From assembly GCF_013282575.1 (NCBI RefSeq), contig NZ_JAAAYE010000026.1, positions 1 through 64,000 of the forward strand: a DNA stretch of 64,000 nt. Reading direction: 5' to 3'. Of this stretch, positions 1 to 64,000 are shown one piece after another (positions within the stretch are counted from its first letter, which is position 1; each line of letters begins with the position of its first letter). Origin of the DNA: Paraburkholderia sp. NMBU_R16 (GTDB lineage: Bacteria; Pseudomonadota; Gammaproteobacteria; Burkholderiales; Burkholderiaceae). The position numbers and the translations under genes are program-made. The notes below the pieces were generated by a model. It saw only the letters and a program-made list of their open reading frames with translations. It searched no databases and had not been told where the DNA came from.

Positions 1-1092
1 ATGCAACATGCGCCGCGCGTCAATCAACAAACGCTTGTCAGCGTCAATCAACATCGGCATCATCAACCTCGCCGCGACATTCTCATCTTGTTTGTCGCGC
101 GTCTCTCATCCAGATTGTCGCGCCACAGCCAAAGCGCGTATCCGGTGGTCGAGCGCAGCGGCATCCTGTTCGCCTACATCGGGACCGGCGAACCGCCGGC
201 GTTCCCGAACTTCGATTGCTTCGCCGCGCCGGGCGAATACACGTTCGCCTTCAAAGGGCTGTTCGAATGCAACTGGCTGCAAGCGCTCGAAGTAGGCATC
301 GATCCGGCGCACGCATCGTTCCTGCATCGTTTTTTCGAAGACGAGGACGTGAGCGACAGCTACGGCAAGCAGTTTCGCGGCGCGTCGGCGGATTCGGACT
401 TGCCGATCACGAAGGTGCTGCGCGAATACGAGTCGCCCGAGATTCTCGTCAGTCCGGCTGACTATGGGCTTCGGCTGATCGCGAAGCGTCCGCTCGACGA
501 CACGCGCACGCACGTTCGCGTGACCAATGTCGTGTTTCCCCAGGCGTTCGTGATTCCAATGAGCGCGGAGATGACGATCACGCAATGGCATGTGCCCGTG
601 GACGACGAGAACTGTTACTGGTACGCGATCTTCACGAGCTTCGGCGCGCCGACCGACAAGGCACAGATGCGCGCGCAACGGCTCGAGCTGTACGAGCTGC
701 CCGATTACACATCGCGCAAGAACAAACGCAATCACTACGGCTTCGACATCGACGAGCAACAGACCCAGACCTACACGGGCATGGGCTTCGACATCAATGT
801 CCACGACCAGTGGGCCGTCGAATCGCAGGGGCCGATCCAAGACCGCACGCGTGAGCATCTGGGCACGACCGACAAGGGGATCATCGCCTACCGGCGTCTG
901 CTCGTCGACGCGATCGAGAAGACGCGCGCCGGCGAGAAGACGCTGATGATGATCGACGAACAGGAGGCGGCCCACCTGACGGGACCCGCATCGATCGACG
1001 GTATTGGCCCTGCCGATGGCTGGGACGACTATTGGAAGGCATCCGACGCGAAACGCCGCGATGCCGCACCGTGGCCCGCGCCGAAAGCTTGA
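1..1092 (+). pseudogene. Phthalate-dioxygenase-type ring-hydroxylating oxygenase alpha subunit, Rieske domain missing
   Basis: From about residue 45 (SAYPVVERSGILFAYIG) to the end this is the catalytic domain of a phthalate-type oxygenase. It has the mononuclear-iron helix QALEVGIDPAHASFLH, in which the two His are ligands in the family, and the tail block GPIQDRTREHLGTTDKG. In intact relatives the second Rieske pair (CxxHGW) lies about 32 residues before the AYP motif, so it should fall inside the first 41 codons. I read all three forward frames of bases 1-125 and find no CxH or CxxHGW. The 5' end is therefore unrelated sequence: a rearranged or truncated gene, or a join at the window edge. 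The cognate electron carriers lie downstream at 2614 and 2942. The substrate cannot be told. Confidence 0.75.
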
Positions 1093-1150
1093 GGACGGTC
1101 TGCTCAATCACGATGGAGGGCGCGGCCATTCAACTGCCGCGTGAAGCACG

Positions 1151-2587
1151 ATGTCTTTCATTGAAAACCACGGTTTGTGGACGGATGCGCAGCATGCCGC
1201 ATACGCCGAACTGCTCGACCGGCTGAAAAAAAGCGACGTGCAAGTGGTCCGCTTCTCGTTTCCCGATCAGCATGGACTGCTGCGCGGCAAGACGCTCGTC
1301 GTCGACGAGGCGATCAGCGCATTCAAGAGCGGTGTCACGCTGACTAGCACGCTGCTCGCCAAAGATACTTCGCACCGCACGGTGTTTCCCGTTTTCACCG
1401 CTGGCGGCGGCTTCGACATGCCTGAAATGCAAGGTGCGTGCGATACGTTGATGGTCGCCGATCCGGAAACCTTCCGGATTCTGCCGTGGGCACCGCATAC
1501 CGGATGGGTGCTCTGCGATGTCTATTTCCCGAACGGCAGGCCGGTGCCGTTCGGCACGCGTCATCTGTTTCGCCATGCGCTGGAGCGGCTCGGCAATCAC
1601 GGGTTCGAATTCGTGTCCGGTCTCGAAGTCGAGTTTCATGTCTTCAAGGTCACCGATCCGAACATGAGGCCCGAGCATTCCGGGCAACCAGGCATCCCGC
1701 CCGATGTCGAGCTGCTCTCGCATGGGTATCAGTATCTGACGGAACTGCGCTACGACGCCGTCGATCACGTGATGGAAATGCTCAGGCGCGGCATCGACGG
1801 GCTCGAGTTGCCCGTGCGCTCGCTCGAAGTCGAATACGGCCCGAGCCAGTTCGAGTTTACGTTCGCGCCGACCCGGGGCATCAAGAGTGCCGACGACATG
1901 ATTCTGTTTCGCAGCGCCGTCAAGCAGATCTGTCAGCGTAACGGTTATCACGCGACGTTCATGTGTCGCCCGCGCATCCCGAATGTCGTGTCGAGTGGAT
2001 GGCATCTGCATCAGTCTCTCGTGCATAGCGCGGACTGCAACAACGCGTTCATGCCGACGAATGCGGACGCGCCGCTCTCGATAGTCGGGCAGCGGTATCT
2101 CGCAGGCCTGCTCGCGCATGCACAAGGGGCAGCCGCACTGTCGACGCCGACCATCAACGGCTATCGCCGCTATCGGCCGTATTCGAATGCGCCCGATCGC
2201 GCGAACTGGGGATGCGATAACCGCGGCGTCATGCTGCGCGTACTAGGCGGACAAAACGACCCTGCGACGCGCATCGAGAACCGCATAGGCGAACCGGCCG
2301 CGAATCCCTATTTGTACTTCGGCTCGCAGGTGCTCTCGGGACTGGACGGACTCGGACGCAAGCTGGAACTGCCCGCGTCCGCCGATACCCCTTACGAAAC
2401 GCAGGCCGATGCGTTGCCGCGCACGTTGAGCGATGCGATCGCGGCGCTGCGTGCCGACGAATCGCTGCGCGAAGGATTCGGCAGCGCATTCATCGATTAC
2501 TTCTGCAAGCTGAAGGAAGCGGAGATCGACCGCTTCAATTTGGAAGTCACCGAGTGGGAACACCGCGAGTATTTCGAAACGTTCTGA
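1151..2587 (+). CDS. Glutamine synthetase family protein (gamma-glutamyl ligase type)
   Basis: 478 residues with the GS fold in order. The N-terminal beta-grasp (VRFSFPDQHGLLRGK, about 33-47) is followed by the metal-site strand GLEVEFHVF (E159, E161), EYGPSQFEF (228-236), the ATP-site block SSGWHLHQS (281-289, with H285 and H287), and NRIGEPAANPYLYFGSQVL near 375. These match GS-like ligases rather than housekeeping GlnA in several positions. Because it sits between an oxygenase and its electron-transfer partners, it may activate an amine substrate as a gamma-glutamylamide. That is known for the GS-like proteins of aniline-dioxygenase and isopropylamine pathways, but here it is inference. 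No glutamine amidotransferase partner is visible. The start at 1151 has only a weak ribosome site. Confidence 0.85.
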   Translation: MSFIENHGLWTDAQHAAYAELLDRLKKSDVQVVRFSFPDQHGLLRGKTLVVDEAISAFKSGVTLTSTLLAKDTSHRTVFPVFTAGGGFDMPEMQGACDTLMVADPETFRILPWAPHTGWVLCDVYFPNGRPVPFGTRHLFRHALERLGNHGFEFVSGLEVEFHVFKVTDPNMRPEHSGQPGIPPDVELLSHGYQYLTELRYDAVDHVMEMLRRGIDGLELPVRSLEVEYGPSQFEFTFAPTRGIKSADDMILFRSAVKQICQRNGYHATFMCRPRIPNVVSSGWHLHQSLVHSADCNNAFMPTNADAPLSIVGQRYLAGLLAHAQGAAALSTPTINGYRRYRPYSNAPDRANWGCDNRGVMLRVLGGQNDPATRIENRIGEPAANPYLYFGSQVLSGLDGLGRKLELPASADTPYETQADALPRTLSDAIAALRADESLREGFGSAFIDYFCKLKEAEIDRFNLEVTEWEHREYFETF

Positions 2588-2613
2588 TGGCGTTCCCATC
2601 GAGGAGAAATGTC

Positions 2614-2937
2614 ATGCCTATCGTTACCTATATCCTGCGCGACGGCGAGCGCCGCGAGATCGACGTACCCGCCGGCACGAGCGTGATGGAAGCCGCGATT
2701 CACGGCAACGTGCGCGGCATCGACGCGGAGTGCGGCGGCTGCCTGTCGTGCGCGACATGTCACGTTTATATCGATGCCGCCTCGACGGCGGCTTTGCCGT
2801 TGCCCGATGATTCCGAACTGGCATTGCTCGACGGCGTCGCCGGAGAGCGGCGTCCCGAAAGCCGCCTGAGCTGCCAACTCGTCGTCACGGCCGCGATGGA
2901 AGGGCTCGTCGTCCGCATTCCTCCGAGGCAAGGGTGA
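2614..2937 (+). CDS. 2Fe-2S ferredoxin (adrenodoxin/terpredoxin type)
   Basis: 107 residues. The cluster ligands C40, C46, C49 and C87 have the C-x5-C-x2-C...C spacing of vertebrate-type ferredoxins used by oxygenases, within CGGCLSCATCH. The ATG at 2614 is chosen because GAGGAG lies at 2601 at good spacing and the protein then starts exactly at the ferredoxin fold; an upstream in-frame ATG would add 20 residues that overlap the ligase gene. It sits 26 bases after the ligase and 4 bases before the reductase, so the three are surely co-transcribed. Expected role: to carry electrons from the FAD reductase at 2942 to the oxygenase. Confidence 0.93.
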   Translation: MPIVTYILRDGERREIDVPAGTSVMEAAIHGNVRGIDAECGGCLSCATCHVYIDAASTAALPLPDDSELALLDGVAGERRPESRLSCQLVVTAAMEGLVVRIPPRQG

Positions 2938-2941
2938 CATC

Positions 2942-4201
2942 ATGAATAGCACGCTTGTGGTAGTCGGGGCGTCGTATGCGGGCGTGCAGCTCGCGGCGTC
3001 AGCGCGCGAGCTCGGCTTTGACGGCCGTATCGTGCTGCTCGGCGACGAGCCCGATGCGCCTTACCAACGTCCGCCCTTATCGAAGGGCTTTTTGATGGGC
3101 AGCTTTGCGGAGCAGCGTTTACCGCTGCGTTCGCAGGCGTTTTTCGATGAAGAGAAGATCGAATGGATGCCGTCGATGCGCGCCACGCAGATCGACCGCG
3201 TGCGTCGCGAGATCGAACTGCACGACGGGTCGCGCATTGCGTACCGGCACCTTGCGCTGACGACGGGCGCGCGCGTGCGCAAGCTCGACTGTCCCGGCGC
3301 GACGCTTGACGCCGTCCATTACTTGCGCGATCTGCGCGACGCAAGGCGTCTCGCGCAGGCTGCGCGCGCGGCGCAGCGCGCGGTCGTGATCGGCGGCGGC
3401 TATATCGGTCTCGAAGCGGCGGCGGCACTTCGTCAGCAAGGGCTCGACGTGACGGTCGTCGAAACGCAGCCGCGTCTGCTTGCACGTGTGGCGTCGCCGT
3501 CGTTGTCCGCGTTCATGCTGCGTGCTCACACGGAGCAGGGCGTCGCGTTCGAGTTCGGATGCAAGGTGGTGGCGCTGCAGGAGACGGGTGAGGGCGTATC
3601 GGTCGAACTCGATGATCGTCAGCCGCTCGTTTGCGACCTCGTAGTGGTCGGTATCGGTGTGGTTCCAAATGCGGAGCTCGCCGCCGAGTGCGGGCTGAGC
3701 GTGGCGGACGGTGTCATGGTGGACGCGTGCGCTCGTACCAGCGATCCGTCGATCGTCGCCGCAGGCGATTGCGCTTCGTACGTTCCTCATTGGGCGCCGC
3801 CTGGCGCGCGCCCATGCCGAATCGAATCCGTGCAGAACGCGAACGACATGGCGAAAACGGCGGCGGCAACGATTGTCGGGCGGCCGCAGCCGTATCGCGC
3901 GCTGCCCTGGTTTTGGTCCGATCAATACGACCTGAAGCTGCAGATGGCCGGCGTGAATATGGGTTTCACCGACTACGCGATGCTCGGTTCCGTCGAAGAG
4001 AGACGTTTCTCGCTGTTCTATTTTCGCGATGACACGCTGATCGCCGTCGATAGCATCAACCGGCCGCAGGACCATATGTTCGCGCGAAAGCTTCTCGCAA
4101 ACGGCGCGCGAGTCACGCCGGAGGCGGTACGCGATCCCGCATTCGATCTGAAAACGCTCGCGAGCGGCGACGCGTATGCAAGCAACCGCAATGAAGTTTA
4201 G
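2942..4201 (+). CDS. FAD-dependent ferredoxin reductase of an oxygenase system
   Basis: 419 residues, normal for putidaredoxin/rhodocoxin reductase-type enzymes. The N-terminal FAD-binding GASYAG (9-14) is followed by PYQRPPLSKGFL, a second Rossmann motif GGGYIG for NADH, and the late FAD motif in which D of AAGDCASY contacts the flavin. The C-terminal domain holds WFWSDQYDLKLQMAG, typical of this family. It would pass electrons from NAD(P)H to the ferredoxin encoded 4 bases upstream. Its start is fixed by the tight spacing to that gene. Confidence 0.93.
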   Translation: MNSTLVVVGASYAGVQLAASARELGFDGRIVLLGDEPDAPYQRPPLSKGFLMGSFAEQRLPLRSQAFFDEEKIEWMPSMRATQIDRVRREIELHDGSRIAYRHLALTTGARVRKLDCPGATLDAVHYLRDLRDARRLAQAARAAQRAVVIGGGYIGLEAAAALRQQGLDVTVVETQPRLLARVASPSLSAFMLRAHTEQGVAFEFGCKVVALQETGEGVSVELDDRQPLVCDLVVVGIGVVPNAELAAECGLSVADGVMVDACARTSDPSIVAAGDCASYVPHWAPPGARPCRIESVQNANDMAKTAAATIVGRPQPYRALPWFWSDQYDLKLQMAGVNMGFTDYAMLGSVEERRFSLFYFRDDTLIAVDSINRPQDHMFARKLLANGARVTPEAVRDPAFDLKTLASGDAYASNRNEV

Positions 4202-4203
4202 GA

Positions 4204-4224
4204 CGATGCCAGCGGATGGCATCG
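4204..4224. repeat. Short perfect hairpin between reductase and permease genes
   Basis: CGATGCCA, a 5-base loop (GCGGA) and TGGCATCG form an 8-bp perfect stem just after the reductase stop. No T-tract follows, so it is more likely an mRNA-stabilising or processing hairpin than an intrinsic terminator. Confidence 0.4.
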
Positions 4225-4285
4225 ACCCGAACAGGAAGCGCTGACGTGGCAACGCCGGCAATTCAATTCCATCAGTGAGGATGCA

Positions 4286-5647
4286 ATGCAAGAGACCCGG
4301 ACTGTCGATATACAAACGCTCATCAACGAGCACCCTTTCTCCTTGTTTCAGTGGCTCGTATTTGCAATGTGCTTCGTCGTCGTGCTGATGGATGGCTTCG
4401 ATACGGCCGCGATCGGTTTTATCGCCCCTTCGTTGTTGTCGGAGTGGCATATCGGCAAGGCGGCGCTTGGGCCTGTGCTGAGCGCCGCGCTGTTCGGGCT
4501 CGCTTGCGGCGCTCTGCTTTCGGGGCCGGTGTCGGACAGGTACGGACGGCGCCTCGTGCTCACGTTGTCCGTACTGCTGTTCGGCGCGGCATGTCTTGCT
4601 TCGGCGTACGCTGGGAACTTGACCGCACTGACGACGCTGCGTTTCGTCACAGGCGTCGGACTCGGCGCCGCGATGCCGAACGCCGTCACGCTGATGAGCG
4701 AATATTGCCCTGACGGCCGGCGCGCCACGATCGTCAATCTGATGTTCTGCGGATTCCCCGTGGGCGCCGCCGTGGGTGGATTTCTCGCTGCCTGGATGAT
4801 TCCGCAGTTCGGCTGGCGCAGCGTTCTGCTGCTCGGCGGTGCAGTGCCGTTGCTGCTCGCCATTGTGCTCGCGTTCAGGTTGCCGGAGTCGATCCGTTAC
4901 ATGGTGGTGCGGCAGCAACGGGTCGAAAAAATTCGCAATGTGATGGCTCGCATCAGTGCGAACGCGCGCTTTGCCGATGCTTTCGTCATGCATGAACCGT
5001 TCAGCCGTGCAGCGGGACACGGCGGCATGCGTATCGTTCTGTCGCGTTCATTCATTCTCGGCACCGTGATGTTGTGGCTGTGCTACTTCATGGGGCTCGT
5101 CATCTTCTACGGACTGATCAACTGGATGCCAGTTTTGCTCAAGGAGGCGGGACTGAGCCCACAGCGCGCTGCGCTGGTGTCCGCACTGTTTCCGCTGGGC
5201 GGCTTGGGTACGGTGCTGTGCGGCATGCTGATGGACCGCTTCGATGCCAATCGTGTCGTGGCCGCCGCTTATGCATTCACTGCGATCAGCGTATGTGCGA
5301 TCGGCCAGGCAGTTGGGAATATCGGCCTGTTGGTGTGCGCGGTATTTATCGCGGGCGTGCTGATGAATACGGCGCAGGCGTCGATGCCCGCTCTCGCGGC
5401 TGCGTTCTATCCAACGGCGGGACGCGGCACGGGCGTCGCGTGGATGCTCGGCGTCGGGCGCTTCGGTGGCATCGCGGGATCGTTTCTCGTCGCGGAGTTG
5501 GCGCGGCGGCAGGTCGGTCTTCCTGGCATTTTCGCGATCGTTGCCGTTGCAGGCGCGCTAGCGTGTGTGGCCCTGGTGATCAAGCAAGCGGCCTGTTCGA
5601 GCGCCGGCGCACAGGTTAACGCGGAGAGCGAATCGCTCGCGCACTAA
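4286..5647 (+). CDS. MFS transporter, aromatic acid:H+ symporter (AAHS) type
   Basis: 453 residues with about 12 hydrophobic segments. The family signature MDGFDTAAIGFIAPSL lies in the first membrane segment and GPVSDRYGRR between segments 2 and 3. AAHS members (PcaK, BenK, MhpT and relatives) bring in aromatic acids, which fits its place after the oxygenase electron-transfer genes; the actual substrate is unknown. GTGAGGA a few bases upstream supports the ATG at 4286. The 84-base gap before it holds a small hairpin (4204-4224). Confidence 0.88.
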   Translation: MQETRTVDIQTLINEHPFSLFQWLVFAMCFVVVLMDGFDTAAIGFIAPSLLSEWHIGKAALGPVLSAALFGLACGALLSGPVSDRYGRRLVLTLSVLLFGAACLASAYAGNLTALTTLRFVTGVGLGAAMPNAVTLMSEYCPDGRRATIVNLMFCGFPVGAAVGGFLAAWMIPQFGWRSVLLLGGAVPLLLAIVLAFRLPESIRYMVVRQQRVEKIRNVMARISANARFADAFVMHEPFSRAAGHGGMRIVLSRSFILGTVMLWLCYFMGLVIFYGLINWMPVLLKEAGLSPQRAALVSALFPLGGLGTVLCGMLMDRFDANRVVAAAYAFTAISVCAIGQAVGNIGLLVCAVFIAGVLMNTAQASMPALAAAFYPTAGRGTGVAWMLGVGRFGGIAGSFLVAELARRQVGLPGIFAIVAVAGALACVALVIKQAACSSAGAQVNAESESLAH

Positions 5648-5763
5648 AGGCGAACATGCGGATCACTGGCAAGCATCGTTGCGCATTGGAGGGGATTGCT
5701 TCGCAGTGGATTGCGATCGTCGTCACGACGTTTCCTATAGTCGCGTCATCGTCGTATTTGTAT

Positions 5764-5770
5764 AGGAGGG
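5764..5770 (+). promoter_or_regulatory. Strong ribosome binding site for the TALE-like gene
   Basis: AGGAGGG, a near-perfect Shine-Dalgarno, sits about 7 bases before the ATG at 5778. It decides that start and argues that the gene is translated despite its unusual composition. The upstream region has no TTCG-N16-TTCG hrp box at the right spacing. Confidence 0.75.
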
Positions 5771-5777
5771 GCGTCTT

Positions 5778-6722
5778 ATGAGGGGTGTCAGTGATAGCAC
5801 ACCGGCCGGTTCGGGAGGTTTGCCGGATCCGCTCGGCGCGAACGGTGAAGGGGAAGCGCCTCGACCTCCCGCTCCCGTCGTTCGCGCGCAATCTCCGCTG
5901 ACAGATGGCTTGCTGCCGCGGGGGGAATCCGATGGACCTCGGACCGCATCGTTTGGAACGACCGATCGCGCCGCGCGGTCAGTCAGCGCGGGCAAGATGC
6001 GCGAGATTATCGATACTCTCGAATCGGAGCGAGCCGAACTCCGCTACGTTAAGCAACGCGTGAGCGAGATGATATCCGACTTGCTTTCGGACGGCTTTTC
6101 CACGGATGAGATCGCCGACATTGTCGAAACCCGTCCAAACGACGCATTGGCGACGCTACGCGTGCTGGCGTCGGGCGACCTCGATTTCGACGCATTCACG
6201 CGTGAACAGTGGTTCATGATCGCAAAAAACTGCGGCGCGGCGGCAGTTAGGGGAATAGTGGCGCACAGCGATGGGTTCGAGCGCTGGCCCGACGAACGCA
6301 AAGAGCGATTGGTGGCTGAACTGGCGAGAGGCGCGAACGACGAGGGGCCGATACCGTACAGGCCCGCAAAGCTCGTCGTAATCGCACGAATGCATGGCAT
6401 CGAAGCGCTGGAGGTACTGCACACCCATGCCGAGGCACTCGAGGGATGGGGCCATACACCGTATCAAATCTCTGAGATCGTAAAACACCATGGCGCGGAG
6501 GGATTGCAGGCACTGACCGATTTCTACAACTCGGAAACGGGGCAGCAGACGCGCGCTGTATTGACGCCCGAGATGATGACCGAAATCGTTAATTCTGAGA
6601 GCGGCCTTTTTAACCTGGAAACGCTCATCAGGGATTGGGAAAAGCTGAGGAGCTTGCACCCCAACGCAATTTGTACGAGAGTTTTGGGAGATGCCCTGCC
6701 TCCTCCATCCGGTTGGCAGTGA
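5778..6722 (+). CDS. Putative TALE-like helical-repeat protein
   Basis: 314 residues. Residues 1-70 are Pro/Gly/Ser-rich and look disordered, like a type III effector leader. From residue 107 I see about five 32-36-residue units, each beginning (F/L/Y/H)-(T/S/R) and carrying an I-(A/V)-x-x-x-G loop: 107 (FSTDEIADIV), 140 (FTREQWFMIAKNCG), 194 (YRPAKLVVIARMHG), 226 (HTPYQISEIVKHHG) and 262 (LTPEMMTEIVNSES). The order and spacing follow the TAL-effector N-terminal cryptic repeats and the first canonical repeats: compare LTPEQVVAIA and LLKIAKRGG of TALEs and the FSQxDIVKIAG units of Burkholderia BAT proteins. The base-contact loops would read NC, MH and HH. The second half has more A/T-rich codons than its neighbours, suggesting transfer. 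No operon partner is seen. Homology is inferred by eye, and DNA binding is unproven. Confidence 0.6.
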   Translation: MRGVSDSTPAGSGGLPDPLGANGEGEAPRPPAPVVRAQSPLTDGLLPRGESDGPRTASFGTTDRAARSVSAGKMREIIDTLESERAELRYVKQRVSEMISDLLSDGFSTDEIADIVETRPNDALATLRVLASGDLDFDAFTREQWFMIAKNCGAAAVRGIVAHSDGFERWPDERKERLVAELARGANDEGPIPYRPAKLVVIARMHGIEALEVLHTHAEALEGWGHTPYQISEIVKHHGAEGLQALTDFYNSETGQQTRAVLTPEMMTEIVNSESGLFNLETLIRDWEKLRSLHPNAICTRVLGDALPPPSGWQ

Positions 6723-6765
6723 AATCAGGCGCTGGGCCGCAGCGCGTGATCATAGCTTGTCCACG

Positions 6766-7059
6766 TCACATCGAACCGAGGGCGAAGCTGGACAGCGCGG
6801 CCACGTAGGCCCACGGAAAGATACCCCGCGCATGATTGTCGCTGAATACCAGCTGCATGCCGTAACCGGCCGACCGAATCTCCAGAACGGCTATATCGCG
6901 CGACACGACAGGCGTCGCTCCGCGTAGGCGAAGTCGTCGGCACTCGGCGCATGGGCACTGCATCCGCAGCGCATGCGCCGAGATCTGTTGTGCCGGTTCG
7001 TCGTTCCAATGCAGTGTCAACGCGTGTGCATTGAGCTCGATCGACCGTGGGTTCTTCAT
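6766..7059 (-). CDS. DUF971 (gamma-butyrobetaine hydroxylase N-terminal-like) protein
   Basis: 97 residues covering the whole DUF971 domain: SIELNAHALTLHW at the start, a CPCAEC cysteine cluster in the middle, and IRSAGYGMQLVFSDNHARGIFPW toward the end. Family members occur alone or fused to oxygenases and Fe-S scaffold proteins, and the cysteines are thought to bind zinc or iron. It is the last gene of a three-gene minus-strand operon, 6 bases after the ferredoxin gene, so it may help assemble or maintain the Fe-S flavoenzyme upstream. That link is inference. Confidence 0.85.
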   Translation of the reverse strand: MKNPRSIELNAHALTLHWNDEPAQQISAHALRMQCPCAECRRLRLRGATPVVSRDIAVLEIRSAGYGMQLVFSDNHARGIFPWAYVAALSSFALGSM

Positions 7060-7065
7060 GGCTCG

Positions 7066-7311
7066 CTAGCGCAACAAATACGGAATATCGACCTTGACCG
7101 CGCCGGTTGGGCAGTCCTGTTCGCACGGCATGCAGTACCAGCATTCGTCGAATTGCATATATGCCTTGCCCTTGCTGACGTCTATCGCGAGCAAATCGAG
7201 TGGGCAGACATCGACGCAGACCGTGCAGCCTTTATCGGCGATGCATTTGCTTTCGTCGATCGTGACGGGCGCCGTGCTTCGGTGAAGAATGTCATGCGGG
7301 GTATACGACAT
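7066..7311 (-). CDS. Dicluster 4Fe-4S ferredoxin, AprB-like
   Basis: 81 residues with two cysteine clusters. The first, CIADKGCTVCVDVCP, has an insertion between its first cysteines as in adenylylsulfate reductase beta subunits; the second is CWYCMPCEQDCP. It begins 15 bases after the flavoprotein gene and ends just before the DUF971 gene, so it is the likely electron-transfer partner of the flavoprotein. Unlike AprB of sulfate reducers it lacks the long C-terminal tail. Confidence 0.88.
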   Translation of the reverse strand: MSYTPHDILHRSTAPVTIDESKCIADKGCTVCVDVCPLDLLAIDVSKGKAYMQFDECWYCMPCEQDCPTGAVKVDIPYLLR

Positions 7312-7326
7312 AGGACTTTTCTCCGT

Positions 7327-9093
7327 TCAGGCGCAGGCGTCTGCCAACGCGCCCGTGTGCGTCCGTTGGCTCTTGTCATCCGCATGGATGCGAAGGTTGC
7401 GGTATGAACCGATGTCCCGCTCGTCGAGCGGGACGATATAGGGTTCGACGGCGCGCTTCTCGCTGACCATGCGGCCCCACGCGTCCTTGCGCAGATGCGT
7501 GTGGCAGAACCAATGCGCGTCGTCTCGCTGCGGGTAGTCGACACGATGGTGATAGAGTCCCCAGCGGCTTTCCGTGCGAAACAGCGACGCGCGCGCGGCC
7601 ATTTCCGCGCAATCGCGGATCGCGCGCACTTCGGCCGCGCGCATCAGTTCATGTGGATGCGTGGCCTTGATCGACGCGATGTCCGTAGCGATTTCCTCGA
7701 AGCGTTGCAGGCCGATTTCCATTTTGCGCGTGACCTTCGGCGGCTGCAGATAATCGTTGACCATGCGGCGCAGCTTGTATTCGACTTGCGCGGGCGCCAG
7801 CCCGTGTTCGCGTTCGAGCGGTGCAAACACGCGTGCGCGCTCGGCATCGATTTGCTGCTGATCGAGCGGTGCGTGCTCGCGGCCCGCGACGAAGGCCGCC
7901 GCATGCTGCCCCGCAAACCAGCCATACGTGAAGGCGCCGAGCATATAGTTGTGCGGCACGGCGGCCATGTCGCCCGCGGCATAAAGGCCGCCAACCGTGG
8001 TTTCAGCGCGTTCGTTGACATACACGCCCGAGGCGCTGTGTCCGCTGCAAAAGCCGATCTCGGAGATGTGCATCTCGACCATCTGATGCCGATAGTCGGT
8101 TCCGCGGCCCGCATGAAAGCGTCCGCGGCTCGGGCGTTCGTTGGTGTGCAGAATCTGTTCGATGGTCTGGATCGTTTCCTCGGCGAGATGATCGAGTTTG
8201 AGAAACACGGGACCATTGCCGCTTTGGAGTTCCTGGTAGAACTCCCACATCATCTGTCCGCTCCAGTAATCGCATTCGATGAACCGTTCGCCCTTGCCAT
8301 TCGCCGTATAGCCGCCGAGCGGCCCCGTCACATAGGCGCAAGCGGGGCCGTTGTAGTCCTTGATCAGAGGATTGATCTGAAAGCATTCGAGATTCGCGAG
8401 CGCGGCGCCCGCGTGATAGGCCATGGCGTAGCCATCGCCCGCGTTCGTCGGGTTCTCGTAGGTGCCCATCAGATAGCCGGAAGCGGGTAAGCCCAGTCGT
8501 CCCGCCGCGCCGCATGACAGGATCACGGCCTTCGCGCGAACGACGTAGAAATCGGCCGTCCGGCAATCGAAGCCCAACACGCCGCTGACGTTGCCATGTG
8601 CATCCATCAAAAGACGCGTGGCGACGATGCGGTTCGTGATCGCGATGCGAGCGCGTTTGAGCTGCCGATACAGCATCTTCTTGATGTCATGACCTTCGGG
8701 CATCGGCAGCACGTAAGAGCCCATGTGATGGACTTTCTTGACCGCGTAATCGCCGTTGCCGTCCTTTTCGAATTTCACGCCCCAACGGTCGAGTTCCTCG
8801 ATCGTCTTGAAGCTGTGCCTGGCGTACGCATAGACGGCCGACTGATCGACGATGCCGTCGTTGGCGATCGTGATCTCGCGCGTATATTGCTCGGGTGTCG
8901 CGTGGCCCGGGATGACGGCGTTGTTCAAGCCGTCCATCCCCATCGAAATGGCGCCGCTGCGTTTGACGTTGGCCTTTTCGAGCAGCAGGACCTTCAGGCC
9001 AGGGTCGTGTTCCTTCGCCTTGACGGCAGCCATTGGGCCGGCTGTGCCGCCGCCGACCACGACGATGTCGTATTCGAGTACATGCGTGTTCAT
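7327..9093 (-). CDS. Fumarate reductase/APS reductase-type flavoprotein subunit
   Basis: 588 residues. The FAD-binding motif VVGGGTAGPMAAVKA lies near residue 12. MPEGHDIKKMLYRQL and the capping domain follow, with GDMAAVPHNYMLGAFTYG as the late flavin contact and a C-terminal helical domain (RWGLYHHRVDYP, HWFCHTHLRK). It is more like AprA-type proteins than succinate dehydrogenase, and no membrane anchor or haem subunit is nearby. With the ferredoxin encoded 15 bases downstream it should form a two-subunit oxidoreductase. The substrate is not known: relatives occur beside sulfur and organosulfonate genes, but nothing here shows that. Confidence 0.85.
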   Translation of the reverse strand: MNTHVLEYDIVVVGGGTAGPMAAVKAKEHDPGLKVLLLEKANVKRSGAISMGMDGLNNAVIPGHATPEQYTREITIANDGIVDQSAVYAYARHSFKTIEELDRWGVKFEKDGNGDYAVKKVHHMGSYVLPMPEGHDIKKMLYRQLKRARIAITNRIVATRLLMDAHGNVSGVLGFDCRTADFYVVRAKAVILSCGAAGRLGLPASGYLMGTYENPTNAGDGYAMAYHAGAALANLECFQINPLIKDYNGPACAYVTGPLGGYTANGKGERFIECDYWSGQMMWEFYQELQSGNGPVFLKLDHLAEETIQTIEQILHTNERPSRGRFHAGRGTDYRHQMVEMHISEIGFCSGHSASGVYVNERAETTVGGLYAAGDMAAVPHNYMLGAFTYGWFAGQHAAAFVAGREHAPLDQQQIDAERARVFAPLEREHGLAPAQVEYKLRRMVNDYLQPPKVTRKMEIGLQRFEEIATDIASIKATHPHELMRAAEVRAIRDCAEMAARASLFRTESRWGLYHHRVDYPQRDDAHWFCHTHLRKDAWGRMVSEKRAVEPYIVPLDERDIGSYRNLRIHADDKSQRTHTGALADACA

Positions 9094-9207
9094 CCTGCGT
9101 TCCTACTCGTTATGACAAGATGAGTCGAAGTCTAACGAGCGGCTACATGAGATCCAACCAACGATTTCTGCTTTGTATTTTCCTGCGCAAGCGACACTCG
9201 AGCGCAC

Positions 9208-10872
9208 CTAGACCTCGGTGCGCCTGAGCAGGTAATCGAGTCCGCCGACCCTGAACCACCTGTACCCATAAGGCTCGAGCACGACCGCGTGCCGGCCGTC
9301 GTTGCCGGCCTGGCTGTGGTCATCCGAGAGGAGGTTGATCAGGCGGTCGTCGCCGGGCCTGTCACAGCCGGAACGAAATCTCACGGTGCACGCCTCGGCG
9401 CTGAAGTTGTGCAGGCATAGGACCGAGTTGTTGCGCCAGTCATAACGCAGCCCAAGCACATCGTTTCGCGATGTGCGCAGCACCTCGAAATCGCCCCAGC
9501 CGATTTCGGGCATCTCGCGACGCATGCGGATCATCCGTTCCGTCCAGTTCAGAAACGACTCGGGATCGCGGCGCTGCTGCGCCACATTGACGCGCTCGAA
9601 ACCATAAGCTCCGCCTGAAATGACTGGCACAGGCGGCTTGGGATGTTTCGTGAATCCGCCTTGGGGCTCGACCGACCATTGCATCGGCGTACGCATGCTT
9701 TCGCGCTCGGGCCGGCGTAGGTCGTCGCCCATGCCGATCTCATCGCCGTAACGGATGACCGGTGTGCCCGGCAACGTCAACATCAGACTGTAGGCGAGTT
9801 CGAGCCGGCGTCTATCGCCCGACAGCATCGGCGCCAGCCGGCGGCGAATGCCGCGCTCGTACAGCTGCATGTCGGGTTCCGGGCCGAATGCCGCGAACAC
9901 CGCATCGCGCATTTCAGGTGGCAGCCGACCCAGATCGAGCTCGTCGTGATTGCGCAGGAATACGCCCCATTGCGCGCTCGCGGGGCGCGGCTTCGTTGCG
10001 ATCAGTGCCTGCTTCAGCGGTTTGGTGTCGCCCGTCGCAAGGGTGTAAAACGTATTCTGGTTCAGTTGGAAATTGAACATCATCGGCAAGCGCTCGCCCG
10101 CATCGCCGAAATACTGGAAATCCGTATCGGGCAGGACGTTCGCCTCCGCGAGAATGATTGCGTTGCCCTCGCGCCATTGCAAAAATTCTCGAAAGGCGCG
10201 CAACATCCCGTATTGCTCGATATGTTCGCGCACCTCGGCACCCTTAGCGGCAATCACGAACGGGACGGCATCCATCCGAAACCCCGATACGCCGAGTTGA
10301 ACCCAGAAGCCCATGATTTTCAGGAGCTCGGCATGAACCCAGGGATTGGATGTATTCAGGTCCGGTTGAAAATCGTAGAAGCGGTGAAAATACCAGCGCT
10401 TTGCCTGCTTGTCGAAACTCCATGTCGATTTTTGCACGCCGGGAAACACCACGCCGTCTTTCGCATGGGGGGGCTTCCTGTCGGACCACACGTACCAGTC
10501 CCGATAGCGGGAACCGGGATCGCTACGTGCTGACTGGAACCAGGGATGCTGGTCGGACGTGTGATTCACCACCAGGTCGATGATGACGCGCAAGCCCCGC
10601 TCGTCGCATGCATGCGTGAATTCGGAGAAGTCCCCGAGCGTGCCGTATTTCGGATCGACGTTGTAATAGTCCGTGATGTCGTACCCGTTATCGCGTCCCG
10701 GCGACGGCTGAAACGGCATGAGCCAGATCGTCGTCACGCCCAGTCCCTGCAGGTAATCGAGCCGCCGCATGAGACCCTGGAAGTCGCCGATGCCGTCGCC
10801 ATTGGCGTCGAGGAACCGGCCTACCGAAAGGCAATAGATGATGGCATTTTTATACCAGAGGTCGTTGAACAT
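9208..10872 (-). CDS. GH13 alpha-amylase family enzyme, trehalose-synthase-like
   Basis: 554 residues from the ATG at 10872. The reading frame stays open further upstream, but that part overlaps the divergent gene and has no homology. GH13 catalytic residues are visible: D201 (GFRMDAVPF, nucleophile), E243 (ILAEANVL, acid/base) and D310 (RNHDELDL). NHTSDQHPWFQSAR and RYGDEIGMGDD, together with the DAVPF context, resemble trehalose synthase (maltose glucosyl-trans-isomerase) more than oligo-glucosidases. A short beta-sandwich domain C closes the protein (LEPYGYRWFRV). It is divergent from the second GH13 gene, whose start is 39 bases away. Specificity is uncertain. Confidence 0.85.
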   Translation of the reverse strand: MFNDLWYKNAIIYCLSVGRFLDANGDGIGDFQGLMRRLDYLQGLGVTTIWLMPFQPSPGRDNGYDITDYYNVDPKYGTLGDFSEFTHACDERGLRVIIDLVVNHTSDQHPWFQSARSDPGSRYRDWYVWSDRKPPHAKDGVVFPGVQKSTWSFDKQAKRWYFHRFYDFQPDLNTSNPWVHAELLKIMGFWVQLGVSGFRMDAVPFVIAAKGAEVREHIEQYGMLRAFREFLQWREGNAIILAEANVLPDTDFQYFGDAGERLPMMFNFQLNQNTFYTLATGDTKPLKQALIATKPRPASAQWGVFLRNHDELDLGRLPPEMRDAVFAAFGPEPDMQLYERGIRRRLAPMLSGDRRRLELAYSLMLTLPGTPVIRYGDEIGMGDDLRRPERESMRTPMQWSVEPQGGFTKHPKPPVPVISGGAYGFERVNVAQQRRDPESFLNWTERMIRMRREMPEIGWGDFEVLRTSRNDVLGLRYDWRNNSVLCLHNFSAEACTVRFRSGCDRPGDDRLINLLSDDHSQAGNDGRHAVVLEPYGYRWFRVGGLDYLLRRTEV

Positions 10873-10911
10873 GCGGGGTGTCGAAACGATGAATCGTTGA
10901 GAGGAACGGCT

Positions 10912-12486
10912 ATGTCGGAGCTGAAATGGTGGCAACGTGGTGTCATTTACCAGATTTATCCGCGCTCGTTTCAAGACAGCAACGGCGACGGCATAGGCGA
11001 TCTGCCGGGCATCGCCGCGCGCCTCGGATATATCACCGCGCTCGGGGCCGATGCTGTATGGATTTCGCCCATCTATCCGTCTCCCATGGCCGACTTCGGT
11101 TACGACGTCGCCAACTACTGCGATATCGACCCCATCTTCGGCACGCTTGCCGAATTCCAGCAATTGGTGGACCACGCCCATCGGCTCGGCCTCAAGGTCC
11201 TGCTCGACTTCGTGCCCAACCACACCTCCGACCAGCATCCCTGGTTCGAGCTGAGCCGCTCGTCGCGGGACAATCCGAAGCGCGACTGGTACCTGTGGCG
11301 CGATCCGGCACCCGACGGAGGGCCGCCAAACAACTGGATGAGCAGAATGGGCGGCTCGGCGTGGGAGTGGGACGAAGCGACCGGGCAGTACTACTATCAC
11401 GCGTTTTTACGCGAGCAACCCGATCTGAATTGGCGCAATCCGCAAGTGCGCCGCGCCATGGACGACGTGCTGCGTTTCTGGCTGGATCGCGGCGTGGACG
11501 GATTCCGTGTCGATGTACTTTGGTTGCTGATCAAGGACGCGCAGTTTCGCGACAATCCTCCGAACCCCGCTTATCGGCCCGGTGAGCCAGGACATCACCG
11601 TCTATTGCAGACTTACACCGAGGATCAGCCGGAAGTGCACGAGATCGTGCGCTCGATGCGTGCCACGCTCAGCGAATATGGCGAAAAGGTGTTGATTGGC
11701 GAAATCTATCTGCCCATCGCTCGACTCATGACTTATTACGGGCCGAACGGCGACGGTGCCGATATGCCTTTCAACTTTCAGTTGCTCAACGCGGCGTGGC
11801 GCGCGGGCGATATCGCCCGCTTGATACGGGATTACAACAGTGCATTGCCCGAACATGCCTGGCCGAACTGGGTGCTCGGCAATCACGACAATCCCCGTGT
11901 CGCATCGCGCATCGGTGCGGACCAGGCGCGCGTGGCGGCCGTGTTGCTGCTGACATTGCGCGGCACCCCGACGCTCTATTACGGTGACGAAATCGGCATG
12001 ACCGACGGCCATATTCCGCCCGATGCGATTCGCGATCCGGCGGAGTTGAGACAACCCGGAATCGGGCAGGGGCGAGATCCGGAGCGTACGCCGATGCAGT
12101 GGGACGGTTCGCTGCCGAACGGCGGCTTCACGACCGGTCAGCCCTGGCTGCCGGTTGGCACGGCGACGAGTGTTCGAACGCAGGAGGACGACGCGTCGAG
12201 CCTGTTGTCGCTCTATCGTCGGCTGCTCGAGTTGCGGCGCAGCCACGCCGCGCTTGTGCGGGGCACGATAGCGAACGTCGGTGCCGAGGGCGACGTGCTG
12301 ACTTACGAACGGTGCCACGACGATGAGCGGCTCTTGATTGCGTTGAATATGGGCCGCGAAGATGCCACGGTATCTGCACATGGTGGCGTCGTGTTGCTAT
12401 CGACGCTTGCCGGCCGAGACGGTCAGCCGCTTCGAGAAGGCGTCAATCGACTCTCGGCCGGCGAAGCACTTGTCGCGGCTGTATGA
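10912..12486 (+). CDS. GH13 alpha-glucosidase (oligo-1,6-glucosidase type)
   Basis: 524 residues from the ATG at 10912, preceded by GAGGAAC. MSELKWWQRGVIYQIYPRSF is the classic start of alpha-glucosidases of GH13 subfamilies 17, 23 and 31. Catalytic residues: D201 (GFRVDVLWL), E264 (LIGEIYL) and D326 (GNHDNPRV). DEIGMTDGHIPP and the RTPMQWDGS loop match exo-acting alpha-glucosidases. No signal peptide is seen, so it should act in the cytoplasm on imported malto- or isomalto-oligosaccharides, possibly with the divergent GH13 enzyme. Confidence 0.9.
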   Translation: MSELKWWQRGVIYQIYPRSFQDSNGDGIGDLPGIAARLGYITALGADAVWISPIYPSPMADFGYDVANYCDIDPIFGTLAEFQQLVDHAHRLGLKVLLDFVPNHTSDQHPWFELSRSSRDNPKRDWYLWRDPAPDGGPPNNWMSRMGGSAWEWDEATGQYYYHAFLREQPDLNWRNPQVRRAMDDVLRFWLDRGVDGFRVDVLWLLIKDAQFRDNPPNPAYRPGEPGHHRLLQTYTEDQPEVHEIVRSMRATLSEYGEKVLIGEIYLPIARLMTYYGPNGDGADMPFNFQLLNAAWRAGDIARLIRDYNSALPEHAWPNWVLGNHDNPRVASRIGADQARVAAVLLLTLRGTPTLYYGDEIGMTDGHIPPDAIRDPAELRQPGIGQGRDPERTPMQWDGSLPNGGFTTGQPWLPVGTATSVRTQEDDASSLLSLYRRLLELRRSHAALVRGTIANVGAEGDVLTYERCHDDERLLIALNMGREDATVSAHGGVVLLSTLAGRDGQPLREGVNRLSAGEALVAAV

Positions 12487-12583
12487 ACGCTCGAATTGCA
12501 ACCGTTATCCGCCTCCACCTATCATTCGTCATTCGCTAGCCGTCCTGTGAGGGTGGTCGACCCATGGAAAAAAGAGAAACCTG

Positions 12584-13066
12584 ATGCCGAGCCTCGAGCG
12601 AACGCGATCGACCCTGCTCGTCGATGCTGTCTGGCGCGTGGTACTTCGCCTCGGATTCCGGCTGGCTCGTATCTGGTGGCACGTTCGACGGCCTCATCAC
12701 GAGGGGGCGCTCGTAGCGATCTACGTCGGCAGGGCGCTCCTGCTCGTGAAGCCATCGTACCGGCCCGAGTGGGGCTTTCCCGGCGGCAGTCTCGACCCGG
12801 GCGAAGCGCCCGATGCGGCGGCGCGGCGCGAAATGCAGGAGGAACTCGGCCTCTCGGTGGCCGCATTGTCGCCCGCGGGCACCGTCCGAGGCACGTGGGA
12901 CGGGCGAATAGATCACGTGCATTTTTTTGAACTGCACCTCGATTGTCTACCCGCGCTGCGGCTCGATAACCGTGAGATCGTCGCCGCGCAACTGGCGTCC
13001 CCGGAGGAATTGACTGGCATGGCGCTGACAGGGGCAGTCGCGGCGTTCATTAGCAGCAGCCGATGA
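12584..13066 (+). CDS. Nudix hydrolase
   Basis: 160 residues. The Nudix box is complete: G68-x5-E74-x7-R82-E83-x2-E86-E87-x-G89. The strand before it reads WGFPGG. An unusual basic/hydrophobic N-terminus (residues 10-36, with VWRVVLRLGF) could be a membrane-facing helix. The substrate cannot be told; the FPGG and WDGRIDHVHFFEL segments are common in hydrolases of nucleotide-diphosphate-linked compounds. It is convergent with the transketolase operon, with an inverted repeat between them. Confidence 0.9.
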   Translation: MPSLERTRSTLLVDAVWRVVLRLGFRLARIWWHVRRPHHEGALVAIYVGRALLLVKPSYRPEWGFPGGSLDPGEAPDAAARREMQEELGLSVAALSPAGTVRGTWDGRIDHVHFFELHLDCLPALRLDNREIVAAQLASPEELTGMALTGAVAAFISSSR

Positions 13067-13079
13067 AGATGCTTTCGAA

Positions 13080-13136
13080 CCGTGTTCAGGCCGCAATGTC
13101 GCAATTCCGCGAAGCCGGAGCGGCCTGTGAACACGG
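13080..13136. repeat. Long inverted repeat between convergent genes
   Basis: Left arm CCGTGTTCAGGCCGC (13080-13094) and right arm GCGGCCTGTGAACACGG (13120-13136) pair along their whole length apart from a 2-base bulge, around a 25-base loop. It lies between the convergent Nudix and transketolase genes and could act as a bidirectional transcription stop or mRNA 3' stabiliser. There is no T-tract on either strand. Confidence 0.6.
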
Positions 13137-13148
13137 TACGGGCTTACA

Positions 13149-14147
13149 TCATTTCAACCAACCCTTGATGCGTTCAACCATGACGTTCGCCGATATCCCA
13201 TAGCGATCATGCAGCGTCGGCAGCGCCCCGGCATCGAGGAACGCGTCCGGGAGCGCGATCTGCCGGAACGCACACGATACGCCGGCTCGCATCAGTTCCG
13301 CCGCCACCGCTTCCCCAAGTCCGCCGACGACGGTATGGTTCTCAGCCACGACAACCATGCGTCCGCTGCGCCGGGCCTCCCGCACGATGGTCTCGGTGTC
13401 GAGCGGCTTGATCGTCGGCACATGCAGCACAGCGGCCCCGATGTTGTCCTTCTCGAGTGCGCGAGCGACTTCCAGCGAGCGCATCGTTAGAATGCCCGAG
13501 GCGATCAGCAGCACATCGTTGCCGTCACGTAGCATCTTCGCCTTGCCGAGTTCGAACCGGTAATCGTATTCGTCGAGCACGGCCGGCACGTTGCCTCGTA
13601 GCAGACGCGCATAGACAGGCCCCTTGTGCGCGGCGATCGCGGGCACCATTTGCTCGATATCCAGCGCGTCGCAAGGATCGATGACCGTCATATTGGGCAT
13701 CGCGCGCATGAGTGCGAGATCTTCCGCTGCCTGATGACTCGGACCGTAGCCCGTGGTCAAACCCGGCAGGGCGCAGACGAGCTTCACATCGAGGTTGTCC
13801 TCGGCGATCGTCTGATGGATGAAGTCGTAGGCGCGGCGCGTCGCGAAGACCGCATACGTCGTCACGAACGGCTGTGCGCCTTCGTGCGCGAACCCCGCGG
13901 CCGCCCCCATCAGCAACTGTTCCGCCATCCCCATTTGGTAATAGCGCTCGGGAAACGCCTTGGCGAAGAGATGCAGATCGGTGTATTTGCCGAGATCGGC
14001 CGTCATACCGATCACATTCGCTTTGTCGCCCGCGAGTTCGACGAGCGCATGCCCGAACGGCGCCGAGCGCGTCACCTGTCCCTCGCCCGCGATCGAGGCG
14101 ATCATCGCCGACGTTTTCAGGCGCGGCTTGTCTGTCACTGTGTTCAT
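13149..14147 (-). CDS. Transketolase, C-terminal subunit (split enzyme)
   Basis: 332 residues from the ATG at 14147, which overlaps the stop of the N-terminal subunit gene in ATGA fashion; this coupling sets the start. It contains the pyrimidine-binding domain of ThDP enzymes (RSAPFGHALVELAGDKANVIG, MGMAEQLLMGAAAGFAHEG, where the E contacts thiamin) and the C-terminal domain (HVPTIKPLDTETIV). With the 281-residue partner it forms one transketolase-type heteromer. Split transketolases are common in pathways for unusual pentoses, apulose-type sugars or dihydroxyacetone transfer. The exact ketose is unknown. Confidence 0.9.
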   Translation of the reverse strand: MNTVTDKPRLKTSAMIASIAGEGQVTRSAPFGHALVELAGDKANVIGMTADLGKYTDLHLFAKAFPERYYQMGMAEQLLMGAAAGFAHEGAQPFVTTYAVFATRRAYDFIHQTIAEDNLDVKLVCALPGLTTGYGPSHQAAEDLALMRAMPNMTVIDPCDALDIEQMVPAIAAHKGPVYARLLRGNVPAVLDEYDYRFELGKAKMLRDGNDVLLIASGILTMRSLEVARALEKDNIGAAVLHVPTIKPLDTETIVREARRSGRMVVVAENHTVVGGLGEAVAAELMRAGVSCAFRQIALPDAFLDAGALPTLHDRYGISANVMVERIKGWLK

Positions 14148-14989
14148 ACCGGCCTCCCAGCGTCGAGTGCCTGGAGCGCGAGCTGCCATTCATGCTCGTC
14201 GACGCGAATGAAATGGTTCTTTTCCCGTTGCTCGAGGAACGGTACGCCGCAACCCATACGCGTATCGCAGACGATGATGCGCGGTTGCGGTTGGGCATGC
14301 GAGCGGGCGTTGTCGAATGCGCGCTTCACGGCGTCGATGTCGTTGCCGTCGATTCGTTGCACATACCAACCGAACGCCTCCAGTTTGTCGACGAGCGGCT
14401 CGAATGCCATGATCTGCGTGGACGGCCCGTCTGCCTGCTGGTTGTTGACGTCGACGATCGCGATCAGGTTGTCGAGCTTCCAGTGTGCGGCGGACATGAT
14501 GCCTTCCCAGATCGCGCCTTCATCGAGTTCGCCATCCGAGAAAAGCGTATAGACGACGGCATCCGAACCCTTGCGCTTCAACCCGAGGCAGCGTCCGACC
14601 GCAATCGTCAGGCCTTGTCCGAGCGAACCGCCCGACATTTCCATGCCGGGCGTATAGCTCGCCATTCCCGACATCGGCAGGCGGCTGTCGTCGCTGCCGT
14701 AGCTCTCGAGCTCATGAGCGGGCAAGATGCCGGCTTCGAAAAGCGCAGCGTAGAGCGCGATCGCATAGTGCCCGTTGGAAAGCAGAAAGCGGTCTCGTCC
14801 GTCCCAATCGGGATCGTCGGCGCGGTAGCGCATCGCGCCGAAGTAGGCGACTGCGAGGACATCGGCGATATCGAGTGCCTGGCCGATGTAGCCTTGACCC
14901 TGAACCTCGCCCATCAACAGCGCATTTCTGCGGATCCGCCAGGCCCGCTCAGCGAGCGGCACGGCCTCCGGTGTAGTTTGACTGCTCAT
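14144..14989 (-). CDS. Transketolase, N-terminal subunit (split enzyme)
   Basis: 281 residues, the ThDP diphosphate-binding half. SDGELDEGAIWEGIM ... IVDVNNQQADG is the GDG-x(about 26)-NN thiamin signature, and RDRFLLSNGHYAIALYAAL carries the expected His. MEMSGGSLGQGLTIAVGRCLG is the family-typical glycine-rich loop. It overlaps the C-terminal subunit gene by 4 bases. Upstream lies the MFS permease, so the order SDR, MFS, tktN, tktC reads as one operon. Confidence 0.92.
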   Translation of the reverse strand: MSSQTTPEAVPLAERAWRIRRNALLMGEVQGQGYIGQALDIADVLAVAYFGAMRYRADDPDWDGRDRFLLSNGHYAIALYAALFEAGILPAHELESYGSDDSRLPMSGMASYTPGMEMSGGSLGQGLTIAVGRCLGLKRKGSDAVVYTLFSDGELDEGAIWEGIMSAAHWKLDNLIAIVDVNNQQADGPSTQIMAFEPLVDKLEAFGWYVQRIDGNDIDAVKRAFDNARSHAQPQPRIIVCDTRMGCGVPFLEQREKNHFIRVDEHEWQLALQALDAGRPV

Positions 14990-15032
14990 CTTTTCTCCTG
15001 TGATCAGCCGATGAAATGAATGACGAGATGGC

Positions 15033-16358
15033 TCAGCGGTTGACGGATCGGGGCACGAGGAAAACCAGCAAGGCGCCGAGCGTCACGGCCAGCGAAATGA
15101 ACACGAGGCCAGCCGTGGACTTGCCTGTCAAATCGTTGAGCCATCCTACGATCGCAGGCGAAAAGAAGCCTGCGAGATTGGCGAAGCAGTTGACCGCGGC
15201 GATCCCCGCGGCGGCGGATACGCCGCCCAGCATCGCGGTGGGCAACGACCAGAATTGGGACGACGACGCGAGAATGCCGGCGGATGCAACGCACAGGCAG
15301 ACGATCGACGCGCCCACACTGCCGAGCAGCGGCAGCGATGCGAAGCCGGCCGCCGCGATCAGCATCGGGACCGCGAGATGAAAGCGGCGTTCTTTGAAAC
15401 GATCCGCGCTGGCGCCGATCAACGGCAACGCGACGATCGCGCAGAGGTAGGGCACCGCGGTGAACAGACCCACCCACAGCGGATCGGCCACGCCGGCTTT
15501 GCGAATGATGGTCGGCAGCCAGAACGTGAGCCCGTACTGGCCGAGCACGACGCAGAAGTAAATCGCAGCCATCAGCCACAAGCGGCGATCGCGAATGAAT
15601 GCGTGGATCGAGAGGTGGGCGATCTTTTGGGCGTTATCGCTCGACACATTGCGGGCGAGCAAGGCCTTTTCCGTGTCGGTCAGCCACTTCGCTTGCTGGA
15701 TACCATCGTCGAGATAGAAGAGGATCGCGATCCCCAGCACGAGCGACGGCAGTGCCTCGAGCAGGAACAGCCATTTCCAGCCGGACATCGCGAGCGAGCC
15801 CTGCAACGAATGCATGATCCAGCCCGAAAGCGGGCCGCCGAGAATACCGGCCAGCGGGATCGCCATGAAGAACAACGACAGTGCCTTCGCACGCCGCTCG
15901 GACGGGAACCAGTACGTCATATAGAGAATGACGCCGGGTGCGAACCCCGCCTCTGCAACGCCGAGCAGGAAACGGAGCCCGTAGAACGCCGCGGGCGACT
16001 TCACGAAGACGAAACTCGCGGAAATGACCGCCCAGGTCAGCATGATGCGTGCGAGCCATTTGCGGGCCCCGACGCGGTGAAGGATCAGATTGCTCGGCAC
16101 TTCGAACAGAAAGTATCCGAGGAAGAAGATTCCCGCACCCATGCCGTAGATCGTTTCGCTGAAGCGCAGCTCGTTGAGCATCTGCAGTTTGGCGAATCCT
16201 ACATTGACGCGATCCAGGTACGCACCGAGATAGCACAGCATCAGGAACGGTATCAGGCGACGACCCACTTTCGCGTAGGTCTTCGCTTCGAAATTTCGCG
16301 CGTCATAACGCGGCGCTACGCCGTCCGTGACGGACGCGTCGGTGTACTTCATTCTCAT
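15033..16358 (-). CDS. MFS transporter, anion:cation symporter (ACS) type
   Basis: 441 residues. The start at 16358 is chosen from AGGAGACAGAAC just upstream. Twelve membrane segments are visible, with LGAYLDRVNVGFAKLQM in the first and the RFLLGVAEAGFAPGVILYMTYWFP block typical of ACS permeases for sugar acids, tartrate or phthalate-like anions. It sits between the SDR and transketolase genes, so it probably imports a substrate of that pathway. The separate sugar ABC importer at 18441 gives the locus two uptake systems. Confidence 0.9.
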   Translation of the reverse strand: MRMKYTDASVTDGVAPRYDARNFEAKTYAKVGRRLIPFLMLCYLGAYLDRVNVGFAKLQMLNELRFSETIYGMGAGIFFLGYFLFEVPSNLILHRVGARKWLARIMLTWAVISASFVFVKSPAAFYGLRFLLGVAEAGFAPGVILYMTYWFPSERRAKALSLFFMAIPLAGILGGPLSGWIMHSLQGSLAMSGWKWLFLLEALPSLVLGIAILFYLDDGIQQAKWLTDTEKALLARNVSSDNAQKIAHLSIHAFIRDRRLWLMAAIYFCVVLGQYGLTFWLPTIIRKAGVADPLWVGLFTAVPYLCAIVALPLIGASADRFKERRFHLAVPMLIAAAGFASLPLLGSVGASIVCLCVASAGILASSSQFWSLPTAMLGGVSAAAGIAAVNCFANLAGFFSPAIVGWLNDLTGKSTAGLVFISLAVTLGALLVFLVPRSVNR

Positions 16359-16419
16359 GTTCTGTCTCCTGCCATGGCTCCGGTTCATCCGGATGTCCGC
16401 GGTTCGATATAGGCTTGGC

Positions 16420-17169
16420 TCAGTGAATCAGCATGCCGCCGTTCACGTCGAGGGTGATGCCCGTCAAGTAGCTCGACAGGTCGCTGATCAGAAAAAGGCA
16501 CGCATTGGCGACGTCCGCTGCGTCGCCGAGCCGGCCCAACGGAATGCCCTTGATGATCTCCGTGCGCATATCGGCCGTGAGCTTGTCGCCCGTGATGTCG
16601 GTCTGGATCAGGCCAGGCGTGATCGAATTGACGCGAATGCGGTCCCCACCAAATTCGCGGGCCATCGCTTTGGCGAGACCGAGCACGCCCGCTTTGGCCG
16701 CGCTGTAGTGAGGGCCGCCGAAGATGCCGCCGCCGCGTTGCGCGGACACGGACGACATGCAGACGATGCTGCCGCCGCCTTGTTCCTTCATTGCGGGAAT
16801 AACGGCCTGCGACATGAAGAGCGTGCCGCGCAGATTGACGTCCACGATTGTGTCGAAGTTCTCGGATGAGATATCGAGCGTGCGTACCGGCTGCGTGATG
16901 CCCGCGTTGTTCACGAGCCCGTCGATCCGGCCGTAATGTTCGAGCGTCGCACGCGCGGCCGATACACACGCCGCCTTGTCCGTCACATCGCATGCCAGGC
17001 CGAGATGTCCGTCACCGAGTTCGCGCGCCGCGGATTTCGCATCTTCCTCGCGCAGATCCAGTATGACGATGTGTGCCCCTTGCGCCGCGAGCGCGCGCGC
17101 AGTGGCTTTGCCGATGCCGCGCGGAGAGGCCGCACCGGTCACCATGACGATCTTGTTCTCGAGCAACAT
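16420..17169 (-). CDS. Short-chain dehydrogenase/reductase (SDR)
   Basis: 249 residues from the ATG at 17169, preceded by GGAGACAAACG. The NAD(P) motif TGAASPRGIG (11-20) is followed by NNAGI, the catalytic SSVSAQRGG serine and YSAAK, and a C-terminal GITLDVNGGMLIH tail as in FabG-like and polyol dehydrogenases. An acidic residue after the second strand (ILDLRE) favours NAD over NADP. It heads the operon with the MFS permease and split transketolase; a polyol or sugar-acid oxidation feeding the transketolase is plausible but inferred. Confidence 0.9.
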   Translation of the reverse strand: MLLENKIVMVTGAASPRGIGKATARALAAQGAHIVILDLREEDAKSAARELGDGHLGLACDVTDKAACVSAARATLEHYGRIDGLVNNAGITQPVRTLDISSENFDTIVDVNLRGTLFMSQAVIPAMKEQGGGSIVCMSSVSAQRGGGIFGGPHYSAAKAGVLGLAKAMAREFGGDRIRVNSITPGLIQTDITGDKLTADMRTEIIKGIPLGRLGDAADVANACLFLISDLSSYLTGITLDVNGGMLIH

Positions 17170-17322
17170 CGTTTGTCTCCGATTGATTAGTGGCTCGAGT
17201 GTCGGGGTTGGCGCCGCTCGCATCAACGCGGTATCGCTCAACATCGATTGAGAAAAATTCAGGCGGGGCGATGGTGCGCCGCGTCAGGCGTGCGCAGCAT
17301 CACGAGGGGACAGTACGCGCGG

Positions 17323-18231
17323 TTACGGGGACGTATGGCGCGTGCCGCGATCGACGGCACGCTCGGCTTCCATCCACGTCAGAAACCGTTCGACGCGCGG
17401 CAGATCCGCATTCTGCGCGGGATAGACGAGATGATGCGCGCCGACTTCGACGGCGAAGCTATCGTCGAATACCGGCACGAGTGCGCCTTCCCTGATTCGC
17501 GCCGATGCAAGCATCAGCGATTCGAGCGCGATGCCGAGACCCATAGCGGCGGTCTCGAGCGACATGTACGAACGGTCATACGAAAAGTCGAAAGTCTTGT
17601 GCGCAGCGGAGACGCCGGTTCTCCCGAACCATTGGTTCCATTGCACGAGCGGCGTTTCGGAAAAGATCAGTCTGCACTTCAAAAGATCGTCCGGCGTGGA
17701 TACGGCGTGTTGTTCGAGATATCGGGGCGACGCCAGCGGCGCGATGAATTCCCCGCGCAATGTCTTGATCTCGAGGTTGGTCCAATTGCCGTATCCATGC
17801 CGGATGTCGACATCGTAGTAACCGTTCGAGAACGAGACGTTCTCATACGAGCATGCGAGATTCAGCTGGATATCGCCGTTGGCTTCCTGGAACGATGCAA
17901 GCCGGGGCAGCAGCCACATCAGCCCGAAGCTCGGGCTCGAATGAACGCGTAAGATCTCGACCCCCTTGACGTTCGATGCTCGTTCCGTCGCTCGGCTGAG
18001 ATCGGCGAGCGAGCCAGTGACGTCGGACAGATAGCGTTTGCCCGTAGGGGTCAATACCAAGCCTCGCCCCGACCTGACGAAAAGGTCGCGGCCGATGATC
18101 GATTCGAGATTGCCGATCTGATGGCTGACGGCCGACGCGGTCAGTCCGAGCTCTTCGGCGGCGCGATTGACGCTGCCCGTGCGCGCGACGCTTTCGAAGG
18201 CAAGGATGGCCTTCAGAGGTGGGATACGCAT
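17323..18231 (-). CDS. LysR-type transcriptional regulator (GcvA-like)
   Basis: 302 residues from the ATG at 18231. The N-terminal HTH (PLKAILAFESVARTGSVNRAAEELGLTAS split over helices 1-2, then SAVSHQIGNLE) and a GcvA-type effector domain (SSPSFGLMWLLPRL, GYGNW) are clear. It lies between the SDR/transketolase operon, which follows on the same strand, and the ABC importer operon, which starts 210 bases away on the opposite strand. It probably controls both. Confidence 0.92.
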   Translation of the reverse strand: MRIPPLKAILAFESVARTGSVNRAAEELGLTASAVSHQIGNLESIIGRDLFVRSGRGLVLTPTGKRYLSDVTGSLADLSRATERASNVKGVEILRVHSSPSFGLMWLLPRLASFQEANGDIQLNLACSYENVSFSNGYYDVDIRHGYGNWTNLEIKTLRGEFIAPLASPRYLEQHAVSTPDDLLKCRLIFSETPLVQWNQWFGRTGVSAAHKTFDFSYDRSYMSLETAAMGLGIALESLMLASARIREGALVPVFDDSFAVEVGAHHLVYPAQNADLPRVERFLTWMEAERAVDRGTRHTSP

Positions 18232-18243
18232 AGTCAAATTTTT

Positions 18244-18259
18244 TTCAGTCGCAGTTGAA
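18244..18259. promoter_or_regulatory. Possible LysR operator in the divergent intergenic region
   Basis: TTCA-N8-TGAA, a perfect 4-bp dyad, lies 13 bases before the LysR start and between it and the ABC importer. A dyad this short can occur by chance; the position is the main support. Confidence 0.25.
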
Positions 18260-18440
18260 CGAAACCGCCTTGTCCGGGCCGCATTGGCACTGCCATGCTG
18301 CCGACGAATCGCATCGATTAACGCAGCCTCGCGATCCCCGGATGTCGGCCGCACCGAATCGGCAGTTACGACGAATATAGCGCGCTCGAGGGACGGCCGG
18401 ATGCATGACTGCGAAAACAAAAGAAGTTACGGAGACACGC

Positions 18441-19967
18441 ATGCCGGAATACCTGCTGTCCGCACGTTCGATCGCGAAGCGCTTCGGACCGACGAACGTC
18501 CTGCGCGGGTTCGATTTGTCGATAGCGCGTGGCGAGGTCCATGCATTCCTCGGTGGTAACGGCGCCGGCAAGTCGACCTTCATCAAGATCGTCTCGGGCC
18601 AACATGAACGCGATGACGGCGCAATCGAGTTCGAAGGCAAAGCCATCGGGACATCGATCGCCTCGGATGTCGATCTGGGCGCGATTGCGGTCGTCAATCA
18701 GGAACTGGCCTTGTTGCCGCACCTTTCCGTCGCGGAAAACATTGCGATGCCGCGCCTGCGACACGGCATGCAAACGTATAACAGCCGCTTGGCGAGGGCG
18801 ATGGCGGTGGATGCGTTATCGCTCATCGATCCGCAATTCGCCGATCGATCCGTCGGCCGTCTCGTGGGCGATCTGACGCTGCACGAGCGCCAACTCGTGG
18901 AGATAGCGCGCGCGCTGGGCTCGGGTGCCAAGCTGCTGCTGCTCGACGAACCCACGGCGAACTTGACGGCTGCGGAGACCGCTCGGCTCTTCGCGGTCGT
19001 GCGTCGCCTCGTTGCCGATTCCGGACTCGCTGTGTTGTTCGTGTCGCACCGCATGCGCGAGATCCGGCAAGTCGCCGATGTTTGCACCATCATCCGCGAT
19101 GGCAAGACGGCCGTCGACCGTGCCCGGATCGAGTCGATCAGCGATCGTGAAATCGTCGAGCACATGGGCCAGAGCGCCGCAATGGACGACCCAGCGCACA
19201 CCGCCGGCGCACTGGGGTCACATACCCGTTCAGGTGCACGCCGGACGCCGGCAAGTGAGCGCGCCGATCTACCGAAGCTCAGCGTGAGAAGGGCGGGTAT
19301 CCATATCGACGTGGAGCCCGGCATGATCCTCGGTCTGGCCGGTGCGCCGACCGGCCCGTCAGCATTGATCGAAACATTGACAGGCCTTGCCGCTCGAGGC
19401 GAATGGGAATTGTCGCGCGGTGGAAAGCCGCTGCGATATGCAACTACCGCTGCGGCCGCGCGCGATGGGGTCGGCTTCATTTCGGGCGACCGCGCCGAGA
19501 AGGGGATTTTGCATAGCCTGTCCATCCTCGACAATCTGAGCGCAGCGGAGCGCGTGGTGCGCCGCCGATATGTAGCGCGGCAAGCGGAAGCCGCTCACGC
19601 TGCCCACCTTCTCAAAGCGTTGGATATCCGCGTCGGCTCCCTTTCGGACCTTCCCGCCACCCTGAGCGGCGGCACGCAGCAAAAGCTGCTCGTCGCCCGC
19701 TGGCTCGCGCTCGATCCGCAACTCCTGGTTCTCGAAGAGCCGACCCGTGGCGTGGACATCCGCACCAAGCGGGAGATCTACGGGCTGGTCCGTCAATTGG
19801 CCGAACGCGGCTGCGCCATCGTATGGTGGTCGACCGAGTATTGGGAGCTCGTCGAGCTGTGCGACGCAGTACTTGCATTCGATCTCGGCGGAGAGCCGAC
19901 GAGGGTACTTCAACGCGCCGAGATCGACGAATCGACGCTCGCCGACGCCACCGGCATGGCCGCCTGA
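18441..19967 (+). CDS. Sugar ABC transporter ATP-binding protein (RbsA/MglA family)
   Basis: 508 residues from the ATG at 18441 (GGAGAC upstream; a start at 18405 would add 12 residues). It has two tandem ATPase domains. The first has Walker A GGNGAGKST, signature LTLHERQLVEIARAL and Walker B LLLLDEPTANL. The second has the degenerate Walker A typical of the family, here further altered to GLAGAPTGPSALIETL without lysine, but an intact signature LSGGTQQKLLVARWLA and Walker B LLVLEEPTRGVD. It is followed by the permease and binding-protein genes. The importer class handles pentoses, hexoses and autoinducer-like sugars. Confidence 0.92.
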   Translation: MPEYLLSARSIAKRFGPTNVLRGFDLSIARGEVHAFLGGNGAGKSTFIKIVSGQHERDDGAIEFEGKAIGTSIASDVDLGAIAVVNQELALLPHLSVAENIAMPRLRHGMQTYNSRLARAMAVDALSLIDPQFADRSVGRLVGDLTLHERQLVEIARALGSGAKLLLLDEPTANLTAAETARLFAVVRRLVADSGLAVLFVSHRMREIRQVADVCTIIRDGKTAVDRARIESISDREIVEHMGQSAAMDDPAHTAGALGSHTRSGARRTPASERADLPKLSVRRAGIHIDVEPGMILGLAGAPTGPSALIETLTGLAARGEWELSRGGKPLRYATTAAAARDGVGFISGDRAEKGILHSLSILDNLSAAERVVRRRYVARQAEAAHAAHLLKALDIRVGSLSDLPATLSGGTQQKLLVARWLALDPQLLVLEEPTRGVDIRTKREIYGLVRQLAERGCAIVWWSTEYWELVELCDAVLAFDLGGEPTRVLQRAEIDESTLADATGMAA

Positions 19968-20008
19968 GATCGAACCGCAAGCACCGCATTTCCAATCCGG
20001 AGACATTG

Positions 20009-21004
20009 ATGAAGACCCTGCCACAAGCGATCGCGAGCGAACGCGAATCGCCTTCCAAAGCCAAGCGATGGATGCTTTCCAGCTACCGGACGGAAATCGC
20101 GATTGCGATTGCGATCGTGATCATCGAACTGGCGGTCGGCATGGTCGTCCCCGCCGCGCTGTCCGTCGGCAACCTCGCGAACGTCACGCAGGCCGCTGCG
20201 CCGCTCGCGATCATGTCGTTCGGCGTGCTGCTCGTGATCATCACGGGCGGCATCGACCTTTCCGTGGGCTCAGTCTTCTCGTTGACCGGGATGGTCACGG
20301 GGCTAGCCATGGCGCACGGGTACGGCGCGGTCCTCAGCAGTCTCGCCGGTCTTGGCGTTGGCGCGAGCGTGGGGCTCGTCAATGGTGCGCTGGTGACATT
20401 CGTCGGCCTTGCTCCATTCGTCGTGACGCTGAGCACCTATGCGATCGCGGGCAGCTTGTCGTTCATCGTCACTGACGGCCATTCGTTGCCAATTACCGAT
20501 CCCAACTACTGGCTCCTGAATTCGGGAACGTTGATTCCAGGCATCCCGAACTACGCGCTGTGGTGCGTGTTGCTACTGGCACTCATCGAACTGGGACTGA
20601 ACAAGCTCGTTGCTGGCCGCTGGCTCTACGCAATCGGCAGAAGCAGCTCGTCCGCGCGCGCGATCGGCATTCCCGTCAAACGCGTGCGTCTTTGTGCCTA
20701 TTTGCTCTCCGGCGTGCTTGCGTCGTGCGCCGGCATCGTCAGCATTTCATACATCAGCAACGCCGAGGCGACGGCCGGATCGAGCCTCATGCTGCAAGCG
20801 ATCGCCGCGGTGGTGATCGGCGGAGCGAGCCTTTTCGGCGGAACGGGCTCGGCGATCGGCGCGTTGCTGGGCTCGTTGATGATCACGATCATCCAGAACG
20901 GCGCCAATCTGATCGGCGTCAATAGCTTTTGGCAGGGCACCGTCACTGGAATCGTGATTCTCGTTGCAGTCCTCGTCGACCGGGTGACCAAAGCCCGGCG
21001 CTAA
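20009..21004 (+). CDS. Sugar ABC transporter permease (RbsC family)
   Basis: 331 residues from the ATG at 20009 (CCGGAGAC upstream), with about 8-10 hydrophobic segments. The family block [16 protein letters not shown] follows the second or third segment, and [23 protein letters not shown] is the cytoplasmic EAA-like loop. The gene starts 42 bases after the ATPase and ends 27 bases before the binding protein. Confidence 0.93.
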
Positions 21005-21030
21005 GCCCAACAGCATTAATCGAAGGAGAC

Positions 21031-22056
21031 ATGATGTATACACCTGACCGCAATTCGAAGATGGCGGACCGCGCCCCTCGGTTCGTCAAGCACCTGATGC
21101 TGGCTGCATCGATCGCCTTGGCATCCGCCTGGTCGTACTCGGCCATTGCTCAGAGCAAGCCGACAGTTGCCTATATCGCACCGTCGCTCGATATTTCGTA
21201 TTGGCAATGGGTCGCATATGGCGTGAAGCAGCGCGCGCAGGAGCTCGGCATGAACTACGTCGAGTTCACGTCGGAAAACTCGCCCGCGAAACAGATGGAC
21301 AATGTTCGCACTGCATTGACGCGCGGCGTCAGTGCAATCGTGATGGGCCCGGTCAGCTCCACCAGTACGCCGCCCGTGCTGCGCCTGCTCAAGTCTCGAT
21401 CGGTGCCGGTGGCGTTTGCAGGTATCGGACCGCAGTCTGGACAGACCGACTATACGTCGGCCGTCACCGCGAACAACTTCGAGACTGGCAAGGCGCAGGG
21501 GGCTTATGTATGCAAGCTCGCAAAGGAGCGCGGCGGCAACAAAATCGCCATGCTCTCGTTGCCGCAGGACCGCGAAAACGCGCAGAAATACATGAAAGGT
21601 GCGCAGCTCTCGTTCAAGGCCGACGGATGCGAACTCGTGCAGGTGCTCGAAACGCACGGCCTCACGGTCAACGAGGCGGTGGCCCAGGCCAACGATATTC
21701 TGACCGCGCATCCTGACGTCAAAGCGATCTACGGGATGTACGACGAAGCGGCGACCGGTGCGGCAAAGGCCTTGCAAACCCGAGGTTTGACGGGCAAGGT
21801 CGCCGTGGTGACCGCGGACGGCAGTCCGACCACGATCCGCCTGCTGCGCGACGGCGCCATCCAGGGAATCTTCCTGCAGGAGGCGGTGGGCCAGGGCATC
21901 GACGCAACCTCTCAGGTATTCAATGCGCTCAACCACAAACCGACGACGCAGGACCTCGCGCTGAAGGAGCCGCTCGTGACGCGCGAGACGATCGACGATC
22001 CCGATGTTCGAGCGACGGTGAAACGCGTGTACCCACCGTCCGCGGGAAACTATTAG
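21031..22056 (+). CDS. Periplasmic sugar-binding protein of ABC transporter (RbsB family)
   Basis: 341 residues. A signal peptide is visible: a basic start, then [21 protein letters not shown] with cleavage likely after AIAQ. The mature protein begins [22 protein letters not shown], a type I periplasmic fold. Two ATGs overlap (21031 and 21034); AAGGAG at 21024 spaces better with the second. It is the last gene of the importer operon. A conserved [13 protein letters not shown] hinge segment and [16 protein letters not shown] are as in ribose/autoinducer-2-type binders. The ligand is not known. Confidence 0.92.
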
Positions 22057-22138
22057 GCTCCGAAGCTCGATCGCCTGCCGGCCGATGCAGGGTGGGCGGG
22101 CGAAATGCTTTCAACGATTCTTTACATCGGAATGCGCC

Positions 22139-23035
22139 ATGGACGATCTGCCCATCATCGATCCGCATCATCATCTCTACGATCTCAAAACCGGCAACTA
22201 TCCCTGGTTGCAGGGCCCGATGCTCAAACGTGTTTTCGGCGACTACTCGGCAATCCGGCGGGACTACCTGATCGAAGATTTTCTCGCCGATATCCGGAAT
22301 CAGAATGTCGTGAAGAGCGTACATCTCCAGGTGGAGTACGACCATAACGACCCCGTCGCCGAAACGCGCTGGTTGCAGAGCGTCGCCGACCGATACGGAT
22401 ACCCGCACGGGATCGTCGGCTTCGCCGATCTCTCTTCGCCGGACGTCGAGTCGGTCATCGCGGCGCACTGCGCGTTCGAGAACATCCGAGGTATTCGCCA
22501 ATGCTTGAATTTTCATCGCGACCCGGTCAAAACCTTCATCGATAGCCCGCATTTGATGAGCGACAGTCAATGGCGCCGCGGATACGGCTTGCTCAGGCAG
22601 TACGGGCTCTCTTTCGATCTGCAGTTGTATTACACGCAGATGGAGGAAGCGACGGCGCTCGCACGCGATTTTCCCGATACACCCATCGTGCTGAATCACA
22701 CCGGCATGCCGGTAGACCGCGAGCGAGAGGAAATCGAAGCGTGGAAGAAGGCGATGAAGATGCTGGCGTCGGCGCCGAACGTCTCTTGTAAGATCTCGGG
22801 GCTGGGCATGGGCGACTGGAGGTGGACCGTGGATTCCATTCGCCCGTTCGTGCTCGATGCAATCGAGGCATTCGGCGTGGAGCGCTGCATGTTTGCGTCT
22901 AACTTCCCAGTGGACAAGCTGTTCAGCAGTTATGACGAGCTGTTCAATGCCTTCAAGGCGATTACGCGTGACTTCTCTGCGGCCGAGCGTGCAGCGCTGT
23001 TCCATGACAACGCTGCACGCGTATACCGTCTCTGA
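22139..23035 (+). CDS. Amidohydrolase-2 family lactonase/hydrolase
   Basis: 298 residues from the ATG at 22139. The metal motif DPHHHLYD lies at the N-terminus, VLNHTGMPVDRE in the middle and FASNFPVDKLFSSYDEL near the end, as in L-fuconolactonase and 2-pyrone-4,6-dicarboxylate lactonase relatives (PF04909). Its place after a sugar ABC importer fits a sugar-acid lactonase. Its last 10 codons are part of a 103-bp sequence repeated at 24555. Confidence 0.9.
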   Translation: MDDLPIIDPHHHLYDLKTGNYPWLQGPMLKRVFGDYSAIRRDYLIEDFLADIRNQNVVKSVHLQVEYDHNDPVAETRWLQSVADRYGYPHGIVGFADLSSPDVESVIAAHCAFENIRGIRQCLNFHRDPVKTFIDSPHLMSDSQWRRGYGLLRQYGLSFDLQLYYTQMEEATALARDFPDTPIVLNHTGMPVDREREEIEAWKKAMKMLASAPNVSCKISGLGMGDWRWTVDSIRPFVLDAIEAFGVERCMFASNFPVDKLFSSYDELFNAFKAITRDFSAAERAALFHDNAARVYRL

Positions 23036-23107
23036 CCACTGATCGCGCAAGCATACGGTCGTGCCAACAGCCAATCGCGAAACGTGGCAACCGATGGCTG
23101 CTCCGCT
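23005..23107. repeat. Imperfect direct repeat, copy A (flanks the RsbRD kinase)
   Basis: 103 bp matching 24555-24657 at 87 of 103 positions by hand count, without gaps. It covers the end of the amidohydrolase gene, a 17-base spacer and the reverse-complemented end of a LysR gene. The match is highest (about 92%) in the LysR part. Confidence 0.85.
23053..23107 (-). pseudogene. Remnant of a LysR-family gene 3' end
   Basis: On the minus strand this reads PSVATFRDWLLARP, the same C-terminal peptide as the intact LysR protein encoded at 24603-25490. The stop codon of the intact gene (TAA) is TAT here, and upstream the frame soon stops resembling LysR. It is a decayed duplicate that lay tail to tail with the amidohydrolase gene. 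Confidence 0.75.
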
Positions 23108-23340
23108 GAAAGCCGCTCGGTAATGGCGCCCCGCAGGAGTACATGAAGCGAGTAAGATGTATCTACGCGAAAGTGCGGACGGTAACCATTGCCGAAAAAC
23201 GGACCATCGCGCCGACTTCGGCGAAGAAAGATTTCGCCCCGAGATTCCGAGACGAAAGAGACCGCATGGCAGCCGGCAGCGTCTGTCCCCGATAGCTCGC
23301 CGCCAGCGAAGTGCAGCAGACCGACGTCAAGGGATCCATC
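23108..23340. other. Non-coding stretch before the kinase gene
   Basis: With the remnant before it, 23036-23340 is about 305 bases without a functional gene. Beyond the LysR remnant I see no further recognisable coding sequence, hairpin or repeat. An AAGGGA ribosome site lies at its right end. Confidence 0.5.
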
Positions 23341-24483
23341 ATGATGCATGTTTTCCTGGCCAACAATCGCGACGAACTCATCGAGCGATGCCAGGCCAAG
23401 GTCGCGCAGCGGCCCGCTCGGGCAGCAACCGCCCAGCAGCTCCAGAACGGAGTGCCGATGTTCCTGGATCAGCTCATCAGAACGCTGCGAATGGAACAAA
23501 CGTCGAAGCCGATGGGTAGCCGCCGGATTTCGGGGCCTTCGGGCGGCGGGCCGTCGTTATCCGAGATTGGCGCAACTGCTGCCCAACACGGACGGGCCCT
23601 ATTGGCGCTCGGGTTTTCGGTCGATCAGGTCGTCCATGTCTATGGCGATCTGTGTCAGGCCATCACGGACCTCGCGTATGAGCGCGATGCGCCGTTTCAG
23701 ATCGACGAATTTCGTACCCTCAATCGCTGTCTGGACAACGCGATTGCCGATGCGGTAACCGAATTCAGCTACCAGCGGGATTTTGTCATGGCAGACCGAC
23801 AGGCCGTCGAGCTGCATGAGCGCCTCGGATTTTTCGCCCATGAACTCCGCAACCTGCTGCACACTGCCACGCTCGCGTTTACCGCCGCCAAAACCGGAAG
23901 CTTGAGTCTGTCGGGGGCAACAGGGGCCGTGCTCGAGCGAAGCCTTGGCGGGCTGCGCGATCTGATCGCGCAATCGCTGGAAGATGTCCGGGAAGCAACG
24001 GGCCTTTCCGCGCAATCCAGAATGATTCCGGTTGCCGACCTCATTGCGGAAGTCAAACAGGCTGCCGATCTCGCGGCTCAGGTTCGTGGATGCGTATTGA
24101 CGGTGTCCGCAGTGGACCCGCGGCTGGCTATCTGTGGAGATCGCGACCAACTTTACTCGGCATTGGCCAACCTGCTGCAGAACGCCTTCAAGTTTACGCA
24201 TCTCCACGGCGAGGTGACGCTCGACACGTATGCCGTGTCGGATCGCATCCTGATCGACGTGAGGGACGAGTGCGGCGGTCTTCCGCCTGGCGACGCGGAA
24301 CGGATGTTTCTGCCGTTTACACAAAGCGGGAAGGACCGAACTGGCCTTGGGCTGGGTCTATCCATTGCGCGGCGCAGCGTAGAGGCGAACAACGGGACTC
24401 TGAGCGTGCGCGACGTGCCTGGCACAGGCTGCGTGTTCACGATCAGCCTGCCCCGGCATGCGGCGCCAGGACACGCCCGCTAG
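23341..24483 (+). CDS. Sensor histidine kinase with N-terminal RsbRD domain
   Basis: 380 residues. The start at 23341 (or 23344) follows AAGGGA. Residues 1-150 are helical and match the RsbT co-antagonist (RsbRD) globin-like sensor domain (RDELIERCQAKVAQRP, HGRALLALGFSVDQVVHVYGD). The phosphoacceptor is H167 in FFAHELRN, followed by N-box NLLQNAFKFT, DECGGLPPG and GLGLGLSIARR. There is no membrane segment, so it is a cytoplasmic kinase, and no response regulator is adjacent. It lies between two imperfect direct repeats that hold pieces of the flanking genes. Confidence 0.9.
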   Translation: MMHVFLANNRDELIERCQAKVAQRPARAATAQQLQNGVPMFLDQLIRTLRMEQTSKPMGSRRISGPSGGGPSLSEIGATAAQHGRALLALGFSVDQVVHVYGDLCQAITDLAYERDAPFQIDEFRTLNRCLDNAIADAVTEFSYQRDFVMADRQAVELHERLGFFAHELRNLLHTATLAFTAAKTGSLSLSGATGAVLERSLGGLRDLIAQSLEDVREATGLSAQSRMIPVADLIAEVKQAADLAAQVRGCVLTVSAVDPRLAICGDRDQLYSALANLLQNAFKFTHLHGEVTLDTYAVSDRILIDVRDECGGLPPGDAERMFLPFTQSGKDRTGLGLGLSIARRSVEANNGTLSVRDVPGTGCVFTISLPRHAAPGHAR

Positions 24484-24554
24484 CGGCCGTCGCGCCCCGG
24501 GCACGGGTTGCCGGCTGTCGATCCGCCTCGGTTTTGCATCAACGATGACAGCAC

Positions 24555-24585
24555 TGTCAACGTTGCGTACCTGTATCGTTTCTAA
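24555..24585 (+). pseudogene. Remnant of an amidohydrolase gene 3' end
   Basis: The last ten codons and stop read VNVAYLYRF, matching the amidohydrolase C-terminus DNAARVYRL encoded at 23005-23035 (21 of 31 bases identical). Nothing further upstream resembles that gene, so only its tail survives here. Confidence 0.55.
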
Positions 24586-24657
24586 CCACTCATCGCGCAA
24601 GCTTACGGCCGTGCCAACAGCCAATCTCGAAACGTGGCGACCGATGGCAGCTCCGCT
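24555..24657. repeat. Imperfect direct repeat, copy B (flanks the RsbRD kinase)
   Basis: Partner of 23005-23107. In this copy the LysR half belongs to an intact gene and the amidohydrolase half is a remnant, the reverse of copy A. The two copies lie 1550 bases apart in direct orientation. Confidence 0.85.
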
Positions 24658-25490
24658 TTCTGAGCGGGGTAGCCAAAGTAATAGCTCATCCCGCTGGCAT
24701 AGGGCAAATCGAAGGGCATGACGAGTTTGCCCGAGGCCAGCTCTTCCTCGATCAGGCATCGAGGAACGAGGCCGACCCCGATGCCGGTCGCCACGGCCTG
24801 GATCAGGTGCGACGTCAATTCGAAAATGGGTCCCGGATAGACCCCGCGCAGCGGGACTTCGTAGGCATCGGACCATTCGCGCCAAACATTGGGCCGTGTC
24901 GCGACGCGCAGCAGCAACAACGAACCGAGATCCCGCGGCGATTCGACCGGATGCCGACGCAACAAATCGGGACTCGCGATCAGCACGAGCACCTCTTCGA
25001 GCAGACGGTGGCAGATGAGACCGGGCAACTCGGCGTTGCCGACGCCGATGACCGCATCCATGCCCGCCGCTTCGAGATCGAGGTGGCCGATTCGCGAATG
25101 CATATTGACGACGACGCTCGGGTTCGCGGCGTAAAACGAATGCAGGCGCGGCATCAACCAACGCGCGCCGAAAGTCGGCAATACCGCGAGATTCAGGTTG
25201 CCGCCTCCGGAGCGATAGGCAATGGCCTGCAGCGTTGCATTGCGTATGGATGCAATCGCCGCGCCCACCTCGCGCATGTACAGGCGCCCCGCATCGGTCA
25301 ATTCGATTCGCCGCCCCTTACGCAGAAAAAGCCGCACGTCGAGTAGCTCCTCGAGCGCCTGCACTTGGCGGCTGACCGCGCTCTGCGTCAACGAAAGCTC
25401 TTCCGCAGCCCGCGTATAGCTTTGGTGCCTGGCCGAGGCCTCAAACGCGAGGAGCAGCGACATAGACGGAGTCAGGGTTCTCGGATTCAT
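24603..25490 (-). CDS. LysR-type transcriptional regulator (GcvA-like)
   Basis: 295 residues. The HTH reads SLLLAFEASARHQSYTRAA and then SLTQSAVSRQVQALEELL; the effector domain contains LAVLPTFGARWLMPRL and ATGIGVGLVPRCLIEEELASG. It is divergent from the YdiJ-type dehydrogenase gene, 100 bases away across an AT-rich spacer, and is its likely regulator. Its 3' end is duplicated at 23053-23107. Confidence 0.93.
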   Translation of the reverse strand: MNPRTLTPSMSLLLAFEASARHQSYTRAAEELSLTQSAVSRQVQALEELLDVRLFLRKGRRIELTDAGRLYMREVGAAIASIRNATLQAIAYRSGGGNLNLAVLPTFGARWLMPRLHSFYAANPSVVVNMHSRIGHLDLEAAGMDAVIGVGNAELPGLICHRLLEEVLVLIASPDLLRRHPVESPRDLGSLLLLRVATRPNVWREWSDAYEVPLRGVYPGPIFELTSHLIQAVATGIGVGLVPRCLIEEELASGKLVMPFDLPYASGMSYYFGYPAQKAELPSVATFRDWLLARP

Positions 25491-25590
25491 TCATAAAACT
25501 CATGTAAGAGCGCAAAACAATACACTTTTTGCCTGACGGGAAGCAACCTAGACTCGCTATCCATGAGTTATACGCCGCAAGGGAGCCCTC
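25491..25590. promoter_or_regulatory. AT-rich divergent promoter region, LysR/YdiJ
   Basis: The 100 bases between the divergent genes are clearly richer in A/T than their surroundings (for example CATAAAACTCATGTAAGAGC at 25493-25512), as expected for a LysR-controlled divergent promoter. I cannot place -35 and -10 boxes with confidence. Confidence 0.4.
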
Positions 25591-28500
25591 ATGATTCCGC
25601 GTCTCGATCGATTGCCGGAAGTCGGCAACCTTTATCTGGCGTTCGCTACCGAACTGCGGATGCATGGCTTCGAAGGCGACATCCGCGATGGCTATGCCGA
25701 TCGCACCGCGCTCGCTACGGACAACTCCATCTATCAGGTGGTGCCCCGACTTGCGGTGTTCCCACGAACACAGCAGGACTTGGTGAGAATTGCGCGTCTC
25801 GCATCGAATCCGCGTTTCCATGGGGTTCGTCTTTTTCCGCGTGGCGGAGGCACCGGCACGAACGGTCAATCGCTCGGAGAGGGTGTCGCAGTCGATCTCT
25901 CGCGCCACATGAATCGCATTCTCGAGATCAACGTCGAGGAGCGCTGGGCGCGTGTTCAGGCGGGTGTCGTGAAGGACCAGTTGGAAGCCGCGCTGGAGCC
26001 GCACGGCCTTTTTTTCGCGCCCGAGCTCTCGACGTCCAACCGCGCCACGATCGGCGGCATGATCAACACCGATGCGAGCGGGCAGGGCTCGTGCCGGTAC
26101 GGCAAGACGCGCGATCATGTGCTCGAGCTGGTCACGGTGCTCACCGGCGGAACCGTCTGGACCTCCGCGCCGATCGACGACGAGACCCTCGCCGGCATCC
26201 GGTCGCGCGAGGACTTGATCGGATGTGTGCATCGCACGGTCGACGACATCCAGCAGTGCGACGCCGAGCTGATTCAACGGCACTTTCCGAAGCTGAACCG
26301 CAGCTTGACCGGATACGACCTCGCTCACATTCGCGACAGCCGAGGCCGATTCGATTTGAACAGTATTCTCTGCGGCTCGGAGGGCACGCTAGGCTTCATC
26401 TCTGAAGCGAAGGTCGGCTTGTTGCCCATTCCGAAGTTCACGGCGCTCATCGTGGTGGGCTACGCCAGTTTCGACGCCGCGTTGCGCGATGCGCCGCGGC
26501 TTTTGAAGGTCGATGCGGCGTCGATCGAGACGATCGATTCAGTCGTTCTCGGTCTTGCACGTGAGGACAATACTTGGCCTGCCATCCGTCGATTCTTTCC
26601 CGATACCACGTCCCCACTGGAAGGCGTCAATCTCATCGAGTTTGCAGCTGACGAACCGGAAACACTGGAAACGTCGCTGAGCGCGGCCTTCGCTTTGCTT
26701 GCCACAGCAAATGACGCACGCGGCATGCTGGGGCATTCGGTGGCCCGCGGCCACGTGGAAGTCGGAAAGGTCTGGGAGATGCGCAAGCGTGCGGTCGGCC
26801 TGCTTGGACGCCTTCGAGGGGAGGCGCGCCCGATTCCGTTCGTGGAAGACACGGCGGTGCCCGCCGAGCACCTCGCCGACTACATCGCCGAGTTCCGCGC
26901 GCTGCTGGACCGCCGGGGCTTGACGTACGGCATGTTCGGTCATGCCGACGCCGGCGTACTGCACGTTCGCCCGGTTCTCGACATGAAGGACCCCGAGCAG
27001 GAGGGCCTCGTGCGTTCGATCACCGACGAGGTGGCGGCATTGACCCGCCAATATGGCGGCGTGCTATGGGGCGAGCATGGCAAGGGTTTGCGCTCGGAGT
27101 ACGCCCCGGCGTTTTTCGGGCCTTTATATGGACGTCTGCAGCAGATCAAGGCCGCGTTCGATCCGAACAATCAGCTCAACCCCGGCAAAATCGCCACGCC
27201 GCCGGGACAGGCGCTCACGCGTGTCGACGAAGTCCCGACGCGGGGACAGCGCGATCGCATCATTCCGGTCGCGTTGCGCCGAACGTTCGCGGATTCGCTG
27301 CATTGCAACGGCAACGGTGCCTGTTTCAATTTCGCGCCCGACGATGCCATGTGTCCGTCCTGGAAAGCGCTGCGCGAGCGCCGCTTTTCGCCGAAGGGCC
27401 GCGCATCGCTGCTGCGCGAATGGTTGTATCTGATCAGCGAGGCTGGGTACGCCCGACATCTCGACGGTCGGGAGCAAGGCTTCGTGCAGCGCATCGCTTC
27501 GCTCCCGCGAAGAATCCGTAACACGCTTGCGAAGCGAAAAGGCGAGTACGACTTTTCGCACGAAGTCAAAGAGGCGATGGACACGTGTCTCGCGTGCAAG
27601 TCCTGCGCGGGGCAGTGCCCGGTCAAAGTCGACGTGCCTGCGTTTCGTGCCCGGTTCCTGGCCGTTTACCACACCCGCTATCTACGTCCCGCCAGAGATT
27701 GGGTGTTGGCTTGTCTGGAGCCGGCGTTGCCATGGATGGCCAAGGCTCCTCGCTGGGTCAACGCGGTACTGGCTAGCCATATGGGACAGTGGGGGCTGCG
27801 ACGCATCGGCCTGGTCGGCATCCCGATGCTGAGCGGCATGGATGCGGTCCTCGAGGCGCGCCGTGGCGGCGTTGCGATGGCGACGCCCGAGACCATCGCC
27901 GCCGCGCAAGCCGAGGGACGGCAGGTTGTCGTCGTCGTACAGGATGCGTTCACGAGCCATTTCGAAGCCGGCCTGGTGCTCGACGCGCTGCGCCTGCTGG
28001 ACAAGCTCGGCTTTCACCCGTTGCTTGCGCCGCTTCTGCCCAGTGGGAAACCGTTGCATGTGCATGGGTTCCTCGATCGGTTTCGTCGCACCGCGCAGCG
28101 AAACGCCCGGATGCTCGGGCGCCTGGCAGCGGCCGGCGTGCCCCTGGTCGGTATCGATCCGGCGATGACATTGGTCTATCGCTCGGAGTACAGAGAAGCG
28201 CTGGGCGAAGCCGGCGCGCCCCGCGTCCATCTGCTGCAGGAATGGCTGGCCGAGGCGCTCGGGTCCGCGACTCAGCGTGTTGCCGACGATGCCGAAACCT
28301 ATGTCCTGCTCGCGCATTGCACCGAGCGGACGAACGCGGCGAGCGCAATCGATGACTGGAAACGCGTTTTCACGGCTTTCGGCGCACGATTGAACGTTCC
28401 GCGCGCGGCCTGCTGCGGCATGTCGGGCACCTACGGGCACGAGGCACGAAACCGCGCGACGTCGGAGACGATTTACGGCATGAGCTGGGCGCCGGCTGTG

Positions 28501-28689
28501 GCGCGACATCGCGACCGGGGCAGGTTGATGGCGAGCGGCTACTCCTGCCGCTGCCAGGTCAGGGCGATCGATGCAGCGGATTTACCGCACCCGCTGCAAG
28601 TATTGCTCAGCTTGCTCGACAGAAAATCGAGCCCTGTCAGTTCAACGTCTTCGATTTCTTGCCTGCGCGCGACGGCGGCTGACACATGA
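25591..28689 (+). CDS. ydiJ: FAD/4Fe-4S D-2-hydroxyacid dehydrogenase, YdiJ family
   Basis: 1032 residues, close to E. coli YdiJ (about 1018), which oxidises D-2-hydroxyglutarate. The FAD_binding_4 domain (LFPRGGGTGTNGQSLGEGVAVDLSR split, about 88-110; STSNRATIGGMINTDASGQG) is followed by the FAD-oxidase C domain (GMFGHADAGVLHVRP, LWGEHGKGLRSEY), a cysteine region (CNGNGACFNF ... CPSW), a 4Fe-4S site (CLACKSCAGQCPVKVDVP) and a C-terminal CCG-type domain (RAACCGMSGTYGHE ... YSCRCQ). Its last 53 bases overlap the convergent flhC gene. The last 25 residues look unconserved. Confidence 0.93.
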   Translation: MIPRLDRLPEVGNLYLAFATELRMHGFEGDIRDGYADRTALATDNSIYQVVPRLAVFPRTQQDLVRIARLASNPRFHGVRLFPRGGGTGTNGQSLGEGVAVDLSRHMNRILEINVEERWARVQAGVVKDQLEAALEPHGLFFAPELSTSNRATIGGMINTDASGQGSCRYGKTRDHVLELVTVLTGGTVWTSAPIDDETLAGIRSREDLIGCVHRTVDDIQQCDAELIQRHFPKLNRSLTGYDLAHIRDSRGRFDLNSILCGSEGTLGFISEAKVGLLPIPKFTALIVVGYASFDAALRDAPRLLKVDAASIETIDSVVLGLAREDNTWPAIRRFFPDTTSPLEGVNLIEFAADEPETLETSLSAAFALLATANDARGMLGHSVARGHVEVGKVWEMRKRAVGLLGRLRGEARPIPFVEDTAVPAEHLADYIAEFRALLDRRGLTYGMFGHADAGVLHVRPVLDMKDPEQEGLVRSITDEVAALTRQYGGVLWGEHGKGLRSEYAPAFFGPLYGRLQQIKAAFDPNNQLNPGKIATPPGQALTRVDEVPTRGQRDRIIPVALRRTFADSLHCNGNGACFNFAPDDAMCPSWKALRERRFSPKGRASLLREWLYLISEAGYARHLDGREQGFVQRIASLPRRIRNTLAKRKGEYDFSHEVKEAMDTCLACKSCAGQCPVKVDVPAFRARFLAVYHTRYLRPARDWVLACLEPALPWMAKAPRWVNAVLASHMGQWGLRRIGLVGIPMLSGMDAVLEARRGGVAMATPETIAAAQAEGRQVVVVVQDAFTSHFEAGLVLDALRLLDKLGFHPLLAPLLPSGKPLHVHGFLDRFRRTAQRNARMLGRLAAAGVPLVGIDPAMTLVYRSEYREALGEAGAPRVHLLQEWLAEALGSATQRVADDAETYVLLAHCTERTNAASAIDDWKRVFTAFGARLNVPRAACCGMSGTYGHEARNRATSETIYGMSWAPAVARHRDRGRLMASGYSCRCQVRAIDAADLPHPLQVLLSLLDRKSSPVSSTSSISCLRATAADT

Positions 28690-29161
28690 CGCACGCGCGG
28701 GCGCGGGGCAGATCGTGCTTATAAGAGACGAACTTGCCTTTGCACCGGCAGCATGGATGCATGTCGAGGATGCCGCCCTTGAAAAAGCGTACGAGCGTCC
28801 AGGCGCGCGTCAAGTCGAGATGCACATCGAGTCCGCCGCGCGTGCAATGCTCGCGATAGAGGCGGTAGCCCTTGGTGAGCGCGTCGACGTGCGAACAGCT
28901 CGCTTCGTTTCTCAGAAACGTGTACGTGTGATAGAAGAGCGACGAGTGAATATTGGCCTGCCAGGTCATGTACCAATCCGCAGAGGAGGGCAGCATGCCC
29001 TTCGGCGGCGACTCGTCTTTGACCTCGCGATAAATGCGAATCAGCCTGTCGCGCGAGAGCGTCAGTTCCGATTCGAGCACCTGCATGCGGGCGCCCAGCT
29101 CAATCAACGCGACGGCGCGCGACACTTCCCGCGCTTCTTCGATCAGGCTCATCTTCGGCAT
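28637..29161 (-). CDS. flhC: Flagellar transcriptional activator FlhC
   Basis: 174 residues. Family features: AREVSRAVALIELGARMQVLE at the N-terminus, SSADWYMTWQANIHSSLFYHTY in the middle, and the zinc site CCRCKG ... CVMCQ near the end. It forms the FlhD4C2 master regulator with FlhD, encoded 19 bases upstream. Its 3' end overlaps the convergent ydiJ gene. motA/motB do not follow flhC here, unlike the main flagellar loci of many Burkholderia. Confidence 0.95.
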   Translation of the reverse strand: MPKMSLIEEAREVSRAVALIELGARMQVLESELTLSRDRLIRIYREVKDESPPKGMLPSSADWYMTWQANIHSSLFYHTYTFLRNEASCSHVDALTKGYRLYREHCTRGGLDVHLDLTRAWTLVRFFKGGILDMHPCCRCKGKFVSYKHDLPRARACVMCQPPSRAGKKSKTLN

Positions 29162-29180
29162 GGCGTGCTCCGTTGGTCGG

Positions 29181-29498
29181 TCAGCTGAACTGCCTGGCAG
29201 GTTGTGCGGCCAGCAAAATGGCTGCGTGCATCGCGCTCAGATCGCGGCCCGTATCGGTCGTTGCCAGGGCCGACAGCATCGCGGCGTCATCGAACCGGAT
29301 GTCGCAGACCAGGTCTTCGCTCTGGGCAAGCCTGACCGTTTGAGAAGGCGACAGCATCTGGATCAGGTTGGCCATCTGCGCCGACAAGCCCAGCCGGAAC
29401 ATGCCCTCGGCAAAATCGTCGTTGAGCATGTGCTGCGCGAGCATCAGATACGAGATGTTGAATTCGCGCATCGATTCGAGCGTTTCGCGATCGTTCAC
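29181..29498 (-). CDS. flhD: Flagellar transcriptional activator FlhD
   Basis: 105 residues from a GTG at 29498, chosen because GAAGAGG precedes it and the length then fits FlhD (an internal ATG at 29471 would cut the helix). It contains REFNISYLMLAQHMLNDDFAEGMFRLG and LSPSQTVRLAQSEDLVCDIRFDD. It is a partner of flhC. A second FlhD-like gene lies at 46678. Confidence 0.93.
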   Translation of the reverse strand: MNDRETLESMREFNISYLMLAQHMLNDDFAEGMFRLGLSAQMANLIQMLSPSQTVRLAQSEDLVCDIRFDDAAMLSALATTDTGRDLSAMHAAILLAAQPARQFS

Positions 29499-29685
29499 TG
29501 TTTGCCTCTTCAGCGGGAGTCGGGTCGCACGACGTTTGCGTTGCACTGCTTGGCTAGAACTTCGGGACGGGCGTGCGGTGAACGGAAGTATTGTTCAGAT
29601 CGTTGGCGCTACCAATCAGCGGCGGCGGAAGATTCTGTCGTCCGGACTACACACGCTGTCGGCGTTTTCCTACGAGGGCCGCTGC

Positions 29686-30204
29686 TCAGTGCGTGAGCAC
29701 GCGCAGCCCATGCGCCAGCTGTCCAATGGGCGCGGCCAGGAGCGGCCGGGCGACCCAACAGGCCGCTCCCCACGCCAGTGCGACCACGAGCAGATCGCAG
29801 CGCCCGCTTTTCCACCAGTTCAGCGAATGACGCCTGAATATCCACGGCACGCCGAGCGGGTTGGGCCAGTCGGCAACGAGATGCATGATGCCGCCGCAGG
29901 CGAACCCGAACAGCGGCGCGGCGAAGGGATGCGCATGGCCCAGCGAGCGATAGGCGAGAACGAGGGCAGCGATCCATCCGACGCCCCAATGTGTGGCGCT
30001 GCGATGCGCGATCCAAAGCCGCCGGCTGCGACTCCACCACGCGATCTCGAGCCAATCGGGCGCTGTGCCGCCCACGACGCCCGCCAGGCACGCGCCTAAG
30101 CTGCCGATATACCAGTGGCCCGCCGCGCTCGCTTGCGCGACGAGCACCGCTGCGATCACACCAGCTGCCCAACCGGTCAGATGGTGCGCACTGCGAGATG
30201 CCAT
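29686..30204 (-). CDS. Inner-membrane metal-dependent hydrolase, YdjM/DUF457 family
   Basis: 172 residues from the ATG at 30204. Hydrophobic segments alternate with conserved His/Asp (GGTAPDWLE, HRSATHWGVGW, GGIMHLVADWPNPLG) that would bind metal at the membrane. E. coli YdjM belongs to this family and is SOS-regulated. No LexA box is evident here. It is divergent from the glycosyltransferase gene. Confidence 0.85.
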   Translation of the reverse strand: MASRSAHHLTGWAAGVIAAVLVAQASAAGHWYIGSLGACLAGVVGGTAPDWLEIAWWSRSRRLWIAHRSATHWGVGWIAALVLAYRSLGHAHPFAAPLFGFACGGIMHLVADWPNPLGVPWIFRRHSLNWWKSGRCDLLVVALAWGAACWVARPLLAAPIGQLAHGLRVLTH

Positions 30205-30369
30205 AACGAGGACCTGCTCGAAAGCCAAAAGGAATGGGACGCTATCACGGATGGGACGCAGCCGTCGACCGGTGCGCGGCGGGGCGCCCTCCAAGCGAAG
30301 GATGCAAAACCGCGGGCGCAGGCATGCGCGATGCTCAGCCGCCAGCATGCCGCCGCCGGAGTCCCTACC

Positions 30370-31434
30370 ATGCGTATCGCCCAGATCGCGCCTTTGTACG
30401 AAAGCGTTCCGCCTTACGCGTATGGCGCGACCGAGCGCATCGTCCATTACCTGACCGAATCGCTCGTCGCGCGCGGCCACGATGTGACCCTTTTCGCGAG
30501 CGGCGACTCGCGCACGTCTGGCCGCCTCGTGCCGAGCTGCGAGCGCGCGTTATGGCGCGATCGCAATGTCTGGGATACGCAGGCTCACCATCTTCATCAA
30601 CTCGGGCAATTGGCCCGACGCGCGCATGAGTTCGATATCGTGCATTTTCATGGCGAGCCGCTACACTTTCCGCTCGCGCATTATCTGCCTTGCCGCCATA
30701 TCACGACGCTGCACGGCTTACTGTTGCCCGACGACCACGGCCCGCTGCTGCGTACGTTCGCCGACGTTCCGCTGGTCTCCATTTCGCGTTCGCAGCGCAC
30801 TCCGTTGCCCTGGGCTCGTTGGCAGCGCACGGTCCACCATGGCATACCGCCGGACGAACTGCCGTACGCGGAGCGTGCCGGCGAATATCTGCTGTTCATG
30901 GGCCGCATCACGCCCGGCAAACGTCCCGACCTCGCGATCGAGATCGCCCGTCGGGCGAATGTCCCGCTCAAAATCGCCGCGGTCGTCCATGAAGGCGAAC
31001 GACACTATTTTCGCGAAACGATCGAACCGCTCATCTCACGATATCGCCGCCATGTCGAATTCCTTGGCGAAGTCGGTGGCGAAGCGCGCGCCCGTCTGCT
31101 TTCCGAAGCCCGCGCGCTACTGATGCCGATCGATTGGGAGGAGCCGTTCGGTCTCGTGATCGTGGAGGCGATGGCCTGCGGCACACCGACGATCGCGTTT
31201 CGTCGTGGGGCCATCCCGGAGATTATCGAAGATGGCCTGAACGGCCGCGTGGTCGACGACGTCGAAAGCGCCGTCGCCGCGGTTCACGCGATAGGCGACA
31301 TCAATCGCCGCACGTGCCGTCGCCTATTCGACGAGCGTTTTACGGCGCAGCGGATGACCGACGATTATCTGAGCGTCTATGACAGCCTGCTCGCCCCGCA
31401 GCCTTACGCTCCGGCGAGCCCCGACTACGCCTGA
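30370..31434 (+). CDS. Glycosyltransferase family 4 protein
   Basis: 354 residues from the ATG at 30370. GT4 features: RIAQIAPLYESVPPYAYGATERIV at the acceptor side, LLFMGRITPGKRPDLAIEIAR at the start of the nucleotide-sugar domain, and the EX7E motif in PFGLVIVEAMACGTPTIAF. Similar enzymes sit beside flhDC in other Burkholderia and may act in cell-surface glycan synthesis, but the acceptor is unknown. Confidence 0.92.
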   Translation: MRIAQIAPLYESVPPYAYGATERIVHYLTESLVARGHDVTLFASGDSRTSGRLVPSCERALWRDRNVWDTQAHHLHQLGQLARRAHEFDIVHFHGEPLHFPLAHYLPCRHITTLHGLLLPDDHGPLLRTFADVPLVSISRSQRTPLPWARWQRTVHHGIPPDELPYAERAGEYLLFMGRITPGKRPDLAIEIARRANVPLKIAAVVHEGERHYFRETIEPLISRYRRHVEFLGEVGGEARARLLSEARALLMPIDWEEPFGLVIVEAMACGTPTIAFRRGAIPEIIEDGLNGRVVDDVESAVAAVHAIGDINRRTCRRLFDERFTAQRMTDDYLSVYDSLLAPQPYAPASPDYA

Positions 31435-31474
31435 GCGAGCGAGACGAGTGCCCGCCGGGTAGGCGGACCTCCGG

Positions 31475-32344
31475 TTATTTTTTCTGGCTACCGAGTTCCG
31501 CACCCGTGGTGGGATCCACGGCGCGGTCCGACTGCTGGCGCTGCGCCATGGCCTCGAGCGCGGTGCGCTCCGCATGGGACAGGACGACCGATGCCGTGCC
31601 ATCGCCCCCGTCCGCGGCCGCGGGCGGATTGGCGACGAGCCGCAGGCCGTCGCCCCGATTCCATGGGCCTTCGATAGGCGCATCGCCTTGCGACATCTTG
31701 TAGTAGACCTGCGCGAACTCGCTGGCGGGCGGCCGTTTTCCCGGCGGGAAATTGCCTGTAATCGAATACAGTGCTTTCTCGAACGACTTCTGATGCGACA
31801 CTTCGCGCGTCATGAGAAAGCCCAGAGCATCGCGCACGCCCGGGTCGTCGGTCACGTTCATGAGGCGTTCGTAGATAATTTTTGCGCGCGCCTCGGCGGC
31901 GATGTTCGAGCGAAGATCGGCGGTCGGTTCTCCGATCGTGTCGATGTAGGCTGCACTCCAGGGCACGCCGCCCGAGTTCGTGAGCGCCGGACCACCGCCG
32001 TAAAGCAGTTGCGTCACGTGGCTGTCATTGCCGGCGCCGTGGAGCTTGCGATAAGTCTCGGCCTGCGCATCGATGTTCTCGGCGAGCTCGCCTTTCGCGC
32101 CGCGGTTCAGCATCGCGACGATCGAACCGATGATTTCGAGGTGGCTCAGCTCTTCGGTCGCGATGTCGTAAAGCATATCCTTTCGCCCCGAATCCTCTTC
32201 GCCAACGGCTTGCGTGAAATAGCGCATGGCGGCAGCGAGCTCGCCTTGCGGCCCGCCGAATTGTTCAAGCAGCAGATTGGCGAGACCGGGGTCGGTCGCG
32301 CCGACGCGCACGGTGTATTGCAGACGCTTGTTGTGGATGAACAT
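31475..32344 (-). CDS. Manganese catalase
   Basis: 289 residues from the ATG at 32344. Dimanganese ligands fit family spacing: E35 (QGELAAAMRYFTQA), E65 and H68 (ATEELSHLEIIG), then E in AEARAKIIYERL and H in REVSHQKSFEKAL. It decomposes hydrogen peroxide without haem, in the cytoplasm. The C-terminal part (VDPTTGAELGSQKK) is a variable tail. It is divergent from the decarboxylase-like gene. Confidence 0.95.
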   Translation of the reverse strand: MFIHNKRLQYTVRVGATDPGLANLLLEQFGGPQGELAAAMRYFTQAVGEEDSGRKDMLYDIATEELSHLEIIGSIVAMLNRGAKGELAENIDAQAETYRKLHGAGNDSHVTQLLYGGGPALTNSGGVPWSAAYIDTIGEPTADLRSNIAAEARAKIIYERLMNVTDDPGVRDALGFLMTREVSHQKSFEKALYSITGNFPPGKRPPASEFAQVYYKMSQGDAPIEGPWNRGDGLRLVANPPAAADGGDGTASVVLSHAERTALEAMAQRQQSDRAVDPTTGAELGSQKK

Positions 32345-32510
32345 GGGTGGGATCTCCTTCGAGAAGACGAGAATGGATGCCTCCGGCCAGGTATCGATGC
32401 CCGCTCGGCCTGTCCGGATACGCAACGGCTATTCCCGCGCGGCCTCGTCGGGCCATGGCCGGTGTGGCAGGTAAATTGCTCGCGTGCAGGCGCACAGGAG
32501 GGAGGGCGCC

Positions 32511-33785
32511 ATGAGCGACGATCAGCAAGGACCGTTGAAGGAACGGCGCCGTCTCGGCAGCTGGATGCCGGCGCAGGAAGAACGCATGGCGGCGTTTCGT
32601 TGCGAGATCGCCGCGCGCTCGCGCGCAAGGGCCGAACGCGCGGGGCAAGCATGGTCACCCGCAAGTGTGGTTCGCGACCTGTCGAATCTCGTGCACGGCG
32701 ATCCCGTGCTTCGGATGAATCTGACCCGCGCAATCGACGATGCGCGCGACGCCGGCTATGAGCTGGGCTACGGATCGATCGATGAGTTGATTCGCATCGT
32801 CGACTATCTGATGACTTTCGCGCCGCCGTTCGACGCGTCCGCACCGGTGGCGACGCCGCTGAATGCGGTCCTCGATTGGCCGATGTGCATGCCGTCGGGG
32901 TATGCCGCGTTTCGCGATCCGGCCTTCAATGCGCAGATGAGGCGCGTACTCGATTACTGGTGCGGGTTCCTGAGCGGTCCGCATTCGCGTACGCACCTGA
33001 ACGCCGATTCGCCGGATGGATGGTTCTGCGAAGAGGCTCGCCGCAAGATCGATATGGATGCATTCCTTTGCGATCCCGCCAAGCCGTATTGGGGCTTCGC
33101 TTCATGGAACGCATTCTTCACGCGCGAACTCCGCCCCGGCGCGAGACCCGTGGCGCATCCCGACGATCACCGCATCATCGTCAGTGCTTGCGAAGCGTCT
33201 CCATACAACGTGCGAGAGGACGCGCAGCTCTACGACCATTTTTGGCTCAAGGCACAGCCGTATTCACTGCGTGAAATGCTGGTTTGCACACCGGACGAAC
33301 GTGTGCAGCGCTTCGTCGGTGGGTCCGTCTATCAGGGCTATTTGAGCGCGTTCAATTACCACCGCTGGCATGCGCCCGTCGCGGGACGGATCTGCGAAGC
33401 GTACAACGTCGACGGAACGTATTACTCGAATACCGAGGCACAGGGTGCCGACCCTGGCGGGCTCAATCATTCCCAGGGCTACACGACAGCGGTGGCGGCG
33501 CGCGCAGTCATCGTCATCGATTGCGACGATCCGGCGATCGGGGAGGTGGCCTGCGTCTTCGTGGGTATGGCGGAGGTGTCCTCGTGCCGGATCGTGGCGC
33601 TGCCCGGACAGCACGTCGACAAAGGTGACGAGCTCGGTTACTTCCAGTACGGCGGCAGCACGTGGTGCGCGGTATTCCGGCCGGGCGTCATCGATACGTT
33701 CGTGCCGCAGCCGCCGTATCGCGACGATGGCCCGCCGATCCGCGTCAATGCGCATCTTGCGACGGCGAAGGGTTCGAAACGTTGA
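32511..33785 (+). CDS. Phosphatidylserine-decarboxylase-like protein (PSDC/PsiD-type)
   Basis: 424 residues from the ATG at 32511 (GGAGGGCGCC upstream). It has an N-terminal helical PSDC domain (residues 40-170, FAPPFDASAPVATPLNAVLDWPM) and a C-terminal PS-decarboxylase domain (FASWNAFFTRELRPGARPV, SVYQGYLSAFNYHRWHAPV). The self-cleavage site appears as GGST with S383, which would give the pyruvoyl group. This two-domain form without a membrane anchor is shared with the fungal L-tryptophan decarboxylase PsiD and unlike housekeeping Psd. Substrate: phosphatidylserine or an amino acid; undecided. Confidence 0.85.
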   Translation: MSDDQQGPLKERRRLGSWMPAQEERMAAFRCEIAARSRARAERAGQAWSPASVVRDLSNLVHGDPVLRMNLTRAIDDARDAGYELGYGSIDELIRIVDYLMTFAPPFDASAPVATPLNAVLDWPMCMPSGYAAFRDPAFNAQMRRVLDYWCGFLSGPHSRTHLNADSPDGWFCEEARRKIDMDAFLCDPAKPYWGFASWNAFFTRELRPGARPVAHPDDHRIIVSACEASPYNVREDAQLYDHFWLKAQPYSLREMLVCTPDERVQRFVGGSVYQGYLSAFNYHRWHAPVAGRICEAYNVDGTYYSNTEAQGADPGGLNHSQGYTTAVAARAVIVIDCDDPAIGEVACVFVGMAEVSSCRIVALPGQHVDKGDELGYFQYGGSTWCAVFRPGVIDTFVPQPPYRDDGPPIRVNAHLATAKGSKR

Positions 33786-33994
33786 TCGAAGCGAAACTCT
33801 TGGCGGGTGGTTTGCCCAGTGCCTGCTACCTAATTACACGACCTTTCGCGGACGTTGCGTGCGGCGGCGCAAGCACACCGGGTGGACGTGAGCGCGCAGC
33901 GGGTATATAAGAACCCACGGGGTCTCGATCGGCGGCGCGTTTGCGCAGCGCGGCGACCGGCGCAGGACCCGCCGAATGTGAGGAAATGACCGCC

Positions 33995-34261
33995 ATGATG
34001 TCCGATCCGTCGAACAAACCCAGCGAAGACCGACCCTCCAAACCGCTCGAACTCGGCGAGTTCGAATCGGCGCTCAGTCACGTCGACAAGCAGCTCAGTA
34101 CCGGCAACATCGCCGTCAGCGCCGCAAAAGGCATCGTATACAGCTTGATCGAGACGCTTGGCGCGCTCGTGGGCGATCCCGACCTCCCCGAGCACAGCCG
34201 GGCAGGCTATGAAGGATTGCTCGAGACGGCCCGTGAACTGCGAGCGAAGATCGGCATGTAG
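33995..34261 (+). CDS. Small conserved-looking hypothetical protein
   Basis: 88 residues, not recognised. It is mostly acidic helix (LELGEFESALSHVDKQLSTGN, LPEHSRAGYEGLLETARELRAKIGM). GAGGA precedes three possible ATGs (33986, 33995, 33998). Codon use fits its neighbours. The 200 bases before it carry nothing recognisable. Confidence 0.6.
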   Translation: MMSDPSNKPSEDRPSKPLELGEFESALSHVDKQLSTGNIAVSAAKGIVYSLIETLGALVGDPDLPEHSRAGYEGLLETARELRAKIGM

Positions 34262-34385
34262 CGCGGCGCCGAGTGGCCAGCATCAGCCGTCGGCCTGACC
34301 CACCGAGGATGGCGTCTAACGCCGAATCGGCGAGGCCCGGCTGCGGCCTGCTAAAATGCCCGCGCCGCCATGTAGTGGATCGCAG

Positions 34386-34802
34386 ATGAAATTGCTTGAT
34401 GCTTTGGTCGAACAGCGCATCGCCGCCGCAGCAGCGCGTGGGGAGTTCGACGATTTGCCCGGCGCCGGGGCGCCGCAGGAACTCGACGACGACTTGCTCG
34501 TGCCCGAGGAAGTTCGCGTCGCCCATCGGATACTGAAGAACGCAGGTTTCGTGCCGCCGGCCGTGGAGCAACTGCGCTCCCTGCGTCATTTGCAAGACGA
34601 ACTGAACGCCGCGGGCGACCAGGCAGCGCGTTGCCGCCTGCAAGCCAAGCTGCTCGCCCTCGATATGGCGCTGGAATCGTTGCGCGGCGAGCCAACGGTC
34701 GTGCCGCGCGAATACTGCCGGCGCATTGCCGAGCGGCTCTCCGAGCGCGTCCAGAGCGACGCGCAAGATGCGGCCGAGCCGCAGCGGGCTGGACTTTCGT
34801 GA
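34386..34802 (+). CDS. DUF1992 (DnaJC28-type) protein
   Basis: 138 residues from the ATG at 34386. MKLLDALVEQRIAAAAARGEFDDLPGAGAP is the DUF1992 signature found in YhdN and DNAJC28 homologues; here it stands alone with no J domain. Its stop overlaps the GTG start of tadA, so the two are translationally coupled. Function unknown. Confidence 0.88.
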   Translation: MKLLDALVEQRIAAAAARGEFDDLPGAGAPQELDDDLLVPEEVRVAHRILKNAGFVPPAVEQLRSLRHLQDELNAAGDQAARCRLQAKLLALDMALESLRGEPTVVPREYCRRIAERLSERVQSDAQDAAEPQRAGLS

Positions 34803-35473
34803 ACGAACCCGGTGCGCGCCCCGTTGCGCCCGATTCCGAACAGAACGGTGCGCGCGCCAATGCACAGACCGCGGCGGAGCGCGATCGCCGTTACATGGAA
34901 CAAGCGCTGCAAGCCGCCGAATCCGCGCGCGCAGCGGGCGAGGTGCCGGTCGGCGCAGTGCTGGTGCAAGGCGAACGCGTGCTGGCAACCGGCTTCAACC
35001 ATCCCATCGGCGGTCACGACCCGTCGGCTCATGCCGAAATGGTTGCGTTGCGCGCGGCCGCCCAAACGTTGCAAAACTATCGGCTACCGGGCTGCGAGCT
35101 TTATGTGACGCTCGAGCCTTGTCTGATGTGCGCGGGCGCCATCATGCATGCGCGGATTGCTCGCGTCGTGTTCGGCGCGCACGACCCTAAGACGGGGGCG
35201 TGCGGCAGTGTCGTCGATGCGTTCGCCAATTCCCAGCTCAACCACCATACCCACGTTATTGGCGGCGTGCTCGAAACCGAGTGCAGCGACGCGCTGAAGT
35301 CATTTTTTGCGCATCGGCGCAGGGCGATTCGCGCCGCGCGTGCCGCGGCAAGCGCGCATGTCGCCGGTGCGGCCGGTGCGGCCGGTGCGGCCGGTGCGGC
35401 TGGTGCGGCTGGTGCGGCTGGTGCTACCGATGCCGTCGATGAGCAGCCTGCACGCCCCGTCAGCCCGTGCTGA
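34799..35473 (+). CDS. tadA: tRNA-specific adenosine deaminase TadA
   Basis: 224 residues from a GTG at 34799 that overlaps the upstream stop. The zinc site is H78-A-E80 and P107-C108-x2-C111. It deaminates A34 of tRNA-Arg(ACG) to inosine, an essential step. The usual length is about 160; here a C-terminal tail is extended by an Ala-Gly-Ala repeat (seven 9-bp units, 35363-35425). Residues 1-30 are also an unconserved extension. Confidence 0.95.
   Translation: MNEPGARPVAPDSEQNGARANAQTAAERDRRYMEQALQAAESARAAGEVPVGAVLVQGERVLATGFNHPIGGHDPSAHAEMVALRAAAQTLQNYRLPGCELYVTLEPCLMCAGAIMHARIARVVFGAHDPKTGACGSVVDAFANSQLNHHTHVIGGVLETECSDALKSFFAHRRRAIRAARAAASAHVAGAAGAAGAAGAAGAAGAAGATDAVDEQPARPVSPC
35363..35425 (+). 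repeat. 9-bp tandem repeat (7 units) inside tadA
   Basis: Seven units of GCCGGTGCG or its variants GCTGGTGCG and GCTGGTGCT, encoding (Ala-Gly-Ala)7. The first four units are identical and the last three carry a C-to-T change, suggesting recent expansion by slippage. The length is a multiple of 3, so copy-number change keeps the frame. Confidence 0.9.
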
Positions 35474-35519
35474 GTGACATTGACGAGCCGGCAACGTTCA
35501 CCCCGTTTCGAAATCGACC

Positions 35520-36446
35520 ATGACCCGTACGCACACCATCGAGATCGTCGCTCCCTCCGGCTACCCGCCCGATATGGCCGCCGTCGAGCGCGGCGTTGCG
35601 CGACTGCGCGCGCAAGGTCACCGCGTGAGCGGCGAGGACGTGGCGCAGCGCCGCTACCTGCGCTTTGGCGGCACGGACGCGCAACGCGCGGGCGATCTCA
35701 ATCGGCTTGCCGATCCGGCCCATCCGCTGCCCGACATCGTGCTGGCCTTGCGCGGCAGCTACGGGGCGGTGCGCATTCTCGACCTGCTCGATTACGCGGG
35801 GCTCGCGGGGCGTCTTGCAGGGGCCCCGATCGCGATCTGCGGGCACAGCGATTTCACCGCGATCCAATTGGCGCTCTTTGCTCGCGCAGGTCTCGTGACG
35901 TTCGGCGCGCCAATGCTTACGGCCAATTTCGGCGCCGAGACCGTCAGCGCCTTCACCGACGCGTGTTTCTGGACGGCGCTCGAATCGAGCGAATTCACCG
36001 TGCGCGAACCCGTCGCGCAATGTGTCGAAATCGACGTGGGCGGCACGCTCTGGGGCGGCAATCTCGCGATGATCGCCGCGCTCGTCGGCACGCCCTATAT
36101 GCCGCACATCGACGGCGGGATTTTGTTCGTCGAAGACGTGAACGAGCATCCGTACCGCGTCGAGCGAATGCTCTATCAGCTTCATCACGCCGGCGTTCTC
36201 GCGCGCCAGCGGGCGCTGATACTCGGCGATTTCATCGGCGGCAAGCTGGCGCCCCTCGACAACGGTTACGACTTTTCCGCCATGGTCGAGCACATCCGCA
36301 CCGTCACGGGCATACCGATCGTAACCGGCCTGCGCTTCGGCCATGGCAGCGACCTCGTTACGCTCCCGTTCGGCGCTCGGGCGCGGCTCCAAGCCGACGG
36401 CGAGGGGTTCTCGCTGACCGTCAGCGGGCATCCCACGCTCGCCTGA
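35520..36446 (+). CDS. ldcA: LD-carboxypeptidase
   Basis: 308 residues. S66-family features are the N-terminal IVAPSGYPPD, DIVLALRGSYGAVRILDLLDY, the nucleophile serine in GHSDFTAIQ, GGTLWGGNLAMIAALVGTPYMP and the late His in GHGSD. It cleaves the terminal D-Ala from murein tetrapeptides during peptidoglycan recycling in the cytoplasm. It stands 47 bases after tadA. Confidence 0.92.
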   Translation: MTRTHTIEIVAPSGYPPDMAAVERGVARLRAQGHRVSGEDVAQRRYLRFGGTDAQRAGDLNRLADPAHPLPDIVLALRGSYGAVRILDLLDYAGLAGRLAGAPIAICGHSDFTAIQLALFARAGLVTFGAPMLTANFGAETVSAFTDACFWTALESSEFTVREPVAQCVEIDVGGTLWGGNLAMIAALVGTPYMPHIDGGILFVEDVNEHPYRVERMLYQLHHAGVLARQRALILGDFIGGKLAPLDNGYDFSAMVEHIRTVTGIPIVTGLRFGHGSDLVTLPFGARARLQADGEGFSLTVSGHPTLA

Positions 36447-36479
36447 ACCGCACTTCTCGTAGCGCACGGCGCGCGCTAA

Positions 36480-36491
36480 ATTGTTGACAAT
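36480..36491. promoter_or_regulatory. GntR-family operator, distal copy
   Basis: ATTGTTGACAAT, a perfect 5-2-5 dyad of the kind bound by FCD-type GntR regulators. The 16-base string AAATTGTTGACAATCT (36478-36493) recurs exactly at 36623-36638, 145 bases downstream, upstream of the GntR gene. Confidence 0.7.
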
Positions 36492-36624
36492 CTGATGCTC
36501 GATTTCTCGCCCGGATGCGGTGCGCACCTTTCCCGGGCATGCACGTGGCTGGCGCGTTTATGCACCAAATAGCGGATTTTTCAGTAGAAACCCGCAATGA
36601 TGGGCGCCGTTCGTGGTCGATAAA

Positions 36625-36636
36625 ATTGTTGACAAT
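36625..36636. promoter_or_regulatory. GntR-family operator, proximal copy
   Basis: Second perfect copy of ATTGTTGACAAT, 28 bases before the GntR start codon. It contains a consensus -35 box (TTGACA, 36629-36634), so bound repressor would block the promoter directly. Confidence 0.7.
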
Positions 36637-36656
36637 CTTTATGTCCAACCTACTAT
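36629..36656 (+). promoter_or_regulatory. Promoter of the GntR gene
   Basis: TTGACA at 36629-36634, a 16-base spacer, and TACTAT at 36651-36656 (4 of 6 to consensus). Transcription would start near 36663, at or just before the ATG at 36664, implying a leaderless or nearly leaderless mRNA. Confidence 0.5.
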
Positions 36657-36663
36657 ACCCATC

Positions 36664-37356
36664 ATGCCGACGCCGAAATCATCCGACGCTGCAATACCCT
36701 CGGCGATTGCCGAGCGCATTCGCGACGCGATCCTCGAACACCGGTTGAAGCCCGGCGCGAAGCTCACCGAGGCTCAGCTGTGCGAGGTGTTCGATGTCAA
36801 GCGCGGAACGGTGCGGCAAGCGCTCTCGCAGCTCGCCGGCGAGCATCTCGTCGATCTCGAGCCGAATCGCGGCGCCTTCGTGGCCAGCCCATCGCTACGC
36901 GAGGTGCATGAGGTGTTCGAGATGCGCCGCATCATCGAGGCAGCGGTGATCGAGCGCGTTTGCGGCAATCAAGACGGGAAGGGGGCGGCGCATTTGAAGG
37001 TGATCGCCAAGATGATCGAGCGCGAACGCGCTGCGTTCGAGCATCGCGATTTCCGTTCGTGGATCCGTCTATCGGGCGAGTTTCACACGGCGCTCGCGGA
37101 GCTCACCGGTAATCGCGTGCTCTGCAATTGTCTCGCCGGGCTCGTTGCGCGCTCGACGTTGATCTCGGCGCTCTATGAATCGCTGGGGCGTAGTCCGTGC
37201 TCGTTCGACGAACACGCACAAATCGTCGATGCAATCGGCGCCGGCGACACCGCGCGCGCCTCGGAGTTGATGGTGCGTCATTTGCAGACGGTCGAACTGA
37301 AGATGCTCGATCGGCCCGCGCGCGGGGCGGCCGATTTGCGCGAGGTATTCGGCTAA
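36664..37356 (+). CDS. GntR-family regulator, FadR/FCD subfamily
   Basis: 230 residues from the ATG at 36664. It has a winged helix (LKPGAKLTEAQLCEVFDVKRGTVRQAL split about 27-58; LVDLEPNRGAFVA) and an all-helical FCD domain with metal-site residues (GEFHTALAELTGN, FDEHAQIVDAIGAGD). Two identical dyads lie upstream, so it probably represses itself. Because it precedes the permease and allantoin genes, it is the likely regulator of purine catabolism. Confidence 0.92.
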   Translation: MPTPKSSDAAIPSAIAERIRDAILEHRLKPGAKLTEAQLCEVFDVKRGTVRQALSQLAGEHLVDLEPNRGAFVASPSLREVHEVFEMRRIIEAAVIERVCGNQDGKGAAHLKVIAKMIERERAAFEHRDFRSWIRLSGEFHTALAELTGNRVLCNCLAGLVARSTLISALYESLGRSPCSFDEHAQIVDAIGAGDTARASELMVRHLQTVELKMLDRPARGAADLREVFG

Positions 37357-37403
37357 CACGCGCATGCGCCGAGGGTCCCCGAAAGGCGGGTCCTCTTCAA
37401 CTG

Positions 37404-37418
37404 TTTAGTACAACTAAA
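37404..37418. promoter_or_regulatory. Inverted repeat upstream of the NCS1 permease gene
   Basis: TTTAGT-ACA-ACTAAA, a perfect 6-3-6 dyad in an AT-rich patch between the GntR gene and the permease. It is a candidate operator for the permease operon. Its sequence differs from the GntR dyads at 36480 and 36625. Confidence 0.4.
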
Positions 37419-37530
37419 TAACTTTCAGCCGCGAATCGCGCCGACCGCGGCTGCCGTTCGACAGGCGCTCGGTCTTGCGCGGGTATCCGACACGCCGCGC
37501 AGCAACGTTGTTCCTTTACCGGAGACGCTT

Positions 37531-39015
37531 ATGCCTGACCTGACCGTACCCACCGATGCCGGCGCTGTCGGCCCATCGTCCGCCCATGCCGATACGGGTG
37601 TGCCCGCAGGCTATAGCGAACGTCTGTGCAACGCGGATCTCGCGCCGCTGCGCGATCAACACTGGGGCGCCTATAACATTTTCGCGTTCTGGATGTCGGA
37701 CGTGCATAGCGTGGGGGGCTATGTGTTCGCGGGAAGCTTGTTCGCGCTCGGCTTGACGAGTTGGCAAGTGCTGGTTGCACTTTTGGTCGGCATCGGAATC
37801 GTCAATGTCTTCGCGAATCTGATCGCGAAGTCGAGCCAGCAAAACGGCGTGCCTTACCCGGTCATTTGCCGCGCCACGTTCGGCGTGCTCGGCGCCAACA
37901 TCCCGGCCGTGATTCGCGGGCTCATCGCCGTTGCCTGGTACGGGATTCAGACCTATCTCGCATCGAGCGCGTTCGTCATCGTTCTGCTGAAGTTCGCCCC
38001 GCAGCTGATGCCCTATGCCGACGTTCATCATCATGGCTGGCTCGGATTGTCGACGCTGGGCTGGGCCGGCTTCATGGTGCTCTGGGTATTGCAGGCACTC
38101 GTGTTCTGGAACGGGATGGAGACGATCAAGAAGTTCATCGATTTCGCGGGCCCCGCGGTGTACGTGGTCATGTTCATCCTGGCCGGGTACATGGTTGCGC
38201 GCGCAGGCATATCGAACATCCATCTGAATCTTGGAACCGTGAAGTACCACGGCTGGGAGGCATTACCTGTCACGATCACGGCGATTTCGCTCGTCGTCTC
38301 GTACTTCTCCGGGCCGATGCTGAACTTCGGCGACTTTTCGCGCTACTGCAAGAGCTACGCGAGCGTCAAACGCGGCAATTTCTGGGGGCTCCCGGTCAAC
38401 TTCCTGGCGTTCTCGCTGGTCACGGTCGTGACGACCTCGGCGACGCTGCCCGTATTCGGCGAGCTCATCACGGACCCGGTCTCCACGGTCGGGCGCATCG
38501 ATCAGCCGTTCGCCGTCGTGCTTGGCGCGCTGACGTTCATGATCGCGACGATCGGCATCAATATCGTCGCGAATTTCGTCTCGCCGGCATTCGACTTCTC
38601 GAACGTGGCGCCGAAACATATCAGCTGGCGCGCGGGCGGCATGCTGGCCGCGACGGCGTCGGTGTTCATCACGCCGTGGAACCTGTTCAACAACCCGGCC
38701 GTGATCCACTACACGCTCGATGTGCTCGGCTCGTTCATCGGCCCGTTGTATGGCGTCTTGATCGTCGATTACTTCATCGTGAAGCGGCAGCATGTCGTGC
38801 TCGACGATCTCTATTCGATGTCCGAGCACGGAACCTACTGGTACCGAGGCGGTGTGAACTGGCGCGCCGTCGCGGCCGTGTTGCCGGCTGCGGCGCTTGC
38901 CGTGGCCTGCGTCATGACGCCCGCACTCGCAACGCTTGCGAACTTTTCGTGGTTCATCGGCGTTGGGCTTGCCGCCTTGTTCTATTGGCTCGCCACACGC
39001 GGGCTGCGCGGCTGA
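37531..39015 (+). CDS. NCS1-family purine/allantoin permease
   Basis: 494 residues with 12 membrane segments. NCS1 features are LRDQHWGAYNIFAFWMSDVHSVGGY at segment 1, NGVPYPVICRATFGVLGANIPA near segment 3 and FGDFSRYCKSY in the middle. TITPWN-type helix TPWNLFNNP is also present. PucI-like members carry allantoin and others carry uracil or hydantoin. Allantoin is favoured by the downstream racemase, allantoinase and allantoicase. GGAGACGCTT supports the start. Confidence 0.92.
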   Translation: MPDLTVPTDAGAVGPSSAHADTGVPAGYSERLCNADLAPLRDQHWGAYNIFAFWMSDVHSVGGYVFAGSLFALGLTSWQVLVALLVGIGIVNVFANLIAKSSQQNGVPYPVICRATFGVLGANIPAVIRGLIAVAWYGIQTYLASSAFVIVLLKFAPQLMPYADVHHHGWLGLSTLGWAGFMVLWVLQALVFWNGMETIKKFIDFAGPAVYVVMFILAGYMVARAGISNIHLNLGTVKYHGWEALPVTITAISLVVSYFSGPMLNFGDFSRYCKSYASVKRGNFWGLPVNFLAFSLVTVVTTSATLPVFGELITDPVSTVGRIDQPFAVVLGALTFMIATIGINIVANFVSPAFDFSNVAPKHISWRAGGMLAATASVFITPWNLFNNPAVIHYTLDVLGSFIGPLYGVLIVDYFIVKRQHVVLDDLYSMSEHGTYWYRGGVNWRAVAAVLPAAALAVACVMTPALATLANFSWFIGVGLAALFYWLATRGLRG

Positions 39016-39057
39016 TCGTCCGACGACATGCTCAACGCTCGCGGGAACCACCAGGCG

Positions 39058-39801
39058 ATGAAGATCAAACTCATCAATCCGAATACGACTGCGCGCATGA
39101 CCGATACGATGGCGGCATGCGCACGAAGCATCGCGGCGCCGGGCACCGAGATCATTTCCGCCACGTCGAGCATGGGGCCGCCATCGATCGAGAGCTGGTA
39201 CGACGAGTCGCTCGCGCTGCCGGGATTGCTGGCCGAAGTGGCGGCCGGCGAGCGCGAGGGAATCGATGCTTACGTCATCGGCTGTTTCGGCGATCCGGGC
39301 TTGTTCGCGGCGCGCGAGCTTGCACGCGGACCCGTCATTGGCATTGCCGAGGCCGCGATGCATGCGGCGAGCGTCATCGCGCCGGGATTTACGGTCGTCA
39401 CGACGCTCGCCCGTACGACGGGCATGGCGTGGCATCTGGCCGAGCGCTACGGGATGAAGCGGTTTTGCCGCAACGTGCGCGCGACCGAGGTTGCCGTGCT
39501 CGATCTGGACCGCCCGGGCAGCGGGGCGCGTCGACTCATCGTCGATGAGTGCCGCCGTGCGCTCGCGGACGATGGCGCCGACGCCATCGTGCTCGGCTGC
39601 GCCGGCATGGTCGACCTTTGTCGCGCGATCGAGGACGCGATCGGCGCACCCGTCGTCGAAGGTGTCACCGCGGCGCTCAAATGGGCCGAGGCGCTCGTTT
39701 CGCTCGGGCTCGCCACGGCCAAACGTGGCGAGTATGCGCGTCCGCTCGCGAAGCGCTATGACGGTCCATTGGCCGAGTTCAGCCCGCGCGAGACGCCGTA
39801 G
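39058..39801 (+). CDS. Asp/Glu/hydantoin racemase family, probable allantoin racemase
   Basis: 247 residues from the ATG at 39058, where homology begins (KIKLINPNTTARMTDTM); an upstream ATG at 39028 would add 10 residues. The two catalytic cysteines are in VIGCFGDPGL and VLGCAGMVDL. Between a permease and allantoinase, racemisation of allantoin (HpxA-like) is the best guess; hydantoin racemase is the alternative. Confidence 0.88.
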   Translation: MKIKLINPNTTARMTDTMAACARSIAAPGTEIISATSSMGPPSIESWYDESLALPGLLAEVAAGEREGIDAYVIGCFGDPGLFAARELARGPVIGIAEAAMHAASVIAPGFTVVTTLARTTGMAWHLAERYGMKRFCRNVRATEVAVLDLDRPGSGARRLIVDECRRALADDGADAIVLGCAGMVDLCRAIEDAIGAPVVEGVTAALKWAEALVSLGLATAKRGEYARPLAKRYDGPLAEFSPRETP

Positions 39802-40003
39802 CGCAGCGCAAAGCCGGTTCGCGGCAGCCGCGCTGCCCGCGCGGGACATATGCGCGCGGTGAGCTTCGCTATCGGCGCGCCCGTATGGGCGCCCGAGGGC
39901 GTTTTCTATACACTGATCCGACCGATTCGAACCGTTGCCGTGCCTCGCACGCATGCCGCTGCGCCGCACGGACGGTCAACTTCTTTTTGGCAGGGACTTT
40001 GCC

Positions 40004-40954
40004 ATGACATCCGAGCCCCGCTATCCGCGCGACCTGATCGGCTATGGCCGGCAACCCGTTCAGGCCGATTGGCCCGACGGGGCGCGTATCGCCGTGCAGT
40101 TCGTTCTCAATTACGAGGAGGGCGGCGAGAACTGCGTACTGCACGGCGATCCCGCTTCCGAGCAGTTTCTGTCCGAAATAGTCGGCGCGGCCGCTTATCC
40201 GGCGCGACACATGAGCATGGAGTCGATCTACGAGTACGGCTCCCGTGCCGGCGTCTGGCGCATCTTGCGCGAGTTCGACAAACGCGGCCTGCCGCTCACG
40301 GTCTTCGGCGTCGGCATGGCGATCGAGCGCAACCCCGAAGTGGCGCGCGCGTTCGTCGAAGCGGGGCACGAGATTGCCTGTCACGGATGGCGCTGGATCC
40401 ACTATCAGGACATGCCGCCCGAGCGTGAAGCCGAGCATATGCGGCTCGGCATGGAGGCGATCGAGCGTGTCACGGGCGTGCGGCCGCTCGGCTGGTATAC
40501 CGGGCGCGACAGCCCGAACACGCGGCGGCTCGTGGCGGAGTACGGCGGCTTCCTTTACGACTCCGACTACTACGGCGACGATTTGCCGTTTTGGACCGAA
40601 GTCGAGGTGACAGGCGGCGAAAAGCGGCCGCAACTGATCGTTCCGTATACGCTCGATACGAACGACATGCGGTTTGCGACGCCGCAAGGCTTCAATACGG
40701 CCGATCATTTCTTCACCTACCTGCGCGATGCCTTCGACGTGCTTTACGAGGAAGGCGGCGAAGTACCGAAAATGCTGTCGATCGGCATGCATTGCCGTCT
40801 GCTCGGTCGGCCCGGCCGCTTTCGCGCGTTGCAGCGGTTTCTCGACCATATCGAAGGCAGGGATCGCGTGTGGGTGGCGCGCCGCGTCGACATTGCGCGC
40901 CATTGGCATACGCGTCATCCCTATCGGCAAAACGAGAATGGCGCGCGCGCGTGA
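40004..40954 (+). CDS. puuE: Allantoinase PuuE (polysaccharide deacetylase fold)
   Basis: 316 residues from the ATG at 40004. PuuE signatures are RYPRDLIGYGRQPVQADWP, NYEEGGENCVLHGD, EIACHGWRWIHYQDMP and LGWYTGRDSPNTRRL. It hydrolyses allantoin to allantoate without metal, unlike AllB. Its stop overlaps a GTG that can start uraD. The 202 bases before it show nothing notable. Confidence 0.95.
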   Translation: MTSEPRYPRDLIGYGRQPVQADWPDGARIAVQFVLNYEEGGENCVLHGDPASEQFLSEIVGAAAYPARHMSMESIYEYGSRAGVWRILREFDKRGLPLTVFGVGMAIERNPEVARAFVEAGHEIACHGWRWIHYQDMPPEREAEHMRLGMEAIERVTGVRPLGWYTGRDSPNTRRLVAEYGGFLYDSDYYGDDLPFWTEVEVTGGEKRPQLIVPYTLDTNDMRFATPQGFNTADHFFTYLRDAFDVLYEEGGEVPKMLSIGMHCRLLGRPGRFRALQRFLDHIEGRDRVWVARRVDIARHWHTRHPYRQNENGARA

Positions 40955-41478
40955 AGCCCATGCACTACCGATACACGCTGGAACAACTGAACACGATGCC
41001 GCGCGACGCATTCGAGGCGGCGCTATCGGGCATCTTCGAGCATTCTCCCTGGGTGGCGCGGCAGGCGGCCGATGCAAGACCGTTTTCGAGCGTCGATGCG
41101 CTTCATGCGGCGATGTGCGGCATCGTGGCGAAGGCGGCCCCGGCGCGGCAGCTCGCGCTCATCGATGCCCACCCGGAACTCGCCGGCAAAGCTGCGGTGC
41201 GCGGCGAGCTGACGGAGGAATCGACACGCGAGCAAAGCGGTGCGGGTCTTGCACAATGCACGCAGGAAGAGTTCGATAAACTGCAGCGCCTGAATCGAGC
41301 CTATCGCGAGAAGTTCGGTTTTCCGTTCATTCTCGCCGTGCGCGGCTACGACCGGGCGGGCATCATCGCGAATTTCGAAGCGCGTTTGAACAACGCGCGC
41401 GACGAGGAGCTGCGCACGAGCCTGGAGCAGATCTATCGCATCGCGCGGTTTCGGATCGACGATCTCGTGAAGGCATGA
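40951..41478 (+). CDS. uraD: OHCU decarboxylase UraD
   Basis: 175 residues from the GTG at 40951, which overlaps the puuE stop (an ATG at 40960 is the alternative). The family motif FEHSPWVARQAADARPF contains the catalytic His, and HPELAGKAAVRGELTEESTREQ and FILAVRGYDRAGI follow. It decarboxylates 2-oxo-4-hydroxy-4-carboxy-5-ureidoimidazoline to S-allantoin. Confidence 0.94.
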   Translation: MKPMHYRYTLEQLNTMPRDAFEAALSGIFEHSPWVARQAADARPFSSVDALHAAMCGIVAKAAPARQLALIDAHPELAGKAAVRGELTEESTREQSGAGLAQCTQEEFDKLQRLNRAYREKFGFPFILAVRGYDRAGIIANFEARLNNARDEELRTSLEQIYRIARFRIDDLVKA

Positions 41479-41532
41479 GCGCATTGATGCATTGATAGAT
41501 CGACATTTCGAAAGATACAAAGGACGACGACG

Positions 41533-42546
41533 ATGGCCCACCCGATTCTCGACCCGAACGCGCCCGAGTTCACGCGACGCTACGTCAATCTGGCCGATCC
41601 ACGGCTGGGCGCGCAGGCACTGGTAGCAAGCGACGAATTTTTCGCGCCCAAGGATCGCATGCTGAGCCCGGAGCCTGCCGTATTCATTCCCGGAAAGTAC
41701 GACGACCACGGCAAATGGATGGACGGGTGGGAAACGCGCCGTAAGCGCACGACGGGGTACGACTGGTGCATCGTGAAACTGGCGCGGGCCGGTATCGTCA
41801 AGGGCGTCGACATCGACACGAGCCATTTCACCGGCAACTTTCCTCCGGCGGCCTCGATCGAGGCCGCGTACGTGCCCGGCGGCGGTCAGCCCGACGATGC
41901 AACGCAATGGGCGCAGATCGTGCCTTCCACGACGTTGCAGGGCAATAGCCATCACTACCTGGAGACGAACGACACGCAGCCATACACGCACGTGCGCCTG
42001 AATCTGTATCCCGACGGCGGCGTCGCGCGCCTTCGCGTGTACGGGCAGCCGCAGGTCGATTGGGCCAATGTGAGCCGAGGCGCGGCGCTCGATCTGGCCG
42101 CGATGGAAAACGGCGCATATATCGTCGCGGCGAACAACGAACATTTCGGCGCGGCCTCGACTCTATTGATGCCGGGCCGCGGTATCGATATGGGCGATGG
42201 CTGGGAGACGCGGCGGCGCCGCGAACCGGGCAACGATTGGGCCATCGTCGCGCTTGCGCATGCGGGCACTATCGAGCGAATCGAAGTCGACACCGCGCAC
42301 TTCAAGGGCAACTTCCCCGATCGCTGCTCGCTGCAAGCGGCTTGCGTCTCCGGGGGGACCGATCGCTCGATCGTCACGCAATCGATGTTCTGGCCGGTGC
42401 TGCTCGACGAGCAAAAGCTGCGCATGGATGCCCAGCATGTCTTCGACAACGGTCTCGCCGCGCTCGGACCCGTGACCCACGTGCGCTTCAACATCTTCCC
42501 GGATGGCGGCGTATCGCGCTTGCGCGTCTGGGGCCGCATCGAGTGA
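41533..42546 (+). CDS. alc: Allantoicase
   Basis: 337 residues made of two homologous jelly-roll halves. Each contains GMDDGWETRRxR-like and HFxGNFP strings ([52 protein letters not shown]). It converts allantoate to ureidoglycolate and urea. It is placed between uraD and allA in one operon. Confidence 0.95.
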
Positions 42547-42553
42547 GCGCGGC

Positions 42554-43066
42554 ATGAGAGAGCTTCTTATCGAACCGCTCACGCGCGCCGCGTTCGCGCC
42601 GTTCGGCGATGTCATCGAGCTCGAAGGTGCGCGCCAAATCCCGATCAACCTCGGCACGACGATGCGCTACCACGATCTCGCCCATATCGATGTCACCGAA
42701 GGTGGAGGGCGGCCGCTCCTCAATGTGTTTCGCGGCGAACCGCGTGCGTTGCCGTTCGAAGTGCGGATGCTCGAGCGGCATCCGCTCGGCAGCCAGGCGT
42801 TCGTTCCGCTGACGGACGCACCCTATCTGATCGTTGTGGCCCCGAAAGGCGAACTCGTGCCGGCCTCGATGCGCGCTTTCGTGTCGCGCGGCTGGCAGGG
42901 CATCAACTACGCCAAGGGCGTCTGGCACCATCCGCTGATTGCGCTCGATCGATTCAGCGATTTCATCGTCATCGACCGCGGCGGCGAAGGCCACAACTGC
43001 GACGAACAGATGCTGCCCGAACCCGTATGGCTCACCCAGGACGGCATGCGGCGGGCGCTGTCATGA
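42554..43066 (+). CDS. allA: Ureidoglycolate lyase
   Basis: 170 residues from the ATG at 42554, 7 bases after allantoicase. [22 protein letters not shown] is the family start; [28 protein letters not shown] and [13 protein letters not shown] hold the conserved His. It releases glyoxylate and urea, ending the allantoin branch encoded in this window. Confidence 0.94.
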
Positions 43067-43277
43067 GCGTTCGAGCCCGGTCTTGCCCTAAATGGCGAGC
43101 CGGGCAAGCACAGTATTGCACCGCCGCAATCATCGAATACCCTGCCCAAGTTTCGGCTTTTCCTCGCTAAAGGCGACGAAATTCGTGTCGTTATCAGAGC
43201 TAACGGATTAGAAGCTCGAAGCGCTGCCGACGAGAAGCAGCGCAACCGTCGAAGAGCGAATACAAACGGGGTGTGTC

Positions 43278-44522
43278 GTGAATCAAAAACGATCGACCTG
43301 GACGCGCACGGCCGCGCCGGGAGAAGTCATCTATTCGGAAGGTTTCGCGGGCGAGCCCGTCATCTATGTGATTACGGAAGGCCGAGTCGAGATTTCCACA
43401 CACTGCGACGAAAAGAAGGTCGTTCTTGCGACGGTCGGCAAAGGCGAATTCTTCGGCGAAGCGGCGCTGTTGCCGAGCGAGCCCCGCGCGCAGACAGCCA
43501 AGGCGTTGAGTTTTTGCCAATTGACCGTCGTGCCGGCGAGCATGGTGGATGACGAGCTCGAGCGTGCTTCGCCGCTTCTGAAGCATTTGCTCAGAACGAC
43601 CATTCGCCGCGGGAAAAAGAAAGACGATCTGCTCGCTACCTACACCCATGCCGATTTCCTGCCGGGCGTGGTCTCGTACGCCCATGTACTGGCCCTGATG
43701 GCGAGTGGCGAAGGCATGGAAGCCTCGGATGGCTGGGGACGACGTTCACAGCCGGACGAGGTCGCGGTGACCTTGCCCAGCGTCATCGCGAAATGCCGCG
43801 CGATCGCCGGGCATTCTCGCCCGCACGTGATGACGATGCTCCGGCGCATGGAAAAGCTCAATCTCGTTGCCATGGAGTTGGGGCGGACGGAGCATCTGAG
43901 CAACAGCGGCCGCCACTCGACGAACGATGGCGCGACGGCTCGCCAGGTCGTGCGGTTCGATCCGGCTCGGATTATCGAGCGTGCACAACAGGTTGCCGAC
44001 CACGATCTCGATGTCGCGATCAACAGCGAGCTTGAACTGATCGAGCTCTCGGATCTCGAAGCGTTGATCGGCGTCGAGCGCAAGGTACTCATGAACAAGC
44101 TGTCGCATTCGGAGATTGCGGAGGACCTGTTCGCGTTTCGCAAGACGAACGTGCTCAGCTACGTCGAGCAAAAGGGCATCAGCTATTTCACGAAGCGCAA
44201 CGCTCGGCCGGGCGGCGAGGTGGCCTCGCTCGAGGATCTCGAGTATGTCGATCAACGCACGCTGTTCGAAGCGGTCAGCGCGACCGACACATACGATCTG
44301 GCCAAGATGCTTGCCGCGATGACGGACGAGGCTGTCGCCGAGCGGCTCCAATCGGTCATGACCGAAGCGCGCAAGAAAGAGGTCTCCTGGGTGATGCGCC
44401 GCGAGATCAAACTTGATCCGCTCGAAGTGAGCGATATCGAGCAGCGGTTCATCGAATCCGTCAGAGCGATCAGGATGGCGGCGGCGGGTGCGCCGGCCGA
44501 GCCGGTCAGACGCGAAGCCTGA
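43278..44522 (+). CDS. Crp-type cyclic-nucleotide/winged-helix protein fused to a FliG-like C-terminal domain
   Basis: 414 residues from a GTG at 43278. Residues 12-115 form a cNMP-binding barrel with a phosphate-binding cassette (GEFFGEAALLPSEPRAQTAKA region, E61 and R70). Residues 128-200 look like a Crp winged helix (LPSVIAKCRAIAGHSRPHVMTML). From about 248 two FliG-like helical repeats follow; the second (318-398) matches FliG_C closely: LEDLEYVDQRTLFEAV for EDIxxxDDRSIQxxL, DTYDLAKMLAAMTDEA for DTxDLAxALKGASxE, and EVSDIEQRFIESVRAI at the end. The gene directly precedes a MotA-like/MotB-like pair. Such a joining of a Crp-type sensor to a rotor-type domain is, to my knowledge, not a described flagellar part. 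Confidence 0.75.
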   Translation: MNQKRSTWTRTAAPGEVIYSEGFAGEPVIYVITEGRVEISTHCDEKKVVLATVGKGEFFGEAALLPSEPRAQTAKALSFCQLTVVPASMVDDELERASPLLKHLLRTTIRRGKKKDDLLATYTHADFLPGVVSYAHVLALMASGEGMEASDGWGRRSQPDEVAVTLPSVIAKCRAIAGHSRPHVMTMLRRMEKLNLVAMELGRTEHLSNSGRHSTNDGATARQVVRFDPARIIERAQQVADHDLDVAINSELELIELSDLEALIGVERKVLMNKLSHSEIAEDLFAFRKTNVLSYVEQKGISYFTKRNARPGGEVASLEDLEYVDQRTLFEAVSATDTYDLAKMLAAMTDEAVAERLQSVMTEARKKEVSWVMRREIKLDPLEVSDIEQRFIESVRAIRMAAAGAPAEPVRREA

Positions 44523-44613
44523 ATGCCCCCCCCCGGCATGACGAGTCGGCCGCGACGGTCATGCCGCGCATGAAGCGGCGAAGCGAGCCGCGCGGCGCGC
44601 AAAGGAACACACT

Positions 44614-45378
44614 ATGGACTTGCTGACGATATTCGGCGCGCTGCTGGGCACAGCCGCAATTGCGACGGGTTTTTGGCTGGAAGGCGGGCATTTTTCGACG
44701 CTCTTTCAACTCGAGGCCTTTGTCATCGTGCTCGGCGGTACGCTGAGCGCAGTGATGATCCAGAATACCTGGGCCCGCTTTTTCGACGGCATCAAGCAAC
44801 TGCATCTCGCGTTCATGAAACCGCGGACTGTCGATCGCGAGAGCCTGTCGGTCCTGCTCGAATGGGGGGATCGGGCCAAGCTCAACGGCATGCTGGCTTT
44901 CGAGTCGCTCGATACGAGCGGCATCAATCCGTTCGCGCGGCGCGGCCTCGAGCTGTTGGCGAACGGTGTCTCGACCGCGGTGCTCGAAGACGCGTTGCAA
45001 CGCGAACTCGCGGCCTACGAGCGTAATCGGATGGCCGCCGCACGCATCTGGCAGCAGGCCGGCGGTTATGCGCCGACGTTCGGCATTCTGGGTGCCGTGC
45101 TCGGGCTGGTGCATGTCACCGGCCATATCCTCGAACCCGCTCAGCTCGGGGCCGGCATTGCCGCGGCCTTTACCGCGACGCTTTACGGACTGGCGATCGC
45201 CAATATCGTGTTCCTGCCGCTTTACGGCAAGATCAAGGCGCAAGTCGAAAGCGAGCTGCGCTTCAGGCGGCTCTACCTCGATGGTTTGCTAGCGATCTCG
45301 CGCAAGGAGTCGCCTCAGACGATCGAAACGCGTCTTGCCGGCGAAGTCCGCGAGCGCTCCGCCGAGCTTTTGGCCTGA
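44614..45378 (+). CDS. MotA/TolQ/ExbB-type ion-channel stator protein
   Basis: 254 residues from the ATG at 44614 (AAAGGAAC upstream). Four membrane segments in MotA order, with LEAFVIVLGGTLSAVMIQ in segment 2, a cytoplasmic charged loop (about 70-150), GGYAPTFGILGAVLGLVHV in segment 3 and FLPLYGKIKAQVESE after segment 4. The two conserved MotA prolines are present in segments 3 and 4. It is shorter than E. coli MotA (295) and more like MotC/PomA-size proteins. Partner of the MotB-like protein at 45446. Confidence 0.88.
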   Translation: MDLLTIFGALLGTAAIATGFWLEGGHFSTLFQLEAFVIVLGGTLSAVMIQNTWARFFDGIKQLHLAFMKPRTVDRESLSVLLEWGDRAKLNGMLAFESLDTSGINPFARRGLELLANGVSTAVLEDALQRELAAYERNRMAAARIWQQAGGYAPTFGILGAVLGLVHVTGHILEPAQLGAGIAAAFTATLYGLAIANIVFLPLYGKIKAQVESELRFRRLYLDGLLAISRKESPQTIETRLAGEVRERSAELLA

Positions 45379-45445
45379 TCGGCCGTCCGCGCCGGCTTTT
45401 CCCGGTTGTCGGGCAGCCGGACCGCTTTGACGAGGTTTTCGTGCC

Positions 45446-46147
45446 ATGAATATTTTCGCGGGGGGCAAGCGCCTGGCGTCCGACATCGGCGGACGCGAGC
45501 GCGAGGAGGATAGCGACGAGCACTCGGAGCGCTGGCTCATTTCCTATGCCGATCTCATCACCACGTTGATGGTTTTTTTCCTGGCGCTGTACGTGCTGCA
45601 GCTTGCCCGGTACCGTGAGCTCGAGAGCAAGGCGTTCGAACAGCGCATCGTGAAACAACACGAGCAGGCGGCTGCGGCCAGTGCGGCGAATGCCCGCGAC
45701 GGCGTGCGCGAGGGCGCAAAAAAGACGTTGATGGCATTGCTCGAGCCTTTCCGCGATAGCGGTCAGATCGCCATGGTCGATACACCGCAAGGGCTCGAAA
45801 TCGCAATCAACGCCCGGGTTCTGTTCAATTCGGGCGATGCGCGGTTGTTGCCCGATTCTTTCGCGGTGCTGACCGAGGTTGCCCAGGTGCTGGCCGATCA
45901 TTCCACCCGCAACGTGCTCGTCGAGGGGCACAGCGACAGCATTCCGATTTCGAACGCGAAGTACGCGTCGAATTGGGAGCTGTCATCGGCTCGCGCGGGG
46001 GCCGTCGTGCGTTTTCTCGTCGACAAGGGCGTCGCCCCGCATCGATTGTCCGCCGTCGGCCGGGCCGACAACGATCCCCTCGTGCTCGGCGGCGACGAGG
46101 CGGCCCGCGCGGCGAATCGGCGCGTGACGATTCTCGTTCAATACTGA
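45446..46147 (+). CDS. MotB/OmpA-type stator protein
   Basis: 233 residues. A basic/acidic N-terminus is followed by one membrane segment ISYADLITTLMVFFLALYVL, where D36 equals the ion-carrying Asp of MotB. A linker (60-110) follows and then an OmpA-like peptidoglycan-binding domain (VEGHSDSIPISNAKYASNWELS split; LSAVGRADNDPL). It is shorter than MotB (308). The start has a weak ribosome site. Together with the MotA-like protein it should form an ion-driven stator anchored to peptidoglycan. Confidence 0.9.
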   Translation: MNIFAGGKRLASDIGGREREEDSDEHSERWLISYADLITTLMVFFLALYVLQLARYRELESKAFEQRIVKQHEQAAAASAANARDGVREGAKKTLMALLEPFRDSGQIAMVDTPQGLEIAINARVLFNSGDARLLPDSFAVLTEVAQVLADHSTRNVLVEGHSDSIPISNAKYASNWELSSARAGAVVRFLVDKGVAPHRLSAVGRADNDPLVLGGDEAARAANRRVTILVQY

Positions 46148-46399
46148 GGCGGGCACGCACGGTAGTTTTTGCCGCTTCCGTCGATCCGGCCCCATTCGGT
46201 GCCCGCGCTTTTGGTCAGGCGCCGTAGTTCTGGCGGCCCGCGCGCGTAGGAAAGCGCTGACAAGCCTACCTCCACGTATTACGTGCGGTTCAGCGTCGGC
46301 TGATTTGCTTCGGCGTTCGTCTGGCCGATACTTTGGTCACAGGAATCCGGTTTTATTTGCAGCCGATCCGATTTGAAGGCTCCACCGCAGGAGATTGAA
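46148..46399. other. Spacer after the MotB-like gene
   Basis: No gene, repeat or terminator is recognised in these 252 bases. At the right end, AGGAG (46389) begins a plausible ribosome site for a 46-codon frame. Confidence 0.4.
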
Positions 46400-46540
46400 A
46401 TGAGCCGCATAGCGCAAGACCTGCTCGAACTCAAGCGCCTTACGCAGGATGGCGCCGGTGCACTGACGCAGCATCTGCTGCGCGAAGTGGCTGCGAATCT
46501 GATCGCATTTGGGGTAGCTGACCAACGCAGCGGTGGCTGA
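46400..46540 (+). CDS. Small hypothetical ORF (46 residues)
   Basis: ATG at 46400 with AGGAG ending 6 bases before it. The peptide starts MSRIAQDLLELKRLTQDGAG and is amphipathic, continuing TQHLLREVAANLIAFG. No family is recognised. It lies between the MotB-like gene and the FlhD paralogue on the same strand. Its case rests on the ribosome site and helical pattern only. Confidence 0.4.
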   Translation: MSRIAQDLLELKRLTQDGAGALTQHLLREVAANLIAFGVADQRSGG

Positions 46541-46553
46541 CACGCGCAGGTCG

Positions 46554-46691
46554 ATGACGCAAACGTTTGCGTGGCGTGCGAAGGAGATTGAAAACATCCC
46601 GCGTAAGGCGGAGAAGACCCAGGCAATCAGGGATCTAACAATAGAGCAGCAAACTCGGATAGAAGCAGAGGAAAGCTATGAACGCCTTTAA
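46554..46691 (+). CDS. Second small hypothetical ORF (45 residues), overlapping the FlhD-like start
   Basis: ATG at 46554. The peptide is highly charged (RAKEIENIPRKAEK, IEQQTRIEAEESYERL) and stops 14 bases inside the FlhD-like gene, which could couple their translation. It has a weak ribosome site. A perfect 16-bp palindrome sits across its codons 2-7, so the region may be regulatory rather than coding. Confidence 0.2.
   Translation: MTQTFAWRAKEIENIPRKAEKTQAIRDLTIEQQTRIEAEESYERL
46557..46572. promoter_or_regulatory. Perfect 16-bp palindrome, LacI/PurR-type operator
   Basis: ACGCAAACGTTTGCGT, a perfect dyad centred on CG and almost identical to the E. coli PurR consensus. LacI-family proteins bind such sites with a central CpG. 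It lies 105 bases before the FlhD-like start. No LacI-family gene is in the window. Confidence 0.6.
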
Positions 46692-46971
46692 TAACCACGA
46701 ATCGATCCGCGAAATCAACTTGTCGTATCTGACACTCGTGCAGCGGTTGCTGCGCGAAGACCGTAACGAAGGAATGGCGAAGCTGGGCTTGACGGCTTCA
46801 TTGGCGGAAGTGCTGTCGGGTCTTTCGCCGGAGCAAACCTTGAAGCTTGCGTCGCGCGATCAACTCGTGTGCTTCTTCCGCCTGAACGGAGATGCCATGC
46901 TGGGCGCCCTCGGTACGCCCGCGGCGGCACAGCCCGTCGCTCAGGAGCCAGCGCAAGCGCTCGCTGCCTGA
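46678..46971 (+). CDS. FlhD-like protein (lone paralogue)
   Basis: 97 residues from the ATG at 46678 (AGAGGAAAGCT upstream). IREINLSYLTLVQRLLREDRNEGMAKLGL and LSPEQTLKLASRDQLVCFFRLNGDAML align with FlhD along its core helices. An Ala/Gln/Pro-rich tail replaces the FlhD C-terminus. There is no FlhC gene beside it; the complete flhDC pair lies at 28637-29498. It may modulate FlhC or act alone. A terminator follows. Confidence 0.9.
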   Translation: MNAFNNHESIREINLSYLTLVQRLLREDRNEGMAKLGLTASLAEVLSGLSPEQTLKLASRDQLVCFFRLNGDAMLGALGTPAAAQPVAQEPAQALAA

Positions 46972-47069
46972 CGAGCCGGTGTAAATCCTCTGGTCCGTCG
47001 TCGAGGCTGGGAGCCGAGCACTTCAGCGCTCGCTCGGAAACCGCGGTACCGCGCGACGGACTCTACCTG

Positions 47070-47095
47070 CCCGCCCTTCCCGGCGGGTTTTTTTT
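47070..47095 (+). terminator. Intrinsic terminator after the FlhD-like gene
   Basis: CCCGCC (47070-47075), 6-base loop, GGCGGG (47082-47087), then eight T. It ends plus-strand transcription of the module before the convergent puuD gene. Confidence 0.88.
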
Positions 47096-47102
47096 CGGAC
47101 GC

Positions 47103-48296
47103 TCACTGTTGCGCGCCGGCCTCGAACCACGCCGCGAGCTTCGCTCGCTCGTCGTCGGTCATATGGGTGACATTGCCGAGCGGCATCGACTTCAACTGCA
47201 CTGCCTGTTGGTAGATACGCTGCGCGTTTTGCTCGATCTGCTCGTGGGTATCGAACACGACGCCCGCTGGGGCGCTGCCCATCAGACTCGGATGCGCCGA
47301 GTGGCAGGCCACGCACCGGCCCTGCAAGATGGGGGCGATATCGGCGACGTGCAGCGCGCTCGCCTGAGCAGCCTGAGCTTGCGGCGCGACCGATCGTGGC
47401 ATCGTCCATACGAGCGCGACCAGTACGAGCGCGATGCCGGAGGCCGGCAGATACCAGCGTGCCTCGCCGCGATGACGCATCACGAAGAACTGCCGGATCA
47501 ATGCACCCGCGAGCATGATCAGTGCGAGCACGGCCCAGTTGTAAGGATGGGCGTAGGTCATCGCGTAGTGGTTCGACAGCATCGCGAAAACGACGGGCAG
47601 CGTGAAATAGGTGTTGTGCACCGAGCGCTGTTTGCCGCGCTTGCCGTAGATCGGGTCGGGGGTCTGCCGCTTCAGCATGGCGTCGACCATTTTGCGTTGC
47701 CCTGGAATGATCACGAAGAAGACGTTGGCCGACATGATCGTCGCCAGCATCGCGCCGACGATGAGATAGGCGGCGCGGCCGGCGAAGACGTGGCAAGCGA
47801 GCCAGATCGCCGCGAGCACATATGCGCCTACGCATAGGCCGAGCAGCCGATCGTTGGAGCCGAATACACGGCAGAGCGCATCGTAGACGATCCAGCCGGC
47901 GGCGAGAAAACCGAGCGCCGACGCGATCGCTACGACAGGCCCCATGTCGAGCACATTGCGATCGATCAGATAGGTGTCCGGTGCAAACAGATAGAGCACG
48001 GTAAAAAGCGCGAAGCCTGACATCCACGTGGTGTAGGACGGCCACTTCGACCAATGCAGATGGTCGGGCAACGCCGGGGGGGCGACCATGTATTTCTGCA
48101 TGTTGTAGAAACCGCCGCCATGCACGTGCCAGAGCTCGCCCGATACGCCGCGTGCGGCGAGGGGTGCGTCTTTCGGTTTTTTAAGGCTGTTGTCGAGTGC
48201 CACGAAGTAAAACGACTCGCCGATCCATGCGATCGCGGCAACGACATGAAACCAGCGGATCGCGAGGTTGAGCCAGTCGGTTACGAAACCTGCCAT
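47103..48296 (-). CDS. puuD: Membrane-bound urate hydroxylase PuuD with cytochrome c domain
   Basis: 397 residues. Eight or so membrane segments (WFHVVAAIAWIGESFYFVALD at the start, LWHVHGGGFYNMQKY) are followed by a C-terminal c-type haem domain with CVACH. It oxidises urate to 5-hydroxyisourate and passes electrons to a cytochrome oxidase rather than to O2 directly as UOX does. The 39-base gap from uraH shows a uraH-puuD operon. Confidence 0.95.
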   Translation of the reverse strand: MAGFVTDWLNLAIRWFHVVAAIAWIGESFYFVALDNSLKKPKDAPLAARGVSGELWHVHGGGFYNMQKYMVAPPALPDHLHWSKWPSYTTWMSGFALFTVLYLFAPDTYLIDRNVLDMGPVVAIASALGFLAAGWIVYDALCRVFGSNDRLLGLCVGAYVLAAIWLACHVFAGRAAYLIVGAMLATIMSANVFFVIIPGQRKMVDAMLKRQTPDPIYGKRGKQRSVHNTYFTLPVVFAMLSNHYAMTYAHPYNWAVLALIMLAGALIRQFFVMRHRGEARWYLPASGIALVLVALVWTMPRSVAPQAQAAQASALHVADIAPILQGRCVACHSAHPSLMGSAPAGVVFDTHEQIEQNAQRIYQQAVQLKSMPLGNVTHMTDDERAKLAAWFEAGAQQ

Positions 48297-48335
48297 GAAG
48301 TGTCTCCAGCGTTCGATTGCGATCTTCGCGGCGCG

Positions 48336-48692
48336 TCAACTGCCGCGATAGGTGCTGTACGCCCACGGCGAAACGAGGAGCGGCACGTGATAATGGGCCG
48401 CCGCGTCCGCCACGCCGAAGCGCAGCACGACGCGATCGACGAAGCGTGGTTGCGGTAGGGCAACGCCGGCCGCGGCGAAGTAATCGCCCGCATGAAAGAC
48501 GAGTTCGTACTCGCCTTGCGCGAACGCGCTGCCCTCGACGAGCGGCGCATCGCAGCGGCCATCCGCATTGGTGACAGCGGTGGCGACGAGCGCACGGCTA
48601 TCGTCGCGGCCGAGCGCGAACAGTTCGATCCTGATGCCCGCGCCGGGCCGGCCGTGCGCGGTGTCGAGCACGTGGGTGGTGAGTTTTCCCAT
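48336..48692 (-). CDS. uraH: 5-hydroxyisourate hydrolase (transthyretin-like)
   Basis: 118 residues. The N-terminal LTTHVLDTAHGRPG and the diagnostic C-terminal YRGS are present, with the catalytic His, Arg and His in order. It makes OHCU from 5-hydroxyisourate, the substrate of UraD encoded at 40951. It is the first gene of the minus-strand uraH-puuD operon. Confidence 0.96.
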   Translation of the reverse strand: MGKLTTHVLDTAHGRPGAGIRIELFALGRDDSRALVATAVTNADGRCDAPLVEGSAFAQGEYELVFHAGDYFAAAGVALPQPRFVDRVVLRFGVADAAAHYHVPLLVSPWAYSTYRGS

Positions 48693-48787
48693 CGCATGCG
48701 GTCCTGGGTTCGTATGTCGGCATTCTAGAAAGTCGAAACGCTGCGTGCGCGACCGATAGGAAAGATAATGGCGCTCGCATGACGCGC

Positions 48788-48797
48788 GGGGGGGGGG
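48788..48797. repeat. Homopolymer of ten G in the uraH/deaminase spacer
   Basis: A run of ten G (48788-48797), about 95 bases upstream of uraH and 125 bases upstream of the deaminase gene. Such tracts slip in replication; here it lies outside coding sequence in a divergent promoter region. Confidence 0.8.
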
Positions 48798-48922
48798 CGG
48801 AGCCGACTCGCGCCGGCGAGGAGGACTATATCGTAGCCGTGAAGGTGGGTATCGCAGGCGGACCTATTGCCACCGCTATTTTGGCCCTCGATCGTTAGGG
48901 CCTGTCTACACAGGGAGCGTAC

Positions 48923-50320
48923 ATGCCCGATCAGTCAGGCGCGGGAGTACCTGTGCCGCGGCCCCGAACGCTGCTCGTCAAGCATGCCGACGTGCTCGTG
49001 ACGATGGACGGGGCGCGCCGCGAGCTGCGCGATGCGGGGCTTTTCGTCGAAGGCAACCGGATCGCCGCCGTCGGGCCGATGAGCGAATTGCCGGGTGGCG
49101 CGGACGAAGTGCTCGATTTGGCCGGCCACCTCGTGATGCCCGGTCTCGTCAACACTCACCACCACATGTATCAGAGCTTGACCCGAGCAGTCCCCGCGGC
49201 GCAAAACGCGGATCTGTTCGGTTGGCTCAGGAGCCTTTATCGCATCTGGGCGCATCTGACACCGGAGATGATCGAAGTCTCGGCGCTGACGGCAATGGCG
49301 GAGCTCGTGCTCTCGGGCTGCACGACATCGAGCGATCATCTTTATTTGTACCCGAACGGCAGCCGGCTCGACGACAGCATTGCGGCGGCCACACGCATCG
49401 GCATGCGATTTCACGCGAGCCGGGGCAGCATGAGCGTGGGCGAGAAGGACGGGGGCTTGCCACCCGATGCGCTCGTCGAGGACGAGCGCGCAATTCTGAC
49501 GGACACGCAGCGCCTCATCGAGACCTATCACGACGCCCGCCGTTACGCGATGCTGCGCGTCGCGGTCGCCCCGTGCTCGCCGTTTTCGGTGAGCCGCGAT
49601 CTGATGCGCGAATCGGCGGCGCTTGCGCGGGCATACGGCGTTTCGCTGCATACGCATCTGGCCGAAAACGTCGACGACGTGGCTTTTACACGCGAACGCT
49701 TCGGCATGACGCCCGCAGAGTATGCCGAGGACCTCGGCTGGGTTGGCCCGGACGTCTGGCATGCGCACTGCGTGCAACTCGACGAGGCAGGTATCGGGCG
49801 CTTCGCGCACACACGCACGGGGGTTGCCCATTGCCCGTGCTCGAACATGCGGCTTGCATCGGGTATCGCCCCGATCCGGGCCATGCGTGACGCTGGCGTG
49901 CCGGTGGGACTGGGCGTCGATGGCTCGGCCTCGAACGACGGCGCACAGATGGTGGCCGAGGCCCGGCAGGCCATGCTGCTACAGCGCGTGGGCTTCGGCC
50001 CCGATGCGATGAGCGCACGCGAGGCGCTGGAACTCGCCACGCTCGGTGGGGCCGCGGTGCTCGGGCGAGACGATATTGGCGCACTCGCCCCCGGCATGGC
50101 GGCGGATTTCGTGGCGTTCGATCTGCGCCAACCGAGCTTCGCGGGCGGACTGCACGACCCCGTGGCCGCGCTGGTTTTTTGCGCTCCGTCTCAGGCTGCC
50201 TGGAGCGTGATCGACGGGAAGGTGGTCGTGCGCGAAGGCCGGCTCGGAACGCTCGAACTGGCGCCGCTTATCGAGCGGCATAACGCGCTCGCGCGCCAGC
50301 TTGCGCAAGCGGCGCGTTGA
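48923..50320 (+). CDS. 8-oxoguanine deaminase-type amidohydrolase
   Basis: 465 residues. Metal and catalytic residues of the ATZ/TRZ-like deaminases are clear: NTHHHMYQSLTRAVP, SLHTHLAEN, WHAHCVQLD and GVDGSASND. The pattern matches 8-oxoguanine deaminases rather than classical guanine deaminase. Deaminating guanine-like bases to urate or xanthine would feed the PuuD-UraH-UraD route encoded on both sides. Start at 48923. Confidence 0.88.
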   Translation: MPDQSGAGVPVPRPRTLLVKHADVLVTMDGARRELRDAGLFVEGNRIAAVGPMSELPGGADEVLDLAGHLVMPGLVNTHHHMYQSLTRAVPAAQNADLFGWLRSLYRIWAHLTPEMIEVSALTAMAELVLSGCTTSSDHLYLYPNGSRLDDSIAAATRIGMRFHASRGSMSVGEKDGGLPPDALVEDERAILTDTQRLIETYHDARRYAMLRVAVAPCSPFSVSRDLMRESAALARAYGVSLHTHLAENVDDVAFTRERFGMTPAEYAEDLGWVGPDVWHAHCVQLDEAGIGRFAHTRTGVAHCPCSNMRLASGIAPIRAMRDAGVPVGLGVDGSASNDGAQMVAEARQAMLLQRVGFGPDAMSAREALELATLGGAAVLGRDDIGALAPGMAADFVAFDLRQPSFAGGLHDPVAALVFCAPSQAAWSVIDGKVVVREGRLGTLELAPLIERHNALARQLAQAAR

Positions 50321-50354
50321 ACCGCACGGTGCGCGGTGCGAAGCGGCGCCAGGC

Positions 50355-51290
50355 CTACGCCGCCTCGCCCACGAGCGCGCGGGTGGCATCGGCGACTACG
50401 CTGCGCAACCAGCGCACTTCGTCGGAGTAGTGCGAGCGTTCGTGCCAGAGCTGGTAGTACTGCATCGGCGGAAAGTCGAGCGGCGCCGGCAGCACGGTGA
50501 GCGGCAGAAACTTCGCGTAGTGATCGGCGAAGAGCCGCGTGGTCGTGAAGATCAGATCGGACTTCACGAGCACGTAAGGCGCGAGATTGAAGTAAGGCAG
50601 CGTGACGACGACGTGGCGTTTGAGCCGTTCGCGCGCTAGATGCACGTCGATGGCGCCGCGCTGTCCGACCGAGTAGGGCGAGGGTGCGAGGTGCGGGGCG
50701 TTCAGGTATTGATCGAGTGTCAGCGCGCCGCGCTTGGCAAACGGATGGGTCTTGCTCATGACGCAGACGATCTCGTCGATGAACAGATTCGAGAGATGCA
50801 ATTGCTCGGGCGGCTCGGGCCAGTTGCCGACCACGACGTCGAGTTTGCCTTCCTCGAGCGCGAGTTCGTAATCGAAAGCGGGGCCGAGCGAATGGAACTC
50901 GAGTTGCGCGTTCGGCGCGGCTTGCCGGAAGCGCTCGACGACGGTCGGGACGAACAGCACGTTCAGGTAGTCGGGACAGCCGATGCGGTAGCAGCGAATG
51001 GAGGTGGCCGGGTCGAAATTATGTTGCTGAAAGCGGATCCGCTCGATTTCGCGCAGCGCGTTCTGCACGGGCTCGAGCAGCTTCAGACCGTATTCGGTGG
51101 GCACCATACCGGATTTGCCGCGCACGAGCAGCGGATCGCCGGTGATGTCGCGCAAGCGGCGCAGCGCGGCGCTGATCGCGGGCTGGGACTGATTGAGCTT
51201 GACGGCGGCGCGCGTCACGCTGCGCTCCATCAAGAGGGTATGCAGGACGCGCAGCAGGTAAGTGTCGATCGCCTCGCGTTGCTGACTCAT
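50355..51290 (-). CDS. LysR-type transcriptional regulator
   Basis: 311 residues. The HTH is LLRVLHTLLMERSVTRAAVKL, then SQPAISAALRRLRDITGDPLLVR, in the NodD/NahR-like style; the effector domain contains CPDYLNVLFVPTVVERFR. It is divergent from the purine-type ABC importer (200-base spacer) and convergent with the deaminase gene, so it is a likely regulator of both. Confidence 0.93.
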   Translation of the reverse strand: MSQQREAIDTYLLRVLHTLLMERSVTRAAVKLNQSQPAISAALRRLRDITGDPLLVRGKSGMVPTEYGLKLLEPVQNALREIERIRFQQHNFDPATSIRCYRIGCPDYLNVLFVPTVVERFRQAAPNAQLEFHSLGPAFDYELALEEGKLDVVVGNWPEPPEQLHLSNLFIDEIVCVMSKTHPFAKRGALTLDQYLNAPHLAPSPYSVGQRGAIDVHLARERLKRHVVVTLPYFNLAPYVLVKSDLIFTTTRLFADHYAKFLPLTVLPAPLDFPPMQYYQLWHERSHYSDEVRWLRSVVADATRALVGEAA

Positions 51291-51490
51291 GTTCTCTCCG
51301 TTTTCCGTATATTGAGCGGCTGATCGATCGGGGGCGGGGATATCAGGCTTTTAATATGTGCATAAATTCGCGTCAAGCGAGGAATGCGTCGGGTCCGCCT
51401 TCGATTTTGTCGGCTCGACGGTACGCCGGGATTTGGGTATCGTCGGACCACGGCGATGCGCGCGGGCCGCGGCGGCCAGGCGATTAACTT

Positions 51491-64000: not shown

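Follow-up and report, generated by a model that had tools for sequence, protein, structure and literature searches.

A putative late-flagellar operon in relatives of Burkholderia combines an extra MotCD-type stator pair with a protein that carries a cyclic nucleotide-binding domain and ends in a FliG torque domain

The module considered here lies in the window, by which we mean the whole 64,000-nucleotide stretch of DNA that was analysed, and opens with the gene of a multidomain protein referred to as CFG. The four reading frames that an earlier note on this DNA had placed in the region, those of CFG, a MotA-like protein, a MotB-like protein and FlhD, are all open (Table 1). Genes of purine degradation flank the module, with OHCU decarboxylase, allantoicase and ureidoglycolate lyase upstream and urate oxidase and HIUase downstream of it in the window (Pfam assignments), and the fliG and flagellin genes of the same genome are located on another contig, away from the module. 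The FlhD gene is one of two paralogues in the window (the second at 29196-29495) and of five in the whole genome.

Table 1. Features of the CFG module and its immediate surroundings, in coordinates of the window
Feature	Position	Strand	Remarks
sigma28 (FliA)-type promoter	43167..43194	+	CTAAAG-N14-GTCGTTAT; 111 bp 5' of the CFG start codon
CFG	43278..44522	+	414 aa, GTG start; cNMP-binding, probable CRP-like winged helix, linker, FliG torque domain
cNMP-binding domain, CFG residues 10-95	43305..43562	+	Pfam PF00027 cNMP_binding, E 1.8e-17
Probable helix-turn-helix and wing, CFG residues 162-201	43761..43880	+	S180, R181 76/76
FliG torque domain, CFG residues 316-403	44223..44486	+	
MotA-like (MotC-type) stator subunit	44614..45378	+	254 aa; NCBIfam PRK09109
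MotB-like (MotD-type) stator subunit	45446..46147	+	233 aa; D36, OmpA-type domain; Pfam MotB_plug and OmpA
FlhD	46678..46971		97 aa; Pfam FlhD

In CFG, the cNMP barrel with a phosphate cassette that the earlier note had described was recovered with Pfam, and the Glu and Arg residues of the cassette are kept (E61 in 76/76 and R70 in 75/76 CFG sequences); the cNMP pocket is conserved and intact. The region that follows matches winged helices of the CAP/CRP type and probably forms a CRP-like helix-turn-helix and wing, with a near-invariant putative recognition helix in which S180, R181, H183 and V184 are each found in 76/76 sequences. The 76 rows counted exclude L066, L076, L085, L098 and L119 and include no Caballeronia copy. 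In alignment A1, which omits the CFG of L050 (in-frame stop in the frame call), the exceptions are represented by L033, with a proline at position 180, and by L059, without S180 and R181.

For the C-terminal part, two FliG_C-like repeats at residues 248 to 400 had been proposed. The window copy scores under the Pfam cut-off for FliG (15.0 versus 23.3 bits, E 0.031); a FliG match at E<=1 occurs in 26 of 28 CFG homologues, the best at 2.4e-5, and the cut-off is passed by CFG in 11 of 25 module genomes. Moreover, FliG_C is the top match of the predicted CFG structures, above other folds, with model residues 97 to 184 placed on FliG residues 236 to 322 and one residue unaligned. Two sequence-only tests of the similarity yielded no support. 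We consider the FliG similarity of CFG to be real, and one FliG domain, at about residues 316 to 403, was retained; a second repeat is not supported, because the structural matches cover only residues 315 to 403 or so and the stretch from about 220 to 319 folds with low confidence (block pLDDT 42-75). Neither FliG_N nor FliG_M was found in CFG by Pfam at E<=10, the N-terminal part being made up of the cNMP-binding domain and the probable winged helix. Furthermore, as judged from structural ranges, which do not set the register residue by residue, the charges of the FliG torque helix are apparently replaced in CFG by the conserved E363, S370 and W371, so that a canonical rotor-type contact is not to be assumed. 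A weak PADLOC match of CFG to AbiEi (E 1.7e-4, residues 278-361) overlaps the FliG domain and was taken as chance.

The MotA-like protein of the window exceeds the cut-off of the NCBIfam model PRK09109 (248.2 versus 237 bits), which stands for a flagellar motor family and is the MotC model. All 27 aligned MotA-like copies match it (best E 8.4e-76), and Pfam recognizes MotA_ExbB (PF01618, E 3.8e-25) and MotA_N. Both expected prolines are present (P154 and P202, each 81/81), and K89 and E97, also 81/81, are aligned to R and E in MotA and PomA proteins of known structure, with K in place of R; the rotor-contact loop charges of E. coli MotA are R90 and E98. The MotB-like protein likewise carries the D36 (81/81) and the OmpA-type domain ascribed to it, and its best NCBIfam model is MotD, below the cut-off of that model (182.2 versus 283 bits). 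Alignment A2 omits the MotA of L033 (in-frame stop in the frame call), and L059, which has no MotAB, is absent from A2 and A3. Besides the module, the genome of the window holds two further MotAB pairs: in the first, both MotA (TIGR03818) and MotB are above their NCBIfam cut-offs, and the second, which adjoins flhC, has MotB above its cut-off and MotA above that of Pfam. On L186 of this genome (379-1992), in a flagellar cluster, flhC and motA are read as a single 537-aa frame with FlhC, MotA_N and MotA_ExbB domains, which may be a genuine fusion or an artefact of the draft sequence.

A contig scan found 106 relatives, of which the best 80, in records titled Burkholderia, Paraburkholderia or Trinickia, were used. 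These 80 named loci represent 17 contexts by shared flanking genes. The expectation that the genes are conserved together held for CFG-MotA-MotB, found in this order and on one strand at 80/80 of these loci, but not for FlhD, which is beside the module in none of the 80 and was rejected as a part of it. In an overlapping second set, CFG is accompanied by MotA and MotB at 27 of 28 loci; the two sets share contigs, and their counts are not additive. The exception is L059 (8429-9583), where a 35% identical CFG that retains the FliG core has no MotAB beside it and adjoins what by eye is a sigma54-type activator. The two checks put forward in the earlier note, a FliG profile search and a survey of gene order, thus both favour a CFG-stator unit.

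In a sample of the family, 72 of 299 genomes carry CFG, under 5 of 25 genus labels, and in a phylum-wide sample (299 genomes) the matches listed from outside the window's own genome cover only profile positions 4 to 148, that is, the cNMP end. CFG is also present on eight plasmid or megaplasmid records, two of them from Caballeronia. Alignment A4 has 40 rows, consisting of the window, 38 of the 80 named loci and L059. Chemoreceptor genes were noticed at 28 of 81 loci, none of them within the window's 20 kb, and start no more than 300 bp from the end of MotB at 19 of the 28, with 18 of these in one Burkholderia context; the association of these MCP genes with the module is patchy, the 28 loci amounting to 4 of 17 contexts. 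On a Paraburkholderia plasmid, a chemoreceptor gene lies upstream of CFG. At L095 (Trinickia terrae), a 322-aa frame (10030-10998), hydrolase-like by eye, is found between MotA and MotB. At L077 (10832-12739), a pyridine nucleotide-disulphide oxidoreductase and a cNMP-binding domain are combined in one protein (Pfam, run on L077 only), and frames similar to it occur at ten loci in all, directly behind the module in eight.

Upstream of CFG, a sigma28 consensus fixed in advance was scored over 300 bp at 81 loci. A score of 9/13 was reached at 48/81, compared with 6/81 for the reverse complements and 7.4% for random stretches, and 10/13 at 18/81, compared with 1/81 and 1.6%, respectively. When 33 upstream regions were aligned, the sigma28-type element stood out, apart from the ribosome site, as the principal block of conservation. 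The refined pattern, which is rare (89 sites in 2.70 million strand-bases), occurs at 79 of the 80 loci (best 80 of 106 relatives) between -100 and -149, 73 of them between -109 and -122, and the lone miss, L061, has a similar site at -79 with a different first base; the strict pattern has a single match in the 64 kb window. Furthermore, the element was found at 48/48 loci held out of the alignment, in 4/4 plasmid records and at -114 in L059, and the pattern is absent 5' of both MotA and MotB. The flagellin gene of the window's genome has the same kind of site. Such agreement over 17 contexts and a Caballeronia record is hard to explain otherwise, even though related genomes are not independent. 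From these sequences we infer that CFG-MotA-MotB is co-regulated with flagella under sigma28 control, and the operon is most likely one of the late flagellar class. Flagellar FliG is encoded in 25/25 module genomes, which is weak evidence because it is also found in 13 of 21 genomes that lack the module. As regards the leader of CFG, the window shows an inverted repeat (GCGCTGC...GCAGCGC, 43221-43243), and different repeats are seen at similar places in other clades. Hairpins of the 5' leader are not put forward as a feature: inverted repeats occur clade by clade, but the median z over 81 leaders is -0.58 and the folding energy is on the whole not unusual.

On balance, we lean toward the interpretation that this late-flagellar (sigma28) operon would encode both an auxiliary stator of the MotCD type and, in CFG, a dedicated regulator of that stator, which would work as a clutch or decoy gated by nucleotide. 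The FliG-like torque domain of CFG would bind the cytoplasmic loop of the cognate MotA-like ring, at the site expected for rotor FliG, cyclic nucleotide would alter the affinity of CFG for this ring, and CFG would time the entry of the spare stator into the flagellar motor. Since the cNMP pocket is intact, cAMP is the simplest guess as ligand. Moreover, the CRP-type helix-turn-helix may have kept an ability to bind DNA, in which case stator occupancy may feed back on transcription as well; this step is the least certain.

The near-invariance of the putative recognition helix, the CAP/CRP-type matches, the intact cNMP pocket and the position of the stator genes directly after CFG would also suit a stator-tethered transcription factor, an explanation that we regard as possible yet unlikely. 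The FliG domain would dock CFG on the MotA-like ring, so that its CRP-type part for DNA binding would be held at the membrane, and stators drawn into the motor under load, as upon surface contact, would free CFG and change gene expression, with the effect of a mechanosensing switch. It is equally doubtful, as a formulation in terms of a motor-coupled transcription switch, that a CRP-family CFG senses stator engagement through a copy of the torque domain competing with FliG for a dedicated stator, a single protein thus reading load and cyclic nucleotide and relaying both to DNA.

At L059, the promoter and the FliG core are retained with no MotAB next to CFG, so CFG may act without the module stator; together with the binding of both MotA and FliG by nucleotide-binding YcgR (reported in PMC10140304), this is consistent with CFG competing with FliG for any MotA, and thus regulating all flagellar stators or rotor FliG, with the linked stator as a passenger. 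However, the linkage of CFG to one stator pair at 80/80 loci and in 17 contexts (best 80 of 106) argues for a dedicated partner, and we regard this explanation as improbable.

The earlier note had pointed to Zorya as a precedent for the use of MotAB-like channels outside flagella, a parallel that is not supported: the MotA-like protein of 254 aa is not matched by ZorA at E<=1, other Zorya models gave none at E<=1 in the four module-region proteins apart from the ZorB hits of the MotB-like protein, PADLOC gave no match of any kind at E<=0.001 in seven flanking proteins, and ZorC, ZorD and ZorE have no match among the 11 proteins scanned. A separate non-flagellar machine, in which the MotAB-like ring would turn or strain CFG, for example in envelope sensing or defence, would fit the purine-degradation surroundings of the window copy with fliG and flagellin elsewhere, the self-contained three genes in 17 contexts (best 80 of 106) and the known non-flagellar uses of such proteins, as in Zorya, but is improbable given the sigma28-type promoter at 79/80 loci (best 80 of 106) and the lack of a ZorA match or Zorya partner among the proteins scanned. 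The same promoter, along with the PRK09109 score of the MotA-like protein, contradicts the previous proposal of a stator-effector system distinct from a standard flagellar motor.

In the listed titles and abstract openings of the open-licence literature searched, no description of a cNMP-FliG protein or of the CFG operon was found. The parts are known, and their combination and regulation appear to be new. For the open question of how bacteria perceive contact with a surface and select among stators, the module offers a compact and genetically tractable system: CFG brings together a pocket for cyclic nucleotides, a fold that probably binds DNA and a stator-binding rotor domain, with a stator of its own and an apparently flagellar-class promoter. 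CFG also indicates that the torque domain of FliG can be used outside the rotor. The module, which many relatives of Burkholderia carry and which is seemingly switched on with the flagellum, hints at a novel means by which bacterial motors may be tuned.

Compared with known systems, CFG shares with FliG the fold of the C-terminal torque domain. In FliG, the N-terminal domain binds FliF and the middle domain binds FliM; different from FliG, CFG shows neither of these domains, is fused to a CRP-like protein and apparently has the torque-helix charges replaced. With CRP/FNR regulators it has in common the cNMP barrel with an intact phosphate cassette and a probable winged helix with an SR-xx-V pattern, but it is longer by about 200 residues, ends in a FliG domain and is followed by stator genes at 80/80 named loci (best 80 of 106). 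The stator resembles Pseudomonas MotC/MotD, in that the MotA-like protein is above the PRK09109 cut-off, MotD is the best match of the MotB-like protein, although under its cut-off (182.2 of 283 bits), and the pair is an extra one, beside two MotAB pairs. Different from MotCD, the operon opens with CFG, which is not known to be part of the Pseudomonas pair. In B. terrae BS001, motA/motB pairs are reported to number three, and a homologue of MotCD to be lacking (PMC5462819). Zorya is comparable in having MotAB-like proteins outside a flagellar cluster and in the ZorB matches of the MotB-like protein, and differs in that the module has no ZorA, no ZorC, ZorD or ZorE among the 11 proteins scanned, and a sigma28-type promoter. 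Finally, YcgR is a PilZ-type c-di-GMP protein of the late flagellar class and, as is expected of CFG, binds a nucleotide; its c-di-GMP-bound form is comparable to CFG in the role expected of the latter at the stator-rotor interface, not in make-up, since CFG has a cNMP barrel instead of PilZ, and YcgR has neither a FliG domain nor a dedicated stator. By analogy with YcgR, which touches MotA and FliG (PMC10140304), CFG would act on the motor by mimicking FliG itself.
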